This document shows, piece after piece, positions 1 to 64,000 of a stretch of DNA of 64,000 bases; within the stretch, counting starts at the first letter, position 1, and each line of letters opens with the position of its first letter. Source of the DNA: Vogesella indigofera. Its GTDB lineage: Bacteria > Pseudomonadota > Gammaproteobacteria > Burkholderiales > Chromobacteriaceae. The notes under the pieces are model-generated. The model was not told where the DNA came from and did not search any database. It was given only the letters and a program-made list of their open reading frames with translations. The translations under genes were made by a program, and so were the position numbers. The stretch spans positions 62,001-126,000 of the forward strand of contig NZ_RBID01000011.1 in NCBI RefSeq assembly GCF_003633895.1, in the 5' to 3' direction.

Positions 1-1
1 C

Positions 2-1234
2 GATCGCGTGGTCAAGGTGCCGGGGCTGTCCAACATCTGGGTACCGCCGATCCGTAACCGCATCGACATGTTGGCGACCGGTATCAAGAGTCCGATCGGG
101 GTCAAGGTGGCGGGCACCGATCTGGCCGCCATCGACCAGGTAGCGCAGCAGGTGGAACGGGTGGCCAAAGGGGTGCCGGGAGTCAGCTCCGCGCTGGCGG
201 AACGGTTGACCGGCGGGCGCTACATCGACGTCGATATCGACCGTGCTGCTGCCGCGCGCTATGGGCTCAACATCGCCGAGGTGCAGGCCGTGGTGTCGTC
301 GTCAGTCGGCGGCGAAAACATCGGAGAGGTCATCGAGGGACGCGCCCGTTACCCGATCAATGTGCGCTATCCGCGCGAGATCCGTGACTCGCTGGAGGGG
401 CTGCGCAACCTGCCGCTGCTGACCGACATGGGCCAGCAGATCACGCTGGGCACCGTCGCCACGGTCCGTATCAGCGACGGCCCGCCGATGCTGAAGAGCG
501 AGAACGCGCGGCCGTCCGGCTGGGTGTACGTCGACGTGCGCGGCCGTGACCTGGCCTCGGTGGTGGCCGATTTGCGTGCCAGCATTGCGCAGCAAGTGAA
601 GCTAAAGCCCGGCATCAGCCTCGCCTATTCAGGGCAGTTCGAGTACATGGAGCGCGCCAATGCCCGGCTGAAACTGGTGGTGCCGGCGACGCTGGTGATC
701 ATCTTCGTGCTGCTGTACCTGACCTTCCGCCGGCTGGACGAGGCGGCGCTGATCATGGCGACGCTGCCGTTCGCGCTGGTAGGCGGGGTGTGGTTCCTGT
801 ATCTGGCCGACTACCACCTGTCGGTAGCCACCGGTGTCGGCTTCATCGCCTTGGCCGGGGTGTCGGCCGAATTCGGCGTGGTGATGCTGCTGTACCTGAA
901 GCAGGCAGCGGCGGAACGGCAAGAACACGGGCTCAAGCTGGACGCGCACATGCTCGATCAGGCGATCCGCCAGGGCGCCGTGCTGCGCGTACGTCCCAAG
1001 GCGATGACGGTGGCGGTGATTCTGGCCGGCCTGTTGCCGATCCTGCTCGGCAGTGGCACCGGCTCCGAGGTGATGAGCCGCATCGCGGCGCCGATGGTCG
1101 GCGGCATGATCACCGCGCCGCTGTTGTCGATGTTCGTGATCCCGGCGGCGTATCGGCTGATGCGCACCAAGAAGCAGCCATCCCGGGCATTGCCTGAAGC
1201 AACCCTCGTCAACCAATCCATCCAGGAGAAATGA
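2..1234 (+). CDS. cusA: CusA/CzcA-type heavy-metal RND efflux pump, C-terminal part
   Basis: Inner-membrane proton-driven pump subunit of a tripartite copper/silver efflux complex. Only the 3' part is present; the frame is open at the left edge, so the first visible codon is at base 2. The visible ~410 residues begin in the periplasmic porter domain (about 1-220) and then give a run of hydrophobic segments from about residue 225 ([18 protein letters not shown]) to 390, matching the second transmembrane half of the HME-RND family. A CusF-like gene follows 1 bp downstream, which supports Cu/Ag rather than Co/Zn/Cd specificity. No break is seen in the visible part. Substrate assignment is by context. 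Confidence 0.9.
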
Positions 1235-1235
1235 T

Positions 1236-1571
1236 ATGACCAAGTTACGCTCGATTCTGTTTGTCACCGCCTTCGGCCTCACGGCGATGCTTCCGGCCCA
1301 AGCCACCGATATGGGGATGGCGAGTACGGCGAAACCGTCCGCCCAGATGGCCCATGCCGAGGGCGTCATCAAGGCCCTCGACGCCAAGGCCGGTACCGTG
1401 ACGCTAGCGCATGGACCGGTGCAAGAACTGAAATGGCCCGCGATGACCATGGCGTTCAGGCTGGCGAAGCCGGAGCTGGCTAAAGGACTTACCGTCGGAA
1501 AGAAAGTGACGTTCGAGTTTCAATCACAAGGCATGGCGGCGGTGATTACCGCCATCAAGGTAAGCGGCTGA
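1236..1571 (+). CDS. cusF: CusF-like periplasmic copper-binding protein
   Basis: A 111-residue protein with a signal peptide of about 23 residues ending AQA-TD, followed by a small beta-barrel domain. The segment WPAMTMAF (about residues 67-74) carries the Trp and two Met of the CusF copper site, where Cu(I) is held by Met/His and capped by Trp. The ATG lies 1 base after the cusA stop and shares its ribosome-binding site AGGAG, so the two genes are co-transcribed. It probably hands periplasmic Cu(I)/Ag(I) to the RND pump. In some organisms this domain is fused to CusB; here it stands alone. Confidence 0.88.
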   Translation: MTKLRSILFVTAFGLTAMLPAQATDMGMASTAKPSAQMAHAEGVIKALDAKAGTVTLAHGPVQELKWPAMTMAFRLAKPELAKGLTVGKKVTFEFQSQGMAAVITAIKVSG

Positions 1572-1578
1572 GTGTGAT

Positions 1579-1606
1579 GCAGAGGGGGCGTGAATGCCCC
1601 CTCTGC
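1579..1606 (+). terminator. Hairpin after the cus genes
   Basis: Perfect 11-bp stem GCAGAGGGGGC / GCCCCCTCTGC with a 6-base loop, starting 8 bases after the cusF-like stop. There is no strong T tract, so it is a probable but not canonical intrinsic terminator. The 230 bases after it hold no recognisable gene. Confidence 0.6.
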
Positions 1607-1799
1607 GTCTCACCATCTCAAGGCGTTTCCTTTATTGCTGTTGCAGCAACTTGTGCGAAGTAGGTGAGGTCAGGAAATTTCCTCACGTGGTTGAGAGAGG
1701 GACAAAAGGTTACAGACATCCGATTCCATAAAATTTCAGCCACATATCACTCTCCTGAAGCAAGCCGCGATCTGAACTGATGGCGGCCGTTAACTCTCG

Positions 1800-1822
1800 C
1801 CCCGGCACTGTCCGGGGTTTTT
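1800..1822 (+). terminator. Hairpin plus T5 just upstream of the DUF932 gene
   Basis: CCCCGG-CACTGT-CCGGGG followed by TTTTT, lying 16 bases before the DUF932 start codon and directly before its ribosome-binding site. It is placed as a leader attenuator or as the boundary of the upstream unit. Similar GC hairpins occur at 3390-3419 and 5439-5470 in the same cassette. Confidence 0.55.
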
Positions 1823-1837
1823 CATGGAGAAGGTGAT

Positions 1838-2794
1838 ATGTCACATCTGGTGGAATCGATGGCCTTTATGGGGGCTACGCCCTGGCACGGGCTGGGCAAT
1901 CAATTGACGGAACAGCAGCCGGTCGATGTGTGGCTGCATGAGGCGGGAATGAACTGGACGCTGGAGTCCTCCGAGGTGCTGTTCAATGTATCGAAGGATG
2001 GCATGCACATCCGCCTGCACCGTGACGCCAAGGTACTGTACCGCTCCGATACCCTGGCGCCACTGTCGGTGGTGTCCCCGCGTTACAAGGTGGTGCAGCC
2101 ACATGAGGTGCTGCACTTCTACAACGACCTGGTGCATGCCGGCGGTTTTGAGCTGGAAACGGCGGGGGTGTTGAAGGGCGGCCGCAAGTTGTGGGCGCTG
2201 GCGCGAACTGGGCAGGACACGCTGCTCAAGGGCGGCGACCGGGTCAAAGCCTATTTGCTGTTGGCTACCAGCTGCGATGGCACCTTGTGTACCACGGCAC
2301 AGTTCACCTCGGTGCGGGTGGTGTGCAACAACACGCTGCAGATGGCGGTGGGTGAAACGCGTGGTGCGGTGAAGGTGCCGCACTCGACGGTATTTGACCC
2401 GCAGGCGGTGAAAGAGTCGCTGGGTATTGGCCTGTCGTCGTGGGATCACTTCATCGGCGACGTCAAAGCGCTCAGCCGCCGGCCGGTGTCGCCGGATGAG
2501 GCGCGGCAGTACTTTGCCGAGTTGCTGGATGAACCGTTGCCGGAGGATGAGGGTGATACGGTGTCGTCCCGCGCCATGCAGCAGCTGTCGATGTTGTACG
2601 ACGGTGGCGGCCTGGGGTCGCTGCTGTCCAGTAGTCGCAATACGGCCTGGGGACTGGTCAATGCGGTGACCGAGTATGTCGATCATCGCCGTCGTGCCCG
2701 CAGCCAGGACTACCGCCTCGATTCTGCCTGGTTCGGCCAGGGCGCGCAGCTGAAAGACCAGGCGCTGCAGCGGGCGCTGGCACTGCTGGATTGA
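1838..2794 (+). CDS. DUF932 phage/plasmid-related protein (TIGR03299-like)
   Basis: A 318-residue cytoplasmic protein opening with MSHLVESMAFMGATPWHGLG, typical of the DUF932 / 'phage-plasmid-like' family (TIGR03299) found on plasmids, integrative elements and phages. Its biochemical role is not established. The rest of the family domain runs through about residue 290, and the length is normal for the family. The start is set by GGAGAAGGTGAT a few bases upstream. It heads a cassette with an unknown gene, a YqaJ exonuclease and a gp3-like protein, so a role in replication or recombination of a mobile element is inferred. Confidence 0.85.
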   Translation: MSHLVESMAFMGATPWHGLGNQLTEQQPVDVWLHEAGMNWTLESSEVLFNVSKDGMHIRLHRDAKVLYRSDTLAPLSVVSPRYKVVQPHEVLHFYNDLVHAGGFELETAGVLKGGRKLWALARTGQDTLLKGGDRVKAYLLLATSCDGTLCTTAQFTSVRVVCNNTLQMAVGETRGAVKVPHSTVFDPQAVKESLGIGLSSWDHFIGDVKALSRRPVSPDEARQYFAELLDEPLPEDEGDTVSSRAMQQLSMLYDGGGLGSLLSSSRNTAWGLVNAVTEYVDHRRRARSQDYRLDSAWFGQGAQLKDQALQRALALLD

Positions 2795-2797
2795 GCC

Positions 2798-3253
2798 ATG
2801 GCCAGCGAACTGGACATTGCGCGAGCTGCCACCGGGCTGGCGATGGGACTGCGTGACTTCTGCAGCTGGAGCGACGCCAGGCTGCCCTACGACGGCCAGG
2901 ACCTGCCGGTCACCTTGCTGTCGCTCTGGGGCCGGGGGGCTTGGGAGCTGCAGGCTGAGCTGGCGCAGTACGCACCGCTGGTGGTGCAACTGGAAGCCGA
3001 GCTGTGGGCGGTGCTGCAGGAGGGGTTTCCGGGGTGGTGGCACTACGAGGTGGTGGAGGCGCTGGGCTGGGCCATTGCCGACTGGATCGTCCAGCATGCC
3101 GGTGCAGCACCCAGCCGGGAGTGGGTAAGCGCGACCCTGCTGCAGTTGGCAGGCCAGTTTTTCACGCGGGCACCGCAAGCAGACTGGCCCGCGTTACGCG
3201 CGGTGTTGCTGCGCCATACCACTGATCCCTCCACGGTGTTGCTGCCGGCCTGA
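2798..3253 (+). CDS. Hypothetical protein in mobile-element cassette
   Basis: A 151-residue soluble protein of no family I recognise. It starts 3 bases after the DUF932 stop, so it is very probably co-translated. The sequence is helical and rich in Trp, Leu and Ala with an acidic bias; there is no signal peptide or membrane segment. Its position between DUF932 and YqaJ genes suggests an accessory role in the same element. Confidence 0.6.
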   Translation: MASELDIARAATGLAMGLRDFCSWSDARLPYDGQDLPVTLLSLWGRGAWELQAELAQYAPLVVQLEAELWAVLQEGFPGWWHYEVVEALGWAIADWIVQHAGAAPSREWVSATLLQLAGQFFTRAPQADWPALRAVLLRHTTDPSTVLLPA

Positions 3254-3389
3254 GTCCCGTTGGCCGCACGCTGCAGTGGCGTGCTGCTGTTCCTCTCCCG
3301 GACTGCCTTCACCGCTGTTTCTCCTCTTGTTGTCTTGCTGGTCGTGCCTTTCCTGCCGTGTTGTGGTTGCCGACTTTCCCTTTTCTTGT

Positions 3390-3419
3390 ACGCCCGGCCG
3401 GGGGTTCCCCGCCGGGCGT
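3390..3419 (+). promoter_or_regulatory. Leader hairpin before the YqaJ gene
   Basis: Stem ACGCCCGGC (3390-3398) pairs with GCCGGGCGT (3411-3419) around a 12-base C/G loop. It ends 11 bases before the ribosome-binding site GGAGG of the exonuclease gene. There is no T tract after it, so a translation or RNA-stability element is as likely as termination. The 188-base gap from 3254 to 3441 holds no other gene. Confidence 0.45.
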
Positions 3420-3441
3420 TATGCCGTTATGGAGGTTCATC

Positions 3442-4425
3442 ATGCGTGAACGTTACGGCCAGGCGCTGCGCCTGGCATCCACTTTGGAACTGTCCCGCCA
3501 GCAGTGGCTGGCGCTACGGGGGCTGGGTATCGGCTCCTCCGATGCCGCGTCGGCGGTGGGCTTGTCACCGTACAAGAGTGCACTGAGCTTGTGGCTGGAG
3601 AAGACTGGCCGCCGCGAGCCGGAAGACCTGTCTGAGAAACAGGCGGTGCTGTGGGGCACGGTACTGGAACCGGTGCTGGCCAATGTCTATGCCGAACAGA
3701 CCGGGCGCCGGGTGCGCCGTGTCAACGCGGTGCTGCAACATGCCGAGCACAGCCACATGCTGGCCAACCTGGATCGTGCGGTGCGTTGTCCAAAACTGGG
3801 GCAGGGCATCCTAGAGATCAAGACCGCCAGCTATCACAGTGCGCCGCAGTGGGAAGAGGGTATCCCCGTTGCCTACCAGTGCCAGGTACTGCACCAACTC
3901 GCCGTCACCGGCCTCAACTGGGCCGATGTGGCGGTGCTGATCGGCGGCCAGGACTTCCGCATCTACCGGGTAGAACGCGATGACGACAAAATCCGCGACC
4001 TGATCGAGCGGGAACAGGACTTCTGGGCACTGGTGCGCTTCGATCAACCGCCGCCACCGGATGGTTCCGAGGATGCCGGCCAGGCACTGAACTGGTTGTT
4101 CCCGCGCGACAACGGCACCACCCTCGACCTGTCCGATTCCACCGACGGCAATCGCCTGTTCCATACCCTGCTGGCGTTGCGGGAACGCAGGGAAGCACTG
4201 GAGCAGCAAGAGGCGCAAGCCAAGCAGCAGCTGCAGACGGTGCTGGGTGAGGCCACCGGTGCCGTGTTCGCTGCCGGCCGCATCAGCTGGAAGAAACCCA
4301 AGGACCGCGAACAGACGGATCTGGAACGGTTGACTGCCGACCATCCCGACTTGCTGCAGCAGTACCGCAAGCCGGTCAGTGGCAGCCGCCGCTTTGTCAT
4401 TCACACCGAAAGGAAATCAGCATGA
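3442..4425 (+). CDS. YqaJ-family viral recombinase (lambda-exonuclease-like)
   Basis: A 327-residue PD-(D/E)XK nuclease of the YqaJ/lambda-exonuclease type, which resects double-stranded DNA ends to feed a single-strand annealing protein. Visible motifs are GIGSSDAASAVGLSPYKSAL (29-48), W-G-T-V-L-E-P with Glu76, ANLDR with Asp111 and EIKT with Glu125/Lys127, the last two being the catalytic D...ExK. The ATG at 3442 is chosen because GGAGG lies 6 bases upstream; the frame is open upstream but has no such site. The last 100 residues hold a Glu/Gln-rich coiled coil. It overlaps the next gene by ATGA. No RecT/Bet homologue is visible; the next gene may be the partner. Confidence 0.87.
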   Translation: MRERYGQALRLASTLELSRQQWLALRGLGIGSSDAASAVGLSPYKSALSLWLEKTGRREPEDLSEKQAVLWGTVLEPVLANVYAEQTGRRVRRVNAVLQHAEHSHMLANLDRAVRCPKLGQGILEIKTASYHSAPQWEEGIPVAYQCQVLHQLAVTGLNWADVAVLIGGQDFRIYRVERDDDKIRDLIEREQDFWALVRFDQPPPPDGSEDAGQALNWLFPRDNGTTLDLSDSTDGNRLFHTLLALRERREALEQQEAQAKQQLQTVLGEATGAVFAAGRISWKKPKDREQTDLERLTADHPDLLQQYRKPVSGSRRFVIHTERKSA

Positions 4426-5315
4426 TCAAGGGACTCGCCATCACCCCGCCCGTGATCGGGCGCATCAGCATTGGCAAGCTGGTGCAGAAGGACCACAAGT
4501 GGCTGCCGGAGAAGGACGACAGCTTTACCCTCACCACTCAGGTGCAGAACCGCGACGGTTGGTTACTGCATCCGCTGCACCAACCTTTGGTTGACCAGGC
4601 CAGCAACGGCAAGATCCGCGCCATTCCCGTGCGCCTGCTGTTCAACAGCAGCGAACTGAACCTGCGTGCCGAATACAGTGCTTTCGACCGCAGTAATGGT
4701 CGGCCGCTGTGTGTCGGTAATGGCGAAACCGCGCGCCGTAGCAGCAAGGAAGGACTGGAGGAGGTGACCTGTTCCGGGCCGGATCGCTGCCCATTTGGCC
4801 AGAGTGTCGGCTGCAAGCTGTACGGCCGCCTCAACGTCCAGGTGGACGGGCAGCAGGACGCACTGGGCACCTTCATCTTCCGCACCACCGGCTACAACTC
4901 GGTGCGCACTCTGGCCGCCCGGCTGAAGTACTTCGAAGCGCTCAGCGGCGGGCTGACCCACTACCTGCCATTGCTGTTACGCCTACGTGCCAAGACCACC
5001 ACCCAGTCCTACCGCACCCCGGTGTACTTCGTCGACCTGACGCTGCGTGACGGCGATGAGCTCGCCAAAGTGGTGGCGCAGGCCAAAGTGGAGGCGGAAC
5101 AGGCGCTGGAGGCGGGCATCGATACCGTGCAACTGGAAGCCGCCGCCAAACAGCTGCTGCAGAACGGCCAGTTTGAAGACACCGAAGAGGAGGTGCCGCA
5201 ACTGCTGGAAGAGTTCTATCCGGACTCGGAGACCGCAGGCGAGGGCAGCAAGCCGGCCACCCCCACACGAACCACTCGGCTGACACGGCAGCTGGGGAAG
5301 GCCAATCAAGCTTAG
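4422..5315 (+). CDS. Gp3/recombination-directionality-factor-like protein
   Basis: A 297-residue protein resembling the plasmid/ICE-borne family often annotated 'hydrolase or metal-binding protein' or gp3-like recombination directionality factor (PF18897-like). This assignment is from memory of the family and is moderate. A cysteine cluster, CSGPDRCPFGQSVGC (about residues 115-129), could bind a metal, and an acidic coiled-coil segment lies near 215-265. It is translationally coupled to the YqaJ exonuclease by a 4-base ATGA overlap, which suggests a joint recombination function. Confidence 0.6.
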   Translation: MIKGLAITPPVIGRISIGKLVQKDHKWLPEKDDSFTLTTQVQNRDGWLLHPLHQPLVDQASNGKIRAIPVRLLFNSSELNLRAEYSAFDRSNGRPLCVGNGETARRSSKEGLEEVTCSGPDRCPFGQSVGCKLYGRLNVQVDGQQDALGTFIFRTTGYNSVRTLAARLKYFEALSGGLTHYLPLLLRLRAKTTTQSYRTPVYFVDLTLRDGDELAKVVAQAKVEAEQALEAGIDTVQLEAAAKQLLQNGQFEDTEEEVPQLLEEFYPDSETAGEGSKPATPTRTTRLTRQLGKANQA

Positions 5316-5438
5316 GAAACAGAACGACCTGTTCAGCCGTATCCGTTTGAAGAAACCCACGGTCGTCACTATGTTGAAGTGATGTCTGGTGTCTCCTCAC
5401 GCTCTTGATGCTACCTGCTGGTTTGTCATACTGGCTGG

Positions 5439-5470
5439 CCCTCGCGGTTTCCTGACCGCGGGGGCATTTC
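5439..5470 (+). terminator. Terminator of the DUF932-YqaJ cassette
   Basis: CCCTCGCGGT-TTCCTG-ACCGCGGGGG stem (one T.G pair) followed by CATTTCTTT. It lies between the convergent gp3-like gene and the XRE gene and is the third GC hairpin of this cassette. Confidence 0.6.
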
Positions 5471-5478
5471 TTTGGGAT

Positions 5479-5829
5479 TTACGCTTCTTTCCCCAAACGC
5501 TGCACCAGCTTCTCCACCACCTCAATGACAAGGGTGCGATCCGCATCATCCAGTTGCGTCAGCAGCTGGCTCAGATGCTGGGCTTGATCCTGCAGCCGAG
5601 GGCTGACTTCATTCAGCAGCTCCGTGACTTCGCAATTGAAGATGTCGGCTAGCTCCACCAACCGAGCCACCGTCGGCATCACCGTTCCACGCTCCATGCG
5701 CGACACCGCCTCGTTGCCGATACTCAGTCGTTCGGCGACCTGTTCCTGTGTCAATTCACCAGCTAACCGATGGCGGGCAATCGCTTTGCCGATCACCTTG
5801 GCCAATGCTTTTTCATCCACCTTCATCAT
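5479..5829 (-). CDS. XRE-family transcriptional regulator
   Basis: A 116-residue DNA-binding protein with an N-terminal Cro/CI-type helix-turn-helix (about residues 8-65; LTQEQVAERLSIGNEAVSRM is the HTH core) and a C-terminal helical segment of about 45 residues, probably for dimerisation. The ATG ATG pair at 5829/5826 preceded by AAAGGTGGG is preferred over a GTG 9 bases upstream. It is divergent from the 5980 gene, and TCAACC/GGTTGA operator repeats lie between them. It probably represses itself and the plus-strand genes beginning at 5980. Confidence 0.85.
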   Translation of the reverse strand: MMKVDEKALAKVIGKAIARHRLAGELTQEQVAERLSIGNEAVSRMERGTVMPTVARLVELADIFNCEVTELLNEVSPRLQDQAQHLSQLLTQLDDADRTLVIEVVEKLVQRLGKEA

Positions 5830-5841
5830 GTTACCCACCTT

Positions 5842-5915
5842 TCAACCTGAATGGTGGTGTGGCAACCGATTGACATGAAGTGCCATTCGGGTTGATATTC
5901 AACCTTAAAGGTTGA
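5842..5915. promoter_or_regulatory. Operator repeats (TCAACC / GGTTGA) between divergent promoters
   Basis: Half-sites are TCAACC at 5842-5847, GGTTGA at 5890-5895, TCAACC at 5899-5904 and GGTTGA at 5910-5915. The pair 5899-5915 is a perfect 17-base palindrome (TCAACCTT-A-AAGGTTGA). The pair 5890-5904 is GGTTGA-TAT-TCAACC. Their place between the XRE gene and the divergent 5980 gene makes them its likely binding sites. Confidence 0.7.
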
Positions 5916-5979
5916 TTTACGAATCGAGAAGCCGATTGACCCGATAGCCGGGTCTTACCCATCAAAGAAAGGAAGTGCT

Positions 5980-6306
5980 ATGTCTACTCGTACGATTCGT
6001 CAGTACCAACTGTGTACTGCGCTGTTTGCCTTTTTCACGCTGTATGTGCTGTTTACCACCAATCACCACCTTGGCTTCATGTGGTACGTCCTGACCTTTG
6101 TCATCGGTTCGATTTGTACCGGTACCGGCGTCGTGGCTGGCGAGGCCTTCCGCCGTTTTGTGCATCCGGATGTGTTGTTGGCCTCGAATAGCTTGGACAT
6201 GTTTGGTAAGCGGATATTTTGGCTGTGCGGGCCGCAAGTGATTGGTTGGGTCATTGGTCTCTGGATCTACCAGACCGTGATGATGAAGTTTGGTTACTAC
6301 TACTAG
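5980..6306 (+). CDS. Small membrane protein, unknown
   Basis: A 108-residue protein with three to four hydrophobic stretches (about 11-28, 33-52 and 78-100) and an N-terminus MSTRTIRQYQ that should face the cytoplasm. No family recognised. AAAGGAAG lies 7 bases upstream of the ATG. It is the first gene downstream of the XRE operator region and is followed 23 bases later by a secreted protein gene, so the three small genes 5980-7069 probably form one unit. Confidence 0.65.
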   Translation: MSTRTIRQYQLCTALFAFFTLYVLFTTNHHLGFMWYVLTFVIGSICTGTGVVAGEAFRRFVHPDVLLASNSLDMFGKRIFWLCGPQVIGWVIGLWIYQTVMMKFGYYY

Positions 6307-6329
6307 TAGCCGTCGATAAGGAGATAAGC

Positions 6330-6776
6330 ATGAAAAACCGTATCACGTTGGCCCTGCTGGGGCTGACTATCAGCAGTGGCGCCTTGGCATTTGGCGAAGT
6401 GGGGCGCTGGTCGAGTGGGTGGGGGCAGGGGGTGAGCGAGTACACCGTGGTCGATGCCAAGCAGAACCAGCTCTATATCGCCTGTGGCGATGAGCCGGCG
6501 CGGATGCAACTGACGGTCAACGGTCGCCAGTATGGCTATGGCGCCGCGCAAGGCTTCTCCCTGGTGATCGATGGGCGAGACATGGGGGAGTCCTACGAGA
6601 CGGAGTCACGAGTGGGGAGTGACATTTTCAAGGCGACCTGGGCCGCGCTACGCAAAGGGAAGACCCTGGTGGCAAAACTGCCGAATGGTCAAAAGATTCT
6701 CTTGCCACTGACTGGCGCCGCGAAAGTGTTGCCATCCAGCCAGTCGAAAACCTACCCCTGCCGTACCGAATGGTAG
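6330..6776 (+). CDS. Exported protein, unknown
   Basis: A 148-residue protein with a cleavable signal peptide (MKNRITLALLGLTISSGALA, cleavage near 20). The mature part is about 128 residues with two cysteines (one in YIACGDE, one near the C-terminus) that could form a disulphide. The start at 6330 is chosen for GGAGATAAGC directly upstream; an in-frame extension would overlap the previous gene and hide the signal. No family recognised. It overlaps the next gene by 7 bases. Confidence 0.65.
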   Translation: MKNRITLALLGLTISSGALAFGEVGRWSSGWGQGVSEYTVVDAKQNQLYIACGDEPARMQLTVNGRQYGYGAAQGFSLVIDGRDMGESYETESRVGSDIFKATWAALRKGKTLVAKLPNGQKILLPLTGAAKVLPSSQSKTYPCRTEW

Positions 6777-7069
6777 CCACGACTGTGCGAGTGCTCCTGC
6801 TGCCAGTCATGGCCTTCTGTGGGGTATTACTGGTTGGGTGTGGAGGTCGGGAGGGATTTAGTCAGGAAGTGGCCGCGAATTACATGCGTGCTTGCACGGC
6901 ATCGGGGCAGAGTAGTGCCACGCGTTGCCACTGCATCATGACGGCATTGGAAAAGCAGTACACCGATGAAGAGTTTCGTGCGCTGGATACCCAGATAAAA
7001 AGCACCCTGAAACTCCCTGACCTGTTCGTCCAGACCCTGGCGTCAGCCAACAGCCAATGTGGCACTTAG
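6770..7069 (+). CDS. Small lipoprotein, unknown
   Basis: A 99-residue protein with a lipobox-like LLVGC ending about residue 24, so probably a lipid-anchored envelope protein. Four cysteines follow in the mature part (CTASGQ...CHC...QCGT). It overlaps the upstream exported-protein gene by 7 bases. No family recognised. Confidence 0.6.
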   Translation: MVATTVRVLLLPVMAFCGVLLVGCGGREGFSQEVAANYMRACTASGQSSATRCHCIMTALEKQYTDEEFRALDTQIKSTLKLPDLFVQTLASANSQCGT

Positions 7070-7089
7070 CCACGCGAGTCCAGATCACC

Positions 7090-7117
7090 AGCCACCTTTG
7101 CAAAGGTGGCTTTTTTT
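7090..7117 (+). terminator. Intrinsic terminator
   Basis: AGCCACCTTTG directly joined to CAAAGGTGGCT, a perfect 22-base palindrome, followed by a run of T. It closes the 5980-7069 unit. Confidence 0.85.
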
Positions 7118-7147
7118 ACGTCGAAAATCGGCGAGAAAGTTTTTTCC

Positions 7148-8044
7148 ATGGAAACCAGCAAGCCCCAGGTCGGCATTCCTCCCCGCCTGCCCGAAGAATT
7201 GATTGCCGTATTACAGAGTAGTGGCGTCCGCCTGACGCTGGAGGAGCTGCAGCAAATCAGAGAGCGTATCCATCAGGTGGTCAACTACCATGCCACCATT
7301 GGCGTGATGGGCAAGACCGGTGCCGGCAAGAGCAGCTTGTGCAATGCGCTGTTTGGCCGTGACATCGCCGAGACCAGTGCTGTCGAAGCGTGCACCCGAG
7401 CTCCCCAGGAAATCGACTGGTCGATGCAGGAGGGGAAAGGACTGTCACTGATCGATATGCCTGGCGTCGGCGAAAGCGAAGCGCGGGATACGGAATATGC
7501 CGAGCTCTACCGTCAACTACTACCGGAGCTGGATCTGGTGCTGTGGGTAATCAAGGGGGACGACCGGGCGCTGAGCATCGACGAGCACTTCTACCAGCAA
7601 GTGTTACTGCCGCTCATCTGGGACAGTGCCATTCCGGTCATGTTCGTGGTCAGCCAGGCCGACAAGGTAGAGCCCTGCCGCGAGTGGGACTGGCGCAAGA
7701 ACCATCCCGGGCCTTGTCAGGGGCTCAATATCACCGCCAAGGTGGAACAGATACGGCGCCTGTTCAAGCTACCGGCTAGCCAGGTCTGTGCCATCGCCGC
7801 AGAGGAGGGCTATGGTCTGGTCGAGTTGGTAGAGAAGATCGTCACCCTGCTGCCCAACGAAAAAAAATGGAGTTTCACCCGTGAAGCGAAACAGAAAAAC
7901 GTCTCGAACCAAGCGTGGCAAAGCTCATCGCAAGGTTTGTGGGAGTCGATTGCCTCGGCCGTCAAAACGGTGATCAAAGACAGCTGGGACTATGTGTCCA
8001 GCAAGTTCTCCAGCCTGGCCAGCACCCTGTTTGGGTGGTGGTAG
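7148..8044 (+). CDS. YfjP/YeeP-like GTPase
   Basis: A 298-residue P-loop GTPase. G1 is GKTGAGKSS (55-63), G3 is DMPG (103-106), and the G4 position is occupied by SQADK (169-173), as in the prophage-borne YfjP/YkfA/YeeP family. The last 50 residues form an amphipathic, Trp-ended tail (SSKFSSLASTLFGWW) that could touch membrane. The ATG at 7148 is chosen because an upstream in-frame GTG lies inside the preceding terminator. Its role is unknown; relatives occur on prophages and genomic islands. Confidence 0.8.
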   Translation: METSKPQVGIPPRLPEELIAVLQSSGVRLTLEELQQIRERIHQVVNYHATIGVMGKTGAGKSSLCNALFGRDIAETSAVEACTRAPQEIDWSMQEGKGLSLIDMPGVGESEARDTEYAELYRQLLPELDLVLWVIKGDDRALSIDEHFYQQVLLPLIWDSAIPVMFVVSQADKVEPCREWDWRKNHPGPCQGLNITAKVEQIRRLFKLPASQVCAIAAEEGYGLVELVEKIVTLLPNEKKWSFTREAKQKNVSNQAWQSSSQGLWESIASAVKTVIKDSWDYVSSKFSSLASTLFGWW

Positions 8045-8051
8045 GGCATTC

Positions 8052-8084
8052 AGAGCACCCGTGGGGGGTGTTCTTTTTTTTTTT
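8052..8084 (+). terminator. Intrinsic terminator of the GTPase gene
   Basis: AGAGCACCC ... GGGTGTTCT stem (one G.U pair) followed by a run of T, eight bases after the GTPase stop. Confidence 0.85.
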
Positions 8085-8191
8085 GGAAGAAATCATCAAA
8101 GTGAAGGCTGTAATGGGAGCAAACGGGACAACATCTTGAACTTGGCTGGAGAGTTCACCAAGCCAGTTTCATTTACAAACAGAATGGCCCA

Positions 8192-8716
8192 TTACACTGG
8201 ATCGTGAGTATGCTTTTGGATCTGAGTCACCGGTGGCAGCATCCTGACTACACCAATGGTACAAAGGGCGATGGTTGCCACGAATCCGGCCAGGAACCAC
8301 GGGAAAGGCAGAACGCCATAAGCCAGCGGCTTGGCGACGCCCAAGAAGGTGCCGTAAAGCAGGCTGCCACTGGAAATGCCGAACAGCAGGTTGCGCCGTG
8401 CCATCGAAGCGCCACGAGAAGATCTTCTGATGGCATAGGAGGTAACCGCCCATAGCACAACCAGGCTGACCTTGGTCCACAGCTTGGGATTGTTCAGATA
8501 CTCGGCGAAGCTGCTCAGATAGATGCCGGCACCGATCAGGATGGCGCCTGAAATCCAGAGGTGAGTCTCGCCCCAGTTGAACACATGACGCCAGAACGGG
8601 TGACCGTTTTCCTCGCCGCGCAGGGTACGGGCAAAATGGAATATCGCCATCATGGCCGCGACGGTAGCTATGACATGATAGACGGCGGCTAAAGCAATAA
8701 TGAATTTACCAATCAT
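8192..8716 (-). CDS. Four-helix membrane protein (CopD/DUF2214-like fold suspected)
   Basis: A 174-residue integral membrane protein with about four hydrophobic helices (near 2-24, 50-70, 78-98 and 130-152). The pattern 'WISGAILIGAGIYLSS...NPKLWTKVSLVVLW' recalls DUF2214/CopD-type membrane proteins, but no family is certain. His residues in or near helices (H14, H26, H51) could be haem or metal ligands. The start at 8716 is 2 bases after the DUF1513 stop, so it is the second gene of a Fur-boxed unit. An electron-transfer or metal role is inferred. Confidence 0.6.
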   Translation of the reverse strand: MIGKFIIALAAVYHVIATVAAMMAIFHFARTLRGEENGHPFWRHVFNWGETHLWISGAILIGAGIYLSSFAEYLNNPKLWTKVSLVVLWAVTSYAIRRSSRGASMARRNLLFGISSGSLLYGTFLGVAKPLAYGVLPFPWFLAGFVATIALCTIGVVRMLPPVTQIQKHTHDPV

Positions 8717-8718
8717 GT

Positions 8719-9855
8719 TCACGCCACCAGTACCCAATGGTTATCGAGTGCCATCGGCTTGGGCCAAGGCAGGAATACCGGCTTGGCCGCAATATGCCAG
8801 CGAACCAGTCCGACTGCCGTTGCCAGCAATACCCCGCCCCCCGGATTGGGGCCATGCCAGTCCGCAAGTGCGTAAGATTCCTCCATTTCGACAATGGTCA
8901 GCAGCTTGTCAGGCTCGCCGGGGTGCCAGAGTTTTGCCATGCCCCCCTTGTTGCTAGATAGTACAAAGCCGCCGTTATAGGCAGCAACGATATCTCCGGC
9001 ATAACCGTAGCCGTCATTGTCACGGGTTGGCGTACGCAGCGTGTCGCCATCAAAAACCGCCAGATTGGGCGCTGCAACGCGAAGCTCCGCACTGTCATGC
9101 TCCGCCTGCATCGCAATGCCAAGGTATGTTTTGTCCGCCTCCGGTGAGCGGCTCCAGGCAAGGTGGCGCAGGCTGAGGCGCTGATCGTCCAGCTTCCACT
9201 GGCCCAGCTGACGGCCATTACGGCCATCCAGCCTGACCAGCGAGGAGTCCATGTGCTGCAGATCATATTTCTTGTCTGCCAGCGTGCGCCGCACACCGCC
9301 ATTGGCCACCACCAGATTGCCCGCATCATCAAGTAATGCCTGGTGCGGCTCGATGCCACCACTGGCCCATTCATCCAGTTTTTTCAGGCTGTGACGATCG
9401 CGTACGCCGATACGGCCCTGATCGTTCTTGTAGTCGATCTCGGTGGTGTAAAGGAACTCGCTGCCAACGGCAATATGGCCGCTCAACCGTACCGAGGCAG
9501 ATTCGGCGCTCACATCAATCTGCTGCAGCACCTTGCCGTTACCATCACAACGCAACAGCCAAGTGCCGGGACGCAGTCCGTTGACCAGTAACCCGCCGCC
9601 GGCCTCGGGTACCAGGCCGTGCGGCCGCCCCGGCAGTGCCAGCTGATAGCGGATCTCCAGGGTTTTACGCTCCCAGTCTGCCGCCAGTACTCCTGCATAG
9701 TAAGCATCACTCGCGTTGGGGCCGCGCCAGGCAGCGCCAATAAGAGTCGTGGACCCTCCTTGAGCGTTAGAACCTGCAGCAAGAGCAGCGTGCGGCAGGA
9801 TACCGAGAGCGGCAAGGGAGAGGAGGAAGCGCCGGCGGTCGAGTTCAATGTTCAT
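8719..9855 (-). CDS. DUF1513 Tat-exported beta-propeller-like protein
   Basis: A 378-residue protein with a twin-arginine signal (MNIELDRRRFLLSLAALG; RRRF at 7-10) and cleavage near ALA-AG. The mature protein matches the DUF1513 family, predicted to be a beta-propeller. Relatives usually sit in iron-regulated loci with imelysin and di-haem peroxidases; none of those is visible here. The ATG at 9855 is preferred over one 42 bases upstream because it places the Tat signal at the N-terminus. A Fur-box-like site lies about 41 bases upstream. Confidence 0.8.
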   Translation of the reverse strand: MNIELDRRRFLLSLAALGILPHAALAAGSNAQGGSTTLIGAAWRGPNASDAYYAGVLAADWERKTLEIRYQLALPGRPHGLVPEAGGGLLVNGLRPGTWLLRCDGNGKVLQQIDVSAESASVRLSGHIAVGSEFLYTTEIDYKNDQGRIGVRDRHSLKKLDEWASGGIEPHQALLDDAGNLVVANGGVRRTLADKKYDLQHMDSSLVRLDGRNGRQLGQWKLDDQRLSLRHLAWSRSPEADKTYLGIAMQAEHDSAELRVAAPNLAVFDGDTLRTPTRDNDGYGYAGDIVAAYNGGFVLSSNKGGMAKLWHPGEPDKLLTIVEMEESYALADWHGPNPGGGVLLATAVGLVRWHIAAKPVFLPWPKPMALDNHWVLVA

Positions 9856-9895
9856 GTAATTAACTGGCAGGCTATGCAATAACTGAATATTTGCC

Positions 9896-9914
9896 AATGT
9901 AAATCATTCTTATT
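9896..9914 (-). promoter_or_regulatory. Fur-box-like site upstream of DUF1513 gene
   Basis: AATGTAAATCATTCTTATT matches about 15 of 19 positions of the symmetric AATGATAATCATTATCATT form of the Fur box. It lies ~41 bases upstream of the DUF1513 start, in the usual promoter position. Confidence 0.6.
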
Positions 9915-10010
9915 ACGTAAAGCCTTAATGAAAATCAAGATTGTCAAATCACTAGTTGTATGGTGCTGATGGCAGCCAATCTTGATCCGTGAGTGAGGAA
10001 GATCTGGAAT

Positions 10011-10042
10011 TCGGCCTTATGTGGAACCCCATATAAGGCCGA
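10011..10042. repeat. Inverted repeat in the 9915-10293 gap
   Basis: TCGGCCTTATGTGG-AACC-CCATATAAGGCCGA, a 14-bp stem with one mismatch. It is followed at once by a second imperfect hairpin (GACGGCC at 10041, GGCCGTC at 10061). No T tract. It sits next to a transposase fossil and may be debris of a mobile element. Confidence 0.5.
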
Positions 10043-10139
10043 CGGCCTGCCGCGACTCACGGCCGTCAGGCAGCAGGTCGGCCAAAACGGCCGCTCTGAG
10101 AATCAATGGGTAATAGCCGGTTTACACGGAGTTTCAGAC

Positions 10140-10255
10140 GCTCCCTCTACACGGGAGCCGGATTGTTTGTACTGGCATTGGGCGGTCTCATACTGAAAGC
10201 CCGGTGCACAATCCATGCTCGAATGACGTCTTGAACCGATCCAAGTTAGTTGAAA
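10140..10255 (-). pseudogene. IS3-type transposase C-terminal fossil
   Basis: One minus-strand reading frame gives WIGSRRHSSMDCAPGFQYET, close to the 'RRHSSLGYxSPxxYE' end of IS3-family (orfB) transposases. It is followed by a sequence, CTGAAACTCCGTGTAAACC on the minus strand, that resembles an insertion-sequence end. Only about 35 codons remain, so this is a decayed fragment. Assignment is by motif memory and moderate. Confidence 0.45.
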
Positions 10256-10293
10256 CATAGTGGCCGCCCCATGGGCGACGGAAGGGCTAAGGT

Positions 10294-11235
10294 TCATGAG
10301 GGTGACTGCCACCCTCGGCCTGGCGGGTTGAGATATCTTGCCCATTGATTGAGCTGTGGCACCATCAGGTTGGCAACCAGTACTGCAAAGCACAGTCCAT
10401 CGGCGTAAAGGCCAAACTCGCGGACTAGCTCAGTAACCATCCCAATCAGGACACCAAAGAAGATACGGCCAAGCTGGCAATCCGGGCTGGTAACCGGATC
10501 CGTGGCGATGAAGAAGGCGGCAAACAGGTAACCGCCAAGGGTCAGGCTGTGCAGGCTTTCCGGTAACGTATGACCTGCCAGCATACAAAGCAGTACCGAA
10601 CTGCCCATCATGGCCAACGGAATTTCCAGTCGACTGACTCTCAACAGCCCCAGAATCAGTCCGCCGGCCAAATAACCTGCCCAAGAGAGATAGGGAGCCG
10701 GTGCGTCGAGTAATTCCGTAGCCAGGGGCGTCGCACTACTGAGTGCATCCAATTGCAGCGGCGGTACGATCTGCAGTTGCTGCTGCAACACTGCCGAGAA
10801 ATCAAGATGGGCACTCCACGGGCTGTGAAAGTTCGGTGCCGGATACAGAAACTGGAAGAAGCAAATCGCGACAACGCCCAGCCCTGCCATCACTGGATTC
10901 AGGCAATTCTTTCCCAGCCCGCCACTGCCGTGCTTTACCACTCCGAGTGCAACCACGGTTGCCAGCAACATCAGCCATGCCGGCACCAGCAAGGGGAGTG
11001 CACGTGACATCAAGCAACCGCAGAGCAACCAGCTCATGTCACCTAGCCCGTGAGAAAGCGATTGTCCACGCACGCGTAGACAGACAGCCTCCACAAGCAA
11101 TGCAAACAGGACACACCAAGCCGTCTGTAACCAGACTACCGAGCCAAATTGCCAAGCATGCAACAGCGTGCCAGGAATCAGCGCGATCACTACGGCAAGC
11201 ATGATGCCCGGTACGGTCTTCGGTTGCAGTCTCAT
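10294..11235 (-). CDS. RnfD/NqrB-like flavinylated membrane subunit
   Basis: A 313-residue membrane protein of the NqrB/RnfD family (PF03116) with nine to ten helices. The segment DALSSATPL (163-171) is the flavinylation motif; Thr169 would carry covalent FMN. In complete Rnf/Nqr complexes this subunit passes electrons within the membrane while ions move. The start at 11235 overlaps the rnfC-like stop by ATGA, so the two are coupled. RnfA, B, E, G and the flavinylating enzyme ApbE are not visible in the window, so this is not a complete Rnf complex. Confidence 0.82.
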   Translation of the reverse strand: MRLQPKTVPGIMLAVVIALIPGTLLHAWQFGSVVWLQTAWCVLFALLVEAVCLRVRGQSLSHGLGDMSWLLCGCLMSRALPLLVPAWLMLLATVVALGVVKHGSGGLGKNCLNPVMAGLGVVAICFFQFLYPAPNFHSPWSAHLDFSAVLQQQLQIVPPLQLDALSSATPLATELLDAPAPYLSWAGYLAGGLILGLLRVSRLEIPLAMMGSSVLLCMLAGHTLPESLHSLTLGGYLFAAFFIATDPVTSPDCQLGRIFFGVLIGMVTELVREFGLYADGLCFAVLVANLMVPQLNQWARYLNPPGRGWQSPS

Positions 11236-12620
11236 GTCCGTATCCCTAACCAAATAGTGCGCTTGGCGTGACGAAAACTGTCACGTAACGGCAGGCTGCT
11301 TGGACATACCTGGCTACAGGCGCCACATTCGATACAGGCCGTCAGTTTTTCCTGCTGCAGCAACGCATGGTTTTCTTGTTCACAGGCGCTTAGCAACTGT
11401 AGTGGCCGCAGCGCCATCGGACAGACGTCAACACAGCGGTTACAACGGATGCAGGGACGTGTCGCGGCACGGGGAGGAAATAGGGACTCGGAGCGGGCCA
11501 GCAGACCGCTCGTGGTTTTGCTGACCACCGCGGCAGAGTTGGCCAGCACTCGCCCCATCATCGGCCCGCCGACCTGAATGTCACCGGTACCATGGGGCTG
11601 TGCTGCGGCCAATAAGGTAGAAATTGGAAGCCCGATGGGCGCTTCAATATTGCCCGGGCTTGTTACCGCGCCGCTCAGGGTAACGATGCGACTGACTAGC
11701 GGCTCGCCGTGCAGCAGCGCACGCCCCAATGCGTACACCGTTGCAACATTGAGAACGAGGACACCGACCTCTGCTGGCAACCTGCCGGGAGCCAGCGTAC
11801 GGCCAGTCAGGCTTTTCACCAGCAAGGGTTGGCCGCCGGCCGGGTATCGTAGTGGCAGGGCCCGGACTTCGATACGGCGATCGGCGTTGACTGTCGCTTG
11901 CTGCAAGGCGGTCATCGCCTGGGGTTTGTTGGGCTCAATGCCGATACGCACTTGAGTAATGTCGTATACCTTGGCCAACTGCGCGGCAGCGGCCACGATG
12001 TCGGCGGCACGCTCTCGCATCAGCCGGTCATCACAGGTGAGAAATGGCTCGCACTCGGCACCGTTGATCAGCAGCATATCGAGAGGATGCGCCGTGCCGG
12101 CCAGTTTTATCCCGGTGGGGAAACCCGCGCCGCCCAGGCCAACCAATCCCATTCGCAGCGCGAACTCGGCCAAGGCAGGCACCGTGAGGGGGTGAGGGGG
12201 AAAACAAGGTGGCGCCCAACGCTCTTGCCCATCTGCCGCAATGTGAACTGCAGGTAGGGGCTGCTCACCATCGGCAGGGTGACAGGTATCGATCGCAACT
12301 ACGGTGCCGGAAGTGGAGGCGTGCGCCCAGACGATCGCTGCGCCCCCGCGTCCAATCACTTCCCCCTTGAGTACTTGCTGTCCGATGTGAACGCAAGGCT
12401 CTGCAAGGCTACGGCCATGCTGCAGTGGCACCGCCACAACCTGGCCGGCAAGCGGTAGCGTACGAATGGGCACTTGATTAGACAGTTGCTTGTGCCCGAC
12501 CAGTTTGATTCCGCCACGCCAGGCTGTATTCGTAGTGCTACGGCTGAAAAAGGACGATAACTGGTGCCAGTTGGCGGGAAGCATACCCCGGGCAAACCGG
12601 AGTGGGGTGGCAAGCAGCAT
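11232..12620 (-). CDS. RnfC-like NADH/FMN-binding subunit
   Basis: A 462-residue homologue of RnfC. The N-terminal barrel-sandwich region is followed by the FMN/NADH fold with GLGGAGFPTGIK (about 159-170) and INGAECEPFLTCDD. Two 4Fe-4S motifs lie near the C-terminus: CIRCNRCVDVCP (about 390) and CIECGACSQVCP (about 429). It would take electrons from NADH and pass them to the membrane partner encoded downstream. A Fur-box-like site lies ~92 bases upstream. The start at 12620 has no clear ribosome-binding site; an internal ATG at 12584 is an alternative. Confidence 0.85.
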   Translation of the reverse strand: MLLATPLRFARGMLPANWHQLSSFFSRSTTNTAWRGGIKLVGHKQLSNQVPIRTLPLAGQVVAVPLQHGRSLAEPCVHIGQQVLKGEVIGRGGAAIVWAHASTSGTVVAIDTCHPADGEQPLPAVHIAADGQERWAPPCFPPHPLTVPALAEFALRMGLVGLGGAGFPTGIKLAGTAHPLDMLLINGAECEPFLTCDDRLMRERAADIVAAAAQLAKVYDITQVRIGIEPNKPQAMTALQQATVNADRRIEVRALPLRYPAGGQPLLVKSLTGRTLAPGRLPAEVGVLVLNVATVYALGRALLHGEPLVSRIVTLSGAVTSPGNIEAPIGLPISTLLAAAQPHGTGDIQVGGPMMGRVLANSAAVVSKTTSGLLARSESLFPPRAATRPCIRCNRCVDVCPMALRPLQLLSACEQENHALLQQEKLTACIECGACSQVCPSSLPLRDSFRHAKRTIWLGIRT

Positions 12621-12711
12621 GGCTAGTCATCATGGCGGGTTGAGTTCGCTCCCCAGCTTTAAGCAAGCGAGCATCTAGTGAAGTGCCGATTCTAGTCATA
12701 ACAACAATTCA

Positions 12712-12730
12712 AATACAAATCGTTATCATT
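12712..12730 (-). promoter_or_regulatory. Fur-box-like site upstream of rnfC-like gene
   Basis: AATACAAATCGTTATCATT matches about 15 of 19 positions of the symmetric Fur-box consensus, including an intact TTATCATT arm. It is the second such site facing the minus-strand iron-linked units. Confidence 0.6.
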
Positions 12731-12739
12731 GTTGAAACA

Positions 12740-13243
12740 AATTTCAATTCAATGTCATTTAACGATGTAGGGGAACCGCAACAAGAAGCGCAGGCTGGGT
12801 CTTTGCACAAATGGGCCCTAACTAGCCCATTGGCACCAGCAGCAGCCACACCAGTTTGCTCCTGATATTCCCGGCAGTAGCGTACCCATCTGGTAGGTCT
12901 GTTCTTCTGCTCGCCGGCGTGCCCACAGGTACATCAGCTGCTCCCCCAGATGTGACCACCGCTTCGACCGACGTAGGGAATGGTCCAAGGATGATCGCCA
13001 CGCATGGTTCGTGTGTTCAAGAGGGGGCGGGTAAAGTCAAGGACGGCGCGCCCCAATTCGGCAGGCAGCCTGTTGGTAGAAGAAGTGGGGCAGATCACTT
13101 GTAAGGGGGACTCACGCACCGCACCGGCGCTTTAGGCATAATCGCAGGCAGCCCAGCCTTGATCTGGTACCGGCCACCGGTAGAGCATGCATGCCCCATG
13201 CAAAGGGGATTTCACTAAACGGAGTGCCTACGGAGCTGTTGTC
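12740..13243. other. Gap without recognisable gene
   Basis: About 500 bases between the Fur-box-like site and the HD-GYP-like gene. A 61-codon minus-strand frame at 12934-13119 is open but has no family likeness, ribosome-binding site or conserved motif. The stretch looks like decayed coding or element DNA; nothing can be assigned. Confidence 0.5.
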
Positions 13244-13348
13244 ATGCTGCATTACCTGCCAGATTCACTCTACGTTCACAATCGCCTGACCCAGAGTGGT
13301 GATATCGAATTTTGGCTGACCGCCACCGAAAAGCAGCATCTGTAGGAG
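13244..13348 (+). other. 5' extension of the HD-GYP-like gene, cut by an in-frame TAG
   Basis: An ATG at 13244 opens a frame (MLHYLPDSLYVHNRLTQSGD...) that runs 33 codons to TAG at 13343-13345 and then continues in the same frame into the gene starting at 13349. The residues on either side read as one continuous protein (…TATEKQHL-stop-EVARSHYHD…). A Leu codon changed to TAG, by mutation or sequencing error, would explain it. Confidence 0.55.
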
Positions 13349-14296
13349 GTGGCCAGAAGCCATTATCACGACCCGCAGCCGGCTTGCCCGGAGCAGCACG
13401 AACATAACCCGTTTCTTGCGTTACCGTGGGCGTATGCGCAACTACAATGGCTGACCACCCGGCTTCTGGATAATGACGCTACAGAGCAACAGGTGCGCGC
13501 ACTGGCTACCAGTCTGCGCCTGCTGGCCAGCCATGCACCAGATGCGACATTGGCCGCAGGTCTCTTGTTGCCCTATTCGCACTACACCCATGCCCATGCC
13601 GTACATGTTGCCTTGTTGGTGGCGCGGCTGGCTGAACGGTTGGCGTTACCGGATGCGACGGCTCAGTCACTGGTCTGTGCCGCGCTGACGATGAATATCG
13701 CGATGGTTCACCTGCAGCAGCAGCTCAGTCATCAGGAAGAGGTGCTATCTACCTTGCAGGCGAAGCAGTTGCATCTGCACCCGTTGACCAGTTCGGCCAT
13801 GCTGCGGGAGGTCGGTATTGACGACGAGATCTGGCACCTGGCGATTCTGGAGCATCATGAGCAATGGAACGGCAAGGGTTATCCATTTGGCTTCAGCCGT
13901 AGCAAGATCAGCGCAGTTGCTCACATGCTGCATGTCGCCGATATGGTCATGGCTCGATTGCATCCACGCCATTACCGCCACCCACAGCTACCCAAGAGCG
14001 CGATGGTACAACTGTTCCAGCAGCGCGATACGCTGGCCGATGCCAAACTGGTCGATTGCCTGATCAAGGAAGTCGGCCTGTACCCGCCGGGCAGCTTCGT
14101 TAAGCTGGAGCAAGGCGATACTGCTATCGTGGTGCAGCATGGCGACGACATCACCACCCCACTGACCATCCGCTTCGGTCGCGATGCCAGTAGCGTGCCA
14201 GAGGCAAACCGCATCGCTAGCCCAGCACAAATGACGGTAGAGGCACGTCACTTACCGGCACTGGCCAAGCTGTGGAAGTGCCGAGTTGACAGTTAA
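13349..14296 (+). CDS. Degenerate HD-GYP-like protein
   Basis: A 315-residue protein resembling HD-GYP cyclic-di-GMP phosphodiesterases. The HH-E-QWNGKGYP block (169-179) and the following VAHMLHVADMV helix are kept. The metal-binding 'HD' step, normally LHDIGK, is replaced by ALTMNIA (112-118, Met-Asn instead of His-Asp), so hydrolysis is unlikely. The visible start is GTG at 13349, but the true 5' end may be 13244 beyond an in-frame TAG. It could act as a binding or regulatory protein, or be decaying. Neighbours encode other c-di-GMP proteins. Confidence 0.65.
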   Translation: MARSHYHDPQPACPEQHEHNPFLALPWAYAQLQWLTTRLLDNDATEQQVRALATSLRLLASHAPDATLAAGLLLPYSHYTHAHAVHVALLVARLAERLALPDATAQSLVCAALTMNIAMVHLQQQLSHQEEVLSTLQAKQLHLHPLTSSAMLREVGIDDEIWHLAILEHHEQWNGKGYPFGFSRSKISAVAHMLHVADMVMARLHPRHYRHPQLPKSAMVQLFQQRDTLADAKLVDCLIKEVGLYPPGSFVKLEQGDTAIVVQHGDDITTPLTIRFGRDASSVPEANRIASPAQMTVEARHLPALAKLWKCRVDS

Positions 14297-14625
14297 GCCG
14301 TACGGTAAATGGCAGAAGGTATCAGGAAACATAGGGCAGGGGTGCCATACTGAAATGGTCTTCTCGTGTAGTAATGCTGCGGACCGCTTTGTCGTAAAGA
14401 ACGGTTTTCCCCGTGTTGAACACCGAAGCGTCTAGAAAAATTGGGGAACTCAGGGACAAGTATTGCTCACACTTAATTTGATAGGTTTTGTTAAAACTCT
14501 CCCCAAAAGTCGCCGTGACCCCAAGGTTGAAAAAGGATAGACTGCCGCCATGGATTGGATGACGGATATTTGGAGTGCATGTTCAAAATATGCCGTTGTA
14601 TGGTCACAAATAATCGTTACGCCTC
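14297..14625. other. Gap without gene upstream of the MASE1 protein
   Basis: About 330 AT-richer bases. No open frame of interest, RNA gene or strong terminator was seen. It presumably carries the promoter for the following large gene. Confidence 0.5.
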
Positions 14626-17600
14626 ATGGATGCGATGCTTCTGCCGATGAAAATCTCTCTCCCTGAGCCATTTCTCACGCCATCCCGGGCGTTGCTGCTG
14701 GCATTAGCCTACTTCGCCACGGGCTGGCTGGGACTGCTGCTTCCCAATGTCGGCGCACATATCACCCTGATTTGGCTACCTACCGGAATTTCGGTTGCCG
14801 CTTTGCTGGGCTGGGGAAAATACACCTGGCCGGGTATCTACCTCGGGGCGCTGCTCACCAATCTATCTATTGGCTCTCCCCCTGCTTTAGCCGCAACCAT
14901 TGCCATCGGCAATACCCTCGGCCCACTCCTGGTTGCGACCCTGCTAACCCGGACTGGCTTCCGTCCAGCATTCGAACGCCAACGGGATGTGGGCCTTTTT
15001 GTCGCGGCAGCGGGTCTCGGAATGCTGCTGCCGGCAAGTGGCGGGGTTGCCAGCCTGGTGGCAGCAGAACAGCTACCGCTAGCTGGCGCCGCTTTCGCGT
15101 GGTTGACATGGTGGATGGGGGACACCGTTGGAGTGCTACTGGCCGCACCACTGGTACTCAGTCTGATTCGAGGCAACTGGCAGTCGCAACAGCGCTCTCC
15201 CGTGGAGTTGCTACTGTGGGGCTCTGCAGCGTGTGCGATAGCTTGGCTGGCATTCATTTATCACTTCTCGCAACTTGGCGGCACCCTGCCACTGGCCTTT
15301 ATCACGCTGCCCATGTTGGCCTGGGCCGCCGTCCGCTTCGGAATTGTCGGTGCCACGGTCGCCGGACTCGGGTTTTCCGTCACGGCAGCCTGGGGTGCGG
15401 CCAACGGCTCTGGCGCCTTCGCGCAGGCCGATATCCATGTCGGCCTGACGCTACTGTGGTGCTATATGGCCACCACCGTCATCACCGGCCTGCTGATTAC
15501 CGCGCTGCAGGCGGAGCGGATGCAGATGGAAGCATCGCTGCGTGCGAGTGAAGAAAAGCTTCGTGGCCTGTACGAACTCTCCCCACTCGGGATTGCGCTG
15601 ACTGATAGTCACGGCCGTTTCATCGAGTTCAACGAGGCATTCCGCGCGATTTGCGGCTACAGCGAGGCCGAGCTCAAGGCGCTGGACTACTGGGAATTGA
15701 CGCCGAAGCGCTACCAAGCCGACGAGGCCCGGCAACTGGCGATGCTGGAGCAGACCGGCCGCTATGGTCCCTATGAGAAGGAGTACCGGCGCAAGGATGG
15801 CAGCCTGGTGACACTGGAGCTGAATGGCATGACCATTCTTGGTGCTGACGGTCAGCACTATATCTGGTCCCTCGTTGAGGACATTACCGAACGCAAGCGC
15901 AACCAACAGCAGATGGAATACCTGCTGGCCGAGCAAAAGGCGATTCTGGACAACGACCTGATCGGTATCGCCACCGCTCGTGAGCAGACCATTGTCTGGG
16001 CCAACCCGGCAATGGAAAACATCCTTGGCTACGAGCCTGGTGAGTTGGCCGGCGTTCCCTACCGTCGTCATTTTGTCAGTGATGATGCTTATGAAAACTT
16101 CAATGCAGAGGCCGCGGCAATCCTGGACGCAGGGGGAATCTACCGCACCCAGGTAGAGCGGGTACGCAAGGATGGCACATCTGTCTGGGTCGATTTAAGT
16201 GGTACCGCTCTCCGCCTGGAGACCGGAGAGTCGCTATGGGCATCGGTAGACATTACCGAGCGCGTGCGACTGGAGCACAGCATGGCGCAAAGCGAGGAGC
16301 GCATGGTGCTGGCACTGGCCGGTGCCGATCTGGGGCTGTGGGATCTGGACGTACCCAGTGGTCGCTTCACTCACAACCCGCGCTTGGCCGAGATGCTGGG
16401 TTATCGCCCGGGAGAACTGCCAGCCAGCGCCAAAGGCATGCGTTCGCTGCTTCACCCTGACGATGCTACCAAATACCAAGAAGCACTTTCTGCACATCTG
16501 CGCGGCAAGAGCAGTAGCGTCGATATCGAATTTCGTCTGCGGCATAAAGAGGGACCCTGGATTTGGGTACTGTCGCGCGGCAAGATTGTAGGTTGGGATC
16601 ACAACCTGCAGCCATTGCGAATGACCGGTACGCACTTGGACATTACCGCGCGCAAGGACAATGAAGCGACGCTCCACAAGATCGCCAGCCGCGTCCCCGG
16701 GGTGGTGTACCAGTATCTACTGCGTTCGGATGGCAGCAGTTGCTTCCCGTACGCCAGCGAGGCGATACGCGGCATTTTCAGGGTCGGCCCGGAGGAGGTG
16801 CGTGACGATGATTCTGTGCTGGAAGCCATTATTCATCCGGACGACGTCGATGCCTTGCGTGCCGCCATCTTCACTTCCGCCCATGACCTGAGCCCTTGGC
16901 GACACGAGTATCGCCTCAAGTTCAGCGATGGCAGCATACGCTGGCTGTACGGTAATTCCGTGCCACAACGCGAGCCGGATGGTTCGGTGCTGTGGCACGG
17001 CTTTATCACGGACATCACCGACAGCAAACGAGCCGATGATGAACTGCGCATCGCTGCCGCGGCATTTGAATCACAGGAAGGCATGGCCGTGACCGATGCC
17101 AATGACAAAATTCTACGGGTCAATCAGGCTTTTACTCGTATCAGCGGCTACAGCAGTAGCGACGTGCTTGGTCAAGCGCCGCAACTATTGCATGCCGACC
17201 CAGATTTCACCCGGCTAGCTTTCATCCGGGAGTGCACCCAGCGTGATGGTCAGTGGCGGGGTGAGCTGTTGTATCAGCGCAAGAATGGCGACTGCTATCC
17301 GGTGCTAACCGCTATCAGTGCGGTTCATGGTCAGAAAGGCAATGTCACGCACTACGTACACACTTTCATCGACATCACCGAGCGCAAAGAGGCTGAAGAG
17401 CTGATCAGGCAGCTGGCGTTCTACGACCCGCTCACCGGGCTGCCTAATCGACGCCTGTTACTGGATCGCCTGCAGCAGGCGCTGCCGGCTAGTGCCCATA
17501 GCAAGCAGCATGCCGCACTGCTGTTTCTGGATCTGGACAAGTTCAAGCTGCTCAATGACACCCAGGGCCACGACAAAGGTGATTTGTTGCTGCAGCAGGT

Positions 17601-17955
17601 TGCCACCAGACTGCTTGACTGCGTGCGCAAGAACGACACTGTGTCACGCTTGGGCGGTGACGAGTTCGTGTTAATTCTGGAGGCACTGGACGAGGAGTAC
17701 GCCAATGCGACCGCTCAGGCGGAGTGTGTGGCCCGTAAAGTGCTGGCCGCACTGAGCCAGCCCTTTGTACTGGAAACACTGACATGGCATTGCTCCGCCA
17801 GCATTGGCATTACGCTGTTCCATGGTGAGGAAGAAACAGCCCAGACCTTGCTGAAGCAGGCCGACCTGGCGGTTTATCAAGCTAAAAATGACGGCCGCAA
17901 TATGCAGCGCCTCTACATCCCTGAAATGCAAGCGACATTGATTAAGTCCTCATAA
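14626..17955 (+). CDS. MASE1-multi-PAS-GGDEF diguanylate cyclase
   Basis: A 1109-residue membrane sensor. The N-terminal ~290 residues form an eight-helix MASE1 domain. About five PAS/PAC repeats follow (roughly 305-930), each with the PAC ending 'D.T.RK/ERK'. The GGDEF domain ends the protein; RLGGDEF is near residue 1010 and the inhibitory RxxD (RKND) lies five residues before it, so an active and product-inhibited cyclase is expected. There is no EAL domain. No clear ribosome-binding site sits before 14626; in-frame ATGs at 14635 and 14647 are alternatives. Confidence 0.9.
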   Translation: MDAMLLPMKISLPEPFLTPSRALLLALAYFATGWLGLLLPNVGAHITLIWLPTGISVAALLGWGKYTWPGIYLGALLTNLSIGSPPALAATIAIGNTLGPLLVATLLTRTGFRPAFERQRDVGLFVAAAGLGMLLPASGGVASLVAAEQLPLAGAAFAWLTWWMGDTVGVLLAAPLVLSLIRGNWQSQQRSPVELLLWGSAACAIAWLAFIYHFSQLGGTLPLAFITLPMLAWAAVRFGIVGATVAGLGFSVTAAWGAANGSGAFAQADIHVGLTLLWCYMATTVITGLLITALQAERMQMEASLRASEEKLRGLYELSPLGIALTDSHGRFIEFNEAFRAICGYSEAELKALDYWELTPKRYQADEARQLAMLEQTGRYGPYEKEYRRKDGSLVTLELNGMTILGADGQHYIWSLVEDITERKRNQQQMEYLLAEQKAILDNDLIGIATAREQTIVWANPAMENILGYEPGELAGVPYRRHFVSDDAYENFNAEAAAILDAGGIYRTQVERVRKDGTSVWVDLSGTALRLETGESLWASVDITERVRLEHSMAQSEERMVLALAGADLGLWDLDVPSGRFTHNPRLAEMLGYRPGELPASAKGMRSLLHPDDATKYQEALSAHLRGKSSSVDIEFRLRHKEGPWIWVLSRGKIVGWDHNLQPLRMTGTHLDITARKDNEATLHKIASRVPGVVYQYLLRSDGSSCFPYASEAIRGIFRVGPEEVRDDDSVLEAIIHPDDVDALRAAIFTSAHDLSPWRHEYRLKFSDGSIRWLYGNSVPQREPDGSVLWHGFITDITDSKRADDELRIAAAAFESQEGMAVTDANDKILRVNQAFTRISGYSSSDVLGQAPQLLHADPDFTRLAFIRECTQRDGQWRGELLYQRKNGDCYPVLTAISAVHGQKGNVTHYVHTFIDITERKEAEELIRQLAFYDPLTGLPNRRLLLDRLQQALPASAHSKQHAALLFLDLDKFKLLNDTQGHDKGDLLLQQVATRLLDCVRKNDTVSRLGGDEFVLILEALDEEYANATAQAECVARKVLAALSQPFVLETLTWHCSASIGITLFHGEEETAQTLLKQADLAVYQAKNDGRNMQRLYIPEMQATLIKSS

Positions 17956-18105
17956 AAACATATGGTTCGGGAACAGCCATCTGCCAAAGCATATTGGTGA
18001 CAGTACCGCTGAAGAAGCACCGCGCCAGTCTTGCCCGTAACATTGTTTTATTGGGCATCAACTATATTTTTATTTTCCCTGCATAAACAGGTAGTGCTGA
18101 CTTAA

Positions 18106-18582
18106 ATGAGCAAATGGATCGCACTCGTCACTAGCTCCCCCTCTGATCGTGTCCCGAATCAGAGACAGGCACGCCATCGTCTTGAAGAGGCAGGAGCTGC
18201 CGTTCTTCGCGATGATATCTATCTCATGCCAGAAAGCGACGCCTGTCGCACGATGCTGGAGACGGTTGCGTCAGACTTCCGTTTGGCAAAGGGGCTTGCC
18301 TTTGTGATCAGTATTGAGGAACCGAGTGGAGGTGATTTTGCCAAGCGGTTTGACCGGGGAAATGACTATGCAATTCTCGTGGCCAGGATCGCCGCCATCA
18401 GAGACAGCTTGGCTGCAAGCTCGGCAACCGAAGCGGTCACGCAAGTTCGCAAGCTAAGGGCAACCTTTGCCTCATTATCCGACATTGATTTTTTCCCAGG
18501 GGAGAGTCGGAAACAAGCTGAGTTGGCATTACTGGGGTTAGAGCAAGTGGTTACTGGGGATCCTGATTTTCCTGCAGCGTGA
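18106..18582 (+). CDS. ChrB N-terminal-domain protein
   Basis: A 158-residue protein resembling the N-terminal regulatory half of ChrB, the chromate-resistance regulator (…RHRLEEAGAAVLRDDIYLMPES…, then the FDRGNDYAILV region). Full ChrB is about twice as long and has a C-terminal domain absent here. No chrA chromate transporter is nearby. It could be a stand-alone regulator or a remnant of a chr operon. The ATG at 18106 has no strong ribosome-binding site. Confidence 0.65.
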   Translation: MSKWIALVTSSPSDRVPNQRQARHRLEEAGAAVLRDDIYLMPESDACRTMLETVASDFRLAKGLAFVISIEEPSGGDFAKRFDRGNDYAILVARIAAIRDSLAASSATEAVTQVRKLRATFASLSDIDFFPGESRKQAELALLGLEQVVTGDPDFPAA

Positions 18583-18622
18583 AGGCTGATGAGTAGCCAT
18601 CCAAATGGGAGGCCACATTGCT

Positions 18623-20233
18623 TTAGTCGGCAATGGCTTGTGGGTCGAGGTTAGTGTTCTCGTCTGCGACAGCCCGATTTCGCCCGGCAACCTTGGCCGC
18701 ATACAGCGCTTTATCGGCGGCGGAAAGCAGCTGCTCAGGATAACTGTTGCTCCCCGGCACCTGAGTGGCAATACCGATGCTGATGGTGACCATGCCATTG
18801 ACTGGCGACGCCGCGTGCGGGATACCCAATGCTTCAATCGCCATGCGTAGCTGCTCGGCTTTGGCCTTGGCGTGCACCGGTTCACAGTTGGGCAACAAGC
18901 AGACGAACTCCTCGCCGCCATAGCGCGCCACCACATCGTGTGCGCGCCACAAGCGTTCTTGCAGCGACTTGGCCACCAGTTTGAGACAGTCATCGCCGGC
19001 CTGATGGCCGTAGTGATCGTTGAACAGTTTGAAATGATCGATATCGATCATGAGCAGAGTGAGATGGGTCTGATGCCGTCGACAGTCGCGCCACTCTTTT
19101 TGCAGCCGCTCGTTGAAATGACGACGATTGGCAATGCCGGTCAGGCCATCCTGAAACGCCAGGGCGTGGAGTTGCGCACTCTGTGCTTCCAGCTGAACAT
19201 TCGCCTCTGCCAGCTTGGTGTTTTGTTCACGCAAGGCCGCGGCAGCACGAGCCGCACTCTCCGTTTCCCGCTGACGCCGGCGTTGCCAGATGGCGAGCAT
19301 CACCGTACTGAACAGCGCCAGAATGGCATAGACACTGCCCCAGACTTGCACCATCGAATACCAACCAGAATAGAGCGTTTCTGTACTGCGGCTGACACCA
19401 ACAATCAATGCCTTGTCCATGTTGAGCGCGGCGGGTCGGATCGTGCGTAGCGCCACCATCCGTTCTTCGTTGAGTGCAGGTGAAAAGCCGGTCATCACCA
19501 TGGCGCTCAAGCCGCTCTGTTTGTAGCGATTGAAGAGCGGTTCGGCTTGGCTCAGATTCGTACCGACCAGATGTTTGCGTTCCGGCATCATCATGAAGTG
19601 CACCCCATCGCCATGAGCCAGGCCCGTCATCATGTCGGGGCTATAGTTGACGGAGGAAAGCAGAATCCGGAATTCCTCAGGATCAAGTGAGGCGATCACC
19701 AGCCCATCAAAATGACCATCCTTGCCCGGTATCATGCGCGCGACGGTGAGCAACCAGATGTTTTGCTCGGTTTTGAACGGCGCATTGACATAAAGCGTGG
19801 AGGGGTCAGGCTGCTTCAGCACCGTCTGAAAGTAGGGGCGATCAGCAAAGCCCCTGCCTATGAGGTCTGTTCGGCTACTCGCCCGGATCACACCGTGCTT
19901 ATCCATGATCGAGAAGCTGCGGATACCGACCATGGCGTCGGCAAATGCTTTCAATCGTAGGCTTCCGGCCACCACGACCGTGTTTTGTTTGTGCCATGTC
20001 GGCACATTCTGAATGACGTTGTTCAGCGTCCGGCTGAGAGCATCCAGTTGACGGCCAATATTGGCCTCGACGACCTGCGCTTGTGCCGCCAGGTGGAGCT
20101 GCTCACGGTGGTCTACGGCTTGATGCTCTTCAAACAATGACCATGCCACCACGCCACCTGCCAGCACCAGACAACAGGCCAGGAATAGCCACTCGCCTAA
20201 AAAGCGAAAACGATAGGACGGTAATGAGATCAT
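18623..20233 (-). CDS. Cache-domain GGDEF diguanylate cyclase
   Basis: A 536-residue membrane sensor: helix near 12-32, periplasmic double-Cache-like sensor (about 35-300), second helix near 310-330, short coiled coil (345-385) and a GGDEF domain. YGGEEF near residue 438 is intact and RAHD gives a consensus RxxD inhibitory site. An active cyclase responding to a periplasmic ligand is expected. It is convergent with the ChrB-like gene, 40 bases apart. Confidence 0.9.
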   Translation of the reverse strand: MISLPSYRFRFLGEWLFLACCLVLAGGVVAWSLFEEHQAVDHREQLHLAAQAQVVEANIGRQLDALSRTLNNVIQNVPTWHKQNTVVVAGSLRLKAFADAMVGIRSFSIMDKHGVIRASSRTDLIGRGFADRPYFQTVLKQPDPSTLYVNAPFKTEQNIWLLTVARMIPGKDGHFDGLVIASLDPEEFRILLSSVNYSPDMMTGLAHGDGVHFMMMPERKHLVGTNLSQAEPLFNRYKQSGLSAMVMTGFSPALNEERMVALRTIRPAALNMDKALIVGVSRSTETLYSGWYSMVQVWGSVYAILALFSTVMLAIWQRRRQRETESAARAAAALREQNTKLAEANVQLEAQSAQLHALAFQDGLTGIANRRHFNERLQKEWRDCRRHQTHLTLLMIDIDHFKLFNDHYGHQAGDDCLKLVAKSLQERLWRAHDVVARYGGEEFVCLLPNCEPVHAKAKAEQLRMAIEALGIPHAASPVNGMVTISIGIATQVPGSNSYPEQLLSAADKALYAAKVAGRNRAVADENTNLDPQAIAD

Positions 20234-20511
20234 GTCTTATTCATGTATTGAAAATACAGTATTACCGTCAATCTACCGCGTTTCCTTTTAACAATCTTCA
20301 CCAATTTCGAAATTGGTAGTGGTTTATGACCTGCAGATTCCAGTGAGTCTGGTCAGCGGTGCTTGTCGTCGCTGCCCATTTCTAGCTCCTTGTGCTGGTG
20401 GTGCTCCCCCCCCCTCCTGATCACTGAGAGTGCGTCTGAAGTTCGGCCAGAGCGGCCGTCCCAGCCAATCTCCGGAACGACGGCTCCCAGTTACAAACCG
20501 GGCATTCTCCC

Positions 20512-20719
20512 TTACCTGGAAAGAAAACCCAGCAACACAGCCACGATAGCCCCCCGGCGCATCCTCTTGTACCAAATGCCCTGCGCAGGCAATCTCTCGT
20601 AGGGCTGCGCCGGGGATGGTTTGCTGCAACTGCCGGCCACGTATCCATTGATCGTCTTCTCCCCATAGTACCAAGCTCGGGCCGCACACCTTCGGCCAAG
20701 GGCTGCAGTCTCCCCCACG
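20512..20719 (-). pseudogene. Alpha/beta-hydrolase C-terminal fossil
   Basis: One minus-strand frame reads SLVLWGEDDQWIRGRQLQQT and continues to ACAGHLVQEDAP, the acid- and His-bearing end of an alpha/beta hydrolase. The expected ending GAIVAVLLGFLSR is found in another frame, so there is a frameshift near 20557 and the N-terminal half is gone. The rest of the 20234-20753 gap holds no gene. Confidence 0.7.
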
Positions 20720-20753
20720 TGCAGGCATACTCTTTAAATACATGGGGAAATGA

Positions 20754-22019
20754 ATGAATAAGCTCTTGGCATTGCCAGTTGCAGGTGACTCGTTTCTGCT
20801 TCGGCGTGGGGACCGGAACATCCTGGTGGATGGTGGATATGGTAGTCGGGCATTGATTGCGGCACTTTCCGCTCCCAGTGTGGCTGTCAACCATCTACAT
20901 ATCGTGGTCTGCACGCATGCAGATAAGGACCACGCTGGCGGCCTGACGGATCTGCTGGAAAAATCCTCAGTTCGGGTCGACGAGTTTTGGCTGCCAGGTT
21001 CCTGGGCGGACTCACTGCCAGCACTCTTACAAAGCCCTCAGCGGGTGGTAGACATACTAGTGGCGGAGCTTGACGAGTTTTCGTCGGAAGAGGCGTACAA
21101 CCACGATGAGGATGACGACAAGTTCGAGTCGCGCGTGCATGCCCGCATCGCCGAGGAGCGGCGCAATTTCCAACTTAATCGCGTGGGCGATGGAGTTCGT
21201 GCCGATCCAGAACGCCAGGATATGGAGTCGGGTCTGGCATGGTTGAAGACTCAAGCTGCAAATCTTGAACTCGATGCAGCCAATGCGACTGCTTCGGCCA
21301 AAGCATTCATCAGGGGGCGGCGGCTAGTCAGGTATCGTGCAGCAAGGAGAGCGTTGGATCGGCGGTGGGCCGCTTTCTGGATCAGTTTGATCGACACCGC
21401 AGAGCGGATCCGCAAGATCGCGGTTCAGGCAATTCGCTACAACGTCAAAGTGCGTTGGTTTGACTTCGGCGAATTCGCCAAGACACGTCGCGCATCTGGA
21501 GGGGAGCCGGGCCTGCTGATTCCTTTGAACGCAGTCGAACTCGTGGTACCTCCGCGCCCAATCAACGTGATGAAGTACATGGTTCGATTAACACCGGTGA
21601 ACGAAGAGAGCTTAGTATTCTTGTCATCCAATTCCTGGGAATGGCCAGATGGGCTCGGCGTGGTGTTCACCGGAGACTCTCCACTGGGAGATGGACCTGG
21701 TTACAGGCAGAACTTGTTGGATTGGCGGCAGGAACCTCGTGGATGGGTTGTTGCCACAGCACCTCACCACGGATCCGAAAGCAATGCGGTTGCTTACAAG
21801 CATCTCCAGGCAATGACTCATGTCGTGCTCTGGTTACGGTCGGGTGGATCATCCCTGCATCCGGGGCCAACCTTCCGGAAGTTACACCCAACGGTACGAG
21901 GGTGTACGCATTGTCCCTATCGGAGGCTCGAGCGGGAGGTGGCCGAAGTGCAGCTGTCACCCCCGTTTCCCTTCGGATGGCCTTTATTCCGGGTCAGGGC
22001 TCACGACTGCAACTGCTAA
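20754..22019 (+). CDS. Metallo-beta-lactamase-fold hydrolase, candidate defence gene
   Basis: A 421-residue MBL-fold protein. THADKDH (54-60) is the metal-binding HxHxDH-type motif with Ala in the second position's place, ILVDGG (23-28) precedes it, and FTGDSP plus APHHGSES provide later ligands. A ~150-residue charged helical insert (about 100-250) separates the two halves. A CTHCPY cysteine pair lies near the end. Substrate (nucleic acid or phosphodiester) is unknown. GGGGA lies 6 bases before the ATG. It is convergent with a KAP NTPase gene; both look like island cargo. Confidence 0.72.
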   Translation: MNKLLALPVAGDSFLLRRGDRNILVDGGYGSRALIAALSAPSVAVNHLHIVVCTHADKDHAGGLTDLLEKSSVRVDEFWLPGSWADSLPALLQSPQRVVDILVAELDEFSSEEAYNHDEDDDKFESRVHARIAEERRNFQLNRVGDGVRADPERQDMESGLAWLKTQAANLELDAANATASAKAFIRGRRLVRYRAARRALDRRWAAFWISLIDTAERIRKIAVQAIRYNVKVRWFDFGEFAKTRRASGGEPGLLIPLNAVELVVPPRPINVMKYMVRLTPVNEESLVFLSSNSWEWPDGLGVVFTGDSPLGDGPGYRQNLLDWRQEPRGWVVATAPHHGSESNAVAYKHLQAMTHVVLWLRSGGSSLHPGPTFRKLHPTVRGCTHCPYRRLEREVAEVQLSPPFPFGWPLFRVRAHDCNC

Positions 22020-22212
22020 CAAGGACACCATGCCAAAGCTCTGCGAACCGTCTTAGAGTAAGGACACTAACTGCCAGTGAATTCAATGACCGCATAGACA
22101 AAAGAAGGAGACAATTGAATTTCGACATCGATTGACTGACGGAACCACAATAACTACCGCAATATGGTGCGTAGCACACCTTTCTGGCCGGTTCCGTATC
22201 GACAGTCCCCCG

Positions 22213-24546
22213 TTAGAAATCGAATGGGACATACTCTCTTAGCCCGAGCCACTTCTCAAGAGATCTATGTAACGTTCGCAGGGCCTCTTCGTACTCGGGG
22301 AATTCTGCGGAATTGATCACGTCGCATTTAGCCTTCGCCACGCCGATGCCGATGAAATCGTCGATGGTCTCTCTGTTAAAACTGTAGTGCGGCGTGGAGA
22401 CCCGATCCCCCAACGAGTGGGTCGTGCCCCGGCTCATCATGCGAGAGGCCATTCTTGCGAAGCCTTGATCGGTCCGGATTGCCCTCACCATCCACTCGCG
22501 AGGTTCGTCCAATGAGCCCGAATAGTCCCTCCATCGGTAGAGCAGGGACACGAGATCCGATTCAGCGGTCAGCGCGTCGACGTCCGTCGCCCGACTCCTG
22601 ATCAGCAGCAGCCATTCGGCCTTCATCGCCTTAACAGTGTCGAGGTCAAGCGCCGGATCGAAGGCGTCACCCTCATTCCGATCAGCTGGATCGTTCAGAT
22701 GGATCAGGATTGCAGCGATGGACAGCGCCTTGGTCTGGCGGAGAGCCTCGAGTACCAGACCATCTCGCCTCCCCTGCGGAATTCGCTTCAGGAACCAGCT
22801 CGTTGCTCGCCATGCTGAAACCCAAGGCGAACTGAAGTGATCGGCTTTGCCTTGGTCCACGATTTTCTGGGCAATCTCAAACATCCCTGGCAACAGCACA
22901 GCGGCATTTTCAACTGGGAGGCGGTCGACCGACTCGTCGAGTCTCACGACAAGCGAGAGCAGTAGGCCATCGTTCTCTAAAGCGGTGATCGCGGCAGCAA
23001 ACCCATCCTTAGTCTCCGTCGCCTCGAGGAACGTGACGAAACGGCTTTCCGACATTTCGCCGACAGCTGTTTGGAGTTCGAAGTAACGCGGGAAGTAGCG
23101 CGAAGAACATACCCGTTTTTCGGTCAACCAATTGTTTTGGAAGCCATCCGCGTAGTTCGTGCCCCCGTATGCCCATTCGAGAGGTGGGAACAGTTCCTTG
23201 AGCGCGTCCCGGACGATGACGCGACGCTCTTCCGATACAATACCGAGCAGCCGCTCGGCTGCCGCCTTGTCCGCATCTCGTCTGCCATAGCCCAGGAAGC
23301 GGCGTTCCTGAAGCACCAGCTCCCTCTCCCGGAACAACGCCTCGTGAAGGCCGGGTTCGAAGACCCGGAGTGCCTCCAGAAGAAGGAAGTCAACAATATT
23401 CACCTCGAACACCTCGCCGGATGCATGCAATGGCATATGCACGGCGATGGATGAGGTCAGTCGGCGAGCGTCACGCATGTTACGCAGCAGAGGCTGAATA
23501 CAGCCAACTAGGGCGTTACCCCAGCGTCTCTGCGAGAACCCGTTCTCCTCGGTTGCGTAGATCCCCGCCAACTCGGAGAGTTCTTCCCCGAATAGACGAT
23601 GCACAATCGACGCCGGGACCGCCGGCAAGTCGAAGTTAGCCTGCACGACCTTCTCGAGGAAGGCGCGACCGTCGCCATCAGCGACCGGATCGAGAGCCCG
23701 TTCTACGATGCTGGGCTGGAACAGCAGTACAAAGATGATGTTTGGTAGATTGGCGTTTGCTTTTACCTGCCGTAGGAGTAACCGGATCTGCTCGGGCTCG
23801 AGTCGGTCGATGTCGTCGACAAAGACGACCAGCGGCCGGTCAAGTTCGCGAAGCCGATCCTCCAGCGCTTCGCGCACCTTGCCGAGCGGTTCGTTGCCAC
23901 GGTCGCGCCCGAGATACGACAGCACGCGCCCCAGCAGGGACGTGCCGACCGAGAGGACGGCGAGAGCGGCCGCCACCTTTGCTGCCTTCGGTAGGTTGAA
24001 ACCTATGGCCGAAGCTACGGCGATTACCGAAACGTTCGTCAGTATCGTCGAGATGAAATGGTTCGAATCCCCGGTCTTCTTAAGCGGCGCACTGGCCCCT
24101 GTGAGGATCGCACTGTAGCGTCGCAGCGCTTCGGCTCGGGCGAGTGCTGGCTTCGAATGCTCTCCCCCTAGACGATCTGCTATCTGGCCGAAGAGGGCAC
24201 GGGCGATCGCGTCGCCGTCGCCCCACTGCCAGGGGTTGAAGTCAAGCCAGTCCGCTCCGTCGCTGGCGTCAAGCCGCTCGGTGATTAGGTTCTTAAGGGA
24301 GGACTTGCCGAAGCCCCACCCTCCGCGGATTGCAAACACCCGGCCCTCGCGCAGACTGAGCTCCGAGAGCACGCCGGCTATCCGGTCCGCGAAGTTGGTC
24401 CTTCTTAGGCGATCCTCGGAAGCTTTCCGGATTGGTGCCTCCGCACCGATACCGCCATCCGGCAGTTCAGCCCTTGAAGCCTCTGCACGCTTCCTCGCAC
24501 GGCGACGGGCAAACCATGCCGACAGACGTACCAGAAGCCTAGTCAT
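22213..24546 (-). CDS. KAP-family P-loop NTPase
   Basis: A 777-residue protein of the KAP family (PF07693), which includes the phage-exclusion protein PifA. Walker A is GGWGFGKSS (75-83), followed by WLDFNPWQW; two membrane helices (about 165-183 and 189-213) are inserted before Walker B LVVFVDDIDR (239-248), the family's characteristic layout. The C-terminal ~450 residues are helical and unassigned. A role in membrane-linked antiviral defence is inferred from family and context only. It is monocistronic with an AT-rich upstream region. Confidence 0.82.
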   Translation of the reverse strand: MTRLLVRLSAWFARRRARKRAEASRAELPDGGIGAEAPIRKASEDRLRRTNFADRIAGVLSELSLREGRVFAIRGGWGFGKSSLKNLITERLDASDGADWLDFNPWQWGDGDAIARALFGQIADRLGGEHSKPALARAEALRRYSAILTGASAPLKKTGDSNHFISTILTNVSVIAVASAIGFNLPKAAKVAAALAVLSVGTSLLGRVLSYLGRDRGNEPLGKVREALEDRLRELDRPLVVFVDDIDRLEPEQIRLLLRQVKANANLPNIIFVLLFQPSIVERALDPVADGDGRAFLEKVVQANFDLPAVPASIVHRLFGEELSELAGIYATEENGFSQRRWGNALVGCIQPLLRNMRDARRLTSSIAVHMPLHASGEVFEVNIVDFLLLEALRVFEPGLHEALFRERELVLQERRFLGYGRRDADKAAAERLLGIVSEERRVIVRDALKELFPPLEWAYGGTNYADGFQNNWLTEKRVCSSRYFPRYFELQTAVGEMSESRFVTFLEATETKDGFAAAITALENDGLLLSLVVRLDESVDRLPVENAAVLLPGMFEIAQKIVDQGKADHFSSPWVSAWRATSWFLKRIPQGRRDGLVLEALRQTKALSIAAILIHLNDPADRNEGDAFDPALDLDTVKAMKAEWLLLIRSRATDVDALTAESDLVSLLYRWRDYSGSLDEPREWMVRAIRTDQGFARMASRMMSRGTTHSLGDRVSTPHYSFNRETIDDFIGIGVAKAKCDVINSAEFPEYEEALRTLHRSLEKWLGLREYVPFDF

Positions 24547-25009
24547 CGCGCAAAAACTCCCATGAGAGCGTCGGTCCCGGCAAAGCTGCAGTTCATTGGC
24601 ATCGAGGTGGGATGCGGCAGTTCAGGCATCGGGATAGAAACTCTCGAATATCTCCCGCCCCTCTACCCCCGCAACCGTTTCCAATATTTATTTGGCACAT
24701 AGTTATATTCCATATATCCCATCATCTTTACGCATCTTAGCTTATTCCATACGCAAACAGCGGGGCAACCGACAAATGTCGAACTGACGGCGAGCGATAG
24801 CTCAGGCCGAGTTGGAGTCCTTGAACGTTCGTTCTGTAAGATTGCTCCACTCAGATAGCTGCTCTAGTAACTCTCGTGGCTAAAGCAGCAGTGGGTCGAT
24901 TGCAGACATTCCCACTCGTACTGACGATCGACCGCTTTGGCCGACGTCCGGCCAGTGCCTTGATGGGCTGGCTGCAGATCGGCCAAAGTTGGCCTTGAAA
25001 GGTATCCGG
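24547..25009. other. AT-rich upstream region and GC hairpins, no gene
   Basis: The first ~200 bases are AT-rich (24680-24760) and should contain the KAP promoter. The part from 24890 to 25005 is GC-rich with GGCCGAC/GTCCGGCC and GGCCAAAGTTGGCC-type inverted repeats resembling intergenic repeats at 10.07 kb and 20.43 kb. No reading frame of note. Confidence 0.5.
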
Positions 25010-25543
25010 TTATTGTGGCAGGCGAATCTCGGTCAGATGCCACGACACCAGATTGTGTCGCTGCAGAACCAGGTTGATTGTTTGATCCGGTTTGTCGCGC
25101 TGATAGACCTTGACCGTAAACTGGCTGAGTCCGTCGTAGCCCATCTTGAACTCGACTTTGTCCGCTTCATTGGGCTGTTTCTGCATGTTGGAATCCGTGG
25201 CTTCTGCAGTGGCCGCGGGCAGGGGTTTTTCACCCTGCATCATCATGGCGAGCCCCTGAGGCGAAACAATCGCATCAACCATGGCATTGACCAAGGCTCC
25301 GGCAAAAACAACCCCTACCGCGGCAAACGGGTTTCCCTGCAGTTTCTGCAGCATCTGACCGTTCAACTCGGCCTTCAGGTTTTCTTTGACGACAGGAAAG
25401 TCGACATAGCTGGCTAGCTTCGTCGCATTGCGTTCTTGGACTGCATCTTGCATACCATGTACTGCCATATACGGTGTGTAGTAGAACCAGCCGCTCACTG
25501 CGATAGCAGCAAGAGCCAAGCTGCCCTTCAACTTGTTATCCAT
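25010..25543 (-). CDS. DUF2939 protein
   Basis: A 177-residue protein of the DUF2939 family with one N-terminal membrane helix or uncleaved signal (about 5-25) and a periplasmic domain beginning PYMAVHGMQDAVQERNATKLASYVDF. Function unknown. The start at 25543 is preceded by GGAAGC; the frame is open a further 21 bases but that start has no such site. No co-transcribed neighbour is evident. Confidence 0.75.
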   Translation of the reverse strand: MDNKLKGSLALAAIAVSGWFYYTPYMAVHGMQDAVQERNATKLASYVDFPVVKENLKAELNGQMLQKLQGNPFAAVGVVFAGALVNAMVDAIVSPQGLAMMMQGEKPLPAATAEATDSNMQKQPNEADKVEFKMGYDGLSQFTVKVYQRDKPDQTINLVLQRHNLVSWHLTEIRLPQ

Positions 25544-25990
25544 GGTGCTTCCTGTTAGGGGCATGATGATTGGTTATCTAGTTTGGATGTTACATTGACT
25601 TGATCCGTAATGGTCTGTGGATTGGGCTGTTGTTCTCGTTGGTGCTGGTGAGAGGCCTAGTGGGGTAATTATTGGCATCAACTGCCACACAGGCATTCGC
25701 GAGGTGTTCAAGGACTTATGGATGGAAGGGGTGGGCATCAAGTACAGGCAATGCCCAGGGGGTGCCACAAACCAGCAGGGAGCTTGTGATTACGAACTGG
25801 GAGTCGGCGGCAATGGCTGGGCTGTTCTAACGGTCAATGGTAAAGCCCGGCGATGGTGCCGGGGTTGTGCCAAAACAAGCGCAAATTATGCGGTGGAGTA
25901 GGGTGGTTGCCTGTGACAAAAGCAGCGCAAAACTGTGCCAGAAATAGCGCGAGGTTACATTCAAAAAATGGCTACCATGAATGGCTACCA
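25544..25990. other. Gap without recognisable gene
   Basis: A 94-codon plus-strand frame (25617-25901) is open but lacks a ribosome-binding site and family likeness. From 25870 on there are short degenerate repeats (AAACAAGCGCAAA, AAAAGCAGCGCAAAA, and ATGGCTACCAT twice), of unknown meaning. Nothing else seen. Confidence 0.45.
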
Positions 25991-26003
25991 TTGAGGCATT
26001 GAA

Positions 26004-26038
26004 AAGATAAAAGCCCTGAAAAATCAGGGCTTTATCTT
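26004..26038. terminator. Intrinsic terminator of tmRNA
   Basis: AAGCCCTGA-AAAA-TCAGGGCTT stem with flanking AAGATAAA/TTTATCTT pairing, starting 8 bases beyond the mature tmRNA 3' end; T-rich on both strands. Confidence 0.85.
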
Positions 26039-26045
26039 GTGATGG

Positions 26046-26410
26046 TGGTGGAGGCGGCGGGAATCGAACCCGCGTCCGGAAATCCTACACAGAGAGTTCT
26101 ACATACTTAGTCGTGTCATTTGGATTTAACCTCCACTACGCCGACGGACAGGCTGAGCTTTGGCGAGTTACCTTTTGGTTCGCATTGTGCCAAGTAACCC
26201 GACACAACACTAGCAGATGTAAAGTGACACTACAGGGTTTTGACGCCCCCGGCCCATCTGCGAACCGTTGTAGTGTCTAGCCGGCCGTTAGGCTGCTAGA
26301 GCGTAGTTTTCGTCGTTTGCGACTAAATAAATTCAGTGTTTTACGGGAAGTCTGAGATCCCGGTATGCCCTCTTCTGCTTCGCAACCCCCGTCGAAACCA
26401 GGTCGCCCCC
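26046..26410 (-). ncRNA. ssrA: tmRNA (ssrA)
   Basis: Transfer-messenger RNA that rescues stalled ribosomes. The 5' end GGGGGCGACCUGGUUUCGACG (minus strand, from 26410) pairs with CGCCUCC before A-CCA at 26046, forming the acceptor stem. The T arm GGGUUCGAUUCCC is intact. The tag frame at 26320-26288 reads ANDENYALAA then TAA. Length is about 365 nt, normal for a one-piece tmRNA. A terminator follows at once. Confidence 0.95.
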
Positions 26411-26469
26411 ACAGTCTGAAGAATTTCAGTATACCTGAAGGTATAGCCACGCGCTAGCAGTGGCTTGAT

Positions 26470-28056
26470 TCAATTCGCGATTTCGGCGCGGTCGCGGCCG
26501 TTGTGCTTGGCCGCGTACAGTGCCTTGTCGGCCTTTTCGAACAGGCTGCGCGTGGTGTCGTCTGCATGCGGCACTTGCGACAGCACACCGATGCTGCACG
26601 AGGCGCGGCCAACCGGGCTTTGCTGGTGAGGGATCTGCAGCAGCAGCAGTTGCTGGCGCAGGGTGGCGGCAATGTCCAGTGCCTGCTCGGGAGTGGCGCC
26701 GGGCAGCAGGATGGCGAACTCCTCGCCGCCGATGCGGGCGGCGAGGTCATGGCTGTTGCGGACGGCTTTTTCGACGACGGTGGCGATCTTTTTCAGCACG
26801 TCGTCACCGGCGGCGTGGCCGTAGTGGTCGTTGTAGCGCTTGAAGTAGTCGACATCGATGATGAGCAGGGCCAGCGGTTTGCGTGTCAGTTGTGCCTGTT
26901 GCAGGGTGAAGATGAAGCGGTCGTCAAAGTGGTGACGGTTGGCGAGGCCGGTCAGCTTGTCGGTGAGGGCGAGGCGTTTGAAGTGGCTCTGCTGCAGGAA
27001 GTAGTCGGTCACCGTGGCCAGCATGAGCAGCGTGATCAGCGAGGCCAGCGGCAGATACAGCTGCTGCAGTTGCAGCAGCAATACGGCGCCTGCCAGCAGG
27101 GTGGCACCGTAGATGGCGACGGCCTGGATGCTTTTTTCGCGGTAGCGCCGTCGCAGCAGGCATTGCCACAGCAGCGTCAGCCCGAGCAGCAGTGGCGGCA
27201 GGTAGGCGGCGTCCAGCGGGCGGACCAGGCTCTGGCTTTGCAGCGCCTGGGTGGTGGCGGCGTTGATGACGACGCCGCTGGTTGCCGGCCAGTCGGCCTG
27301 CATCGGTGTCAGGTGGCTGTCGCCGAGGCCGGAGGCGGTGGCGCCGATGAGTACGGTCTTGCCGGCCAGCGCCTCGATGTTGCCGTTGTGGTTGAGGATG
27401 TCGACAAAGGAGAGGCTGGGAAAACCGAGCTCGCCGTCCAGATGCGGTAGCAGGCGTTCGTCGTGGCGCTGCCAGCGATTGTTGAGAACCGGTGTGTCCA
27501 GTGCCATGACCTGGGGCGGCAGGCCGGCTAGCAAGGCGGTAAACGCCGGCCAGCGTGGCTGGCCCAGGCCGCTGGCGAGATAGGTGCGGCGGATCAGACC
27601 GTCCTGGTCCAGCGGGTAATCCATCATGCCGATGCCCTTGGCGGCATCGGCAAACATCCGCAGCGGCAGGGTTTCCACCAGCTGGTTGTTGCTGACCTCG
27701 GGGACGGCGGGCAGGAATACCTTGCCGTTGCGGCGCAGGGCGTCGACCAGCGCCTGATCGGATTCGGGGTTGGCCGACGGTTCGGCCAGCACCAGATCGA
27801 GGCCGACGGCCCGGGCATTGCCCAGTTTGTCGATGGCGCCGGCCAGCAGTTCGCGCGGCCACGGCCAGCGCCCCAGCTCGGCCAGGCTTTTCTCGTCGAT
27901 GGCCACGATAACGATATCGTCGCTGGCCGCTTGCGCCAGCAACTGACCGAGCCGGTCCTGAAACCAGAGGTCGAGGCGGTTGGGCAGCAGACTGACCAGC
28001 AGCACCAGTGCCGGCAGGATGAAGGCAGGCAGGCGCTTGGGAGTGTGGGGGCGCAT
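26470..28056 (-). CDS. CHASE2-GGDEF diguanylate cyclase
   Basis: A 528-residue membrane protein: first helix near 10-25, extracytoplasmic CHASE2 domain (about 30-275), three helices (about 285-365), then GGDEF. IGGEEF is near residue 440. The position of the inhibitory RxxD is NSHD, so product inhibition may be lost. It starts 5 bases after the LysM-FecR gene, and the CHASE2/FecR pairing is a recurrent operon in proteobacteria, usually with an adenylate cyclase; here the output is a GGDEF domain. Confidence 0.9.
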   Translation of the reverse strand: MRPHTPKRLPAFILPALVLLVSLLPNRLDLWFQDRLGQLLAQAASDDIVIVAIDEKSLAELGRWPWPRELLAGAIDKLGNARAVGLDLVLAEPSANPESDQALVDALRRNGKVFLPAVPEVSNNQLVETLPLRMFADAAKGIGMMDYPLDQDGLIRRTYLASGLGQPRWPAFTALLAGLPPQVMALDTPVLNNRWQRHDERLLPHLDGELGFPSLSFVDILNHNGNIEALAGKTVLIGATASGLGDSHLTPMQADWPATSGVVINAATTQALQSQSLVRPLDAAYLPPLLLGLTLLWQCLLRRRYREKSIQAVAIYGATLLAGAVLLLQLQQLYLPLASLITLLMLATVTDYFLQQSHFKRLALTDKLTGLANRHHFDDRFIFTLQQAQLTRKPLALLIIDVDYFKRYNDHYGHAAGDDVLKKIATVVEKAVRNSHDLAARIGGEEFAILLPGATPEQALDIAATLRQQLLLLQIPHQQSPVGRASCSIGVLSQVPHADDTTRSLFEKADKALYAAKHNGRDRAEIAN

Positions 28057-28061
28057 GCTGT

Positions 28062-29606
28062 TCAGTCTAGCAGCAAGATGTCATCCGGCTCTTGTGCCAG
28101 ATAGCCATCGGGAGTGGTGACGCGATAGCTGACCCGGTAGCGGCCGGGGAACAGGCGCTCCACCAGTTGCCAGCGCGGGGTGTCGCCATCCAGTTGCAGC
28201 GCTGGCTGCGGCTGGTCGAGCTGGGTCAGCCGCAGCTGGTAACGGGCGTTGGCCAGCGGGTAGGGGCGGGCGCTGAGCGTGGTGCCGCGGTAGTGGCTGG
28301 CCCGCCACCAGCCGGTGTCGGCCTGCAGCTGGTAGGTCTGGCTGTAGGGGCCGGGCTGCTGACTGGCGTCCAGGCGGGCGATCTGCCAGAACCAGTGACC
28401 GCCCTCCGGCAGGGTGAGACGATTGTCCTGCCGCGAGAAGTCATGCAGCAGCGGCTGGCTGAACGCCGCGTCCCGCGCCAGTCGTAACCGGTAGCGGCTG
28501 CCGGCATCGCCACTGACCACAAAACGCACGTCAAGGCTGCGCAGGCGGGCGTCGGGGGCCGGGCTGACGACCAGTGGCGGGGTCGGGAAGGCGTGCACGC
28601 TGAAGTCCTGGCTGGCAACGCGGCCTTGCAGGCCGTTGTCCAGCTCGCTGCGCGCCAGCAGCCGGTACTCGCCGTTGTCCAGCGCCGGATAGCTGTGATT
28701 GCTGGCGGCCGTTGTGTCGTCGACGATGCGGCGTTCCGGGATGGTGCGCAGCAATTGCACGGGATAGCGGCTGACGCCGGCCACCGGTGGCCACTGCAGG
28801 ATGGCGGGAGAAAACGCCTGCGTGCCGCCCAGCTGGCCGAGCTCTGGCGGAGGCGGCAGCGCCGTGCTCTTGCCCGGTACCTCGCCGCGACGGGTGACGC
28901 TGCCGAAGCCGCTGCCGATCTGTTCGCTGTAGCCGGCGGCGCTGACCTCCACCTGGCCCTCGCTCACCTCGGTGGCGGAGCGGCTGTCGTCGTCGACATT
29001 GACGCGGAAGACGGTGCCGCGCACTGCGGTAATCGCGCTCGGTGTCTGGATGGTGTGGCGATTGGGCATCAGCGGGTTCTTGCTGACATGGTTGTCGACG
29101 CTGCCGCGTTCGATATTCAGCCAGGTGGCATTGGCGCCGGTACTCGGGTAGTGCACCGCCTGCTGGATGGTGAAGCGGGCATTGGCGCCGATGCTGACCA
29201 GACTGCCGTCTTCCAGCAGCAGCTTCAGCAGGCTGTTGGGGCCGGTGCTGATGATGTGGCCGGCCTGTAGCGGATAGCTGTTGCCGTTGACCAGTGCCGT
29301 TTGCTGCTTGCCGTTGCCGAGGCTGGCGCTGCCGATCAGGTCGGTCACCGTGGCCTTGCCGGTGTGTTGCCGCATCCACTGCGTCGGGATGCGCACCACG
29401 CTGCCGGGTGTCAGGACATAAGGATCGCGGATGGCGTTTTTCTGCTGCAGCGCCGGGACGTGGGCAATCGAGCGCAGGTGCTGACGGGCGATGCTCCACA
29501 GCGTGTCACCACGCTGCACGGTATAGCGCCATTCATCGGTGTCGGCAGCCTGGGCCAGATGGGGGAGGCACAGCAAGAGTGGCAGCAGGATCGGTAGAGA
29601 ACGCAT
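28062..29606 (-). CDS. LysM-FecR domain periplasmic protein
   Basis: A 514-residue exported protein: signal peptide (1-20, ending AQA), LysM domain (about 27-75; VQRGDTLWSIARQHL) and FecR domain (about 110-230, with the TPSAITAVRGTVFRV core). The remaining 280 residues hold FnIII-like repeats. LysM anchors it to peptidoglycan; FecR domains act as periplasmic signal adaptors. It precedes the CHASE2-GGDEF gene by 5 bases, so it probably feeds an envelope signal to that cyclase. Confidence 0.88.
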   Translation of the reverse strand: MRSLPILLPLLLCLPHLAQAADTDEWRYTVQRGDTLWSIARQHLRSIAHVPALQQKNAIRDPYVLTPGSVVRIPTQWMRQHTGKATVTDLIGSASLGNGKQQTALVNGNSYPLQAGHIISTGPNSLLKLLLEDGSLVSIGANARFTIQQAVHYPSTGANATWLNIERGSVDNHVSKNPLMPNRHTIQTPSAITAVRGTVFRVNVDDDSRSATEVSEGQVEVSAAGYSEQIGSGFGSVTRRGEVPGKSTALPPPPELGQLGGTQAFSPAILQWPPVAGVSRYPVQLLRTIPERRIVDDTTAASNHSYPALDNGEYRLLARSELDNGLQGRVASQDFSVHAFPTPPLVVSPAPDARLRSLDVRFVVSGDAGSRYRLRLARDAAFSQPLLHDFSRQDNRLTLPEGGHWFWQIARLDASQQPGPYSQTYQLQADTGWWRASHYRGTTLSARPYPLANARYQLRLTQLDQPQPALQLDGDTPRWQLVERLFPGRYRVSYRVTTPDGYLAQEPDDILLLD

Positions 29607-29840
29607 GGGTGTGGTCGGCAGGCTGTTTTTATCAACTTGGCATTATAAGAGCTTGAAGCGTGCCGTGGTGGATATCGCGGCGTGCCGCGCTGCTTGCCGG
29701 CCAAGGGGGATGGCTGCCGTGCGGTATTGCTGCTTGGTGATGTGCGGCTAAACTATTGACGGCATTGTGATAATTGATTTCCCTTGGTGCGCCGGCTGGC
29801 CTAGCGTTAAAACAGGGTTGTTGATTGCAGGGAGTGTGTC

Positions 29841-30011
29841 ATGGATACCGTGTTGGAATGCAGCGTCTGTCTCGACAGCCTGCCGCCCGATAGTGGCGAG
29901 TGCGAGGTAACTGACTATGTGGCGCACTACTGTGGCCTGAACTGCTATGTGCGCTGGCACCAGCATGAAGTGCCGGGCGAGTCGCCGTCGGTGGTGGTAT
30001 TGCCCGGCTGA
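29841..30011 (+). CDS. DUF3330-like 56-residue Cys-rich protein
   Basis: Short gene reading MDTVLECSVCLDSLPPDSGE and continuing with EVTDYVAHYCGLNCYVRWHQ. The CxxC and CGLxCYxRW blocks match the DUF3330 family, best known as an accessory gene of mercury-resistance transposons. GCAGGGAG lies 7 bases before the ATG. It is probably a small zinc-ribbon protein. No mer gene or transposon is nearby. Confidence 0.7.
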   Translation: MDTVLECSVCLDSLPPDSGECEVTDYVAHYCGLNCYVRWHQHEVPGESPSVVVLPG

Positions 30012-30039
30012 GGCGCCGTACCGCGGGTGAACGTGGCAA

Positions 30040-30053
30040 AAGGTTGGCCGCAA
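30040..30053 (+). repeat. Iterated word AAGGTTGGCCGCAA, exact copy
   Basis: First exact copy in the window, in the gap between the DUF3330-like gene and gph. See the finding on this motif. Confidence 0.75.
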
Positions 30054-30082
30054 TGCCGTGATGGCATGGCGGCCTTGTCATG

Positions 30083-30733
30083 TCAGGACAGGTGAGGCAG
30101 TAGGGCCAGTGGCTGGTCGATGGTGATGTCGGCCTGCCAGCTGTCGGTGTCGTCGCTGTCGGCGATATAGCCCCAGTTGACCAGCACCGTTTTCATGCCG
30201 ACCGCACGGCCGGCCTGGATATCGCGCTCGGCATCGCCGACATACAGGCAGTGCTCCGGTGCGATGTCGATTTGCTGGGCCGCGTGCAGCATCGGTGCCG
30301 GGTCCGGCTTGGCGACGCCGACGGTGTCGCCGCTGACCACTACCGCCGGTGGCACCGCAAACGGCAGCGCCGGCACTAGCCGGTCGGTAAAGCGCATCGG
30401 CTTGTTGGTGACGATGCCCCACTTCAGGCCGCGGGCGTCGATCTCGTGCAGCAGCGCGTTGATGTCGTCAAACAGTACCGTTTCGTCGGCAAAGCTGTGC
30501 TCGTACAGATCGAGGAAACGCAGCCGGTATTCCTCGAAGCGCGGGTGGCTCTTGTCGATGCCGAAGCCGAGGCTGACCAGACCACGGGCGCCGTGGCTGG
30601 CGATCGGACGCACCGCGGTATACGGTTGCGGCGGCAGGCCTTCTTCGGCCAGCAGGCGGTTGAGAGCGGCGCCCAGGTCGCGGGCGGTGTCGGCCAGGGT
30701 GCCGTCAAGGTCAAACAGTACGGCCTTGATCAT
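30083..30733 (-). CDS. gph: Phosphoglycolate phosphatase (HAD family)
   Basis: A 216-residue HAD-superfamily phosphatase: motif I DLDGTLADT (8-16), motif II VTNKP (109-113), motif III Lys in KPDP and motif IV GDAERDI. The cap domain is C1 type. It most resembles Gph, which removes 2-phosphoglycolate formed in DNA repair or oxygenase chemistry; other small phosphate esters are possible. It lies downstream of ilvA on the same strand, separated by a 17-bp hairpin at 30757-30793. Confidence 0.82.
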   Translation of the reverse strand: MIKAVLFDLDGTLADTARDLGAALNRLLAEEGLPPQPYTAVRPIASHGARGLVSLGFGIDKSHPRFEEYRLRFLDLYEHSFADETVLFDDINALLHEIDARGLKWGIVTNKPMRFTDRLVPALPFAVPPAVVVSGDTVGVAKPDPAPMLHAAQQIDIAPEHCLYVGDAERDIQAGRAVGMKTVLVNWGYIADSDDTDSWQADITIDQPLALLPHLS

Positions 30734-30756
30734 GATTGCTGCGGTCTCCGGTAATG

Positions 30757-30793
30757 GCTTGCGGCCAACCTTGGGACAAGGTTGGCCGCAAGC
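30757..30793. repeat. Inverted pair of the iterated word, 17-bp hairpin
   Basis: GCTTGCGGCCAACCTTG-GGA-CAAGGTTGGCCGCAAGC, a perfect stem that contains two exact copies of AAGGTTGGCCGCAA in opposite orientation. It sits 13 bases after the ilvA stop and so may end ilvA transcription, although there is no T tract. Confidence 0.8.
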
Positions 30794-30805
30794 GGGCGGG
30801 GCGGT

Positions 30806-32335
30806 TCAGCGGACGGTCTTGCCGAGGAACAGCTTGTACGCCGGGTTGTTGGTTTCTTCCACGCACGGGTAGCCGAGGCTGTCGAGGAATTGCTGGAATG
30901 CGGCATTGTCCTCGCTTGGCACCTGGATGCCGACCAGCACGCGCGCGTAGTCGGCGCCGTGGTTGCGGTAGTGGAACAGGCTGATGTTCCAGTTGGTGTG
31001 CATCGCCTCCAGGAAGCGCATCAGCGCGCCCGGACGCTCCGGGAACTCGAAGCGGAACACGCGCTCGTCCTTCAGCTGCGGCGCGTGGCCGCCGACCAGG
31101 TGGCGGATGTGCAGCTTGGCCAGCTCGTTGTCGGTCAGGTCCAGCCCGTCCAACTCGTTGGCTTGCAGGTCGGCCACGATGCGGGCAACGTCTTCCTTGC
31201 CGCTGATCTGCACCCCGACAAACACGTGGGCGATGCTCGGATCGGCAAAGCGGTAGTTGAATTCGGTGATGTTGCGGTTGCCGACCACGCTGCAGAACTT
31301 CTTGAAGCTGCCCGGCTTCTCCGGGATGGTGACCGCGATCACCGCCTCACGGCGCTCGCCAAGCTCCGAACGCTCCGACACGTGGCGCAGGCGGTCGAAG
31401 TTCATGTTGGCGCCGCAGTTGATAGCGACAAAGGTCTTGCCGCTGCAGCCTTCGCGCTCGATGTAGGTCTTGACCGCCGCCACCGCCAGCGCGCCGGCCG
31501 GTTCGGTGATGGAGCGGGTGTCCTCGAAGATGTCCTTGATCGCGGCGCAGATGGCGTCGGTATCGACCAGCATGATCTCGTCCAGCAGCTCGCGGCAGAT
31601 GCGGAAGGTTTCCTCGCCCACCAGCTTCACCGCCACGCCATCGGCGAACAGGCCGACATCCTTCAGCTCGACGCGGTGGCCGGCCTCGATCGACTGCTTC
31701 ATGGCGTCGGAATCGACCGGCTGCACGCCGATGATCTTGATTTCCGGCTTCAGCCGCTTGATGTAGCTGGCGACGCCGGCGGCGAGGCCGCCGCCGCCGA
31801 TGGCGACGAATACCGCGTCGATCGGGCCGGGGTGCTGGCGCAGGATTTCCATGCCGATGGTGCCCTGGCCGGCGATCACGTCCGGGTCGTCAAACGGCGG
31901 GATGTAGGTCATGCCGTTTTCGGCCACCAGTTTCATGGTGTGCTGGTAGGCGTCGCTGAACGATTCGCCGGCCAGCACCACCTTGCCGCCGCGACGGGTG
32001 ACGCCGTCGATCTTCACCTGCGGGGTGGTGACCGGCATCACGATGGTGGCTTCACAGCCGATGCGCTGAGCCGACAGCGCCACGCCCTGCGCGTGGTTGC
32101 CGGCGCTGGCGGTAATCACGCCGCGGGCCAGTTGTTCCGGCGTCAGCTTGGACATCTTGTTGTAGGCGCCGCGCAGCTTGAACGAGAACACCGGCTGCAA
32201 GTCTTCGCGCTTGAGCAGAATGGTGTTGCCGGTGCGACGGCTGAGGTTGGCCGCCACGTCCAGCGGGCTCTCGATGGCCACGTCGTAGACGTTGGAGGTA
32301 AGAATGCGTTCTAGATAGTCCTTGGGATGCGGCAT
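30806..32335 (-). CDS. ilvA: Threonine ammonia-lyase, biosynthetic
   Basis: A 509-residue PLP enzyme that converts threonine to 2-oxobutanoate at the start of isoleucine synthesis. PLP Lys53 is in FSFKLRGAYNK; the Gly-rich phosphate loop is AIGGGGLAAG. Two ACT-like domains at about 330-410 and 425-505 match the long, isoleucine-inhibited biosynthetic form. Length is normal. It is divergent from the dacA/C-type gene; no ilv leader peptide was seen upstream. Confidence 0.95.
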   Translation of the reverse strand: MPHPKDYLERILTSNVYDVAIESPLDVAANLSRRTGNTILLKREDLQPVFSFKLRGAYNKMSKLTPEQLARGVITASAGNHAQGVALSAQRIGCEATIVMPVTTPQVKIDGVTRRGGKVVLAGESFSDAYQHTMKLVAENGMTYIPPFDDPDVIAGQGTIGMEILRQHPGPIDAVFVAIGGGGLAAGVASYIKRLKPEIKIIGVQPVDSDAMKQSIEAGHRVELKDVGLFADGVAVKLVGEETFRICRELLDEIMLVDTDAICAAIKDIFEDTRSITEPAGALAVAAVKTYIEREGCSGKTFVAINCGANMNFDRLRHVSERSELGERREAVIAVTIPEKPGSFKKFCSVVGNRNITEFNYRFADPSIAHVFVGVQISGKEDVARIVADLQANELDGLDLTDNELAKLHIRHLVGGHAPQLKDERVFRFEFPERPGALMRFLEAMHTNWNISLFHYRNHGADYARVLVGIQVPSEDNAAFQQFLDSLGYPCVEETNNPAYKLFLGKTVR

Positions 32336-32516
32336 GGTGATCGGTGTCCGGATGATGTCTTTTTTTGTGAATCACCAGATTAACAGGAACCAAGTGCCAG
32401 CGAAAAGCGCCGTAAGGCAAAGATTGCTGCATTGCGGCGGCAGTCGGCGCGGCGCGCGGGCTTGTTTTGTAAAGAAAAACCTGCGTCGCGGCGCGAATGA
32501 AGCGCGGGCTTGGGTG

Positions 32517-32522
32517 TATAAT
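32517..32522 (+). promoter_or_regulatory. Candidate -10 element (TATAAT)
   Basis: A perfect TATAAT 47 bases before the dac start codon, in the divergent gap with ilvA. No good -35 hexamer is at 17 bases, so this is tentative. Confidence 0.35.
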
Positions 32523-32569
32523 CCCCGGCTGCTTTGCCTTGAACCCACCCTAATCGTGTTTTGCCTCTG

Positions 32570-33712
32570 ATGAAAAAGATTACCTCTGCACTGCTTGTAG
32601 CCGCCTTGTCTCTCTCCACGCTGGCCCAGGCCAGTACCGCTTTCGTGCCGCCGGTTCCGGAAATCGCGGGGAAGGCGTATTTTCTGATGGACTATCAGAG
32701 TGGCCAGATCATCGCGGCCCGCGATCCGGACATGCGTGTCGAACCCGCCTCGCTGACCAAGCTGATGACGGCCTATCTCACCTTCAAGGCGCTGAAGGAA
32801 AAACGCCTGACGCTGGACCAGACGCTGACCGTGTCGCAGGTGGGCTGGAAGCAGGAAGGCTCGCGCATGTTCCTTGACCCGAAAGTGCCGGTCACGGTCG
32901 ACAACCTGATCAAGGGCATGATCGTGCAGTCCGGCAACGACGCCTGCGTGACTCTGGCCGAAGCCATTGCCGGCAGCGAACAGGTGTTCGCGCAGATGAT
33001 GACGGCCGAGGCCAAGCGCCTGGGCATGAAGGCCAGCAACTTCAAGAATTCCACCGGTCTGCCGGACCCCGAGCACTTTACCTCGGTGCGCGATCTGGCG
33101 ACGCTGTCGGCGGCGATCATCCATGATTTCCCGCAGTACTACCCGACCTATTCGATCAAGTCGTTTACCTATAACAACATCACCCAGCCGAACCGCAACC
33201 TGCTGCTGTACCGCGACCCGAACGTGGACGGTATGAAGACCGGTCACACCGAGGGCGCCGGTTACAACCTGATCGCCTCCAGCCGCCGCGACGGCCGCCG
33301 CGTGCTGTCGGTCGTGGTCGGCACCGCCAGCCCGGAAGCGCGCGCGGTGGAAAGCTCGAAATTGCTCAATTACGGCTTGCAGTTTTTCGAAACGCCCAAA
33401 TTGTATACTGCCGGACAAACCGTCTCGACGCTGCCGGTATACAAGGGCGCCGCCTCGACGCTGGCCATCGGCTTTGACCGCGACGTGCACATCACCGTCA
33501 GCAAGGGCGCAACCAGCCGCCTGAAGGCGGAAATGAAAACGCTGCAGCCGGTGATCGCGCCGATCAAGCAGGGCCAGGAAGTCGGCAAGCTGACCGTGTC
33601 GCTGGACGGCAAGGTACTGCTGGAGCGCCCGGTACAGGCCTTGAAGGCGGTGGAAGAGGGTGGCTTCTTCAGCCGCCTGTGGGATAGCCTCAAGTTGTGG
33701 CTGGGCTGGTAA
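32570..33712 (+). CDS. dacA: D-alanyl-D-alanine carboxypeptidase (PBP5/6 type)
   Basis: A 380-residue class C low-molecular-weight penicillin-binding protein that trims the terminal D-Ala of peptidoglycan stem peptides. Signal peptide 1-22 (AQA-ST), SxxK motif SLTK (61-64), SGN (121-123), KTGHTEGAG and a C-terminal beta domain ending in an amphipathic membrane anchor (FFSRLWDSLKLWLGW). The ATG at 32570 is used; an in-frame TTG lies 9 bases upstream. dacA versus dacC cannot be decided. It is followed by DUF493-lipB-lipA. Confidence 0.92.
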   Translation: MKKITSALLVAALSLSTLAQASTAFVPPVPEIAGKAYFLMDYQSGQIIAARDPDMRVEPASLTKLMTAYLTFKALKEKRLTLDQTLTVSQVGWKQEGSRMFLDPKVPVTVDNLIKGMIVQSGNDACVTLAEAIAGSEQVFAQMMTAEAKRLGMKASNFKNSTGLPDPEHFTSVRDLATLSAAIIHDFPQYYPTYSIKSFTYNNITQPNRNLLLYRDPNVDGMKTGHTEGAGYNLIASSRRDGRRVLSVVVGTASPEARAVESSKLLNYGLQFFETPKLYTAGQTVSTLPVYKGAASTLAIGFDRDVHITVSKGATSRLKAEMKTLQPVIAPIKQGQEVGKLTVSLDGKVLLERPVQALKAVEEGGFFSRLWDSLKLWLGW

Positions 33713-33721
33713 GCGGCCACG

Positions 33722-33755
33722 CAAGGTTGGCCGCACCTGACTGCGGCCAACCTTG
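33722..33755. repeat. Inverted pair of the iterated word, 14-bp hairpin
   Basis: CAAGGTTGGCCGCA-CCTGAC-TGCGGCCAACCTTG lies 9 bases after the carboxypeptidase stop, in terminator position. Each arm matches 13 of 14 bases of AAGGTTGGCCGCAA. No T tract. Confidence 0.8.
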
Positions 33756-33783
33756 AACATCAGGAATATTCGAGTACAGAACC

Positions 33784-34053
33784 ATGAGTGAAGAGCAGAA
33801 AGAGTTGATGGAGTTTCCGTGCCGCTTCCCGATCAAGGTGATGGGCGAGCAGCATCCGGACTTCCACCCCACCATTTTCGAAGTGGTGCGCCTGCACGCG
33901 CCGGATCTGGACATCACCGACATCGTGGCGCGTGACAGCTCCAGTGGCCGTTACGTGTCGCTGACCATCACAGTGACCGCGATGTCGCGCGAGCAGCTGG
34001 ACGACATTTACCGCGCGCTGTCCAGCCATTCCCTCGTCAAGTTTGCGCTGTAA
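33784..34053 (+). CDS. DUF493 (YbeD-like) protein
   Basis: An 89-residue cytoplasmic protein of the YbeD/DUF493 family, with an ACT/ferredoxin-like fold and proposed regulatory role. The family core PCRFPIKVMG and SSSGRYVSLTITVTA is visible. It lies directly before lipB, as in many proteobacteria, separated by 3 bases. Confidence 0.9.
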   Translation: MSEEQKELMEFPCRFPIKVMGEQHPDFHPTIFEVVRLHAPDLDITDIVARDSSSGRYVSLTITVTAMSREQLDDIYRALSSHSLVKFAL

Positions 34054-34056
34054 GTG

Positions 34057-34680
34057 ATGAGCCGCCTCGTCAAACAGCTGGGTCTGGTCGACTACACGCC
34101 GACCTGGCAGGCCATGCAGGCCTTCACCGACAGCCGCACGCCGGCGACGCCGGACGAGCTGTGGTGTGTCGAGCACCCGCCGGTGTACACCCTGGGCCTG
34201 GCCGGCAAGCCCGAGCACCTGATCATGCCCAGCAGCATCGAGGTGGTGAAGTGCGATCGTGGCGGCCAGGTTACCTACCACGGCCCCGGCCAGCTGGTGG
34301 TCTACCTGCTGATCGATTTCAAGCGCATGGGCATCGGCGTGCGCGAGCTGGTGCGCCGCATCGAGCAGGCGATCATCGACATGCTGGGTGAGCTGGGCAT
34401 TGCCGCCTACGGCGATGTCAACGCCCCCGGGGTCTATGTCGGTGGCGAGAAGATCGCGTCGCTGGGCCTGCGCATCAAGAACGGTGCCGTCTACCACGGG
34501 CTGAGCCTGAACGTGGACATGGACCTGACGCCGTTCCTGTGGATCAACCCTTGCGGCTATGCCGGCCTCAAGGTCACGCAAATCAAAGAACAAGGCGTTG
34601 CGCTGACCGTTGCGCAAGCCGCCGAACGGCTGCTGCCGCAGCTGGAGCGACACCTGACGGTGATGAAGGAGACAGCATGA
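34057..34680 (+). CDS. lipB: Octanoyl-[acyl-carrier-protein]:protein transferase
   Basis: A 207-residue transferase that moves the octanoyl chain from ACP to lipoyl domains. Family motifs are [28 protein letters not shown], the catalytic Lys in [11 protein letters not shown] and the Cys in NPCGYAGL. The ATG at 34057 is taken; a GTG 3 bases earlier is in frame. It overlaps lipA by ATGA. Confidence 0.95.
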
Positions 34681-35624
34681 AACTGGAAAACCAGGTTGGC
34701 GTAAAACACAAAGGCGCTGACAAGACGGCACGCATTCCGATCAAGATCGTGCCGCTCGACGAAAAGCTCAAAAAGCCGGAGTGGATTCGCGCCAAGCTGC
34801 CCAATGGCCAGCGTTTCAACGAGATCAAGCAGATCCTGCGCGAGCAGAAGCTGCACACCGTCTGTGAAGAGGCGACCTGCCCGAACATCGGCGAATGCTT
34901 CAGCAAGGGTACCGCCACCTTCATGATCATGGGCGACATCTGTACCCGTCGCTGCCCGTTCTGTGACGTCGGCCACGGCCGCCCGAACCCGCTGGACGCG
35001 CAGGAGCCGATCCACCTCGCCGAAACCGTGGCCGCGCTCAAGCTGCGCTACGTGGTGGTGACCTCGGTTGACCGCGACGACCTGCGCGACGGCGGTGCCC
35101 AGCACTTTGCCGACTGCATCAGCGAAGTGCGCAAGCAGTCGCCGGGCACCCAGATCGAGGTGCTGGTGCCGGACTTCCGCGGCCGTCTCGACATCGCGCT
35201 GGACATCCTCAGCGCCACGCCGCCGGACGTGATGAACCATAACCTGGAAACCGCGCCACGTCTGTACAAGCAGGCCCGTCCCGGCTCCGACTACCAGCAC
35301 TCGCTGACGCTGCTGAAAGAGTACAAGGCGCGCAATCCGGAGGTGCGCACCAAGTCCGGCATCATGGTCGGCCTCGGCGAAACCGATGAAGAAGTGTACG
35401 AAGTGATGGCTGACATGCGCGCCCATGATATCGACATGATCACCATCGGCCAGTACCTGCAGCCGACCGATGGTCACCTGCCGGTGCTGCGCTACGTGCA
35501 TCCGGACGTGTTCAAGCAGTACGAAACCCGTGCCTACGAAATGGGCTTCAAGCACGCCGCCGTCGGTGCCATGGTGCGTTCCAGCTATCACGCTGACGTA
35601 CAGGCCCACGAGGCCGGCGTGTAA
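34677..35624 (+). CDS. lipA: Lipoyl synthase
   Basis: A 315-residue radical-SAM enzyme that inserts two sulphurs into protein-bound octanoyl groups. Auxiliary cluster Cys63/68/74 ([12 protein letters not shown]), radical-SAM Cys89/93/96 (CTRRCPFC) and the C-terminal VRSSYHA serine ligand are all present. The start is fixed by the ATGA overlap with lipB and AAGGAG upstream. Its TAA stop overlaps an exact copy of AAGGTTGGCCGCAA. Confidence 0.96.
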
Positions 35625-35636
35625 GGTTGGCCGCAA
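35623..35636 (+). repeat. Iterated word, exact copy at the lipA stop
   Basis: AAGGTTGGCCGCAA begins with the last two bases of the lipA stop codon TAA. Confidence 0.75.
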
Positions 35637-35643
35637 CACTCCG

Positions 35644-35676
35644 ACAACGGCGCCAGTGGGCGCCGTTGTTGTTTTT
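35644..35676 (+). terminator. Intrinsic terminator of lipA
   Basis: ACAACGGCGCC-AGTG-GGCGCCGTTGT followed by TGTTTTT. It closes the dac-DUF493-lipB-lipA stretch. Confidence 0.88.
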
Positions 35677-35703
35677 GATTCCGCAATACAAGGACACCAT
35701 CGC

Positions 35704-36351
35704 ATGAACCATGACGCCCAGCCCGCGGCCATCAGTAACGAACAATGGCGTCACGCCAAGGCCCTGCAACAGCAGCTGGATGCGCTGCTGGGCGAGGTGC
35801 TCGGCGCGGCCAAGCTGTGCCACAAGCTTGGCAGTGTCGAAGAAAGCGTGCAGCAAGTGCCGGCGCTGGGGCGGGTGGCACTGGCCAGCAGCCTGCCGCT
35901 GATCGTGCGCAACAAGAAAAGGAAGGAATTCATCGGCGGCTGGCTCAACTACCAGATCAGCCTTGCCGGTGACGGCGTGCCGTTGCAACAGGATGGCACG
36001 CCGGTGGGCGCGGTGCTGCACGTGGCGCACTGGGCCTGCGAGTTTGCCTTTGAGTACGACGCCTTTGTCGGCTTCCCGGCCAGCGCGTGGCAGCCGTGGG
36101 AAAACCGCGGCAACCGCCTGCTGTGGTGGGAGGAGAGCGAGTCCCACTTCGGCGCGGAGTGGACCTATACGCTGCAGCTGGCGGCGCTGGATAGCAACGA
36201 GGCGTTGCTGGCGGCGGTGGTGCGCCCGGCACTGGCACTGTTGCAGGGCAAGCCGGTGGACGAGGCGCTACCGGCCGATGTGCCGGGCTTGCTGCACTAT
36301 CACGACGTGGCGGTGGAGGGCGGTTGCGACCTGCGCGTCAGCGCCGGCTGA
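35704..36351 (+). CDS. Hypothetical protein
   Basis: A 215-residue soluble protein, no family recognised. An N-terminal helical part (about 12-80) precedes a beta-rich, Trp-rich region (AHWACEFAFEYDAFVGFPAS, WQPWENRGNRLLWWEES). No signal or membrane segment. The start at 35704 follows AAGGACACCATCGC. It stands alone between the lipA terminator and a convergent TenA-like gene. Codon use matches its neighbours, so it looks native. Confidence 0.65.
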   Translation: MNHDAQPAAISNEQWRHAKALQQQLDALLGEVLGAAKLCHKLGSVEESVQQVPALGRVALASSLPLIVRNKKRKEFIGGWLNYQISLAGDGVPLQQDGTPVGAVLHVAHWACEFAFEYDAFVGFPASAWQPWENRGNRLLWWEESESHFGAEWTYTLQLAALDSNEALLAAVVRPALALLQGKPVDEALPADVPGLLHYHDVAVEGGCDLRVSAG

Positions 36352-36379
36352 TGCGGCCAACCCTGGGCTGGCGCACCGG

Positions 36380-37138
36380 CTAGCCCGGCACGGCCTGTTC
36401 CAGCTGCAGGCAGCAGTCGAGGACCAGCTGCATGTAGTGATAGCTGTTGCCGATGGCGGTTTGCAGCGCCCGCCGCGTGCTGGCGTCGGCGTCGCGCCCG
36501 GCCAGGGTGCAGACGATGTCCAGCGCTTCCCACGGGTGATCGTCGTCGTAGCGGGCATGCACCTTCAGCCAGCGCATCGCGCTCTGGCGCTGTGTCGCGG
36601 GCAGCGAGGCTTCATAGATGCCCGGCGCGCAGACCAGTTGCGTCCACTCGCCGGTGGCACCCTCGATGGCGTAATTGGTGGCGGCCAGCGCCAGCAGCAG
36701 CGAGTGGTGGCGGCTGTTGTGCCGGCACCAGTGGCCGAGTTGCTGCAATGGCTCCGGCACCCGCTGCGCCTGCAGCTCGGTTGCCGCGATGCCGCAGGCG
36801 GCGGCCCACGCCAGCCAGTAGTCGGCGTGGTTCTGCTCGACACGGATGTTGCGCACCAGAAGCCGCCGCGCCATGTCTTCGCCGCGATGGCGGCCATAGC
36901 GGGTCTTGAGCAGGTTTTGCGCCATGTACAGCGGAAACTGCTCGACCACCGGCCACACCCCGATCAGGAACAGCCGCAGTGCGTCATCGCCGAGCTCGGC
37001 ATCGCGCAGCCGCTGGTAGAACTCGTGTCGCACCACGCGCTGCCTGGCGGCGGCGCAGTCGGCAAGCAGCTGCTGCGCCCATTCCGGATAGCTGTGCGGG
37101 CTGCGTAACGCGCCGCTGCGCACGAACTCGCGGTTCAC
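36380..37138 (-). CDS. TenA/haem-oxygenase-like iron-containing redox protein
   Basis: A 252-residue all-helical protein of the TenA/PqqC/haem-oxygenase-like superfamily (iron-containing redox enzyme type). Candidate ligands include RHEFYQRL, VEQNHADYW, ATNYAIEGATGEW and ARYDDDHPWEALD, a pattern of His/Glu/Asp on core helices. The start is GTG at 37138, overlapping the GGDEF-EAL stop as GTGA. The true reaction is unknown; members act on small amines or fatty acids. The coupling to a c-di-GMP gene is unusual. Confidence 0.72.
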   Translation of the reverse strand: MNREFVRSGALRSPHSYPEWAQQLLADCAAARQRVVRHEFYQRLRDAELGDDALRLFLIGVWPVVEQFPLYMAQNLLKTRYGRHRGEDMARRLLVRNIRVEQNHADYWLAWAAACGIAATELQAQRVPEPLQQLGHWCRHNSRHHSLLLALAATNYAIEGATGEWTQLVCAPGIYEASLPATQRQSAMRWLKVHARYDDDHPWEALDIVCTLAGRDADASTRRALQTAIGNSYHYMQLVLDCCLQLEQAVPG

Positions 37139-39660
37139 GGCGTCGCGCCCTGGCTGCTGTTGGCCGGCTGCGGCGGTACGGCAGACTGCGCGCTGGTGGC
37201 CGCAACTCCCGCCGGTGCCGCGCAGACGCGGCGGAAGTCGTGCTGTAGCTCGCCGTCGCAGTTGAACGGCTGCGGCTTGGCCACGGCGTAACCCTGCGCG
37301 TAGTCGACGCCGATGTCGGCCAGCGCCTGCAGCATCGCCGGTGTTTCCACGAATTCGGCAATGGTGCGTTTGCCCATCACGTGGCCGATGTGGTTGATGA
37401 CCTCGACCATGGCGCGGTCGATCGGGTCGTCGAGCATGTCCTTGACGAAGCCGCCGTCGATCTTCAGATAGTCCACCGGCAGGTGCTTCAGGTAGGTGAA
37501 CGAGGACATGCCGGCGCCGAAGTCGTCCAGCGAGAAGCGGCAGCCGAGGGTCTGCAGCTCGGTGATGAAGTGGATGGCGCTGGCGAGATTGGCGATGGCG
37601 CTGGTCTCGGTGATCTCGAAGCAGATCATGCGCGGCGGGATCGCATGCAGGCGGAACTGTTCGCGCAGGAAGTCCAGAAACGCCTGGTCGCCGATGGTGG
37701 TGCCGGACAGGTTGATGGCGCAGGTGCCGATCGGCGTTGCCTTGTGGCAGCGCAGCCGCGCGGCGAGGATGGTGAACGCGTTCTGCACCACCCAGCGGTC
37801 GATCAGCGGCATCAGCCCGTAGCGCTCCGCCGCCGGGATGAAGCTGATCGGCGGCACCAGGCGGCCAACCTCGTCGTGCAGGCGCAGCAGCAGCTCGACA
37901 TGGCTGCCACTGTCGCTGTTGCTGCCCAGCGGCGCGATTTCCTGCGCGTACAGGCACAGCCGCCGCTCTTCCAGCGCCAGGTGGATGCGCTGCACCCAGG
38001 CCATCTCGCCAAAGCGCAGCGATAGTTCCGAATCGTCCGGATGGTAGAGCTGTACCCGGTTGCGCCCCTTTTCCTTGGCCATGTAGCAGGCGACGTCGGC
38101 GGCGCGCAGCGCCTCGGCCAGCGTGGTCAGCGCGCCGGTGATGTGCACCAGGCCGATGCTGACACTGACGTTGAACGGGCGGCCGCCCCACACGAAGTGC
38201 AGGTCCTGTACCGTCTGGCGCAGGCTTTCGGCAATCTGCAGCGCGGCATCGACCGGACATTGCTCCAGCAGGATGCCGAACTCGTCGCCGCCGAGGCGGG
38301 CGAGGGTGTCGCTGTCGCGCAGCCGCTGCTGCAGCAGCAGGCAGATCTGGCGCAGCAGCTCGTCGCCGGCGGCGTGGCCGCAGGTGTCGTTGACCACCTT
38401 GAACTGGTCAAGGTCGAGGAACATCAGTGCGTGCTGCTGGTGGCCTTCGTGCTGGCGGTCGAGATTGGCCAGTGCCTGCTCCAGCCGGTATTCGAACTCG
38501 CGGCGGTTGGCAAGCCCGGTCAGCGCATCGTGCGAGGCCTGCCACGACAGGCTGGCGATGTACTGCCGCTCCCGCGTCATGTCGTGCAGTACCAGCACCG
38601 CCCCGCTGATCTGGCCATCACTGTGGATCGGCGCCGCCACCAGTGCCACCGACACCGCGCTGCCGTCCAGGCGCACCATCAGCTGGGAGTGGCTGCTGCT
38701 GCCGTGGCTGTGGCCGCCGGCCAGGATTTGCTCGATCAGCACCAGCGCTTCCTGCTGGGAGTCCTCGTCGACGATGCGGAACAGCGAGCCCAGCGGCAGC
38801 CCCTGCGCCTGCGCCACCGTCCACGCCGTCAGCTGTTCCGCCGCCGGATTCATGTAGGCGGTCAGGCCGTCGGCGTCGGTGGTGATCACCGCGTCGCCGA
38901 TGGAGGCGAGGGTGACCTGCGCGCGTTCCTTTTCCGCCTGCAGCGCGCTTTCGAAGGACTGGCGCTGGCCCAGCAGCTTGCGGGTGCGGAACAGCGCCAG
39001 CAGGATCAGTAGTGCGGCGCTGGCCAGGTTGGCGGCCAGCAATAGCCGCTGGATGACGCGCGAGCCTTGGCCGAGGGTGTCGGAAAAGGCTTTCTCCATC
39101 GGGGTGAGGCGGTCGTTGATGGCGTAGATTTCCGCCTTCCACTCGACAATGTCGCGCGGGCTGGCCAGCCCGCCGCTGATCTGGAAGTGCATCTGCTCGG
39201 CCAGCCCGGTCAGCGCCTGCAGGTTGCGGTCGCCGAATTCCCAGTGCGCAATCGCCTGTTGCAGGTAGCTGAACTGGCGGAAGTTCTGGTACAGCCAGAT
39301 CAGGCCGGCAATGTCCTGCGGGTGGTTGCCGCCCTGCAGGAAGCCGGCGCGGGCCAGCGCCAGATCCGGCACCGGCTGTTCCAGCGCCATGCGCGCGGCG
39401 TGGTCGCCGAGCGGGATGGCGATGGCGGTCTGGTACTGGTGGAAGTGGCGTTCGTCGTGACTGTCGGCGTACAGGGTGAGATAGTAGATGGCATCTTTTT
39501 GCCCTTTGGACCACAGGCTCTCGCCGCTGACGTAGGCGCGCACCGCGGACTGGATCTCCAGGCTGACGCCGCCCAGTGCCGCCAGCAGCAGGGCAACGGC
39601 AATGAAGGGCCAGACCAGACCGGGCAGCTGTGTGGTATTGCGATTGCGGTGTTGTGTCAT
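37135..39660 (-). CDS. PAS-GGDEF-EAL c-di-GMP protein
   Basis: An 841-residue membrane protein: helices near 12-32 and 215-240 enclosing a periplasmic sensor region, then PAS (about 260-375), GGDEF (about 395-560; RLGGDEF with RDSD inhibitory site) and EAL (about 580-820). The EAL signature reads ELLLRL; the metal-binding Glu is kept. DDFGAGMSSFTYLKHLPVDY is intact, so phosphodiesterase activity is plausible. The start at 39660 is chosen because the 42 codons upstream are Arg/Pro-rich and unlike the family. Confidence 0.9.
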   Translation of the reverse strand: MTQHRNRNTTQLPGLVWPFIAVALLLAALGGVSLEIQSAVRAYVSGESLWSKGQKDAIYYLTLYADSHDERHFHQYQTAIAIPLGDHAARMALEQPVPDLALARAGFLQGGNHPQDIAGLIWLYQNFRQFSYLQQAIAHWEFGDRNLQALTGLAEQMHFQISGGLASPRDIVEWKAEIYAINDRLTPMEKAFSDTLGQGSRVIQRLLLAANLASAALLILLALFRTRKLLGQRQSFESALQAEKERAQVTLASIGDAVITTDADGLTAYMNPAAEQLTAWTVAQAQGLPLGSLFRIVDEDSQQEALVLIEQILAGGHSHGSSSHSQLMVRLDGSAVSVALVAAPIHSDGQISGAVLVLHDMTRERQYIASLSWQASHDALTGLANRREFEYRLEQALANLDRQHEGHQQHALMFLDLDQFKVVNDTCGHAAGDELLRQICLLLQQRLRDSDTLARLGGDEFGILLEQCPVDAALQIAESLRQTVQDLHFVWGGRPFNVSVSIGLVHITGALTTLAEALRAADVACYMAKEKGRNRVQLYHPDDSELSLRFGEMAWVQRIHLALEERRLCLYAQEIAPLGSNSDSGSHVELLLRLHDEVGRLVPPISFIPAAERYGLMPLIDRWVVQNAFTILAARLRCHKATPIGTCAINLSGTTIGDQAFLDFLREQFRLHAIPPRMICFEITETSAIANLASAIHFITELQTLGCRFSLDDFGAGMSSFTYLKHLPVDYLKIDGGFVKDMLDDPIDRAMVEVINHIGHVMGKRTIAEFVETPAMLQALADIGVDYAQGYAVAKPQPFNCDGELQHDFRRVCAAPAGVAATSAQSAVPPQPANSSQGATP

Positions 39661-39870
39661 GCCCTTGCTCACCCCGGCAAATGGCGGACGGCGTTGTCGC
39701 TGCCCGCGGTGGTTCAGGTCAGGCCTTGTCGTGCGGTGTTGTCCCGGGTGCTGCGGTGGCCGGTGGCGGCGGCGCCGGCGCGGCAATTATTGTTTTGCTG
39801 ATGTCATTACGGATAATAGATAGCCTTGCCTACGCTGAATAGTTAATTTTCCCGATTCGGTGGCAGAAAT

Positions 39871-39898
39871 GAAAACAGCCATGCAAAGGCATGGCTGT
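39871..39898 (-). terminator. Intrinsic terminator of tyrS
   Basis: On the minus strand ACAGCCATGC-CTTT-GCATGGCTGT followed by TTTC, 37 bases beyond the tyrS stop. Confidence 0.8.
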
Positions 39899-39906
39899 CG
39901 GCGGCA

Positions 39907-39932
39907 AACTGCGGCCAACGTTGGCCGCAGTT
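39907..39932. repeat. 26-base perfect palindrome built from the iterated word
   Basis: AACTGCGGCCAAC joined to GTTGGCCGCAGTT, lying 2 bases after the tyrS stop and before its terminator. Two overlapping 12-of-14 matches to AAGGTTGGCCGCAA in opposite orientation. Confidence 0.75.
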
Positions 39933-39934
39933 GT

Positions 39935-41209
<1,275 letters not shown>

Positions 41210-41406
41210 GTATTTCTTCTCCACATGAGCAGGATGCGGGCCGTGGGCCGCGCGGTAACGATTGCGCCTGTTGGCGTTGCAACAAAAGATGGCGATTTTA
41301 ACCGAAAATGACGCTTCGTAACGTGCGCTCTGGCGGCGGCCCGGCTTTGGGTGAACAATGCCGGGCTTGGCCGCCAGCCGCGCAAACAGGAAAGGATGCA
41401 GCAAAC

Positions 41407-42084
41407 ATGAGCAGGATGATCAAGGTGTGGGATGTGCCGACGCGGCTGTTTCACTGGACGATGTTGCCGGTTTTTGCCGGGCTGTGGTTCACCGGCGAGC
41501 AGGGCGGCGACTGGATGGAATGGCATCTGCGCCTTGGCATGCTGATGCTGGTGCTGCTGCTGTTCCGCGTGCTGTGGGGGCTGTGCGGTAGTCAGACGGC
41601 GCGCTTCAGCAGTTTTCTCGCCGGGCCGGCGCGCATCCGTGCCTATCTGGCTGGGCAGCTGCCGGTGACGGCGCAGCCGGGACACAACCCGCTGGGTGGC
41701 TGGATGGTGCTGGCGCTGCTGCTGGCGCTGTTGCTGCAGGCCGGGCTGGGGCTGTTTGCCGCTGACGTCAACAGCTACCTCTACGACGGCCCGCTGAAGG
41801 TGCTGATCGACGGCGAGCTGGCCGAGCAGGTGACCGGCTGGCACAAGTCGTCGTTTGACGTATTGCTGCTGCTGGCAGCGGTGCATGTGCTGGCGGTGCT
41901 GTTCTACAAGGTTGGCCGCAACACCGATCTGGTGCGCCCGATGCTGAGCGGGATGAAGGCGCTGCCGGTCGATGCCGCGCCGTTGCGCTTTGCACCGCTG
42001 TGGCTGGCCTTGCTGCTGCTGCTGCTGATGGCTTTGCTGGTGTTTGGTGGCGTGCCGTGGCTGGCGGCCAGCATGGCGGCCTGA
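41407..42084 (+). CDS. Cytochrome b561-type membrane protein
   Basis: A 225-residue di-haem b-type cytochrome (PF01292-like). Four to five helices; haem-ligand His are in [25 protein letters not shown] and AAVHVLAV. It opens with [12 protein letters not shown], the family signature, and passes electrons between quinol and soluble c-type cytochromes. The ATG at 41407 follows AGGAAAGGATGC. An exact AAGGTTGGCCGCAA copy lies inside (K-V-G-R-N). Two convergent cytochrome c' genes follow. Confidence 0.9.
41908..41921 (+). repeat. Iterated word, exact copy in cytochrome b561 gene
   Basis: AAGGTTGGCCGCAA inside the coding sequence, encoding K-V-G-R-N in the loop after a membrane helix. Confidence 0.7.
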
Positions 42085-42100
42085 ACCGCCTCCGGAAATG

Positions 42101-42134
42101 AAAAACCGCTAGTCCTTATCGACTGGCGGTTTTT
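42101..42134. terminator. Bidirectional terminator
   Basis: AAAAACCGCTAGTC-CTTATC-GACTGGCGGTTTTT (one mismatch) between convergent cytochrome genes; A run on one side and T run on the other. Confidence 0.85.
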
Positions 42135-42166
42135 GTTTCTGGCAGCGTGATTGTGCTTGGCGCCAC

Positions 42167-42595
42167 TTAGCGCATCGGGCCGCGGAAGCTGTCGTGACAG
42201 GCCTTGCAGCTGGCGGCCACGGCGCCGTAGTCGCGGCGGATGGCGGCGAGGTCGTCGCCGCGCGCGGTTTTCTGCAACTGGTCAACCGCGAGCAGGAACT
42301 TGTCCTGTTCCGCTTTCCATTTTGCCGGCTCGCTCCAGATCGCCGGCTTGGCGCGGCTGACGTCGTCGATGGTGCCCGGCTTGAACTGGCTGAACGGGGC
42401 TGCGGCGACCGCTTTCAGTGCGTCGGCGTGCTTGATGAATACATCCTTGCGATAGCCGCTGCCGCGCAGCATCACCCCCATCGGTTCGAAGCTGCGCAGT
42501 ACCTGTTTGAAGGCTTTCTGGCGGTCTTCACCGGGGCCGGCCTGGCTGGTGGTGGCAAGGAGGGCGAGGGTGGCTAGCAGGAGAATTTTTTTCAT
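42167..42595 (-). CDS. Cytochrome c' (first copy)
   Basis: A 142-residue periplasmic four-helix cytochrome with signal peptide (1-20, SQA-GP) and C-terminal haem site CKACH. Cytochromes c' bind NO and small gases with a five-coordinate haem. The start at 42595 is used because it opens directly with the signal; an upstream in-frame ATG would add 16 non-signal residues. It is paralogous to the gene at 42691, from which it is separated by a terminator. Confidence 0.87.
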   Translation of the reverse strand: MKKILLLATLALLATTSQAGPGEDRQKAFKQVLRSFEPMGVMLRGSGYRKDVFIKHADALKAVAAAPFSQFKPGTIDDVSRAKPAIWSEPAKWKAEQDKFLLAVDQLQKTARGDDLAAIRRDYGAVAASCKACHDSFRGPMR

Positions 42596-42641
42596 GATCT
42601 TGATGCGGGTGGGGAGGGTGGCCATTGGGCGTCGGGCGCCC

Positions 42642-42671
42642 AAAAAAGTTCAGCCCCGCTCGGGGCTGAAC
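42642..42671 (-). terminator. Intrinsic terminator between the cytochrome c' genes
   Basis: Minus strand GTTCAGCCCCG-AG-CGGGGCTGAAC followed by TTTTTTG, 20 bases after the upstream gene's stop. Confidence 0.88.
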
Positions 42672-42690
42672 GCGGTGGCGGACGCCGGAC

Positions 42691-43122
42691 TCAGTCGTTG
42701 CGGAAGCTTTCGTGACAGGCCTTGCAGGTTTTCTGGGTGGCGCCGAACTGTGCCTTGATCGCGGCGAGGTCACCGCCGGCGGCGGTCTGCTTCAGCTTGG
42801 CGGTCTCGGTCTTGTGCTTGTCGATGGCGGCTTTCCAGTCTTGCGGCTTGCTCCAGATCTCGGCGCGGGCGTCGGTCTTGCCCTTGTCGCTGCCGGCCGG
42901 GAAGTGCTGCCACGGCTGCTGCGCCAGCGCATCCAGGTGCGCGGCCAGCTTGGCGAACTCGTCCTTGCTGTACGGCGTTTCGCCCTTCACGGTCTTGGCC
43001 ATGGTGCCGACGGTTTGCTTGTACTGCTTGAAGATTTCCTGGCGCTGGGTGACCGGGTCGGCGGCAAATGCCGGGCTCAGCAGCACGGTACAGGACAACA
43101 CGGTGAGCAGTAGCTGTTTCAT
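42691..43122 (-). CDS. Cytochrome c' (second copy)
   Basis: A 143-residue homologue of the 42167 gene: signal peptide (1-20, AFA-AD), four-helix bundle and CKACHESFRND at the C-terminus. The start at 43122 is preceded by AAGGAGCC on the minus strand. Presence of its own terminator implies separate control of the two copies. Confidence 0.87.
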   Translation of the reverse strand: MKQLLLTVLSCTVLLSPAFAADPVTQRQEIFKQYKQTVGTMAKTVKGETPYSKDEFAKLAAHLDALAQQPWQHFPAGSDKGKTDARAEIWSKPQDWKAAIDKHKTETAKLKQTAAGGDLAAIKAQFGATQKTCKACHESFRND

Positions 43123-43223
43123 CTGCAGGCTCCTTACGGATGGGGTAGGCAATCAATGCCGACAGCTTAGCACACCGCACTGCACCATCGAAGCGGCGGG
43201 CGGTTAACAGTTGTTAACGGTGT

Positions 43224-43238
43224 TGTTATATAGTAACA
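43224..43238 (+). promoter_or_regulatory. Zur-box-like palindrome
   Basis: TGTTATATAGTAACA, arms TGTTA/TAACA, 55 bases before the zur start. It matches the general GTTATNNTATAAC-like Zur site of proteobacteria. A second GTTAAC...GTTAAC pair lies just upstream (43203-43218). Confidence 0.6.
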
Positions 43239-43293
43239 TTTAAGAATTGCTGCTAATTGTCTCCCTCATTCTTTTAACTCCTGGTGACTTGTC

Positions 43294-43728
43294 ATGGATA
43301 AAGCTGGCTTTATGGCCGCGGCCGACCACCAGTGCCAGCAACAAGGCGTGAAGCTGACCGCGCTGCGCCGTCAGGTGCTGGAGCTGGTGCTGGCGCACGA
43401 AGGCGTGGTCAAGGCCTATCAGGTGCTGGCCGATCTGCAGCGCGAGCGCGGCATTGCCGCACCGCCGACGGTGTACCGGGCGCTGGATTTCCTGGTGGAA
43501 GCCGGCCTGCTGCACAAGGTCGACGCGCTCAACGGTTATATCGTGTGCAGCCACGTCGGCTGCTGCCACGAAGGGCTGATCCTGGTGTGCACCGCCTGCG
43601 GCAGCGTCAACGAGCTGGAGGCGGCGCCGGCGCTGGACACGCTGCGACAGCAGGCGGCAGCGCAGGGCTTTGCCATCGCACAACAAAACCTTTTACTGAC
43701 CGGACTGTGCCAGGCATGTCGAGTATGA
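43294..43728 (+). CDS. zur: Zinc uptake regulator (Fur family)
   Basis: A 144-residue Fur-superfamily repressor. DNA-binding part (about 15-90; TVYRALDFLVEAGLLHKV) followed by the metal/dimer part with HVGCCHEG, CTACG and CQAC cysteine pairs. Assigned Zur rather than Fur from its operon: zinc GTPase, His-rich peptide and znuCBA follow. It probably represses the whole operon through the palindrome at 43224. Confidence 0.88.
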   Translation: MDKAGFMAAADHQCQQQGVKLTALRRQVLELVLAHEGVVKAYQVLADLQRERGIAAPPTVYRALDFLVEAGLLHKVDALNGYIVCSHVGCCHEGLILVCTACGSVNELEAAPALDTLRQQAAAQGFAIAQQNLLLTGLCQACRV

Positions 43729-44666
43729 AAAAAACCACCGTCAACGTGCTCACCGGCTTTCTCGGGGTGGGCAAGACCACGGCGCTGCGCCACCTGATCG
43801 CGCAGCGGCCGCAACATGAAAAATGGGCGATCATCGTCAACGAGTTCGGCGAGATCGGCATCGACGGCGCGGTGCTGGACAACGGCGAGCTGCCGATTGC
43901 CGAGATCGCCGGTGGCTGCCTGTGCTGCGTCGCCGGGCCGCAGATGACGGTCACCGTCGCCAACCTGCTGCGCCGTGAACGGCCGGACCGGCTGATCATC
44001 GAGGCCAGCGGTCTCGCCCACGCCGCCGGGCTGATCGACGAGCTGCGTGCCGAGCCGCTGGGCAACGCGCTGGAAGTGGGCGCGGTGATGACGCTGGTCG
44101 ATCCGCGCCAGTTCGCCAACAACGACTACTTCCGCCAGCCGCTGTACCGCGACCAGGTGATGATTGCCGACGTGCTGCTGGCCACCAAGTGCGACCTCGC
44201 CGACGCGCCAACGTTGGCCGCCTACCGCGACAAGGCCGCCGCGCTGTTTCCGCCCAAGTCGCTGATCGCCGAGATCAGCGACGGCGCCGCCGATCCTGCG
44301 TGGCTGGATGCCGCGGTGCAGAACAAGTCGCGCTACCGGCCGGCGGTGCGGCCGGGCGATGCTTCCGGCTGGCAGTCGCAGGGCTGGACCTTCGCGCCGG
44401 CCGCGGAGTTCTCCGGCGAGGCGCTGACCGACCTGTTCGACCGCCTGCCGCAGCTGGTCGACGGCCTGGTGCGCGCCAAGGGCGTGTTCCGCGTGCTGGA
44501 TACCTGGCTGTGGCTGAACTGGACCGAAGGGCAGTGGGCGGCCAATCAGGTGGCGTGGCGCCGTGACAGCCGCTTCGAGGTGATCGGCAGCCGCATCGAC
44601 GCCGACGCGCTGGAAGCCGCCATCCAGGCGTGCGTGCTGCCGGCCGGCAGCGGGAACGGGGCGTGA
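43725..44666 (+). CDS. COG0523 GTPase (CobW/ZigA-like zinc metallochaperone)
   Basis: A 313-residue G3E-family GTPase. Walker A GFLGVGKTT (11-19), NEFGEIGID (39-47), metal-binding CxCC in GGCLCCVAG (63-71) and a CobW C-terminal domain ending in YRCEV-like region. Members with zur/znu neighbours deliver zinc to client enzymes in starvation. The start at 43725 overlaps the zur stop as ATGA; 43716 is an alternative in-frame ATG. Confidence 0.88.
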   Translation: MKKTTVNVLTGFLGVGKTTALRHLIAQRPQHEKWAIIVNEFGEIGIDGAVLDNGELPIAEIAGGCLCCVAGPQMTVTVANLLRRERPDRLIIEASGLAHAAGLIDELRAEPLGNALEVGAVMTLVDPRQFANNDYFRQPLYRDQVMIADVLLATKCDLADAPTLAAYRDKAAALFPPKSLIAEISDGAADPAWLDAAVQNKSRYRPAVRPGDASGWQSQGWTFAPAAEFSGEALTDLFDRLPQLVDGLVRAKGVFRVLDTWLWLNWTEGQWAANQVAWRRDSRFEVIGSRIDADALEAAIQACVLPAGSGNGA

Positions 44667-44671
44667 GCGGC

Positions 44672-44896
44672 ATGACACCTTCGCATCAGCACGAGCAACA
44701 TTCACACGATCATGCGCACGCACACGGCGCCGCGCATGCCCACTCCCATCCGCACCCGCATGCCGCCGGTGAAACCTCGCACCTGCCGCGCTGGCGCCTG
44801 CTGTCGCTGTCCGCCGGCCAGCGTCTGCTGCTGGCCGCGCTGCCGCTGGCCGCGTTGTGGCTGCTGGTGCACTGGGCATTGCAGGAGGTGGCATGA
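44672..44896 (+). CDS. His-rich single-span membrane peptide
   Basis: A 74-residue protein. The first ~32 residues hold about 13 His (HQHEQHSHDHAHAHGAAHAH...), and residues ~47-70 form a hydrophobic helix (RLLLAALPLAALWLLVHWAL). The His tract should bind Zn(II). It lies between the COG0523 gene and znuC, overlapping znuC by ATGA. No family recognised; a zinc-collecting accessory of the transporter is inferred. The start at 44672 follows GGGGCGTGAGCGG. Confidence 0.72.
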   Translation: MTPSHQHEQHSHDHAHAHGAAHAHSHPHPHAAGETSHLPRWRLLSLSAGQRLLLAALPLAALWLLVHWALQEVA

Positions 44897-45633
44897 TCCG
44901 GCTGGAAAACCTGACGGTGTCCTACCGTCGCCACCCCGCCGTGCACCATGTCAGCGGCAGCTTTGCCGACGGCCAGGCCACGGCGATCTTCGGCCCCAAT
45001 GGCGCCGGCAAGAGCACCTTGCTGAAAGCCATCATGGGCGCGCTGAAGCCGGATGCCGGCCGCGTGCTGATGCGCGGCGTGGCGCGCCGCGACATGGCCT
45101 ATCTGCCGCAGCAGTCGGAAATCGACCGTTCGCTGCCGGTGTCAGTGATCGATCTGGTGTCCAGCGGTCACTGGCAGCGCAGCGGCCTGTTCGGCAAGGT
45201 TGGCCGCAACGATGACGACGCGTCGTGGAACGCGCTGGTGACCGTCGGTCTGGAGGACTTCGCCACCCGTCCGATCGCCGCGCTGTCCAGCGGCCAGTTC
45301 CAGCGCGTGCTGTTCGCCCGCATCCTGGTGCAGGACGCACCGCTGATTCTGCTCGACGAGCCGTTCAACGCCGTTGACGCCGCCACCACCGCCGATCTGC
45401 TGGCGCTGGTCGAACGCTGGAAGACGGAAGGGCGCACCGTGATCGCGGTGCTGCACGATGAGCAGCAGGTGCGCGAGCACTTTCCGCAGACGCTGCTGAT
45501 GGCGCGCGAGGTGATTGCCTGGGGCGACACCGCCGAGGTGCTGACCGCGGACAAGCTGCGCCGCGCCAGCGATACCGCCGCGCACTGGTCGGCCAATGCC
45601 CCGGTGTGCCGCGTGGATGGAGTAACGCCGTGA
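44893..45633 (+). CDS. znuC: Zinc ABC transporter ATP-binding protein
   Basis: A 246-residue ABC ATPase. Walker A GPNGAGKST (34-42), signature ALSSGQFQR (serine for the usual first Gly), Walker B LILLDEP. The start follows AGGAGGTGGC. An exact copy of AAGGTTGGCCGCAA lies inside (K-V-G-R-N). It energises ZnuB. Confidence 0.92.
   Translation: MIRLENLTVSYRRHPAVHHVSGSFADGQATAIFGPNGAGKSTLLKAIMGALKPDAGRVLMRGVARRDMAYLPQQSEIDRSLPVSVIDLVSSGHWQRSGLFGKVGRNDDDASWNALVTVGLEDFATRPIAALSSGQFQRVLFARILVQDAPLILLDEPFNAVDAATTADLLALVERWKTEGRTVIAVLHDEQQVREHFPQTLLMAREVIAWGDTAEVLTADKLRRASDTAAHWSANAPVCRVDGVTP
45196..45209 (+). repeat. Iterated word, exact copy in znuC
   Basis: AAGGTTGGCCGCAA inside coding sequence, again read as K-V-G-R-N. 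Confidence 0.7.
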
Positions 45634-46508
45634 TCGATTTCCTGTACCAATGGGTGCTGGCACCCTTTGTAGAATTCGCCTTCATGCGCCGTGCGCTGGT
45701 GGCCTGCCTGGCGCTGGCGCTGGGTAGCGCGCCGGTCGGCCTGTTCCTGGTGATGCGGCGCATGAGCCTGGTTGGCGACGCGATGAGCCACGCGGTGCTG
45801 CCCGGCGCCGCGGTCGGCTTCCTCATTGCCGGCCTGAGCCTGCCGGCGATGAGTCTCGGCGGCTTTGTCGCCGGCGTGCTGGTGGCCGGTTTTGCTGGCC
45901 TCGCGACGCGCTTTACCGAGATCAAGGAAGACGCCAGCTTTGCCGCCTTCTACCTGCTGTCGCTGGCCATCGGCGTGCTGCTGGTGTCCAGCAGCGGTAG
46001 CAATGTCGACCTGATGCACCTGCTGTTCGGCTCGGTGCTGGCGGTGGACGATGCCGCGCTGCTTCTGGTGGCCAGCGTCGCCAGTGTGACGCTGCTGACG
46101 CTGGCGGTGATCTATCGCCCGCTGTTGCTGGAAAGCCTCGATCCGGTGTTCCTGCGTGCGGTTGGCGGCCACGGCAGCGTGTGGCACCTGCTGTTCCTGC
46201 TGCTGGTGGTGCTGAACCTGGTGTCGGGCTTCCAGGCGCTGGGCACGCTGATGTCGGTGGGGCTGATGATGCTGCCGGCGATCTGCTCGCGGCTGTGGGC
46301 GGCCACCGTCGGCGGCATGCTGCTGGCGGCGTTCCTGATCGCCGCGCTGGCGGGCATGGGCGGGCTGCTGCTGTCCTATCACGTCGAGCTGCCGTCCGGG
46401 CCGTGCATCATCCTGCTGGCCGGCCTGTTCTATATCGTTTCGCTGTTTGTTGCCCCGCAGGGCGGCGTGTTGCCCCGCCTGCTGCGGCAACGTCATTTGG
46501 AGAGTTGA
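45630..46508 (+). CDS. znuB: Zinc ABC transporter permease
   Basis: A 292-residue ABC-3 family permease with about eight hydrophobic helices; VGDAMSHAVLPGAAVGF is the family signature. Start GTG at 45630 overlaps the znuC stop as GTGA, preceded by GGAG. Couples with ZnuC in the inner membrane. Confidence 0.92.
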   Translation: MIDFLYQWVLAPFVEFAFMRRALVACLALALGSAPVGLFLVMRRMSLVGDAMSHAVLPGAAVGFLIAGLSLPAMSLGGFVAGVLVAGFAGLATRFTEIKEDASFAAFYLLSLAIGVLLVSSSGSNVDLMHLLFGSVLAVDDAALLLVASVASVTLLTLAVIYRPLLLESLDPVFLRAVGGHGSVWHLLFLLLVVLNLVSGFQALGTLMSVGLMMLPAICSRLWAATVGGMLLAAFLIAALAGMGGLLLSYHVELPSGPCIILLAGLFYIVSLFVAPQGGVLPRLLRQRHLES

Positions 46509-46512
46509 GCGC

Positions 46513-47406
46513 GTGAACGTACGGAAAATTATTGTGAGCAGCCTGCTGTTGTCGCCGCTGGCGGCGTGGGCCAACCTGCCGGTGGTCGCCAGCTTCAGCA
46601 TCATGGCCGACATCACCCGCGAAGTCGGCGGCGAGCGCGTCAGCGTGGTGTCGCTGGTCGGTGCCGACCAGGACGCCCATGTGTTCCAGCCCAAGCCGGC
46701 CGACGTCAAGAAACTGGCCGAGGCCAAGGTATTCGTGGTCAACGGCCTTGGTTTCGAAGGCTGGATCAACCGTCTGAACAAGTCGGCCAACTTCAAGGGC
46801 GTGACCGTGACCGCCGGCAACGGCATCAAGCCACTAGAAGTGGCGGAAGACGAGCACGGCCACGACGAGCATGGCCATGACCACGGCCGTGCCGATCCGC
46901 ACGCCTGGCACAACCCGCAGCACGTGCTGCGCTATGTCGATAATATCGCCGCCGGCCTCAGCCGCGCCGATGCCGCCGGCGCCGCGTACTACCGCGAGCG
47001 CGCCGCCGCCTACAAGGCGCGGTTGCAGGAGCTGGACAGCTGGGCCGGCAAGCAGTTTGCCGCGGTGCCGGTGGCGCGGCGCAAGGTGCTGACCTCGCAC
47101 GACGCCTTTGCCTACCTCGGCCAGCGCTACGCGATCCGCTTCATGGCGCCGCAGGGGGTGAGCACCGATGCCGAGGCCTCGGCCAAGTCCGTGGCGCAGT
47201 TGATCCGTCAGGTGAAAAAGGAACAGGTGAAGGCGGTGTTCATCGAGAACATGTCCGACCGGCGTCTGATCGACCAGCTGGCGAAAGAGGCCGGCGTCAA
47301 GGTCGGCGGCAAGCTGTACTCCGATGCGCTGTCCAGCCAGCCTGGCGCGCGCAGCTATCTGGAGATGTTCCGCAGCAACGTGACCGCGCTTAGCCAGTCG
47401 ATGTAA
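46513..47406 (+). CDS. znuA: Zinc-binding periplasmic protein
   Basis: A 297-residue solute-binding protein with signal peptide (1-20, AWA-NL). His ligands appear in DAHVFQPKP and HAWHNPQHV, and a His/Asp-rich loop (EHGHDEHGHDHGRADPH, about 117-133) typical of zinc rather than manganese members. Start GTG at 46513, 4 bases after the znuB stop. Its 3' end overlaps a convergent gene by 17 bases. Confidence 0.92.
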   Translation: MNVRKIIVSSLLLSPLAAWANLPVVASFSIMADITREVGGERVSVVSLVGADQDAHVFQPKPADVKKLAEAKVFVVNGLGFEGWINRLNKSANFKGVTVTAGNGIKPLEVAEDEHGHDEHGHDHGRADPHAWHNPQHVLRYVDNIAAGLSRADAAGAAYYRERAAAYKARLQELDSWAGKQFAAVPVARRKVLTSHDAFAYLGQRYAIRFMAPQGVSTDAEASAKSVAQLIRQVKKEQVKAVFIENMSDRRLIDQLAKEAGVKVGGKLYSDALSSQPGARSYLEMFRSNVTALSQSM

Positions 47407-48061
47407 GCAGCAGCCACAGGTGCCAGCCACCGAGTGCCATCACGGCCAGTCCCGCCACCAGGCGGACTGGCCGTTGCTGTTTCAGCTGCTGCAGCTTGCT
47501 GGCAAACAGCCCCATCAGCAGCAGGTTGGGCAGGGTGCCGAGGCCGAAGGCCAGCATCACCAGCGCGCCCTGGCCGGCACCGCCGGAGGCCAGTGCGGCG
47601 ATGCTGGCGGTGTAGACCAGACCACACGGCAGCCAGCCCCAGATCGCACCGGCCAGCAGCGCCTGGCGGGCGGTGCGCACCGGCAGGTAGCGGCGGGTCA
47701 GCGGCTGCAGGCGCCGCCACAGTGGCCGGCCGAGGTGCTCGATGCGGGTGATGGCGGCGGACAGGCCGGCCAGGTACAGGCCGAGCAGGATCAGCAACAG
47801 GTTGGCCGCAATGAACAGCGCGGTCTGCAGCGGCTGGTACGCCGCCTGGCTCAGCCCCCACTGCGCCAGGCCGCCGAGCAGCGCGCCGGCACAGACGTAG
47901 CTGCCGATGCGGCCAACGTTGTAGCACAGCAGGTGCCACAGCGGCGCCGCTTGCGACTTGCCCAGCGAAATGGCGGTGACGATGCCGCCGCACATGCCGA
48001 GGCAGTGCACGCCGCCGAGCAGGCCGGCAAGAAACAGGGACAGCAGACTGATTTCCAGCAT
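47390..48061 (-). CDS. DsbD_2/TauE-like membrane protein (UreH-type)
   Basis: A 223-residue membrane protein with six helices and the HCLGMCGGI motif (about 19-27), the mark of the DsbD-transmembrane-like/'sulfite exporter TauE/SafE' proteins that often accompany cytochrome-oxidase and metal genes. It may move reducing equivalents or copper across the membrane. The start at 48061 is taken; an ATG 18 bases upstream is in frame. It contains two near-matches to the iterated word. Confidence 0.75.
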   Translation of the reverse strand: MLEISLLSLFLAGLLGGVHCLGMCGGIVTAISLGKSQAAPLWHLLCYNVGRIGSYVCAGALLGGLAQWGLSQAAYQPLQTALFIAANLLLILLGLYLAGLSAAITRIEHLGRPLWRRLQPLTRRYLPVRTARQALLAGAIWGWLPCGLVYTASIAALASGGAGQGALVMLAFGLGTLPNLLLMGLFASKLQQLKQQRPVRLVAGLAVMALGGWHLWLLLTSTG

Positions 48062-48360
48062 GGGTGACAACGCAGGCAAAAAAGATGGCCGCTAGTGTAG
48101 CAGCCGGGCCCGGCCGCGGCGCGGAACTTGTCGCGGTCGGCCATTTGTAAACGTGGTCTATTGAATGGCTGGCAGCAAATTGCGCCGCCATTTGCCCGGC
48201 GGGGCGAAACTTGCAAAATCAGCAACATAGTCCATGGTTAAAGCTAGCAAACCCGCGTCAATGCTCACAAGGTAGCCATTTTTTTCGGTGAATCCACAGT
48301 GAATAACGCTGTTGAATATTGCGCTTCAGCTGGGCTTTGTCGAGGCTGGAGGAGTGCCAC

Positions 48361-49146
48361 ATGACACAAAAAATCATTGTCGAACGTCTTGGGCAATCAG
48401 CAATTGTCACGATCAACAACCCGCCGGCCAATGTGTGGACGATAGAGTCGTTGCAGGAGCTGGCCCGGGCGATGGACGCGCTGGCGGCCGACACCGCCAT
48501 CCGCGCGGTGGTGCTGACCGGCGCCGGCGAGCGCTACTTCTCGGCCGGTGCCGATCTGGCGCTGTTTGGCGACGGTGCGGCCGCGCAGGCTGGCAAGGTG
48601 GCGGACGCCTTTGCGCTGGCGTTTGACGCGGTGCGCCACTATCCCGGCGTGACGGTGGCGGCGGTGAACGGCTTCGCGCTGGGCGGCGGGCTGGAGTGCG
48701 CGCTGGCCTGCGACTACATCGTGGCCGAGCGCGGCGCCAGCCTCGGGCTGCCGGAGGCGCGTGTCGGGCTGATTCCCTGTGCCGGCGGCACCAAGGCGCT
48801 GACCGACCGCGTCGGCGTGCCATGGGCGAAGCGGCTCATCCTCGGCGGCGAGTTCGTGACCGCCGACAAGGCACTGGCCATCGGGCTGGTGGAAGAAGTG
48901 GTGGAAAGCGGGCTGGCCAAGATCGTGGCGCTGAGCCTGGCGGCGCGGGTGCGCGAGCAGTCGCCGCAGGCGATCCACGCCGCACGGCGGCTGATCGAAG
49001 CCAGTCCTGCGCAAACGTTGGCCGCACAGCTGGCGGCGGAAAAGGCGGCCTTCCTGGCGTTGATCGGCAGTGCGGAGCAGCTGGAAGGCGTGCGTGCCTT
49101 CAACGAGAAGCGCGAGCCGGGTTGGGCGGAGCAGGACGACGACTGA
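48361..49146 (+). CDS. Enoyl-CoA hydratase/isomerase family protein
   Basis: A 261-residue crotonase-fold enzyme. Oxyanion-hole segments GERYFSAGADL and NGFALGGGLECALACD; the first catalytic Glu position is E (GGLECALA) and the second lies in LPEARVGLIPCAGGT, so hydratase activity is plausible. Physiological substrate unknown. GGAGGAG lies 7 bases before the ATG. It stands alone, ending in a strong terminator. Confidence 0.85.
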   Translation: MTQKIIVERLGQSAIVTINNPPANVWTIESLQELARAMDALAADTAIRAVVLTGAGERYFSAGADLALFGDGAAAQAGKVADAFALAFDAVRHYPGVTVAAVNGFALGGGLECALACDYIVAERGASLGLPEARVGLIPCAGGTKALTDRVGVPWAKRLILGGEFVTADKALAIGLVEEVVESGLAKIVALSLAARVREQSPQAIHAARRLIEASPAQTLAAQLAAEKAAFLALIGSAEQLEGVRAFNEKREPGWAEQDDD

Positions 49147-49166
49147 ACGTCGTACTGCGCGCCTGA

Positions 49167-49203
49167 CCATGAAAAAACCGGCCAGTGGCCGGTTTTTTCA
49201 TGG
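49167..49203. terminator. Bidirectional terminator
   Basis: CCATGAAAAAACCGGCC-AGT-GGCCGGTTTTTTCATGG, a perfect 17-bp stem with T6 in both directions, between convergent genes. Confidence 0.92.
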
Positions 49204-49231
49204 CGGAAGCACGTGGGCTCACTGAGCCTTC

Positions 49232-50008
49232 TTACTGGACCTTGGCGCTGGCCTTCAGCGACTTGATCAGTGCTTCGATGCGCTGCGACTGGATGCGCTG
49301 TTCCAGTTGCGGACGCAGGGTTTCCAGCGGTGGTGCCGCTTCCACTTTCACGTCGTTCAGCTTGATGACGTGGAAGCCGAAATCGGTCTTCACCGGAGTG
49401 GCGGTCACCTGGCCCTTGGCCAGCTTCACCATCGCCTCGGAGAACGGGGCCACGAAGGTGCCCGGTTCGTTCCAGCCCAGGTTGCCGCCGTTGTCCTTGG
49501 AGCCCGGATCCAGCGATTTTTCCTTGGCCAGCTGCGCGAACGGCTTGCCTTTTTTCAGCGCGTCGATCACGGCCTTGGCTTCGGCTTCGGTCTTCACCAG
49601 GATGTGGCTGGCGTCAAAGCTCTTGCGCTCCGGGAACTCGGCTTTCACCTTGTCGTACTCGGCACGGGCCTGGGCGTCGGTCACCGGGTTGGTGCGCAGG
49701 TGTTCCTTGATCAGGCGGTTGGCCAGTGCCATTGCCTTGGCGTTCTCGATTTCGGCGAGGTAGTCGGCGGACTTGTCCAGGCCCTTCTTCACGGCTTCCT
49801 GACGCAGGATTTCAGCGGTGATCAGCTGGTCCTTGACCATTTGCGCCATTTCCGGCGTCGATTTCTGGCCTTGCGCTTCCATCATGCGGGTGATGGCATC
49901 AATACGCTGCTGGCTGATGGCAACGCCATTGACCGAAGTGGCGAACGCGGCGGCAGTGGCGGTCAGCATGCTGACGGCAATCAGGGTTTTTTTCAAAGGG
50001 AAGTTCAT
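49232..50008 (-). CDS. Parvulin-type peptidyl-prolyl isomerase (PpiC/PrsA-like), copy A
   Basis: A 258-residue periplasmic foldase: signal peptide (1-23), SurA-N-like helical part (about 30-120) and a parvulin domain (about 130-225; ASHILVKTEAEAKAVIDALK...GGNLGWNEPG). It assists folding of exported proteins. Downstream of a paralogue 15 bases away; the pair shares the order and about one third of residues by eye. Confidence 0.88.
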   Translation of the reverse strand: MNFPLKKTLIAVSMLTATAAAFATSVNGVAISQQRIDAITRMMEAQGQKSTPEMAQMVKDQLITAEILRQEAVKKGLDKSADYLAEIENAKAMALANRLIKEHLRTNPVTDAQARAEYDKVKAEFPERKSFDASHILVKTEAEAKAVIDALKKGKPFAQLAKEKSLDPGSKDNGGNLGWNEPGTFVAPFSEAMVKLAKGQVTATPVKTDFGFHVIKLNDVKVEAAPPLETLRPQLEQRIQSQRIEALIKSLKASAKVQ

Positions 50009-50023
50009 CGGGGTTTCCAGTGG

Positions 50024-50815
50024 TTATTGAATGTTGGCTTTCTGACGCAATTCGCCGATCGCGTCACTAATCGCTTTGTCCTGCAGGTCGCGGGCGATCT
50101 GCGGCTTGACGGTATCAAAAGGCAGCGGCTTCGCGTCGCGGATGTCCTCTACCTTGAACAGGTGCCAGCCAAGGCCGGAGCGCAGCGGCTGGGCGCTGAA
50201 TTTGCCTTTGGGAATGGCTTGGAGCGCGGCGGCCAGTGGCGGTTCCATCGACGCCAGATTTCCCCAGCCCAGGTCGCCACCGCGTTCGCGGCTAGGCTGG
50301 TGGGTGGATTTGCTGGCGGCCAGGGTTTCGAACTTGGCGCCTTTTTTCAGCTCGGCCAGTACGCTGTTGGCGTCGGCTTCGCTGTTGACGATGATCTGGC
50401 GGACTTTCACTTCCTTCACGCCGTTAAAGCGTTCGCTGTACTGCTGGTAGGCCGCCTTCAGCGCGCTGTCCGACACCGGACTGGTGCTGATGCTCTGCTT
50501 GAAGAATGCCTGTTGCAGCAATTCGGTGCGTGCTTCGGTCAGCTGTTGCTGGAATTCCGGCTTCTTGTCGAGGCCGGCCTTGGTGGCCGCCTGTACGATC
50601 AGTTCGCGGTTGATCAGGCGCTGGCGCACTTCTTCGCGCAGCGCCGGGCTGTCTTTCAGCTGGCCGTTGCTGCTGCCGATGACCTGCTTTACCGCCTGGT
50701 CTAGGGTGCTGCTGTCGATGGCGCTGCCGTTGACGGTGGCTACCGGTGCGGCCAGGCTCGGGGTGCTGCCGACGGCAGCCAGCAGCAGGGCCGCGATAGT
50801 GAGTGATTTCTTCAT
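50024..50815 (-). CDS. Parvulin-type peptidyl-prolyl isomerase, copy B
   Basis: A 263-residue paralogue of the downstream gene: signal peptide (1-22, SLA-AP), helical part, parvulin domain with VRQIIVNSEADANSVLAELK and RGGDLGWGNLA. Upstream bolA is 10 bases away on the same strand, so yciI-bolA-ppiC-ppiC form one unit. Confidence 0.88.
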   Translation of the reverse strand: MKKSLTIAALLLAAVGSTPSLAAPVATVNGSAIDSSTLDQAVKQVIGSSNGQLKDSPALREEVRQRLINRELIVQAATKAGLDKKPEFQQQLTEARTELLQQAFFKQSISTSPVSDSALKAAYQQYSERFNGVKEVKVRQIIVNSEADANSVLAELKKGAKFETLAASKSTHQPSRERGGDLGWGNLASMEPPLAAALQAIPKGKFSAQPLRSGLGWHLFKVEDIRDAKPLPFDTVKPQIARDLQDKAISDAIGELRQKANIQ

Positions 50816-50825
50816 GGAATGAATT

Positions 50826-51089
50826 TCAGAGATCGTCCGGAGTAAGGGTTTTGAGTGCCAGGGCGTGAATGCCCTGCTGCATCAAGTCGCCGAGCGCATC
50901 GTACACCATCCGTTGCCGCTCGATGCGCGACTTGCCGCTGAAACAGGCGCTGACGATCAGCACATTGTAGTGGCCGCCGCTCTTGGCGCCGGCGTGGCCG
51001 GCATGGGAGGCGCTGTCGTCCTCGATGTCGAGGTGTTCCGGCGCCAGTGCCGCCAGGCGCTGGCGCATCATTTCGATGATGGCGCTCAT
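50826..51089 (-). CDS. bolA: BolA family protein
   Basis: An 87-residue protein of the BolA family, which works with monothiol glutaredoxins in iron-sulphur handling. The conserved [11 protein letters not shown] and the C-terminal helix [19 protein letters not shown] are visible. The start at 51089 overlaps the yciI stop as ATGA. Confidence 0.9.
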
Positions 51090-51388
51090 GCCGGCAGCAC
51101 TTTGCGGAACGGCTTGACGCTGACGCTGGCGTAGACGCCGGCGGCAACATAGGGATCGGCCTTCGCCCATTGCTCGGCCGCGGCCAGCGAGTCGAACTCG
51201 GCGACGATCAGGCTGCCGGTGAAGCCGGCCGGGCCAGGGTCGTTGCTGTCGATGGCCGGAAACGGCCCTGCCAGCAGCAGCCGGCCGTCGTTCTGCAGTG
51301 CCTGCAGGCGGGCCAGGTGTTCCGGCCGTGCCGCCAGGCGGTTATCGAGGGAATTGGGGGCGTCGGTGCCTGTGATTGCGTACAGCAT
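51086..51388 (-). CDS. yciI: YciI-family protein
   Basis: A 100-residue ferredoxin-fold protein of the YciI family (DxH-like [19 protein letters not shown] and [10 protein letters not shown] segments). Its biochemical role is uncertain. First gene of the yciI-bolA-ppiC-ppiC unit. Confidence 0.85.
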
Positions 51389-51713
51389 GGTGCCTTTCTT
51401 TGTCTCTCAAAAAGCGGTCTGGCCGGTGGCAGACCTGCTGCGGGGGCGGTGAGGGCGGGCCGCGCTTCTGCACTGGCCGGCACCGGAATCACTGCGCTCT
51501 GTCTGCTGAAATGGCGGCCACGGCTGCGATTTCAAGCGGCAAGGCCAAGTGGCGGAACAATATGTCAGGATTATGCGGTGCCGGGTAGTGGCTGACAAGC
51601 TGGCAGGGCTATCACGCCCTTGCCGACTGCGGTACAGTTGCCGACAGCATTGATCGTGGCGGCAGGCGGCCCGATCGAATCATCATTCATGGAAACAGGG
51701 CAGGGAAACAGAA
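51389..51713. other. Gap without recognisable gene
   Basis: About 325 GC-rich bases between divergent yciI and DHH genes. No RNA gene, operator or motif could be assigned; overlapping frames have poor codon use and no family likeness. Confidence 0.5.
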
Positions 51714-52649
51714 ATGACAACAGGACAGTTTCGTCTGGTGACGCGCAGTGATTTCGATGGTCTGGTCTGCGCGGTGTTGCTCAACGAGCTCGGGCTGATC
51801 AACGACATCAAGTTCGTGCACCCGAAAGACATGCAGGACGGCAAGGTCGACATCACCGACCGCGACATCACCACCAACCTGCCATACGTCGAAGCCGCGC
51901 ATCTGGCCTTTGACCACCACCTGTCCGAAACCCTGCGCAACGCCTCCGGCAAGCAGAACCACATCATCGACGCCGCGGCGCCGTCCGCCGCGCGCGTAGT
52001 GTACAACTACTACGGCGGCAAACAGCGCTTCCCGATGATCGCCGACGACATGATGGCGGCGGTGGACAAGGCCGACGCCGCGCAGTTTTCGCGCGAGGAG
52101 ATTCTCGATCCGAGCGGCTGGGTGCTGCTCAACTTCCTGATGGATGCCCGTACCGGTCTTGGCCGTTTCCGCGAGTTCCGCATCAGCAACTACACGCTGA
52201 TGATGGACCTGATCAAGTACTGCCGCGACCACTCCATCGACGAGATACTGCAGCTGCCGGACGTGCGCGAGCGGGTCGAGCTGTACTTCGAGCACGAGGC
52301 GCAGGCCAAGGCGCAGATCCAGCGCTGCGCCCGCGTCGAGGGCAAGGTGGTGGTGCTGGACCTGCGCAACGAGACGCTGATCCACCCGATCAACCGCTTC
52401 ATGATCTACGCGCTGTACCCGCAGGCCAACATCTCCATCCACGTGCTGTGGGGGCTGAACCAGCAGAACACCGTGTTTGCCACCGGCAAATCGATCCTCG
52501 ACCGCAGCAACCGCACCAGCGTTGGCGAGCTGATGCTGAAGTACGGCGGCGGCGGCCACGAAGCCGCCGGCACCTGCCAGGTCGACAACGACCAGGCCGA
52601 ACGCGTGCTGGGCGAACTGGTGGCGCAGATCAACGCCAACGAGGGTTAA
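51714..52649 (+). CDS. DHH-superfamily phosphoesterase
   Basis: A 311-residue protein with DFDG (13-16), DHH (67-69) and the C-terminal DHHA1 motif GGGGHEAAG, the signature of DHH phosphoesterases (exopolyphosphatase/nanoRNase type). Substrate not determinable. Its TAA stop is directly followed by a MITE-like element. Confidence 0.85.
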   Translation: MTTGQFRLVTRSDFDGLVCAVLLNELGLINDIKFVHPKDMQDGKVDITDRDITTNLPYVEAAHLAFDHHLSETLRNASGKQNHIIDAAAPSAARVVYNYYGGKQRFPMIADDMMAAVDKADAAQFSREEILDPSGWVLLNFLMDARTGLGRFREFRISNYTLMMDLIKYCRDHSIDEILQLPDVRERVELYFEHEAQAKAQIQRCARVEGKVVVLDLRNETLIHPINRFMIYALYPQANISIHVLWGLNQQNTVFATGKSILDRSNRTSVGELMLKYGGGGHEAAGTCQVDNDQAERVLGELVAQINANEG

Positions 52650-52790
52650 GAATCTGTTCAAGGTCTCGCGAGCTAGAGCGAGACAAGGCAAAAACGCCTG
52701 AGGAAGCGGCGTTTACCTGGATGTAAACACGCATGCCGAAGGCGTTTTTAACGCGGTATCGCCGAAGCGCAACAGACATTGAATGGGTTC
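52650..52790. mobile_element. MITE-like element, copy 1
   Basis: A 141-base element with imperfect terminal inverted repeats GAATCTGTTCAA / TTGAATGGGTTC and an internal part shared with 55844-55994 (GAGACAAGGCAAAAACGCC ... AGGCGTTTTTAACGCGGT). The internal part itself contains AAAAACGCC/GGCGTTTTT inverted repeats. No coding capacity. It lies between the DHH stop codon and the stop of the convergent HAD gene. Confidence 0.75.
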
Positions 52791-53452
52791 TACACGTCCC
52801 GCAGCTGTTGCAGCAACGCCCGCGCGGCAAACAGGTCCTTGCATACCGCCAGGGCCTGTTTTGCCATGGAGGCGGGCGGCTGCACGATGTCCGGCACGAT
52901 GATCACCCGCATGTTGGCCGCCAGCGCGGCGCTGGCGCCGTGTACCGAGTCTTCCAGCACGATGCAGCGCGCCGGTTCCACTTGCAGCCGTGCCGCCGCC
53001 GCCAGGTAGATGTCCGGTGCCGGCTTGCTGTTGGCGACGTCGCTGGCGCTGACCACGTGTTGGAAATAGGGCGCCAGCTGGCTGCGTTGCAGCTTCAGCT
53101 GCGCCAGAGGTCCTTCGGTGGCGGTGCCGACGGCGCAGGGGATCGCCTGCTGCCGCAGCCAGTCCAGCAGCGCGGTGATGCCGGGCTTGAGCGGAATGTC
53201 GCCGTGCTGCAGCTGCTGGTGGTAGTACTGCCGGTTCAGCAGCGCCAGTGCCGGCATGTGCGCGGACAGCTCGGAGTGCTGTTGCAGGTAGCGCAGGCAG
53301 TGCTGGTGGCTGAGGCCGACCAGCTGGTGCAGGGTGTCCTCGCCGATGCGGGTGCCCAGCTCGCTGGCGGCATCGCGCCAGGCCTGGGCACAGAGCTGCT
53401 CGGTGTCGATCATCAGTCCGTCCATGTCCAGCAAAATGGCGTCGTACGGCAT
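52790..53452 (-). CDS. HAD-IA family phosphatase
   Basis: A 220-residue HAD hydrolase: DMDGLMIDTE (9-18), TATEG, KPAPDIY and LEDSVHGASAA motifs. It resembles beta-phosphoglucomutase/YcjU-like sugar-phosphate phosphatases; substrate unknown. Its TAG stop overlaps the end of the MITE-like element. Confidence 0.82.
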   Translation of the reverse strand: MPYDAILLDMDGLMIDTEQLCAQAWRDAASELGTRIGEDTLHQLVGLSHQHCLRYLQQHSELSAHMPALALLNRQYYHQQLQHGDIPLKPGITALLDWLRQQAIPCAVGTATEGPLAQLKLQRSQLAPYFQHVVSASDVANSKPAPDIYLAAAARLQVEPARCIVLEDSVHGASAALAANMRVIIVPDIVQPPASMAKQALAVCKDLFAARALLQQLRDV

Positions 53453-53576
53453 GGTGTGGTTATCCTTTGTTGCGGGTGGGGGTAGCGAAGCCGCGTGGCC
53501 TGCTGTCTTTTATCATAAAATGCCCGGCGGGTAGTGGCGTCGCCGCGACCGGCAAGCAAGTACAGCGAAAGGTGTT

Positions 53577-54200
53577 ATGGCGTATTCGATACTGGTGGCA
53601 AACCCCAAGGGCGGCAGCGGCAAGTCGACGCTGTCGACCAATATCGCCGGTTTTTACGCGTCGCAGTCGACCAAGGTGATGCTGGGCGATATCGACAAAC
53701 AGCAGTCGTCGCTGAGCTGGCTGGCGCAGCGGCCGCCGGCGGCGCCGGCTATCCAGGGCTGGCAGATGATCGAGGGCCTGGCCAAGCCGCCGAAGGACAC
53801 CCAGGTGGTGATCCTCGACAGCCCGGCCGGGCTGGACGGCAAGCGGCTGCGCGCGCTGGTGAAGAAGGTCGATCGCGTCATCGTGCCGATCCAGCCGTCG
53901 CCGTTCGACATGTGGGCCAGCAGCGAGTTTTTTGACGCCTTGCTGGCGGAAAAGGCGGTGCGCAAGGAAAAGACCTTTGTCGGCGTGGTCGGCATGCGCG
54001 TCGATCCGCGCACCCGCTCCGCGCGCGAGCTGGAAAACTTCCTGTCGCGCTACCAGGTGCCGGTGCTGGGCTGGATCCGTGACACCCAGTTCTACGTGCA
54101 GGCCGCCGGCGCCGGGTTGACGCTGTTCGATCTGCCACCGGCACGGGTGCGGCGCGACATCGAGGCGTGGCGTCCGATCCTGTCCTGGCTCGACAATTAA
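53577..54200 (+). CDS. Orphan ParA-family ATPase
   Basis: A 207-residue deviant Walker ATPase: KGGSGKST (11-18), DIDKQQSS (38-45) and LDSPAGLDG (80-88). There is no ParB gene or parS-like site nearby, and the short form is like MinD/ParA proteins that place cellular cargo. A role in positioning an unknown complex is inferred. Confidence 0.82.
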   Translation: MAYSILVANPKGGSGKSTLSTNIAGFYASQSTKVMLGDIDKQQSSLSWLAQRPPAAPAIQGWQMIEGLAKPPKDTQVVILDSPAGLDGKRLRALVKKVDRVIVPIQPSPFDMWASSEFFDALLAEKAVRKEKTFVGVVGMRVDPRTRSARELENFLSRYQVPVLGWIRDTQFYVQAAGAGLTLFDLPPARVRRDIEAWRPILSWLDN

Positions 54201-54282
54201 CGCTTGACGCCCGGATTTTGCGCTGCGTATAGTCAGTACCGTTTGCCCTGCGCCCGACAGCGCCGCAGGGCGGGAAAATTGC

Positions 54283-54314
54283 AAGCGAAAGCCGCCCGGC
54301 TTTCGCTTTTTTAT
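54283..54314 (+). terminator. Intrinsic terminator in the parA-guaC gap
   Basis: AAGCGAAAGCCG/CGGCTTTCGCTT stem followed by TTTTATTT. A second hairpin GCCCTGCG...CGCAGGGC precedes it (54245-54271). It may end parA or act as a guaC leader attenuator. Confidence 0.8.
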
Positions 54315-54407
54315 TTGGGGACGCCCGAAATCTGCACCGCTATCCGGAACGGCGGCGCAGCACCATTCCGCGAATGGTTTCCCGAATGCAATTTGGAGTG
54401 ACAGCTG

Positions 54408-55358
54408 ATGATCAACACCGAACTCAATTACGGCGATGTGTATCTCGTTCCGAAAAAAACCATCGTCGACAGCCGCAAGGAGTGCGACACCTCGGTGCAG
54501 TTCGGCCCGCGCCGTTTCGCGATGCCGCTCTATGCGGCCAACATGAAGAGCGTGGTCGATGCCGAGACCTGCGAATACTTTGCGCGCCGCAACTGGTTCT
54601 ACACCATGCACCGCTTCGATGTCGACGCCGTGGCCTTCGTGCGCGACATGCAGGCCAAGGGCCTGTTCGCCTCGATCAGCGTCGGCGTCAACGGCGACAC
54701 CCTGCAGCAGCTGGCCGCGCTTAAGGCCGCCGGGTTGAGCCCGGAATACATCACCCTCGACGTGGCCAACGGCTGGTGCGTGAAGGCGGAGCGCATGATC
54801 CGCTTCATCAAGCGCGAATTCCCGGACAGCTTCCTGATCGGCGGCAACATCGCCACCGCCGAGGCGGCGCGCGAACTGCAGGAGTGGGGTTGTGACGCGA
54901 TCAAGGCCGGCATCGCCGGCGGCCGGGTATGCATCACCAAGAACAAGACCGGCTTCCACCGCCCGATGGTGGCCACCGTGCGCGACTGCGCTGCCGCAAT
55001 CAGTGTGCCGTTGATTGCCGACGGCGGCATCGTCGAGCACGGCGACGTGGCCAAGGCGCTGGCCTGCGGCGCGAGCATGGTGATGGCCGGCTCGCTGTTT
55101 GCCGGCTACGACGAATCGGCGGGCGAGATCGTCGAGATCGACGGCAAGCACTACAAGGAGTACTTTGGCAGTGCCTCGCAGTTCAACAAGGGCGAGTACA
55201 AAAACGTGGAAGGCAAGAAGATCTTGGTCGAGTACAAGGGCAGCATCGCCCGCCTGCTGCACGAGCTGCAGGAAGACCTGCAGTCGTCGGTCAGCTACGC
55301 CGGCGGCCGCGAGCTGTCCGCGCTGCGCACGGTGCAGATGATCGCCGTCGCACACTAG
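54408..55358 (+). CDS. guaC: GMP reductase
   Basis: A 316-residue IMPDH/GMPR-family TIM-barrel enzyme, of the length of the shorter GuaC type, which deaminates GMP to IMP with NADPH. The catalytic Cys lies in IAGGRVCITKNKTG; phosphate-site segments are LIADGGIVEHGDVAKALACGA and MAGSLFAG. No CBS domains, unlike IMPDH. Start follows TTTGGAGTGACAGCTG. IMPDH-like activity cannot be strictly excluded. Confidence 0.82.
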   Translation: MINTELNYGDVYLVPKKTIVDSRKECDTSVQFGPRRFAMPLYAANMKSVVDAETCEYFARRNWFYTMHRFDVDAVAFVRDMQAKGLFASISVGVNGDTLQQLAALKAAGLSPEYITLDVANGWCVKAERMIRFIKREFPDSFLIGGNIATAEAARELQEWGCDAIKAGIAGGRVCITKNKTGFHRPMVATVRDCAAAISVPLIADGGIVEHGDVAKALACGASMVMAGSLFAGYDESAGEIVEIDGKHYKEYFGSASQFNKGEYKNVEGKKILVEYKGSIARLLHELQEDLQSSVSYAGGRELSALRTVQMIAVAH

Positions 55359-55446
55359 GATTGATTAGGGGGCCGGTCTGCCCGTTGGCAGGCTGGCCGG
55401 GTTCTGGCCGCGCGACGACGGGCGGCAATCGAGATAAGGTGAAGTC

Positions 55447-55800
55447 GTGTTGTCGCACTCGTTACGTCGCAGTCTGGCCGCCGCTAGTTGGTGGCTGTTC
55501 TCCGTTTACCTGTTGTTGCTGAAGCCGGCCGGCACGCCGTCGGCGATTCCCCATTTCGACAAACTGGGCCACGCGCTGCTGTTCGCGGTGTGGGCGTGGC
55601 TGCTGGCGCGCAGTTTCGCCGCCCGCCAGCGTCCGCCGTTGCGGCCAACCTTGTGGCTGTGCCTGGGCTGGGCGCTGCTGTCCGAGCTGGCGCAGGGCAG
55701 CCTGACGCTGACCCGCAGCGCCGAGGCGGGCGACGTGGTGGCCGACATGGCCGGCGCGTTGATCGGCCTTTACTTGTGGCGGCGGGGGCAGGGCCGGTGA
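55447..55800 (+). CDS. VanZ-like membrane protein
   Basis: A 117-residue membrane protein with four helices and the VanZ-like pattern (PHFDKLGHALLFAVWAWLL ... SELAQ ... AGDVVADMAGALIG). Function unknown. GTG start at 55447 after AAGGTGAAGTC. It contains an exact reverse copy of the iterated word. Confidence 0.8.
   Translation: MLSHSLRRSLAAASWWLFSVYLLLLKPAGTPSAIPHFDKLGHALLFAVWAWLLARSFAARQRPPLRPTLWLCLGWALLSELAQGSLTLTRSAEAGDVVADMAGALIGLYLWRRGQGR
55639..55652 (-). repeat. Iterated word, exact copy in the VanZ-like gene
   Basis: TTGCGGCCAACCTT on the plus strand, the reverse of AAGGTTGGCCGCAA. Confidence 0.7.
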
Positions 55801-55803
55801 CGG

Positions 55804-55825
55804 TTGCGGCCAAGGTTGGCCGCAA
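55804..55825. repeat. Overlapping inverted pair of the iterated word
   Basis: TTGCGGCCAA-GG-TTGGCCGCAA: arms separated by only 2 bases, placed 3 bases after the VanZ-like stop. The right half (55812-55825) is an exact 14-mer. Confidence 0.78.
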
Positions 55826-55843
55826 GGCAAGGCGTGCCGCTCA

Positions 55844-55994
55844 GAACCTGTTCAAAGTCTCGCGCGCTCACGCGAGACAAGGCGAAAACGCCTGAGGAAG
55901 CGGCGTTTAACTGGAAATAAACAAGCATTCCGAAGGCGTTTTTAACGCGGTGTCGGCCCATTGAAAACAATCACAGCAGCTATTGAACAGGTTC
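55844..55994. mobile_element. MITE-like element, copy 2
   Basis: A 151-base element bounded by perfect 12-base inverted repeats GAACCTGTTCAA / TTGAACAGGTTC, flanked by TCA on both sides (possible 3-base target duplication). The interior is closely similar to copy 1 and in the same orientation. The right TCA is the stop codon (TGA) of the minus-strand repressor gene. Confidence 0.82.
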
Positions 55995-57017
55995 TCAGGT
56001 GCTGTCGCGCGCCAGCAGCTGGTAACCGAGGTCGACCCGGGTCGCCACCGGTGTCTTGCCCGCCATCAGTTGCAGCAGCATGCTGGCCGCGGCCTTGCCG
56101 ATGTCGTAACGCGGGGTGTCGACCGTGGTCAGCGACGGATTGCTCCACGCCGAGGCGTCGAGGCCGTTGAAGCCGGCAATCGCCAGCTGCTGCGGGATGG
56201 CGATTTGGCGGCGCTGGCACTGGAACAACACTCCCAGCGCCAGGTCGTCGTTGTTGCAGAACACGGCATCGCAGTCCGGCGCCTGCAGCAGCAGGCGATC
56301 CAGTAGCCGCGAGCCGAGCCCGACCGAGGACGGGCTGGCCTCGGCCAGTTCGCGCTGTGGCTGGTACAGGCCGGCTTCGCGCAGCGCGGCACGGTAGCCT
56401 TCGCCGCGCTTGAGGGTGCGCGGGTCCAGCTGTGCTGCCAGAAAGGCGATGCGGCGATAGCCCTTGTCCAGCAGGAAGCGGGTGAGGGCGTAGCCGCTGT
56501 CGTATTGCGAGAAGCCGACGCAGGGGCTGTCGCCCTGTTCCGCCAGTTCCATCATGTGCACGGTAGGAATGGCGGCGGTCTGCAGCAGCGTCTGCGCTGT
56601 CGGGGTGTGGTCGAAGCCGGTGATCAGGATGCCGTCCGGGTTGTACTCCAGATAGGTGCGCAGCAGCTTTTCCTCGGCCTGTGGCGAGTAGCGGGTGTCG
56701 CCGATCAGCATCTGGTAGCCGGCCGGGTGCAGCGTGTCGTGGATGGCGGCGAGGGTGTCGACAAACACGGTGTTGGACAGCGACGGCACCAGCACCACCA
56801 CGCTGTGCGACTTGGCCGACGCCAGCGCGCGCGCAGCGCGGTTGGGGACATAGCCCAGCAGCTGCACCGCGTCGTCGATGCGCTGGCGCAGCGCCTCCGA
56901 GACCAGCTCCGGCTTGTTCAGCGCGCGGGAAATGGTGATGGCGCTGACACCGATATGGTTGGCAACATCGCTCAAGGTGGTCCGGCTCTGGCCGGCGCGG
57001 GGTTTGCGTTCGCTCAT
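55995..57017 (-). CDS. gntR: LacI-family repressor (GntR-like)
   Basis: A 340-residue regulator: N-terminal LacI HTH (about 14-60; TLSDVANHIGVSAITISRALNKP) and a periplasmic-binding-type ligand domain. Divergent from gntK and a TRAP transporter with two palindromes of the GntR type between them, so it probably senses gluconate or a related sugar acid. Its stop codon touches the MITE-like element. Confidence 0.85.
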   Translation of the reverse strand: MSERKPRAGQSRTTLSDVANHIGVSAITISRALNKPELVSEALRQRIDDAVQLLGYVPNRAARALASAKSHSVVVLVPSLSNTVFVDTLAAIHDTLHPAGYQMLIGDTRYSPQAEEKLLRTYLEYNPDGILITGFDHTPTAQTLLQTAAIPTVHMMELAEQGDSPCVGFSQYDSGYALTRFLLDKGYRRIAFLAAQLDPRTLKRGEGYRAALREAGLYQPQRELAEASPSSVGLGSRLLDRLLLQAPDCDAVFCNNDDLALGVLFQCQRRQIAIPQQLAIAGFNGLDASAWSNPSLTTVDTPRYDIGKAAASMLLQLMAGKTPVATRVDLGYQLLARDST

Positions 57018-57101
57018 GGGCTGCCATTGTAAGGGGGAGGGCGGTTTGCATCGCCGGATTCGATGTTGCGCTGCACGATCAAAACTGCTTTACCTTGCCG
57101 A

Positions 57102-57117
57102 ATGTTAGCGCTAACCT
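57102..57117. promoter_or_regulatory. GntR-type operator 1
   Basis: ATGTTAGCGCTAACCT; core GTTAGCGCTAAC is a perfect 12-base palindrome, 85 bases upstream of the repressor start. Confidence 0.78.
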
Positions 57118-57201
57118 TCGAGCAACCTTAGCACCCGGTGCCGCTTTGCTCAAGCACCGGACACCAGTGGCCGCGCGATGCGGCTTTTCATTAACCTGAA
57201 T

Positions 57202-57217
57202 ATGTTAACGCTAACAT
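57202..57217. promoter_or_regulatory. GntR-type operator 2, overlapping the gntK start
   Basis: ATGTTAACGCTAACAT; near-perfect palindrome whose last two bases are the first two of the gntK ATG (57216). Confidence 0.78.
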
Positions 57218-57728
57218 GAATAAAGCACCGATGATTGTGGTGATGGGCGTGTGCGGCTGCGGCAAGAGCGAGATCGGTCGCCGCCTGGCTGCGGCGCTGG
57301 ACACCGGCTTTGTCGAAGGCGACGACTTCCATCCGCCGCACAATGTGGCGCGGATGGAGGCGGGCACGCCGCTGACCGATGCCGACCGCCAGCTGTGGCT
57401 GGAAACGCTGCGCGACCAGCTCGCCGCCGCCGCGCACGCCGGCCACGGGCTGGTGTTGTCCTGCTCGGCGCTGAAACGGCGCTACCGCGACCTGCTGCGC
57501 GAGGGCGATGCCGCCACCGTGTTCGTGCACCTGCACGGCAGCCGCGCGCTGATCGGGCAGCGGATGCAGGCGCGGCAGGGCCATTTCATGCCGCTGGGCC
57601 TGATCGACAGCCAGTTTGCCGATCTGCAGCCGCCGGCGGCGGACGAACGCGCCATCGCCGGCGACATCACCTTGCCGCCGGACGAGCTGGTCCGGCACAT
57701 CCTGCAGCAGCTGGCTGCACTGTCGTGA
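57216..57728 (+). CDS. gntK: Gluconokinase
   Basis: A 170-residue kinase of the GntK family that phosphorylates D-gluconate. P-loop MGVCGCGKSEIG (10-21), GDDFHPP (35-41) and SALKRRYRDLLR are family marks. No ribosome-binding site is visible before the ATG at 57216 because operator 2 occupies that place. Followed 9 bases later by dctQ. Confidence 0.92.
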   Translation: MNKAPMIVVMGVCGCGKSEIGRRLAAALDTGFVEGDDFHPPHNVARMEAGTPLTDADRQLWLETLRDQLAAAAHAGHGLVLSCSALKRRYRDLLREGDAATVFVHLHGSRALIGQRMQARQGHFMPLGLIDSQFADLQPPAADERAIAGDITLPPDELVRHILQQLAALS

Positions 57729-57737
57729 GGAGCAATC

Positions 57738-58256
57738 ATGCATAACTGCTTATCCCGTCTCGAACGGCTTGTTGAATGGCTGATGGCCTTGGCACTAGTG
57801 GTGATGGTGGCGCTGGTGTTCGGCAACGTGGTGCTGCGCTACGTGTTCGATTCCGGCATCGCCGCCGCCGAGGAAGTGTCGCGGCTGATGTTCGTGTGGC
57901 TGGTGTTTCTCGGCGCCATTCTCGCGGTGCGGCAGAACTCGCACCTCGGCGTGGAAATGGTGCAGGCGCGGCTGTCGCCGGCGTGGCGCCGCGGCTGTGC
58001 CGTGCTCAGCCATCTGCTAATGCTGTATGCGCTGTGGCTGTTCCTGCAAGGCAGCTGGAGCCAGACCCTGATCGGGCTGGAAACCTACTCCACCGTGCTC
58101 GGCTTCCCGATGGCGCTGTTTGCCGGCGCCGGGCTGTTGTGCGCCGTGGCCATGCTGCTGCTGATTGCGGCCAACCTTTACCGCATCGTGCGCCGCCACC
58201 CGCAGGCACAAATCCCCGGCAGTCCGGACACCCATTCCACCGCCCAGGACCTGTAA
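57738..58256 (+). CDS. dctQ: TRAP transporter small permease
   Basis: A 172-residue four-helix protein of the DctQ family (SRLMFVWLVFLGAILAVRQNSHLGVEM is typical). Small membrane subunit of a TRAP transporter; with gntK, gluconate or another sugar acid is the likely substrate. An exact reverse copy of the iterated word lies near its 3' end. Confidence 0.9.
   Translation: MHNCLSRLERLVEWLMALALVVMVALVFGNVVLRYVFDSGIAAAEEVSRLMFVWLVFLGAILAVRQNSHLGVEMVQARLSPAWRRGCAVLSHLLMLYALWLFLQGSWSQTLIGLETYSTVLGFPMALFAGAGLLCAVAMLLLIAANLYRIVRRHPQAQIPGSPDTHSTAQDL
58165..58178 (-). repeat. Iterated word, exact copy in dctQ
   Basis: TTGCGGCCAACCTT on the plus strand within coding sequence (I-A-A-N-L). Confidence 0.7.
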
Positions 58257-58266
58257 GGAACACACC

Positions 58267-59544
58267 ATGACAATCGTGATTTTTCTGGCCGTGCTGTTTG
58301 CCTGCATGGCATTGGGCATGCCGGTGGCCTTTGCCCTGATGCTGACCGGCATCGCGCTGATGTTCCATCTCGACTTCTTCGACGCGCAGCTGGTGGCGCA
58401 GAACCTGTTGTCCGGCGCCGACAACTTCCCGCTGATGGCGGTGCCGTTCTTCATCCTCGCCGGCGAGCTGATGAACGCCGGCGGCATCTCGCGCCGCATC
58501 ATCAACCTGGCGGTGGCCTTTGTCGGCCACATTCCCGGCGGTCTCGGCTTTGTCGCCATCGCCGCCTCGGTATTGCTGGCCAGTCTGTCCGGCTCCGCCA
58601 TTGCCGATACCGCGGCGCTGGCCACGCTGCTGATCCCGATGATGCGTGACCACGGCTACCCGGTGGAGCGGGCCTCCGGCCTGATCGCGTCCGGCGGCAT
58701 CATCGCGCCGATCATTCCGCCGAGCATGCCGTTCATCATCTTCGGCGTCACCACCAACACCTCGATTACCGCGCTGTTCCTCGCCGGTATCGTGCCGGGG
58801 CTGCTGATGGGCGTCGGCCTGGTGCTGACCTGGCTGCTGGTGTCGCGCGGCATGAATGTCACGCCGCAACCGAAGCAGAGCTGGGCACAGCGTCGCTACG
58901 CGCTGCGCGACGGGGTCTGGGCGCTGATGCTGCCGGTAATCATCATCGGCGGCTTGAAGTTCGGCATCTTCACCCCGACCGAGGCGGCGGTGGTGGCGGC
59001 GATGTATTCGCTGCTGGTCAGTCTGCTGGTGTACCGCGAGCTGAAGCTGTCGGTATTGCAGCCGGTCTTCGTGCACGCCGCACGCACCACCGCCACGGTG
59101 ATGTTCCTGTGCGCCGCCGCGCTGGTGTCGTCGTACATGATCACGCTGGCCGATCTGCCGGCACAGATCGCCGAGATGCTGGGGCCGCTGATGGAGCAGC
59201 CACGCCTGCTGATGGCCGCCATGATGGTGCTGTTGCTGGTAGTCGGCATCGTGATGGACCTGACCCCGACCATTCTGGTGCTGGGGCCGGTGATGATGCC
59301 GCTGGTGCAGCAGGCCGGCATCGATAGCACCTATTTTGGCGTGATGTTCGTGCTGGTCGGCTCCATCGGCCTGATCACGCCACCGGTATGCACCGTGCTC
59401 AACGTGGTGTGCGGCGTGGCGCGCATTTCGATGGAATCGGCAACCCGCGGCGTGTGGCCGTTCCTGCTGACCTACCTGCTGCTGCTTAGCCTGCTGGTGG
59501 CGGTGCCGGAAGTGGTCACCGTTCCCGCCCAGTTCTTCCGCTGA
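58267..59544 (+). CDS. dctM: TRAP transporter large permease
   Basis: A 425-residue membrane protein with about 12 helices, DctM family; SGSAIADTAALATLLIPMM and GGIIAPIIPPSMPFIIFG are conserved transport segments. Start at 58267 after AAGGAACACACC; the frame upstream belongs to dctQ's 3' end. Works with dctQ and dctP. Confidence 0.93.
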   Translation: MTIVIFLAVLFACMALGMPVAFALMLTGIALMFHLDFFDAQLVAQNLLSGADNFPLMAVPFFILAGELMNAGGISRRIINLAVAFVGHIPGGLGFVAIAASVLLASLSGSAIADTAALATLLIPMMRDHGYPVERASGLIASGGIIAPIIPPSMPFIIFGVTTNTSITALFLAGIVPGLLMGVGLVLTWLLVSRGMNVTPQPKQSWAQRRYALRDGVWALMLPVIIIGGLKFGIFTPTEAAVVAAMYSLLVSLLVYRELKLSVLQPVFVHAARTTATVMFLCAAALVSSYMITLADLPAQIAEMLGPLMEQPRLLMAAMMVLLLVVGIVMDLTPTILVLGPVMMPLVQQAGIDSTYFGVMFVLVGSIGLITPPVCTVLNVVCGVARISMESATRGVWPFLLTYLLLLSLLVAVPEVVTVPAQFFR

Positions 59545-59594
59545 GCGCAAGCCAGCCCGATCACAGCTGTAACAACACAACCGAGGAGAGACTC

Positions 59595-60608
59595 ATGAAA
59601 ACAATGTTCAAACCGCTGCTGGCCTGCCTGATCACCGCCGGCGCCCTGGCCACGCCGCAGGCGCTGGCCGCCGACATCAAGCCGCGCATCATCCGCTTTG
59701 GCTACGGCCTGGCCGAAGACAGCAACCAGGGCCGCGCGGTGAAGCTGTTTGCCGACGAAGTGGCCAAGCGCTCTGGCGGCAAGCTGAAGGTAAAGGGCTT
59801 CGGCTCCGCCAGCCTCGGCAACGACGTGCAGATGCAGAATGCGCTGATCGGCGGCGCGCAGGAAATGATGGTCGGCTCCACCGCCACGCTGGTGGGCGTG
59901 GAAAAGGACTTCGGTGTCTACGACCTGCCGTTCCTGTTCGCCAACGAGAAGGAGGCCGACACCGTGCTGGACGGCCCGTTTGGGCAGAAACTGATCGCCA
60001 GGTTGCCGGCCAAGGGCCTGGTCGGCCTGACCTACTGGGAAAACGGCTTTCGCAACGTAACCAACACCAAGCGTCCGATCACCCGCTTCGAGGACTTCCA
60101 GGGCATCAAGCTGCGCGTGATGCAGAACCCGGTGTACATCGACATGTTCAACAGCTTCGGCGCCAATGCGGTGCCGCTGGCCTTCGCCGAGCTGTTCACC
60201 GCGCTGGAGACCCGCGCCGTGGACGGTCAGGAAAACCCGGTCAACACCATCCAGTCCAGCAAGTTCTACGAAGTGCAGAAGTACCTGTCGGTGACCAAGC
60301 ACGTGTACAGCCCGTGGGTGATGACCGCCAGCAAGAAGTGGTGGGACGGCCTGTCCCGCGACGAGCAGAAGATCCTGCAGGACGCTGCATTGGCATCGCG
60401 CACCTTCGAGCGCAAGGATTCCCGCGCCGAGGCGATGCGCAGCGTGAAATTCCTGACCCAGCAAGGCATGAAGATCAACATGGTCAGCGACGCCGAGCTG
60501 AAGCGCATGCGCGAGAAAGCCAAGCCGGCCTTCGACAAGTTCGCGGCCAACGGTGGCGCGGAGGTGTTGAAGGAGCTGCAGGGCGCGCTGGGCCAGTTGC
60601 GCAAGTAA
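59595..60608 (+). CDS. dctP: TRAP transporter substrate-binding protein
   Basis: A 337-residue periplasmic receptor with signal peptide (1-26, ALA-AD). DctP-family features include the conserved Arg in GIKLRVMQNPVYIDM that would hold a substrate carboxylate, and ENGFRNVTN. GAGGAGAGACTC precedes the ATG. Last gene of the gluconate-type module. Confidence 0.92.
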   Translation: MKTMFKPLLACLITAGALATPQALAADIKPRIIRFGYGLAEDSNQGRAVKLFADEVAKRSGGKLKVKGFGSASLGNDVQMQNALIGGAQEMMVGSTATLVGVEKDFGVYDLPFLFANEKEADTVLDGPFGQKLIARLPAKGLVGLTYWENGFRNVTNTKRPITRFEDFQGIKLRVMQNPVYIDMFNSFGANAVPLAFAELFTALETRAVDGQENPVNTIQSSKFYEVQKYLSVTKHVYSPWVMTASKKWWDGLSRDEQKILQDAALASRTFERKDSRAEAMRSVKFLTQQGMKINMVSDAELKRMREKAKPAFDKFAANGGAEVLKELQGALGQLRK

Positions 60609-60623
60609 GTCTGAGCCATCACC

Positions 60624-60690
60624 GTGGCGGCGCCAGCGTGCGCCGCCACGCTGTCTTTCCTCGCGCCGGCATCTGCCGGCGCTTTGTTTT
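60624..60690 (+). terminator. Two consecutive hairpins after dctP
   Basis: GTGGCGGCGC-CAGCGT-GCGCCGCCAC (60624-60649), then GCGCCGGC-ATCT-GCCGGCGC followed by TTTGTTTT (60663-60690). The second is a good intrinsic terminator. Confidence 0.82.
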
Positions 60691-60705
60691 GCCCATGCCC
60701 GCTCA

Positions 60706-60719
60706 AAGGTTGGCCGCAA
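60706..60719 (+). repeat. Iterated word, exact copy downstream of dctP
   Basis: AAGGTTGGCCGCAA, 16 bases after the dctP terminator; last copy seen in the window. Confidence 0.75.
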
Positions 60720-61109
60720 GCGCGGTCGCCAGCACTGGCGCGGCCAGCCGCCCCTGAGACGGCTTGCTTGCCGTGTGCCGCATCGGCGCGTTGTGCAGTA
60801 GTGCCAGTCTGACTGGCGGTAATGATCGCTCCGGCGGCCTCGACGATGCGTTGCCTGTGCTGCCTGCTCGTACTCGCACTGCTAGCTGTGGATGCCATCC
60901 GCACTCGCACCCTCCCCACGATTTCTCCCGTAAAACCTTTCTTCTCCCGGCATGGAAATGATCCGGCATACGGCACTTGGCTTGTGCCGGTTTGCTGGTG
61001 CCCGGTGCTTGTCGCAGCGCCTGCGCCGTGTTGGGCGACTGCTTCCTGCCGTCACGCCCACCATTAAGTCATCTTGTTTGACAGCAGTTTTAATCGGAAT
61101 GCATTTCTT

Positions 61110-61128
61110 GTTGCAAATCATTTGCATT
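61110..61128 (+). promoter_or_regulatory. Fur-box-like site upstream of the TonB receptor
   Basis: GTTGCAAATCATTTGCATT, about 13 of 19 positions of the symmetric Fur box, with further ATTTGCATT repeats around it. It lies 70 bases before the receptor start. Confidence 0.6.
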
Positions 61129-61197
61129 TGCATTATTGTCGTGGGCAGTCATCCGATAGTTAAAGTTATCGCTTAACAAAACAGGAAATCGCTCGCC

Positions 61198-63396
61198 ATG
61201 CAGCCCCAGTCTCCTTTATCTCCTTCCCATTCAGCCGCTCCGGTTACCACAACAGCATCCCTGCTCAAGCCGCTGGCTTTTGCCACGCGCATGGCCTTCT
61301 CCGGAATGCTGATGGTCGGGTTTGCAGGCCATGCCTATGCCGAAGAAGTCGCCGAGCTCCCGGCGGTGCAGGTCAGCGCGGACCTGTCCAGGGTGTTTTC
61401 CCGGCCTTATGCCGGTGGCCAGGTTGCCCGTGGGGGGCGCCTGGGCTTGCTGGGTAATGCTGACGCGATGAAGTCGCCGTTCAGCATCAGCAGCTATACC
61501 TCGCAGGCGATACAGAACCAGCAGGCGGCAACGGTGGCCGATGTGCTGGCCAAGGATGCGTCCGTCCGCGCCAGCCAGACCGGGGGCGTGGTCGATTCGT
61601 TCTTCATCCGAGGTTTTCCGATTGGCGAGGGGAATCTGGGGGAAGTCGCACTCGACGGGCTCTATGGTGTGGCGCCCAACTACCGGGTGTTCACCGAGTA
61701 CGCCGAGCGGGTCGAGGTGATCAAGGGGCCGGCCGCGCTGCTGTACGGCATGTCGCCGAACAGTGGCGTCGGCGGCGTGATCAACGTGGTGCCAAAGCGG
61801 GCGCTCGCCCAGGACCTGACCCGGTTCACCGCCGACTACGCGTCGGATACACAGGGGGGCGGGCATCTCGATGTCAGCCGGCGCTTCGGCACGGATGAGC
61901 AGTTCGGCGTGCGTTTCAACGGCAGTCACCACCAGGGCGACACCGCCGTGGACAAGCAGACCCGCACCGCGGATGTCGGGGCCTTGTCGCTCGACTATCA
62001 GGGGGAGCGCTTCAAGGCGACGCTGGACCTGATCAGCCAGCAGGAGGAGTTCGACGCGCCGTCGCGGCCGTTTCTGGTCGCCGCCGGCGTCGCCGTGCCG
62101 TCGGCGCCGGACGGCCAGAACAACGTAACCCAGCAGTGGGCATGGTCGAAGATCGACGACCGCTCGGCCATGTTGCGCACCGAATACGAGCTGAGCGACA
62201 AGCTGACACTGTTTGCCAATGTCGGCGCCGCTCACACGGAAGTGTCGCGCCTGTCCGATCAGACACCGACGATTCTGAATGCCGCGGGCGATACGACGGC
62301 GACGCCGATGCACTTCAAGTTCGACATCGAGCGCTTCACGGCCGACGCGGGCGCGCGTGCCCGCTTCAATACCGGTCCGGTGCGTCATGCAGTCACCCTG
62401 CAGGCCAGCACCTATCGTGACCAACTGGCGCGGGGCTCCACTAGCGGCACGGCTGTGCTGTCGAACATCTACTCGCCGGTGGGCAGCCCGAGCCAGAACG
62501 TGAGCGCGCCGTCCTTGGTACCGAAGGTGTCCGAAACCACGCTGTCCGGCGTCGCCCTGGCCGATACGCTATCCATGCTCGACGAGCGCCTGCAGCTCAT
62601 GGTTGGCGTGCGCCGGCAGCAGGTCGAATCGGACAACTTCAACGCGACTACCGGGGCCGTGACGTCTTCCTACGACAAGAGTGCTGTGACGCCGTTGTTC
62701 GGCATCGTCTTCAAGCCATGGGAAAAGGTCTCGCTTTACGCCAACCGTATCGAAGGGCTGAGCAAGGGAGACATCGCGCCAGCGACGGCATCCAACTCGG
62801 GGGAGGTGTTCGCACCGTACAAGTCGAAGCAGTACGAGGTCGGCGTGAAGATTGATCACGGTGGCCTGATGACCACGGTGAGCGCTTTCCAGATCACAAA
62901 GCCGAGCGGCCAGCTCACCAACGGCGTGTTCGCGGTCGATGCCGAGCAGCGCAACCGTGGTCTGGAGTTCAATGTCGCCGGCGAAGTGGCGAAGTCGGTA
63001 CGGCTGTTTGCTGGCGTCACCTTGCTCGACGCCGAGCTGACCAAGACCAACAGCAGCGCAACCCGCGGCAAAGAGCCGGTTGGCGTTCCATCGGTGCAGG
63101 CCAACCTGAATGCCGAGTGGGACACGCCGTGGCTGTCGGGGCTTACGCTGACGGGCGGCGTGGCCTATACGGGCAAGCAATACGTCAATCAGGCCAATAC
63201 GCAAAGCCTGCCGTCTTGGACCAAGGTCGACGTCGGCACGCGCTATCGCACCAAGATCGACGGCAAGCCCACCACGTTCCGGGCCGGCGTTCAGAACGTG
63301 TTCAACCGCGATTACTGGTCGGGCGTGGCCTCCTACAGCACCCTCTCGCAAGGGGCACCCCGCACGGTGCAGCTGTCCGCCACGGTGGACTTCTAA
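61198..63396 (+). CDS. TonB-dependent siderophore receptor
   Basis: A 732-residue outer-membrane receptor: long signal region (about 1-48, ending HAYA-EE), plug domain (about 75-185; SFFIRGFPIGEGNLGEVALD and VEVIKGPAALLYGMSPNSGV) and a 22-strand barrel ending ...SATVDF with terminal Phe. It resembles FhuA/FpvA-type siderophore receptors. It probably imports the siderophore made by the genes that begin next. No STN signalling domain is present. Confidence 0.9.
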   Translation: MQPQSPLSPSHSAAPVTTTASLLKPLAFATRMAFSGMLMVGFAGHAYAEEVAELPAVQVSADLSRVFSRPYAGGQVARGGRLGLLGNADAMKSPFSISSYTSQAIQNQQAATVADVLAKDASVRASQTGGVVDSFFIRGFPIGEGNLGEVALDGLYGVAPNYRVFTEYAERVEVIKGPAALLYGMSPNSGVGGVINVVPKRALAQDLTRFTADYASDTQGGGHLDVSRRFGTDEQFGVRFNGSHHQGDTAVDKQTRTADVGALSLDYQGERFKATLDLISQQEEFDAPSRPFLVAAGVAVPSAPDGQNNVTQQWAWSKIDDRSAMLRTEYELSDKLTLFANVGAAHTEVSRLSDQTPTILNAAGDTTATPMHFKFDIERFTADAGARARFNTGPVRHAVTLQASTYRDQLARGSTSGTAVLSNIYSPVGSPSQNVSAPSLVPKVSETTLSGVALADTLSMLDERLQLMVGVRRQQVESDNFNATTGAVTSSYDKSAVTPLFGIVFKPWEKVSLYANRIEGLSKGDIAPATASNSGEVFAPYKSKQYEVGVKIDHGGLMTTVSAFQITKPSGQLTNGVFAVDAEQRNRGLEFNVAGEVAKSVRLFAGVTLLDAELTKTNSSATRGKEPVGVPSVQANLNAEWDTPWLSGLTLTGGVAYTGKQYVNQANTQSLPSWTKVDVGTRYRTKIDGKPTTFRAGVQNVFNRDYWSGVASYSTLSQGAPRTVQLSATVDF

Positions 63397-63417
63397 ACCG
63401 GGTGGGGGAGGTCGACT

Positions 63418-64000
63418 ATGCAAAGCCATACTCAGCTGCTTGAGGCCGAAACCGGGAGCCTGAAGGCTTGGACGCCCGGTGTGCTCCGGCCCATCCTGGA
63501 TCCGGCCGTTGCGGATATCGTTTATTCCTCGCCGCAGTCGCTGTTGGACCTGGTCGAACGCTATGGTTCGCCACTCAATATCGTTTGGCCGCACATCCTG
63601 AAACAGAACGTCGAGGCGTTGCGCGCGGTATTGCGTAAGCATCAGGTGCGCTTCGACGTGTTTTACGGGGCCAAGGTCAATAAGTCGCAGGCGTTGGTGC
63701 GCGCCGCGGTAGAGGCCGGTATCGGCGTGGATGTGTCCAGTGTTTACGAGATGCGGGACGCCCTGCGTGCCGGCGTGGCCCCCGCCAGACTGTGCGCTAC
63801 CGGCCCGGCCAAGACCCGCGAATTCCACGCCGAACTCATCGCCAATGTGGCGTTGATCTCGGTGGATTCGGCCGAGGAATTGGCGGAGCTGGAGGCTTGC
63901 TTGCACAGGGTCGCCAACGGGAGCGTGGCGCGAGTGCTGCTGCGCTACCGGCCAGCCTCCTCGTCGGCAAGCCGCTTCGGCATGGGAGGGGATGAGCTGT
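63418..64000 (+). CDS. Y4yA-like PLP-dependent decarboxylase-family enzyme, 5' part
   Basis: Visible 194 residues of a fold-type III PLP enzyme (alanine racemase/DapDC family). FYGAKVNKS (about 81-89) holds the PLP Lys; RPASSSASRFGMGG follows the barrel start. The gene runs off the right edge. GGGGGAGG lies 5 bases before the ATG. Its place after a Fur-boxed receptor suggests a siderophore biosynthesis enzyme, as for the Y4yA-type members of NRPS-independent siderophore clusters. This role is inferred. Confidence 0.75.
   Translation, partial: MQSHTQLLEAETGSLKAWTPGVLRPILDPAVADIVYSSPQSLLDLVERYGSPLNIVWPHILKQNVEALRAVLRKHQVRFDVFYGAKVNKSQALVRAAVEAGIGVDVSSVYEMRDALRAGVAPARLCATGPAKTREFHAELIANVALISVDSAEELAELEACLHRVANGSVARVLLRYRPASSSASRFGMGGDEL

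Follow-up and report, generated by a model that had tools for sequence, protein, structure and literature searches.

Within the window, by which we mean the whole stretch of 64,000 nucleotides of Vogesella indigofera DNA that was analysed, lie two genes on the minus strand, designated rnfC2 and rnfD2, which encode homologues of the RnfC and RnfD subunits of the Rnf complex. The original prediction had described RnfC and RnfD reading frames coupled by an ATGA shared between the stop codon of the first and the start codon of the second, and reading of the sequence bears this out. The features of the locus are as follows, with the basis for each given in brackets.

11232 to 12620, minus strand: rnfC2, RnfC-like NAD(H)/FMN/2x[4Fe-4S] subunit, 462 aa (Pfam and NCBIfam profiles, PDB match)
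10294 to 11235, minus strand: rnfD2, RnfD-like membrane flavoprotein, 313 aa from ATG (Pfam profile, PDB match, own clade)
11232 to 11235, minus strand: ATGA in which the stop of rnfC2 overlaps the start of rnfD2 (sequence)
12105 to 12143, minus strand: VGLGGAGFPTGIK, NADH/FMN site of the Nuo51-like domain of RnfC2 (conserved; Pfam domain)
11421 to 11453, minus strand: first CxxCxxCxxxCP motif of RnfC2, C390-C400 (conserved in 14/14)
11304 to 11336, minus strand: second CxxCxxCxxxCP motif of RnfC2, C429-C439 (conserved in 14/14)
10729 to 10731, minus strand: codon of the predicted FMN-acceptor Thr169 of RnfD2, in LDALSSATPL (Thr invariant in alignment)
12709 to 12733, minus strand: Fur-like site, reading TCAAATACAAATCGTTATCATTGTT on the plus strand, ~90-115 bp ahead of rnfC2 (12/19 consensus matches in two overlapping registers offset by 6 bp)

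An RnfC with two 4Fe-4S motifs and an intact NADH/FMN fold had been predicted, and the family profiles agree with this. RnfC2 scores above the Pfam cut-offs for RnfC_N, Complex1_51K (the Nuo51 FMN domain), SLBB and Fer4 (a two-cluster ferredoxin domain), and it exceeds the cut-offs of the NCBIfam RsxC and rnfC models with 429 and 399 bits respectively. Its nearest solved relative in a PDB comparison is the RnfC of 8ahx (E 1.9e-85), and all eight Fe-S cysteines are kept in an alignment of the 14 orthologues considered below. RnfC2 carries a 33-aa N-terminal extension ahead of the conserved WRGG which the canonical RnfC of the V. indigofera genome does not have; as judged from predicted starts, the orthologues are extended by at least 33 residues, often with a basic FLRRLL-like stretch.

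RnfD2 matches a single Pfam family, NQR2_RnfD_RnfE (PF03116; 202 bits, E 1.1e-59), and its nearest relatives in the PDB are the RnfD subunits of 8AHX (E 3.2e-31) and 7ZC6, homology to which suggests ten transmembrane helices. Its score falls narrowly below the cut-off of the NCBIfam rnfD model (201.9 vs 207.05), which provided the first hint that this is a non-standard RnfD. The flavinylation motif, predicted to be intact, is found as SSAT, not SGAT, a form which the canonical RnfD of the same genome also has, and the acceptor Thr and the Asp at position -6 are invariant in all 14 RnfD2, 12 RnfD and two NqrB sequences aligned. Both riboflavin ligands, an Asn and an Asp (N124 and D248 in 7ZC6), are likewise invariant across the 14 RnfD2 sequences when these are aligned to 7ZC6. 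Phylogenetically, the RnfD2 sequences form a clade of their own (support 99/99), apart from NqrB and from the RnfD found in the same families. This clade groups with RnfD rather than with NqrB, in a tree where long branches were flagged for NqrB and for G352, a distant member of the order. A further difference lies in the linker between the Thr and the GG of the next helix, which spans 20-21 residues in 14/14 RnfD2 vs 34-46 in the RnfD and NqrB compared, and is shorter by 13-25 residues. In the Rnf of C. tetanomorphum it is this five-helix linker of RnfD that holds RnfG (PMC9588780), and the shortened stretch of RnfD2 may therefore correspond to the region of RnfG docking in the solved Rnf. 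Structure prediction for RnfD2 with four sequences gave a mean pLDDT of 39.6 and no confident model.

Profile searches of the V. indigofera genome (a 3.62 Mb assembly of 20 contigs) returned two RnfC_N matches and two matches of the RnfD type, and no more. The second RnfC/RnfD pair lies, by reading of the open reading frames, inside a complete rnfABCDGE that is accompanied by nth on contig C5, where the RnfA/E and RnfG-type matches are also located, and the single ApbE of the genome is encoded on contig C2, directly behind gshA-gshB (named from their translations). The window thus holds neither RnfA, RnfB, RnfE and RnfG nor ApbE, in agreement with the original prediction, and the full rnf which it had proposed to look for elsewhere in the genome is present. 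That prediction had also named an RnfABEG set on the same transcript as the finding that would speak against it; this was looked for and none was found. A full rnf on the rnfC2-rnfD2 transcript was rejected, given that the further RnfD, RnfA/E and RnfG matches are all away from the pair, and rnfC2-rnfD2 is a separate two-gene unit besides the complete Rnf pump of this genome.

A survey of RnfCD loci, also proposed at the outset, yielded 13 orthologous pairs besides that of the window, in Chromobacteriaceae, in a Pseudomonas group and in one distant member of the order, with RnfD2 identities of 48-96%; two of their genomes are without RnfA/E. Within the family, RnfD2 orthologues occur in 4 of 61 genomes, namely the window's own, the sister genome G052 (95%), and G034 and G048 (71% each), the latter being Pseudogulbenkiania subflava. 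Pseudomonas sp. BN417 and P. taeanensis carry RnfD2 at 62-63%, it occurs in eight of 18 genomes from BN417's genus, and in G352 it is found at 48%. Only the window's genome, G352 and BN417 passed E 1e-50 when a sample of the order (399 genomes) and of BN417's class (369) was searched, a strict threshold at which more distant pairs may have been missed. In all 14 loci examined, rnfC2 stands directly ahead of rnfD2. A remnant of the pair is seen in a further family member (G047, L033 1313-1626), in which RnfD2 residues 54-93 join 267-317 with ~170 residues deleted. A plasmid origin was considered and rejected, since the matches to RnfD2 and RnfC2 that tblastn returned from 72,556 plasmid records were all below 60% identity, the best listed being canonical rsxD/rsxC.

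In the 14 loci compared, RnfA, RnfB, RnfE and RnfG are all missing from the surroundings of the pair, and the only recurring neighbour is apbE, which lies near the pair in 7/14 loci. In six Pseudomonas loci it is divergent and adjacent; in G352 it lies 1.6 kb downstream, with rnfC2-rnfD2 placed between gshA and gshB-apbE (L063 7271-12395). ApbE is encoded in all 14 pair-bearing genomes; the window's genome and P. subflava each have a single apbE, the one linked to gshB, and rnfCD2 lies at another place. Other neighbours vary among the loci compared, so that a fixed genomic site for the pair was rejected; in G352, for instance, the pair adjoins a YaeF/YiiX-like amidase gene.

The wider gene content of these genomes bears on whether the pair depends upon Rnf. 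RnfA/E or NqrD/E homologues are found in 12 of the 14, where the pair may consequently cross-talk with a complete Rnf or Nqr, and none is found in P. subflava or G352. The P. subflava genome has no further RnfD besides RnfD2, and its sole FMN_bind match sits in a NosR-like protein; a profile search of G352 found no FMN_bind protein. The presence of the pair in these two genomes, with neither RnfA/E nor RnfG, indicates that it can stand alone and that, in at least these two, it is no satellite of a full Rnf. This matters for the idea that RnfC2 and RnfD2 are alternative subunits, taking the places of RnfC and RnfD in the canonical complex in certain circumstances, low iron being one example. 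Such a role would fit the full rnfABCDGE of the window's own genome and the clustered RnfA/E, canonical RnfD and RnfG matches of G034, but we consider it quite unlikely given that P. subflava and G352 hold the pair with no RnfA/E at all and that the linker at which RnfG docks is reduced by 13-25 residues in RnfD2.

Published work on Rnf traces the electron path from the FMN of RnfG to the FMN and then the riboflavin of RnfD, and onwards through the two clusters and the FMN of RnfC to NAD+ (PMC12174285, PMC9588780, PMC11889175), and in A. woodii it has been argued that RnfD serves electron transfer only and not ion transport (PMC11889175). On this path RnfC and RnfD together constitute a complete arm linking NAD(H) to the FMN on the periplasmic side, and an NADH-fed transmembrane wire is hence the best reading of the pair; since some relatives keep the pair without any Rnf pump, this wire is probably a stand-alone one. 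We therefore favour, with a probability of roughly 0.6, the interpretation that RnfC2D2 is a stand-alone membrane-spanning NADH dehydrogenase, corresponding to the NAD(H)-side half of Rnf, which passes electrons outward via a covalent periplasmic FMN and without RnfG. The corresponding part of the original prediction, that of an NADH-fed membrane electron route, is accordingly the one best supported, by the published Rnf structures, by the genomes without RnfA/E and by the frequent occurrence of apbE alongside the pair.

From homology to Rnf, we infer that the two proteins form a complex, that RnfD2 is flavinylated, and also the direction of electron flow and the kind of acceptor. NADH would be oxidised at the FMN of RnfC2, from which single electrons would pass to the two [4Fe-4S] clusters and then cross the membrane through RnfD2, by way of riboflavin, to the covalent FMN on the periplasmic face. 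This FMN would be attached by ApbE, whose gene neighbours the pair in many relatives but is located away from it in the V. indigofera genome, and the FMN would reduce a periplasmic or membrane acceptor directly, with no need of RnfG. Run from NADH outward in this manner, RnfC2D2 would be a simple transmembrane reductase, for which ferric iron, ferric siderophores or quinone appear to be the likeliest acceptors in this lineage. Against this interpretation weigh the possible cross-talk in the 12 genomes with RnfA/E or Nqr-type homologues, the lack of any periplasmic acceptor gene next to rnfC2-rnfD2 and, in the window's genome, an apbE that neighbours gshB and not rnfCD2.

Were quinone the acceptor, the pair could be a small non-classical NADH:quinone oxidoreductase in which the flavins of RnfD2 deliver electrons to ubiquinone as NqrB does. 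NqrB, the homologue of RnfD in Nqr, hands electrons from riboflavin to ubiquinone (PMC12174285), and no periplasmic acceptor is encoded next to the pair, which would both be in keeping with this; we nevertheless regard it as unlikely, because RnfC2 retains its FMN and both clusters, so that riboflavin would be expected to be turned towards RnfC and not towards quinone, because RnfD2 sits with RnfD as opposed to NqrB in the tree, and because a covalent periplasmic FMN would then be needless. Flow could also run inwards, from a periplasmic or membrane donor to the FMN of RnfD2 and on to NAD+ reduction by RnfC2, which is how the same arm operates in forward Rnf (PMC12174285, PMC9588780), but with the pumping half missing, no low-potential donor in the periplasm suggests itself, and this direction seems very unlikely. 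The patchy distribution of the pair and the large internal deletion in the G047 copy might suggest that the pair is what is left of a duplicated rnf operon, in decay and without function. That 14 intact pairs persist across wide divergence, with every cofactor residue invariant and a derived linker in common, makes such decay most improbable.

Compared with the Rnf complex (RnfABCDGE; cryo-EM structures 7ZC6, 8AHX and 9ERK), the two proteins are full-length homologues of subunits C and D, retain every cofactor residue and correspond to the NAD(H) output arm, but the ferredoxin side, the [2Fe-2S] pump core and the RnfG shuttle are missing along with RnfA, RnfB, RnfE and RnfG, the RnfD2 linker is shortened, RnfC2 is N-terminally extended and the RnfD2 clade is separate. 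We do not class RnfC2D2 as an Rnf complex because the defining A, B, E and G subunits were looked for and not found alongside the pair. Na+-NQR also contains a homologue of RnfD2, NqrB, which likewise bears covalent FMN and riboflavin, whereas its NqrA is cofactor-free, NADH enters via NqrF and the acceptor is quinone. RnfC2D2 does not belong with this NqrA/B/C/D/E/F set, as RnfD2 groups with RnfD and RnfC2 falls far below the NqrA cut-offs (42 bits in PRK05352 against 450, and 19 in TIGR01936 against 321).

The nearest described kind is the NQR/RNF-like two-subunit system of Meheust et al. 2021 (PMC8238504; see also PMC10979944), which likewise comprises a single arm linked to ApbE, and for which one-way transfer from NAD(P)H to the periplasm has been supposed; for RnfC2D2, homology points to a comparable single-arm path. 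Those systems, encoded in flavinylation-associated clusters and found mainly in Actinobacteria and CPR, consist of an RnfD-NqrF fusion (PF00175), with no Thr in the RnfD-like part, and an RnfG-like FMN-bind protein, and it is in the NADH module and the RnfG-like partner that the difference lies: RnfC2D2 has RnfC as a separate NADH module, no FMN-bind protein and a retained Thr, and RnfD2 shows no PF00175 fusion, matching PF03116 only. No earlier description of a unit of RnfC and RnfD only was found in the literature searched. If our interpretation is correct, the U-shaped electron path of Rnf would be modular, with the NAD(H) arm alone serving as a minimal wire from NADH to the periplasm; RnfC2D2 would represent a second architecture among single-arm Nqr/Rnf-like systems, and a two-protein system would allow the flavin relay of RnfD to be studied without an ion pump.

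Whilst the genes, the cofactor motifs and the absence of other rnf parts all stood up, the Fur box of the original prediction did not fare as well. A 12/19 match to the Fur consensus is indeed present upstream of rnfC2, but it is a weak one: when the 220-bp region was dinucleotide-shuffled 400 times, 62 of the shuffled versions equalled it. The sister genome G052 carries the block without change, and the three other Chromobacteriaceae loci have Fur-like sites of 12, 12 and 13 of 19, with 13/19 in G034 (reached by 8/400 shuffles) and 12/19 in P. subflava (44/400). No comparable site occurs in the other ten loci, those of Pseudomonas and G352, where the best matches are 9-11/19. As the scores are confined to the Chromobacteriaceae, Fur control of the pair is possible there, and a Fur box is not general to the RnfCD2 family. 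A Fur matrix specific to this genome was considered from its TonB receptors, of which there are five, too few for this approach. The Pseudomonas loci share an upstream block of their own, CCTACCGTTTGTCAGG-like and then TGATCAAAAACTGAACAA-like, with no Fur box (L038 ~7400-7560; L064-L070).

The further proposal that the pair acts in iron limitation, reducing ferric iron or a siderophore, is in our hands weakened by the site's low score, by its absence in Pseudomonas and G352, and by the finding that no iron gene is a conserved neighbour of the pair among the loci compared. Published single-arm flavinylated systems are often linked to iron (PMC8238504), which keeps the idea of a ferric reductase alive, and overall an iron role is weakly suggested by these sequence comparisons. 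We accordingly treat as doubtful the fuller version, that RnfC2D2 would be an NADH-fed assimilatory reductase, spread between lineages with its own ApbE, which passes electrons from the periplasmic flavin to ferric iron or siderophores and is under Fur in Chromobacteriaceae.

Downstream of rnfD2 lies a DUF1513 gene (8719-9897, minus strand). It has two 13/19 Fur-like matches (9893-9917 and 9924-9942) immediately ahead of the probable ATG, a score reached by 28/400 shuffles. Behind this gene comes one for a small membrane protein (8192-8737), and the DUF1513 gene may represent a second unit regulated by iron. DUF1513 was rejected as a conserved partner of the pair, there being no homologue next to the other pairs. 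Elsewhere in the window, a TonB-dependent receptor (61198-63393, plus strand) has a Fur-like site, GCAAATGCAAATGATTTGC, upstream at 61113. Reading of translations also revealed a phage-like run at 1838-5838, with a DUF932-like protein, a YqaJ-like exonuclease, a RecT-like or related protein and an XRE regulator, and, at 20754-24546, a gene for an MBL-fold (ComEC-like) protein that converges on one for a large KAP-like P-loop ATPase, which together are possibly a defence-type island.

What the first reader, a model, noticed from the sequence alone, without database searches (positions are those of the whole stretch)
20754..24546. MBL-fold hydrolase and KAP NTPase as candidate defence cargo
A 421-residue MBL protein with a large charged insert and a terminal CTHCPY, and a convergent 777-residue KAP NTPase with its membrane helices, sit between a hydrolase fossil and a conserved-looking region. 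KAP proteins include the phage-exclusion factor PifA. The two are convergent, so a single operon is excluded, but co-inheritance may still be real.
Basis: inference. Interest (0 to 1): 0.6.

Follow-up and report, generated by a model that had tools for sequence, protein, structure and literature searches.

The report
Two separate phage-defence genes, one island
A bacterial genomic island carries two side-by-side genes that look like two independent anti-phage weapons, a cousin of a known phage-exclusion protein and a probable DNA-cutting enzyme whose relatives are built into several unrelated bacterial immune systems, but nothing suggests that the two work as a pair.

Summary
In detail: a 421-aa MBL protein (20754-22019, +) and a convergent 777-aa KAP NTPase (22213-24546, -), both intact. 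They lie at the tmRNA end of a 49.2-kb island that a close relative lacks, bounded by a 16-bp repeat of the ssrA 3' end. KAP matches F-plasmid PifA over nearly its full length (hhalign E 2.4e-34), adds a predicted membrane hairpin, and has 70-74% identical relatives on viral contigs, two near phage tail genes. The MBL is a ComEC-type nuclease relative with HxDxDH, a ~115-aa insert and a C-terminal Cys4 cluster. Relatives sit inside Ssp, BREX, DUF1156/PLD-helicase and DruE-helicase clusters; it passes no NCBIfam cut-off, and no protease was seen beside it. Co-inheritance is not supported: KAP in 0 of 9 MBL genomes/records, MBL in 0 of 11 KAP ones, no joint locus in 17 + 23. Best reading: two independently acquired antiphage genes, KAP acting like PifA and the MBL an orphan copy of a recurrent nuclease effector. 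The interest lies in this MBL branch, apparently protease-independent and shared by DNA-modification defences. No phenotype is known.

The parts
20754..22019 (+). MBL-fold protein, 421 aa: ComEC-type MBL nuclease relative with an insert and a C-terminal Cys4 cluster (orphan copy)
20916..20933 (+). MBL motif II H-x-D-x-D-H (residues 55-60)
   Evidence: invariant in alignments A1 and A3
21021..21368 (+). insert of ~115 residues (90-205), low-confidence stretches at 115-123 and 139-157 in the model
21903..22016 (+). C-terminal Cys4 cluster C384-x2-C387 ... C419-x-C421
   Evidence: 3 of 4 Cys in 15 of 15 distinct family rows, all 4 in 14 of 15; absent from the host's own Avs1a
22213..24546 (-). 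KAP P-loop NTPase, 777 aa, PifA family
24298..24324 (-). Walker A (GGWGFGKSS, residues 75-83)
   Evidence: conserved in A2; motif name recalled
23806..23829 (-). Walker B (VVFVDDID, residues 240-247)
   Evidence: D244, D245, D247 invariant in A2; motif name recalled
23908..24060 (-). predicted membrane hairpin (residues 163-213)
   Evidence: hydropathy; no such segment scored in F-plasmid PifA
26046..26410 (-). tmRNA (ssrA), integration site of the island
26044..26059 (.). right att core GGTGGTGGAGGCGGCG; the left copy is at G000:C1:38875, outside the window
   Evidence: exactly two copies in G000:C1:1-466000, one in G004:C5
1..26059 (.). window part of the 49.2-kb ssrA island (G000:C1:38875-88059); integrase-like gene at G000:C1:39041-40243, outside the window
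   Evidence: integrase read from sequence
20555..20734 (-). alpha/beta-hydrolase remnant
   Evidence: weak Pfam match below cut-off

Best explanation
The two genes are two independently acquired antiphage genes parked next to each other at the tmRNA end of a 49-kb ssrA-integrated island. SHOWN by computation: island boundaries, intact ORFs, homologies, neighbourhoods, absence of co-occurrence in the loci examined. INFERRED: function. KAP most likely works like F-plasmid PifA: a membrane-tethered P-loop NTPase that stays silent until a phage component engages it, then changes membrane integrity and ATP level so that the infected cell stops phage production. The MBL most likely is a metal-dependent DNase of the ComEC MBL type, held in check by its insert and stabilised by a C-terminal Cys4 (probably zinc) cluster, and released during infection to cut DNA. 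In relatives it is built into modification-based defence clusters, where it could be the cutting arm; in this island it is an orphan that acts alone or leans on partners elsewhere in the cell.
For: Island: G000:C1:38785 and 88036 map to G004:C5:38562 and 38631; att repeat exactly at both ends. KAP: PADLOC PifA 266.8 bits over 33-757; hhalign of the family against F PifA E 2.4e-34 over 682 columns; six viral-contig relatives, 70-74% identical, full length or nearly so, one beside tail-fibre genes and one near a tail tape-measure gene, one beside type I RM genes, and a plasmid relative beside SspA, DUF4007 (SspB-like), SspC and SspD-like genes. MBL: best PDB match ComEC MBL domain 9ic4 by profile (E 6.5e-11), Foldseek (E 6.5e-6) and VIA (Z 18.3, rmsd 3.5, 236 aligned); the ComEC domain is a Mn-dependent nuclease needing the motif-II aspartates (PMC8579336, passages). 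Relatives in four kinds of defence cluster. PifA mechanism from PMC9311878 (passages).
Against: No activity or phage phenotype has been measured. The MBL in the window has no modification genes or protease among its nearest ORFs, so it could be a non-functional remnant of a larger system. The KAP model was too poor to use (pLDDT 56.6), so KAP rests on sequence alone. Three of 14 MBL contexts showed no defence neighbour (L045, L006, L106). The prophage-like contexts come from a viral collection, so they were bound to look viral. No relative of either protein was found among 50,697 phage records. The island also carries genes unrelated to defence, so location alone is weak evidence.
Confidence: 0.6

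Rival explanations
1. The MBL and KAP form one two-gene defence system whose genes happen to be convergent.
For: Adjacent, both island-borne, and relatives of each occur beside Ssp-type systems.
Against: KAP in 0 of 9 MBL genomes/records; MBL in 0 of 11 KAP genomes/records; 0 joint loci in 17 + 23 (controls 17 of 17 and 22 of 23); homology ends at each ORF.
Confidence: 0.07
2. The MBL is a leftover of a lost modification-based system (Ssp- or BREX-like) and no longer has a function, while KAP is active.
For: Relatives are embedded in such clusters; a hydrolase remnant and rearranged genes show decay in this end of the island.
Against: The ORF is intact, keeps all metal ligands and all four cysteines, and mismatches are concentrated at third positions (0.60 against 0.27 and 0.21); orphan copies also exist on phage-like contigs.
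Confidence: 0.2
3. The MBL is a gated pro-nuclease of the Avs1a/HamM/CanC type that needs a protease.
For: Same ComEC-like core; low-confidence insertions relative to ComEC; gated nucleases are recurrently acquired by defence systems (PMC12799240); the host itself has an Avs1 system whose protease could act in trans.
Against: NCBIfam Avs1a 39.2 bits against a cut-off of 420; no protease family found among the neighbours scanned in L004, L016, L018, L036, L043, apart from an IrrE-like M78 domain in L036; similarity to the host Avs1a is confined to the first ~75 residues; Cys4 is absent from it.
Confidence: 0.2
4. Neither gene is defensive: KAP serves a housekeeping membrane role and the MBL degrades nucleic acid for nutrition or repair.
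For: KAP and MBL superfamilies are functionally broad (recalled); no phenotype data.
Against: Rare, patchy distribution (MBL in 3 of 369 class and 3 of 398 phylum genomes, own genome included in both; KAP in 9 of 300 order genomes at E<=1e-20, own genome included), mobile contexts, PifA homology.
Confidence: 0.12

Closest known systems
PifA of the F plasmid (T7 exclusion)
   Same: KAP P-loop NTPase of similar length; homologous over nearly the whole length (hhalign E 2.4e-34, 682 columns; BLASTP 25% over 492 columns)
   Different: Two predicted membrane segments at 163-213 that hydropathy does not find in PifA; pifC precedes pifA in L129, whereas no ORF of 80 aa or more on the KAP strand lies between KAP and DUF2939; T7 exclusion untested
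Avs1a / HamM / CanC gated MBL pro-nucleases
   Same: ComEC-like MBL core with HxDxDH and insertions; recurrent acquisition by unrelated defence systems (PMC12799240)
   Different: Has a C-terminal Cys4 cluster; below the Avs1a cut-off (39.2 of 420 bits); relatives sit in DNA-modification-type clusters; no protease partner seen
ComEC/Rec2 MBL domain
   Same: Best fold and profile match in the PDB (9ic4); motif II with two aspartates as in ComEC
   Different: Not fused to a membrane channel; ~115-aa insert; Cys4 tail
6A-MBL system MBL protein (NF058524)
   Same: MBL fold annotated as anti-phage
   Different: 15.3 bits against a cut-off of 220
QatA KAP ATPase
   Same: KAP P-loop core
   Different: 36.9 bits against a cut-off of 600

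Membership tests
PifA (KAP exclusion proteins) | near full-length match to the PifA profile and to F-plasmid PifA | tested here: met
   266.8 bits, residues 33-757 of 777; hhalign E 2.4e-34
PifA (KAP exclusion proteins) | intact P-loop (Walker A and B) | tested here: met
   conserved in alignment A2
PifA (KAP exclusion proteins) | excludes T7-like phages | not testable with these tools
   needs plaque assays
QatA | NCBIfam NF041923 score above 600 bits | tested here: not met
   36.9 bits
Avs1a | NCBIfam NF041809 score above 420 bits | tested here: not met
   39.2 bits; positive control: host Avs1a 517.4 bits
Gated MBL pro-nucleases (HamM/Avs1a/CanC) | co-encoded protease | tested here: not met
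   the adjoining ORFs in the window are the hydrolase remnant, a GGDEF protein, KAP and DUF2939, none a protease; action in trans not excluded
Gated MBL pro-nucleases (HamM/Avs1a/CanC) | insertions that block the active site until cleaved | tested here: inconclusive
   insert present with low-confidence stretches 115-157 and 312-320; blockage not examined
ComEC-type MBL nuclease fold | MBL fold closest to ComEC with HxDxDH, conserved Asn, a D-S motif and HHG | tested here: met
6A-MBL | NCBIfam NF058524 score above 220 bits | tested here: not met
   15.3 bits
Ssp or BREX system in this island | SspB/C/D or BrxC/PglX/PglZ genes beside the MBL | tested here: not met
   not among the neighbouring ORFs; the genome-wide search for SspB (DUF4007) was uninformative because its controls rang nowhere

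The most novel reading that the evidence does not exclude
The Cys4-MBL proteins are a distinct, protease-independent branch of ComEC-type nuclease effectors that DNA-modification defences (Ssp phosphorothioation, BREX, DUF1156 methylase/PLD helicase, methylase plus DruE-like helicase) have acquired repeatedly as a plug-in cutting arm, and that also travels alone on prophages and islands such as this one; the Cys4 tail or the insert, rather than a protease, senses the trigger.
Probability: 0.3. Interest if true: 0.7.

Novelty: new variant of a known kind. Interest (0 to 1): 0.48.

Why it matters
How BREX stops phage is still unsettled (recalled). A nuclease gene lying between pglX and a pglZ-like gene, with relatives in three other modification-type clusters, offers a directly testable effector. 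It would extend the recent idea of recurrently acquired MBL pro-nucleases (PMC12799240) to a branch without a visible protease. The KAP half shows that PifA-type exclusion proteins, with an added membrane hairpin, occur on phage-like contigs and islands well beyond F plasmids.

Tried and rejected
A paired MBL-KAP system was tested and rejected on co-occurrence. Searches returned nothing anywhere and the tool warns that such an answer shows little by itself; the same queries do ring in other genomes, and one search has its own controls (17 of 17 KAP loci; 22 of 23 MBL loci, so one weak MBL locus was not recovered by its own family).

MBL as Avs1a, 6A-MBL, RNase Z or a beta-lactamase: all below NCBIfam cut-offs. 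KAP as QatA: below cut-off. KAP structure: model too poor (pLDDT 56.6), so it was not searched. Viral fold library for the MBL gave two unnamed matches at E <= 0.001, not followed. The phage record collection held no relative of the window MBL, the window KAP or the L110 MBL, and no E. coli genome held the L110 gene at near identity: these count against a common phage gene among sequenced phages. Promoter and terminator scans were at chance level. A host Ssp system could not be excluded. L113-L118 match only part of the N-terminal MBL region and were left out of the family alignments and the context tally, though included them.

Papers: the print searches cover only an open-access library without preprints; no paper describing a Cys4-MBL branch in BREX or Ssp turned up in their listings, and PMC12799240's main text holds 'BREX' and 'Ssp' zero times, but its supplement was not readable. 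Seen: PMC12799240 abstract and introduction, passages, first part of Results and section 8; PMC8579336, PMC9311878, PMC10952713 passages; PMC8565338 searched for six terms, none present.
Full report
CHECK. Pfam supports both names well above cut-off. In pairwise comparison with the nearest relatives found, KAP has dN about 0.17 and dS 1.7-2.1 in three pairs; for the MBL dS is saturated, but mismatches concentrate at third codon positions. Both look like maintained genes.

ISLAND. The window is G000:C1:62001-126000. The close relative G004 matches G000:C1 up to 38785 and again from 88036, with 68 bp between the two matches in G004 (38562 and 38631). A 16-bp core, GGTGGTGGAGGCGGCG, occurs at 38875 and at 88044 and nowhere else in the first 466 kb of the contig, and once in G004:C5. 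The right copy overlaps the 3' end of tmRNA (26046-26410, -). A gene that reads like a tyrosine integrase lies at G000:C1:39041-40243 (named from the sequence, not by a family search). So MBL and KAP are tmRNA-end genes of a 49.2-kb ssrA island. Their GC3 (0.60, 0.69) is lower than that of three genes beyond tmRNA (0.85-0.90). In the 13 genomes of the genus, only the own genome has the MBL (1 of 13; the second, weak match there is the Avs1a gene noted below).

KAP. The PADLOC PifA profile matches 33-757 of 777 with 266.8 bits. The F-plasmid PifA (741 aa, product 'phage T7 exclusion protein', behind pifC) aligns at 25% over 492 columns by BLASTP and over 682 columns by hhalign with E 2.4e-34. 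KAP differs by two hydrophobic segments at 163-213; segments in that region score also in four relatives examined but not in PifA. Six viral contigs carry relatives at 70-74%: in L105 it lies beside tail-fibre and tail-fibre-assembly genes and in L102 near a tail tape-measure gene; in L104 beside hsdM- and hsdR-like genes. A wider profile scan gave 10 loci, six of them the same contigs. In Rhizobium pTi plasmids a 52.6% relative lies beside SspA, a DUF4007 (SspB-like) protein, SspC and a PAPS-reductase protein 65% identical to the SspD of L004. No relative was found among 50,697 phage records. PifA is reported to alter membrane integrity with loss of ATP and to be activated by T7 gp1.2 and gp10 (PMC9311878, passages); that mechanism is carried over here by homology only.

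MBL. Family members in alignment A1 (9) and A3 (9, three shared, so 15 distinct rows) all keep D26, H55, D57, D59, H60, N283, D308, H338, H339 and three C-terminal cysteines; 14 of 15 keep the fourth. The best solved match is the ComEC MBL domain, a Mn-dependent nuclease that needs the motif-II aspartates (PMC8579336, passages). The model (pLDDT 72.6, pTM 0.80) has low-confidence stretches in the insert (115-157) and at 312-320. These recall the gating insertions of HamM, Avs1a and CanC pro-nucleases (PMC12799240), but the protein is far below the Avs1a cut-off, resembles the host Avs1a only over the first ~75 residues and has a Cys4 tail that this Avs1a lacks.

CONTEXTS OF THE MBL FAMILY. Merging near-identical copies, 14 loci were seen: L004, L005, L006, L016/L017, L018, L036, L037, L043, L045, L106, L107, L108, L109, L110-112. 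Five sit in a same-strand defence-type cluster: L004 (MBL, DNA-phosphorothioation-associated methyltransferase, SspB, SspC, SspD), L018 (BrxC, small ORF, PglX, MBL, PglZ-like, a 438-aa ORF without PDB match, helicase), L016/L017 (DUF1156, MBL, PLD-type helicase), L037 (two methylase-like ORFs, MBL, PIN-domain ORF, DruE-like helicase) and L107 (a helicase that by eye resembles that of L016). L043 lies by transposase-like genes that resemble by sequence those beside the host Avs1a; L036 lies by an HTH/M78 gene and an FRG gene with a weak PADLOC candidate match; L005 is a truncated copy behind an integrase 86% identical to that of L004. L108, L109 and L110-112 are phage-like contigs, but they came from a viral collection, so that is partly by selection. 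L045, L006 and L106 showed no defence neighbour. No trypsin- or caspase-type protease was found among the neighbours that were scanned, though not every ORF was scanned.

PAIR OR NOT. KAP was sought in 9 genomes or records with the MBL: 0. MBL was sought in 11 with KAP: 0. No locus had both, in 17 KAP loci and 23 MBL loci, six of the latter weak N-terminal matches. DNA similarity to the closest relatives ends at the borders of each ORF, 20754-22021 for the MBL against L004 and about 22212-24562 for KAP against the viral contigs. Numbers are small and the genomes are a sample, but all these tests point the same way.

CONCLUSION. Independent antiphage cargo on one ssrA island: a PifA-family exclusion NTPase with a membrane hairpin, and an orphan Cys4-MBL nuclease of a branch whose relatives are wired into modification-based defence. 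Function is inferred throughout; the computations show homology, context and mobility only.

Noticed in passing
G000:C1:380000-386865 (L046), outside the window: The host genome carries an AVAST type 1 pair, Avs1a (517.4 bits, cut-off 420) and Avs1b (1992.8 bits, cut off by the stretch), next to transposase-like genes that resemble a Tn7-like set (recalled).
   Followed up: partly
window 18577-20446 and 25011-25554: The GGDEF gene region and the DUF2939 gene that flank MBL and KAP are immediate neighbours in the opposite order elsewhere in relative G004 (C5:233.7-236.1 kb), so the island end is rearranged.
   Followed up: partly
window 25822-25959 and G000:C1:38688-38785: About 98 bp near the right end of the island repeats (89%) just outside its left end; G004 has a copy by the tmRNA. 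It may mark an earlier or tandem insertion.
   Followed up: partly
G000:C1:57312-63571 (to window 1571): The island also holds what reads like an RND metal-efflux set and, further left, a 2161-aa autotransporter-like ORF; named from sequence by eye only.
   Followed up: no
L110:5122-7290, L111, L112: In phage-like contigs a 275-290-aa protein with hydrophobic N-terminal stretches directly precedes the MBL, a possible two-gene module; no Pfam or NCBIfam match for the first protein.
   Followed up: partly
L021:7911-8914 (Massilia forsythiae plasmid): A broken PifA-like KAP gene (67.5% identical pieces) beside transposases and mercury-resistance genes.
   Followed up: no
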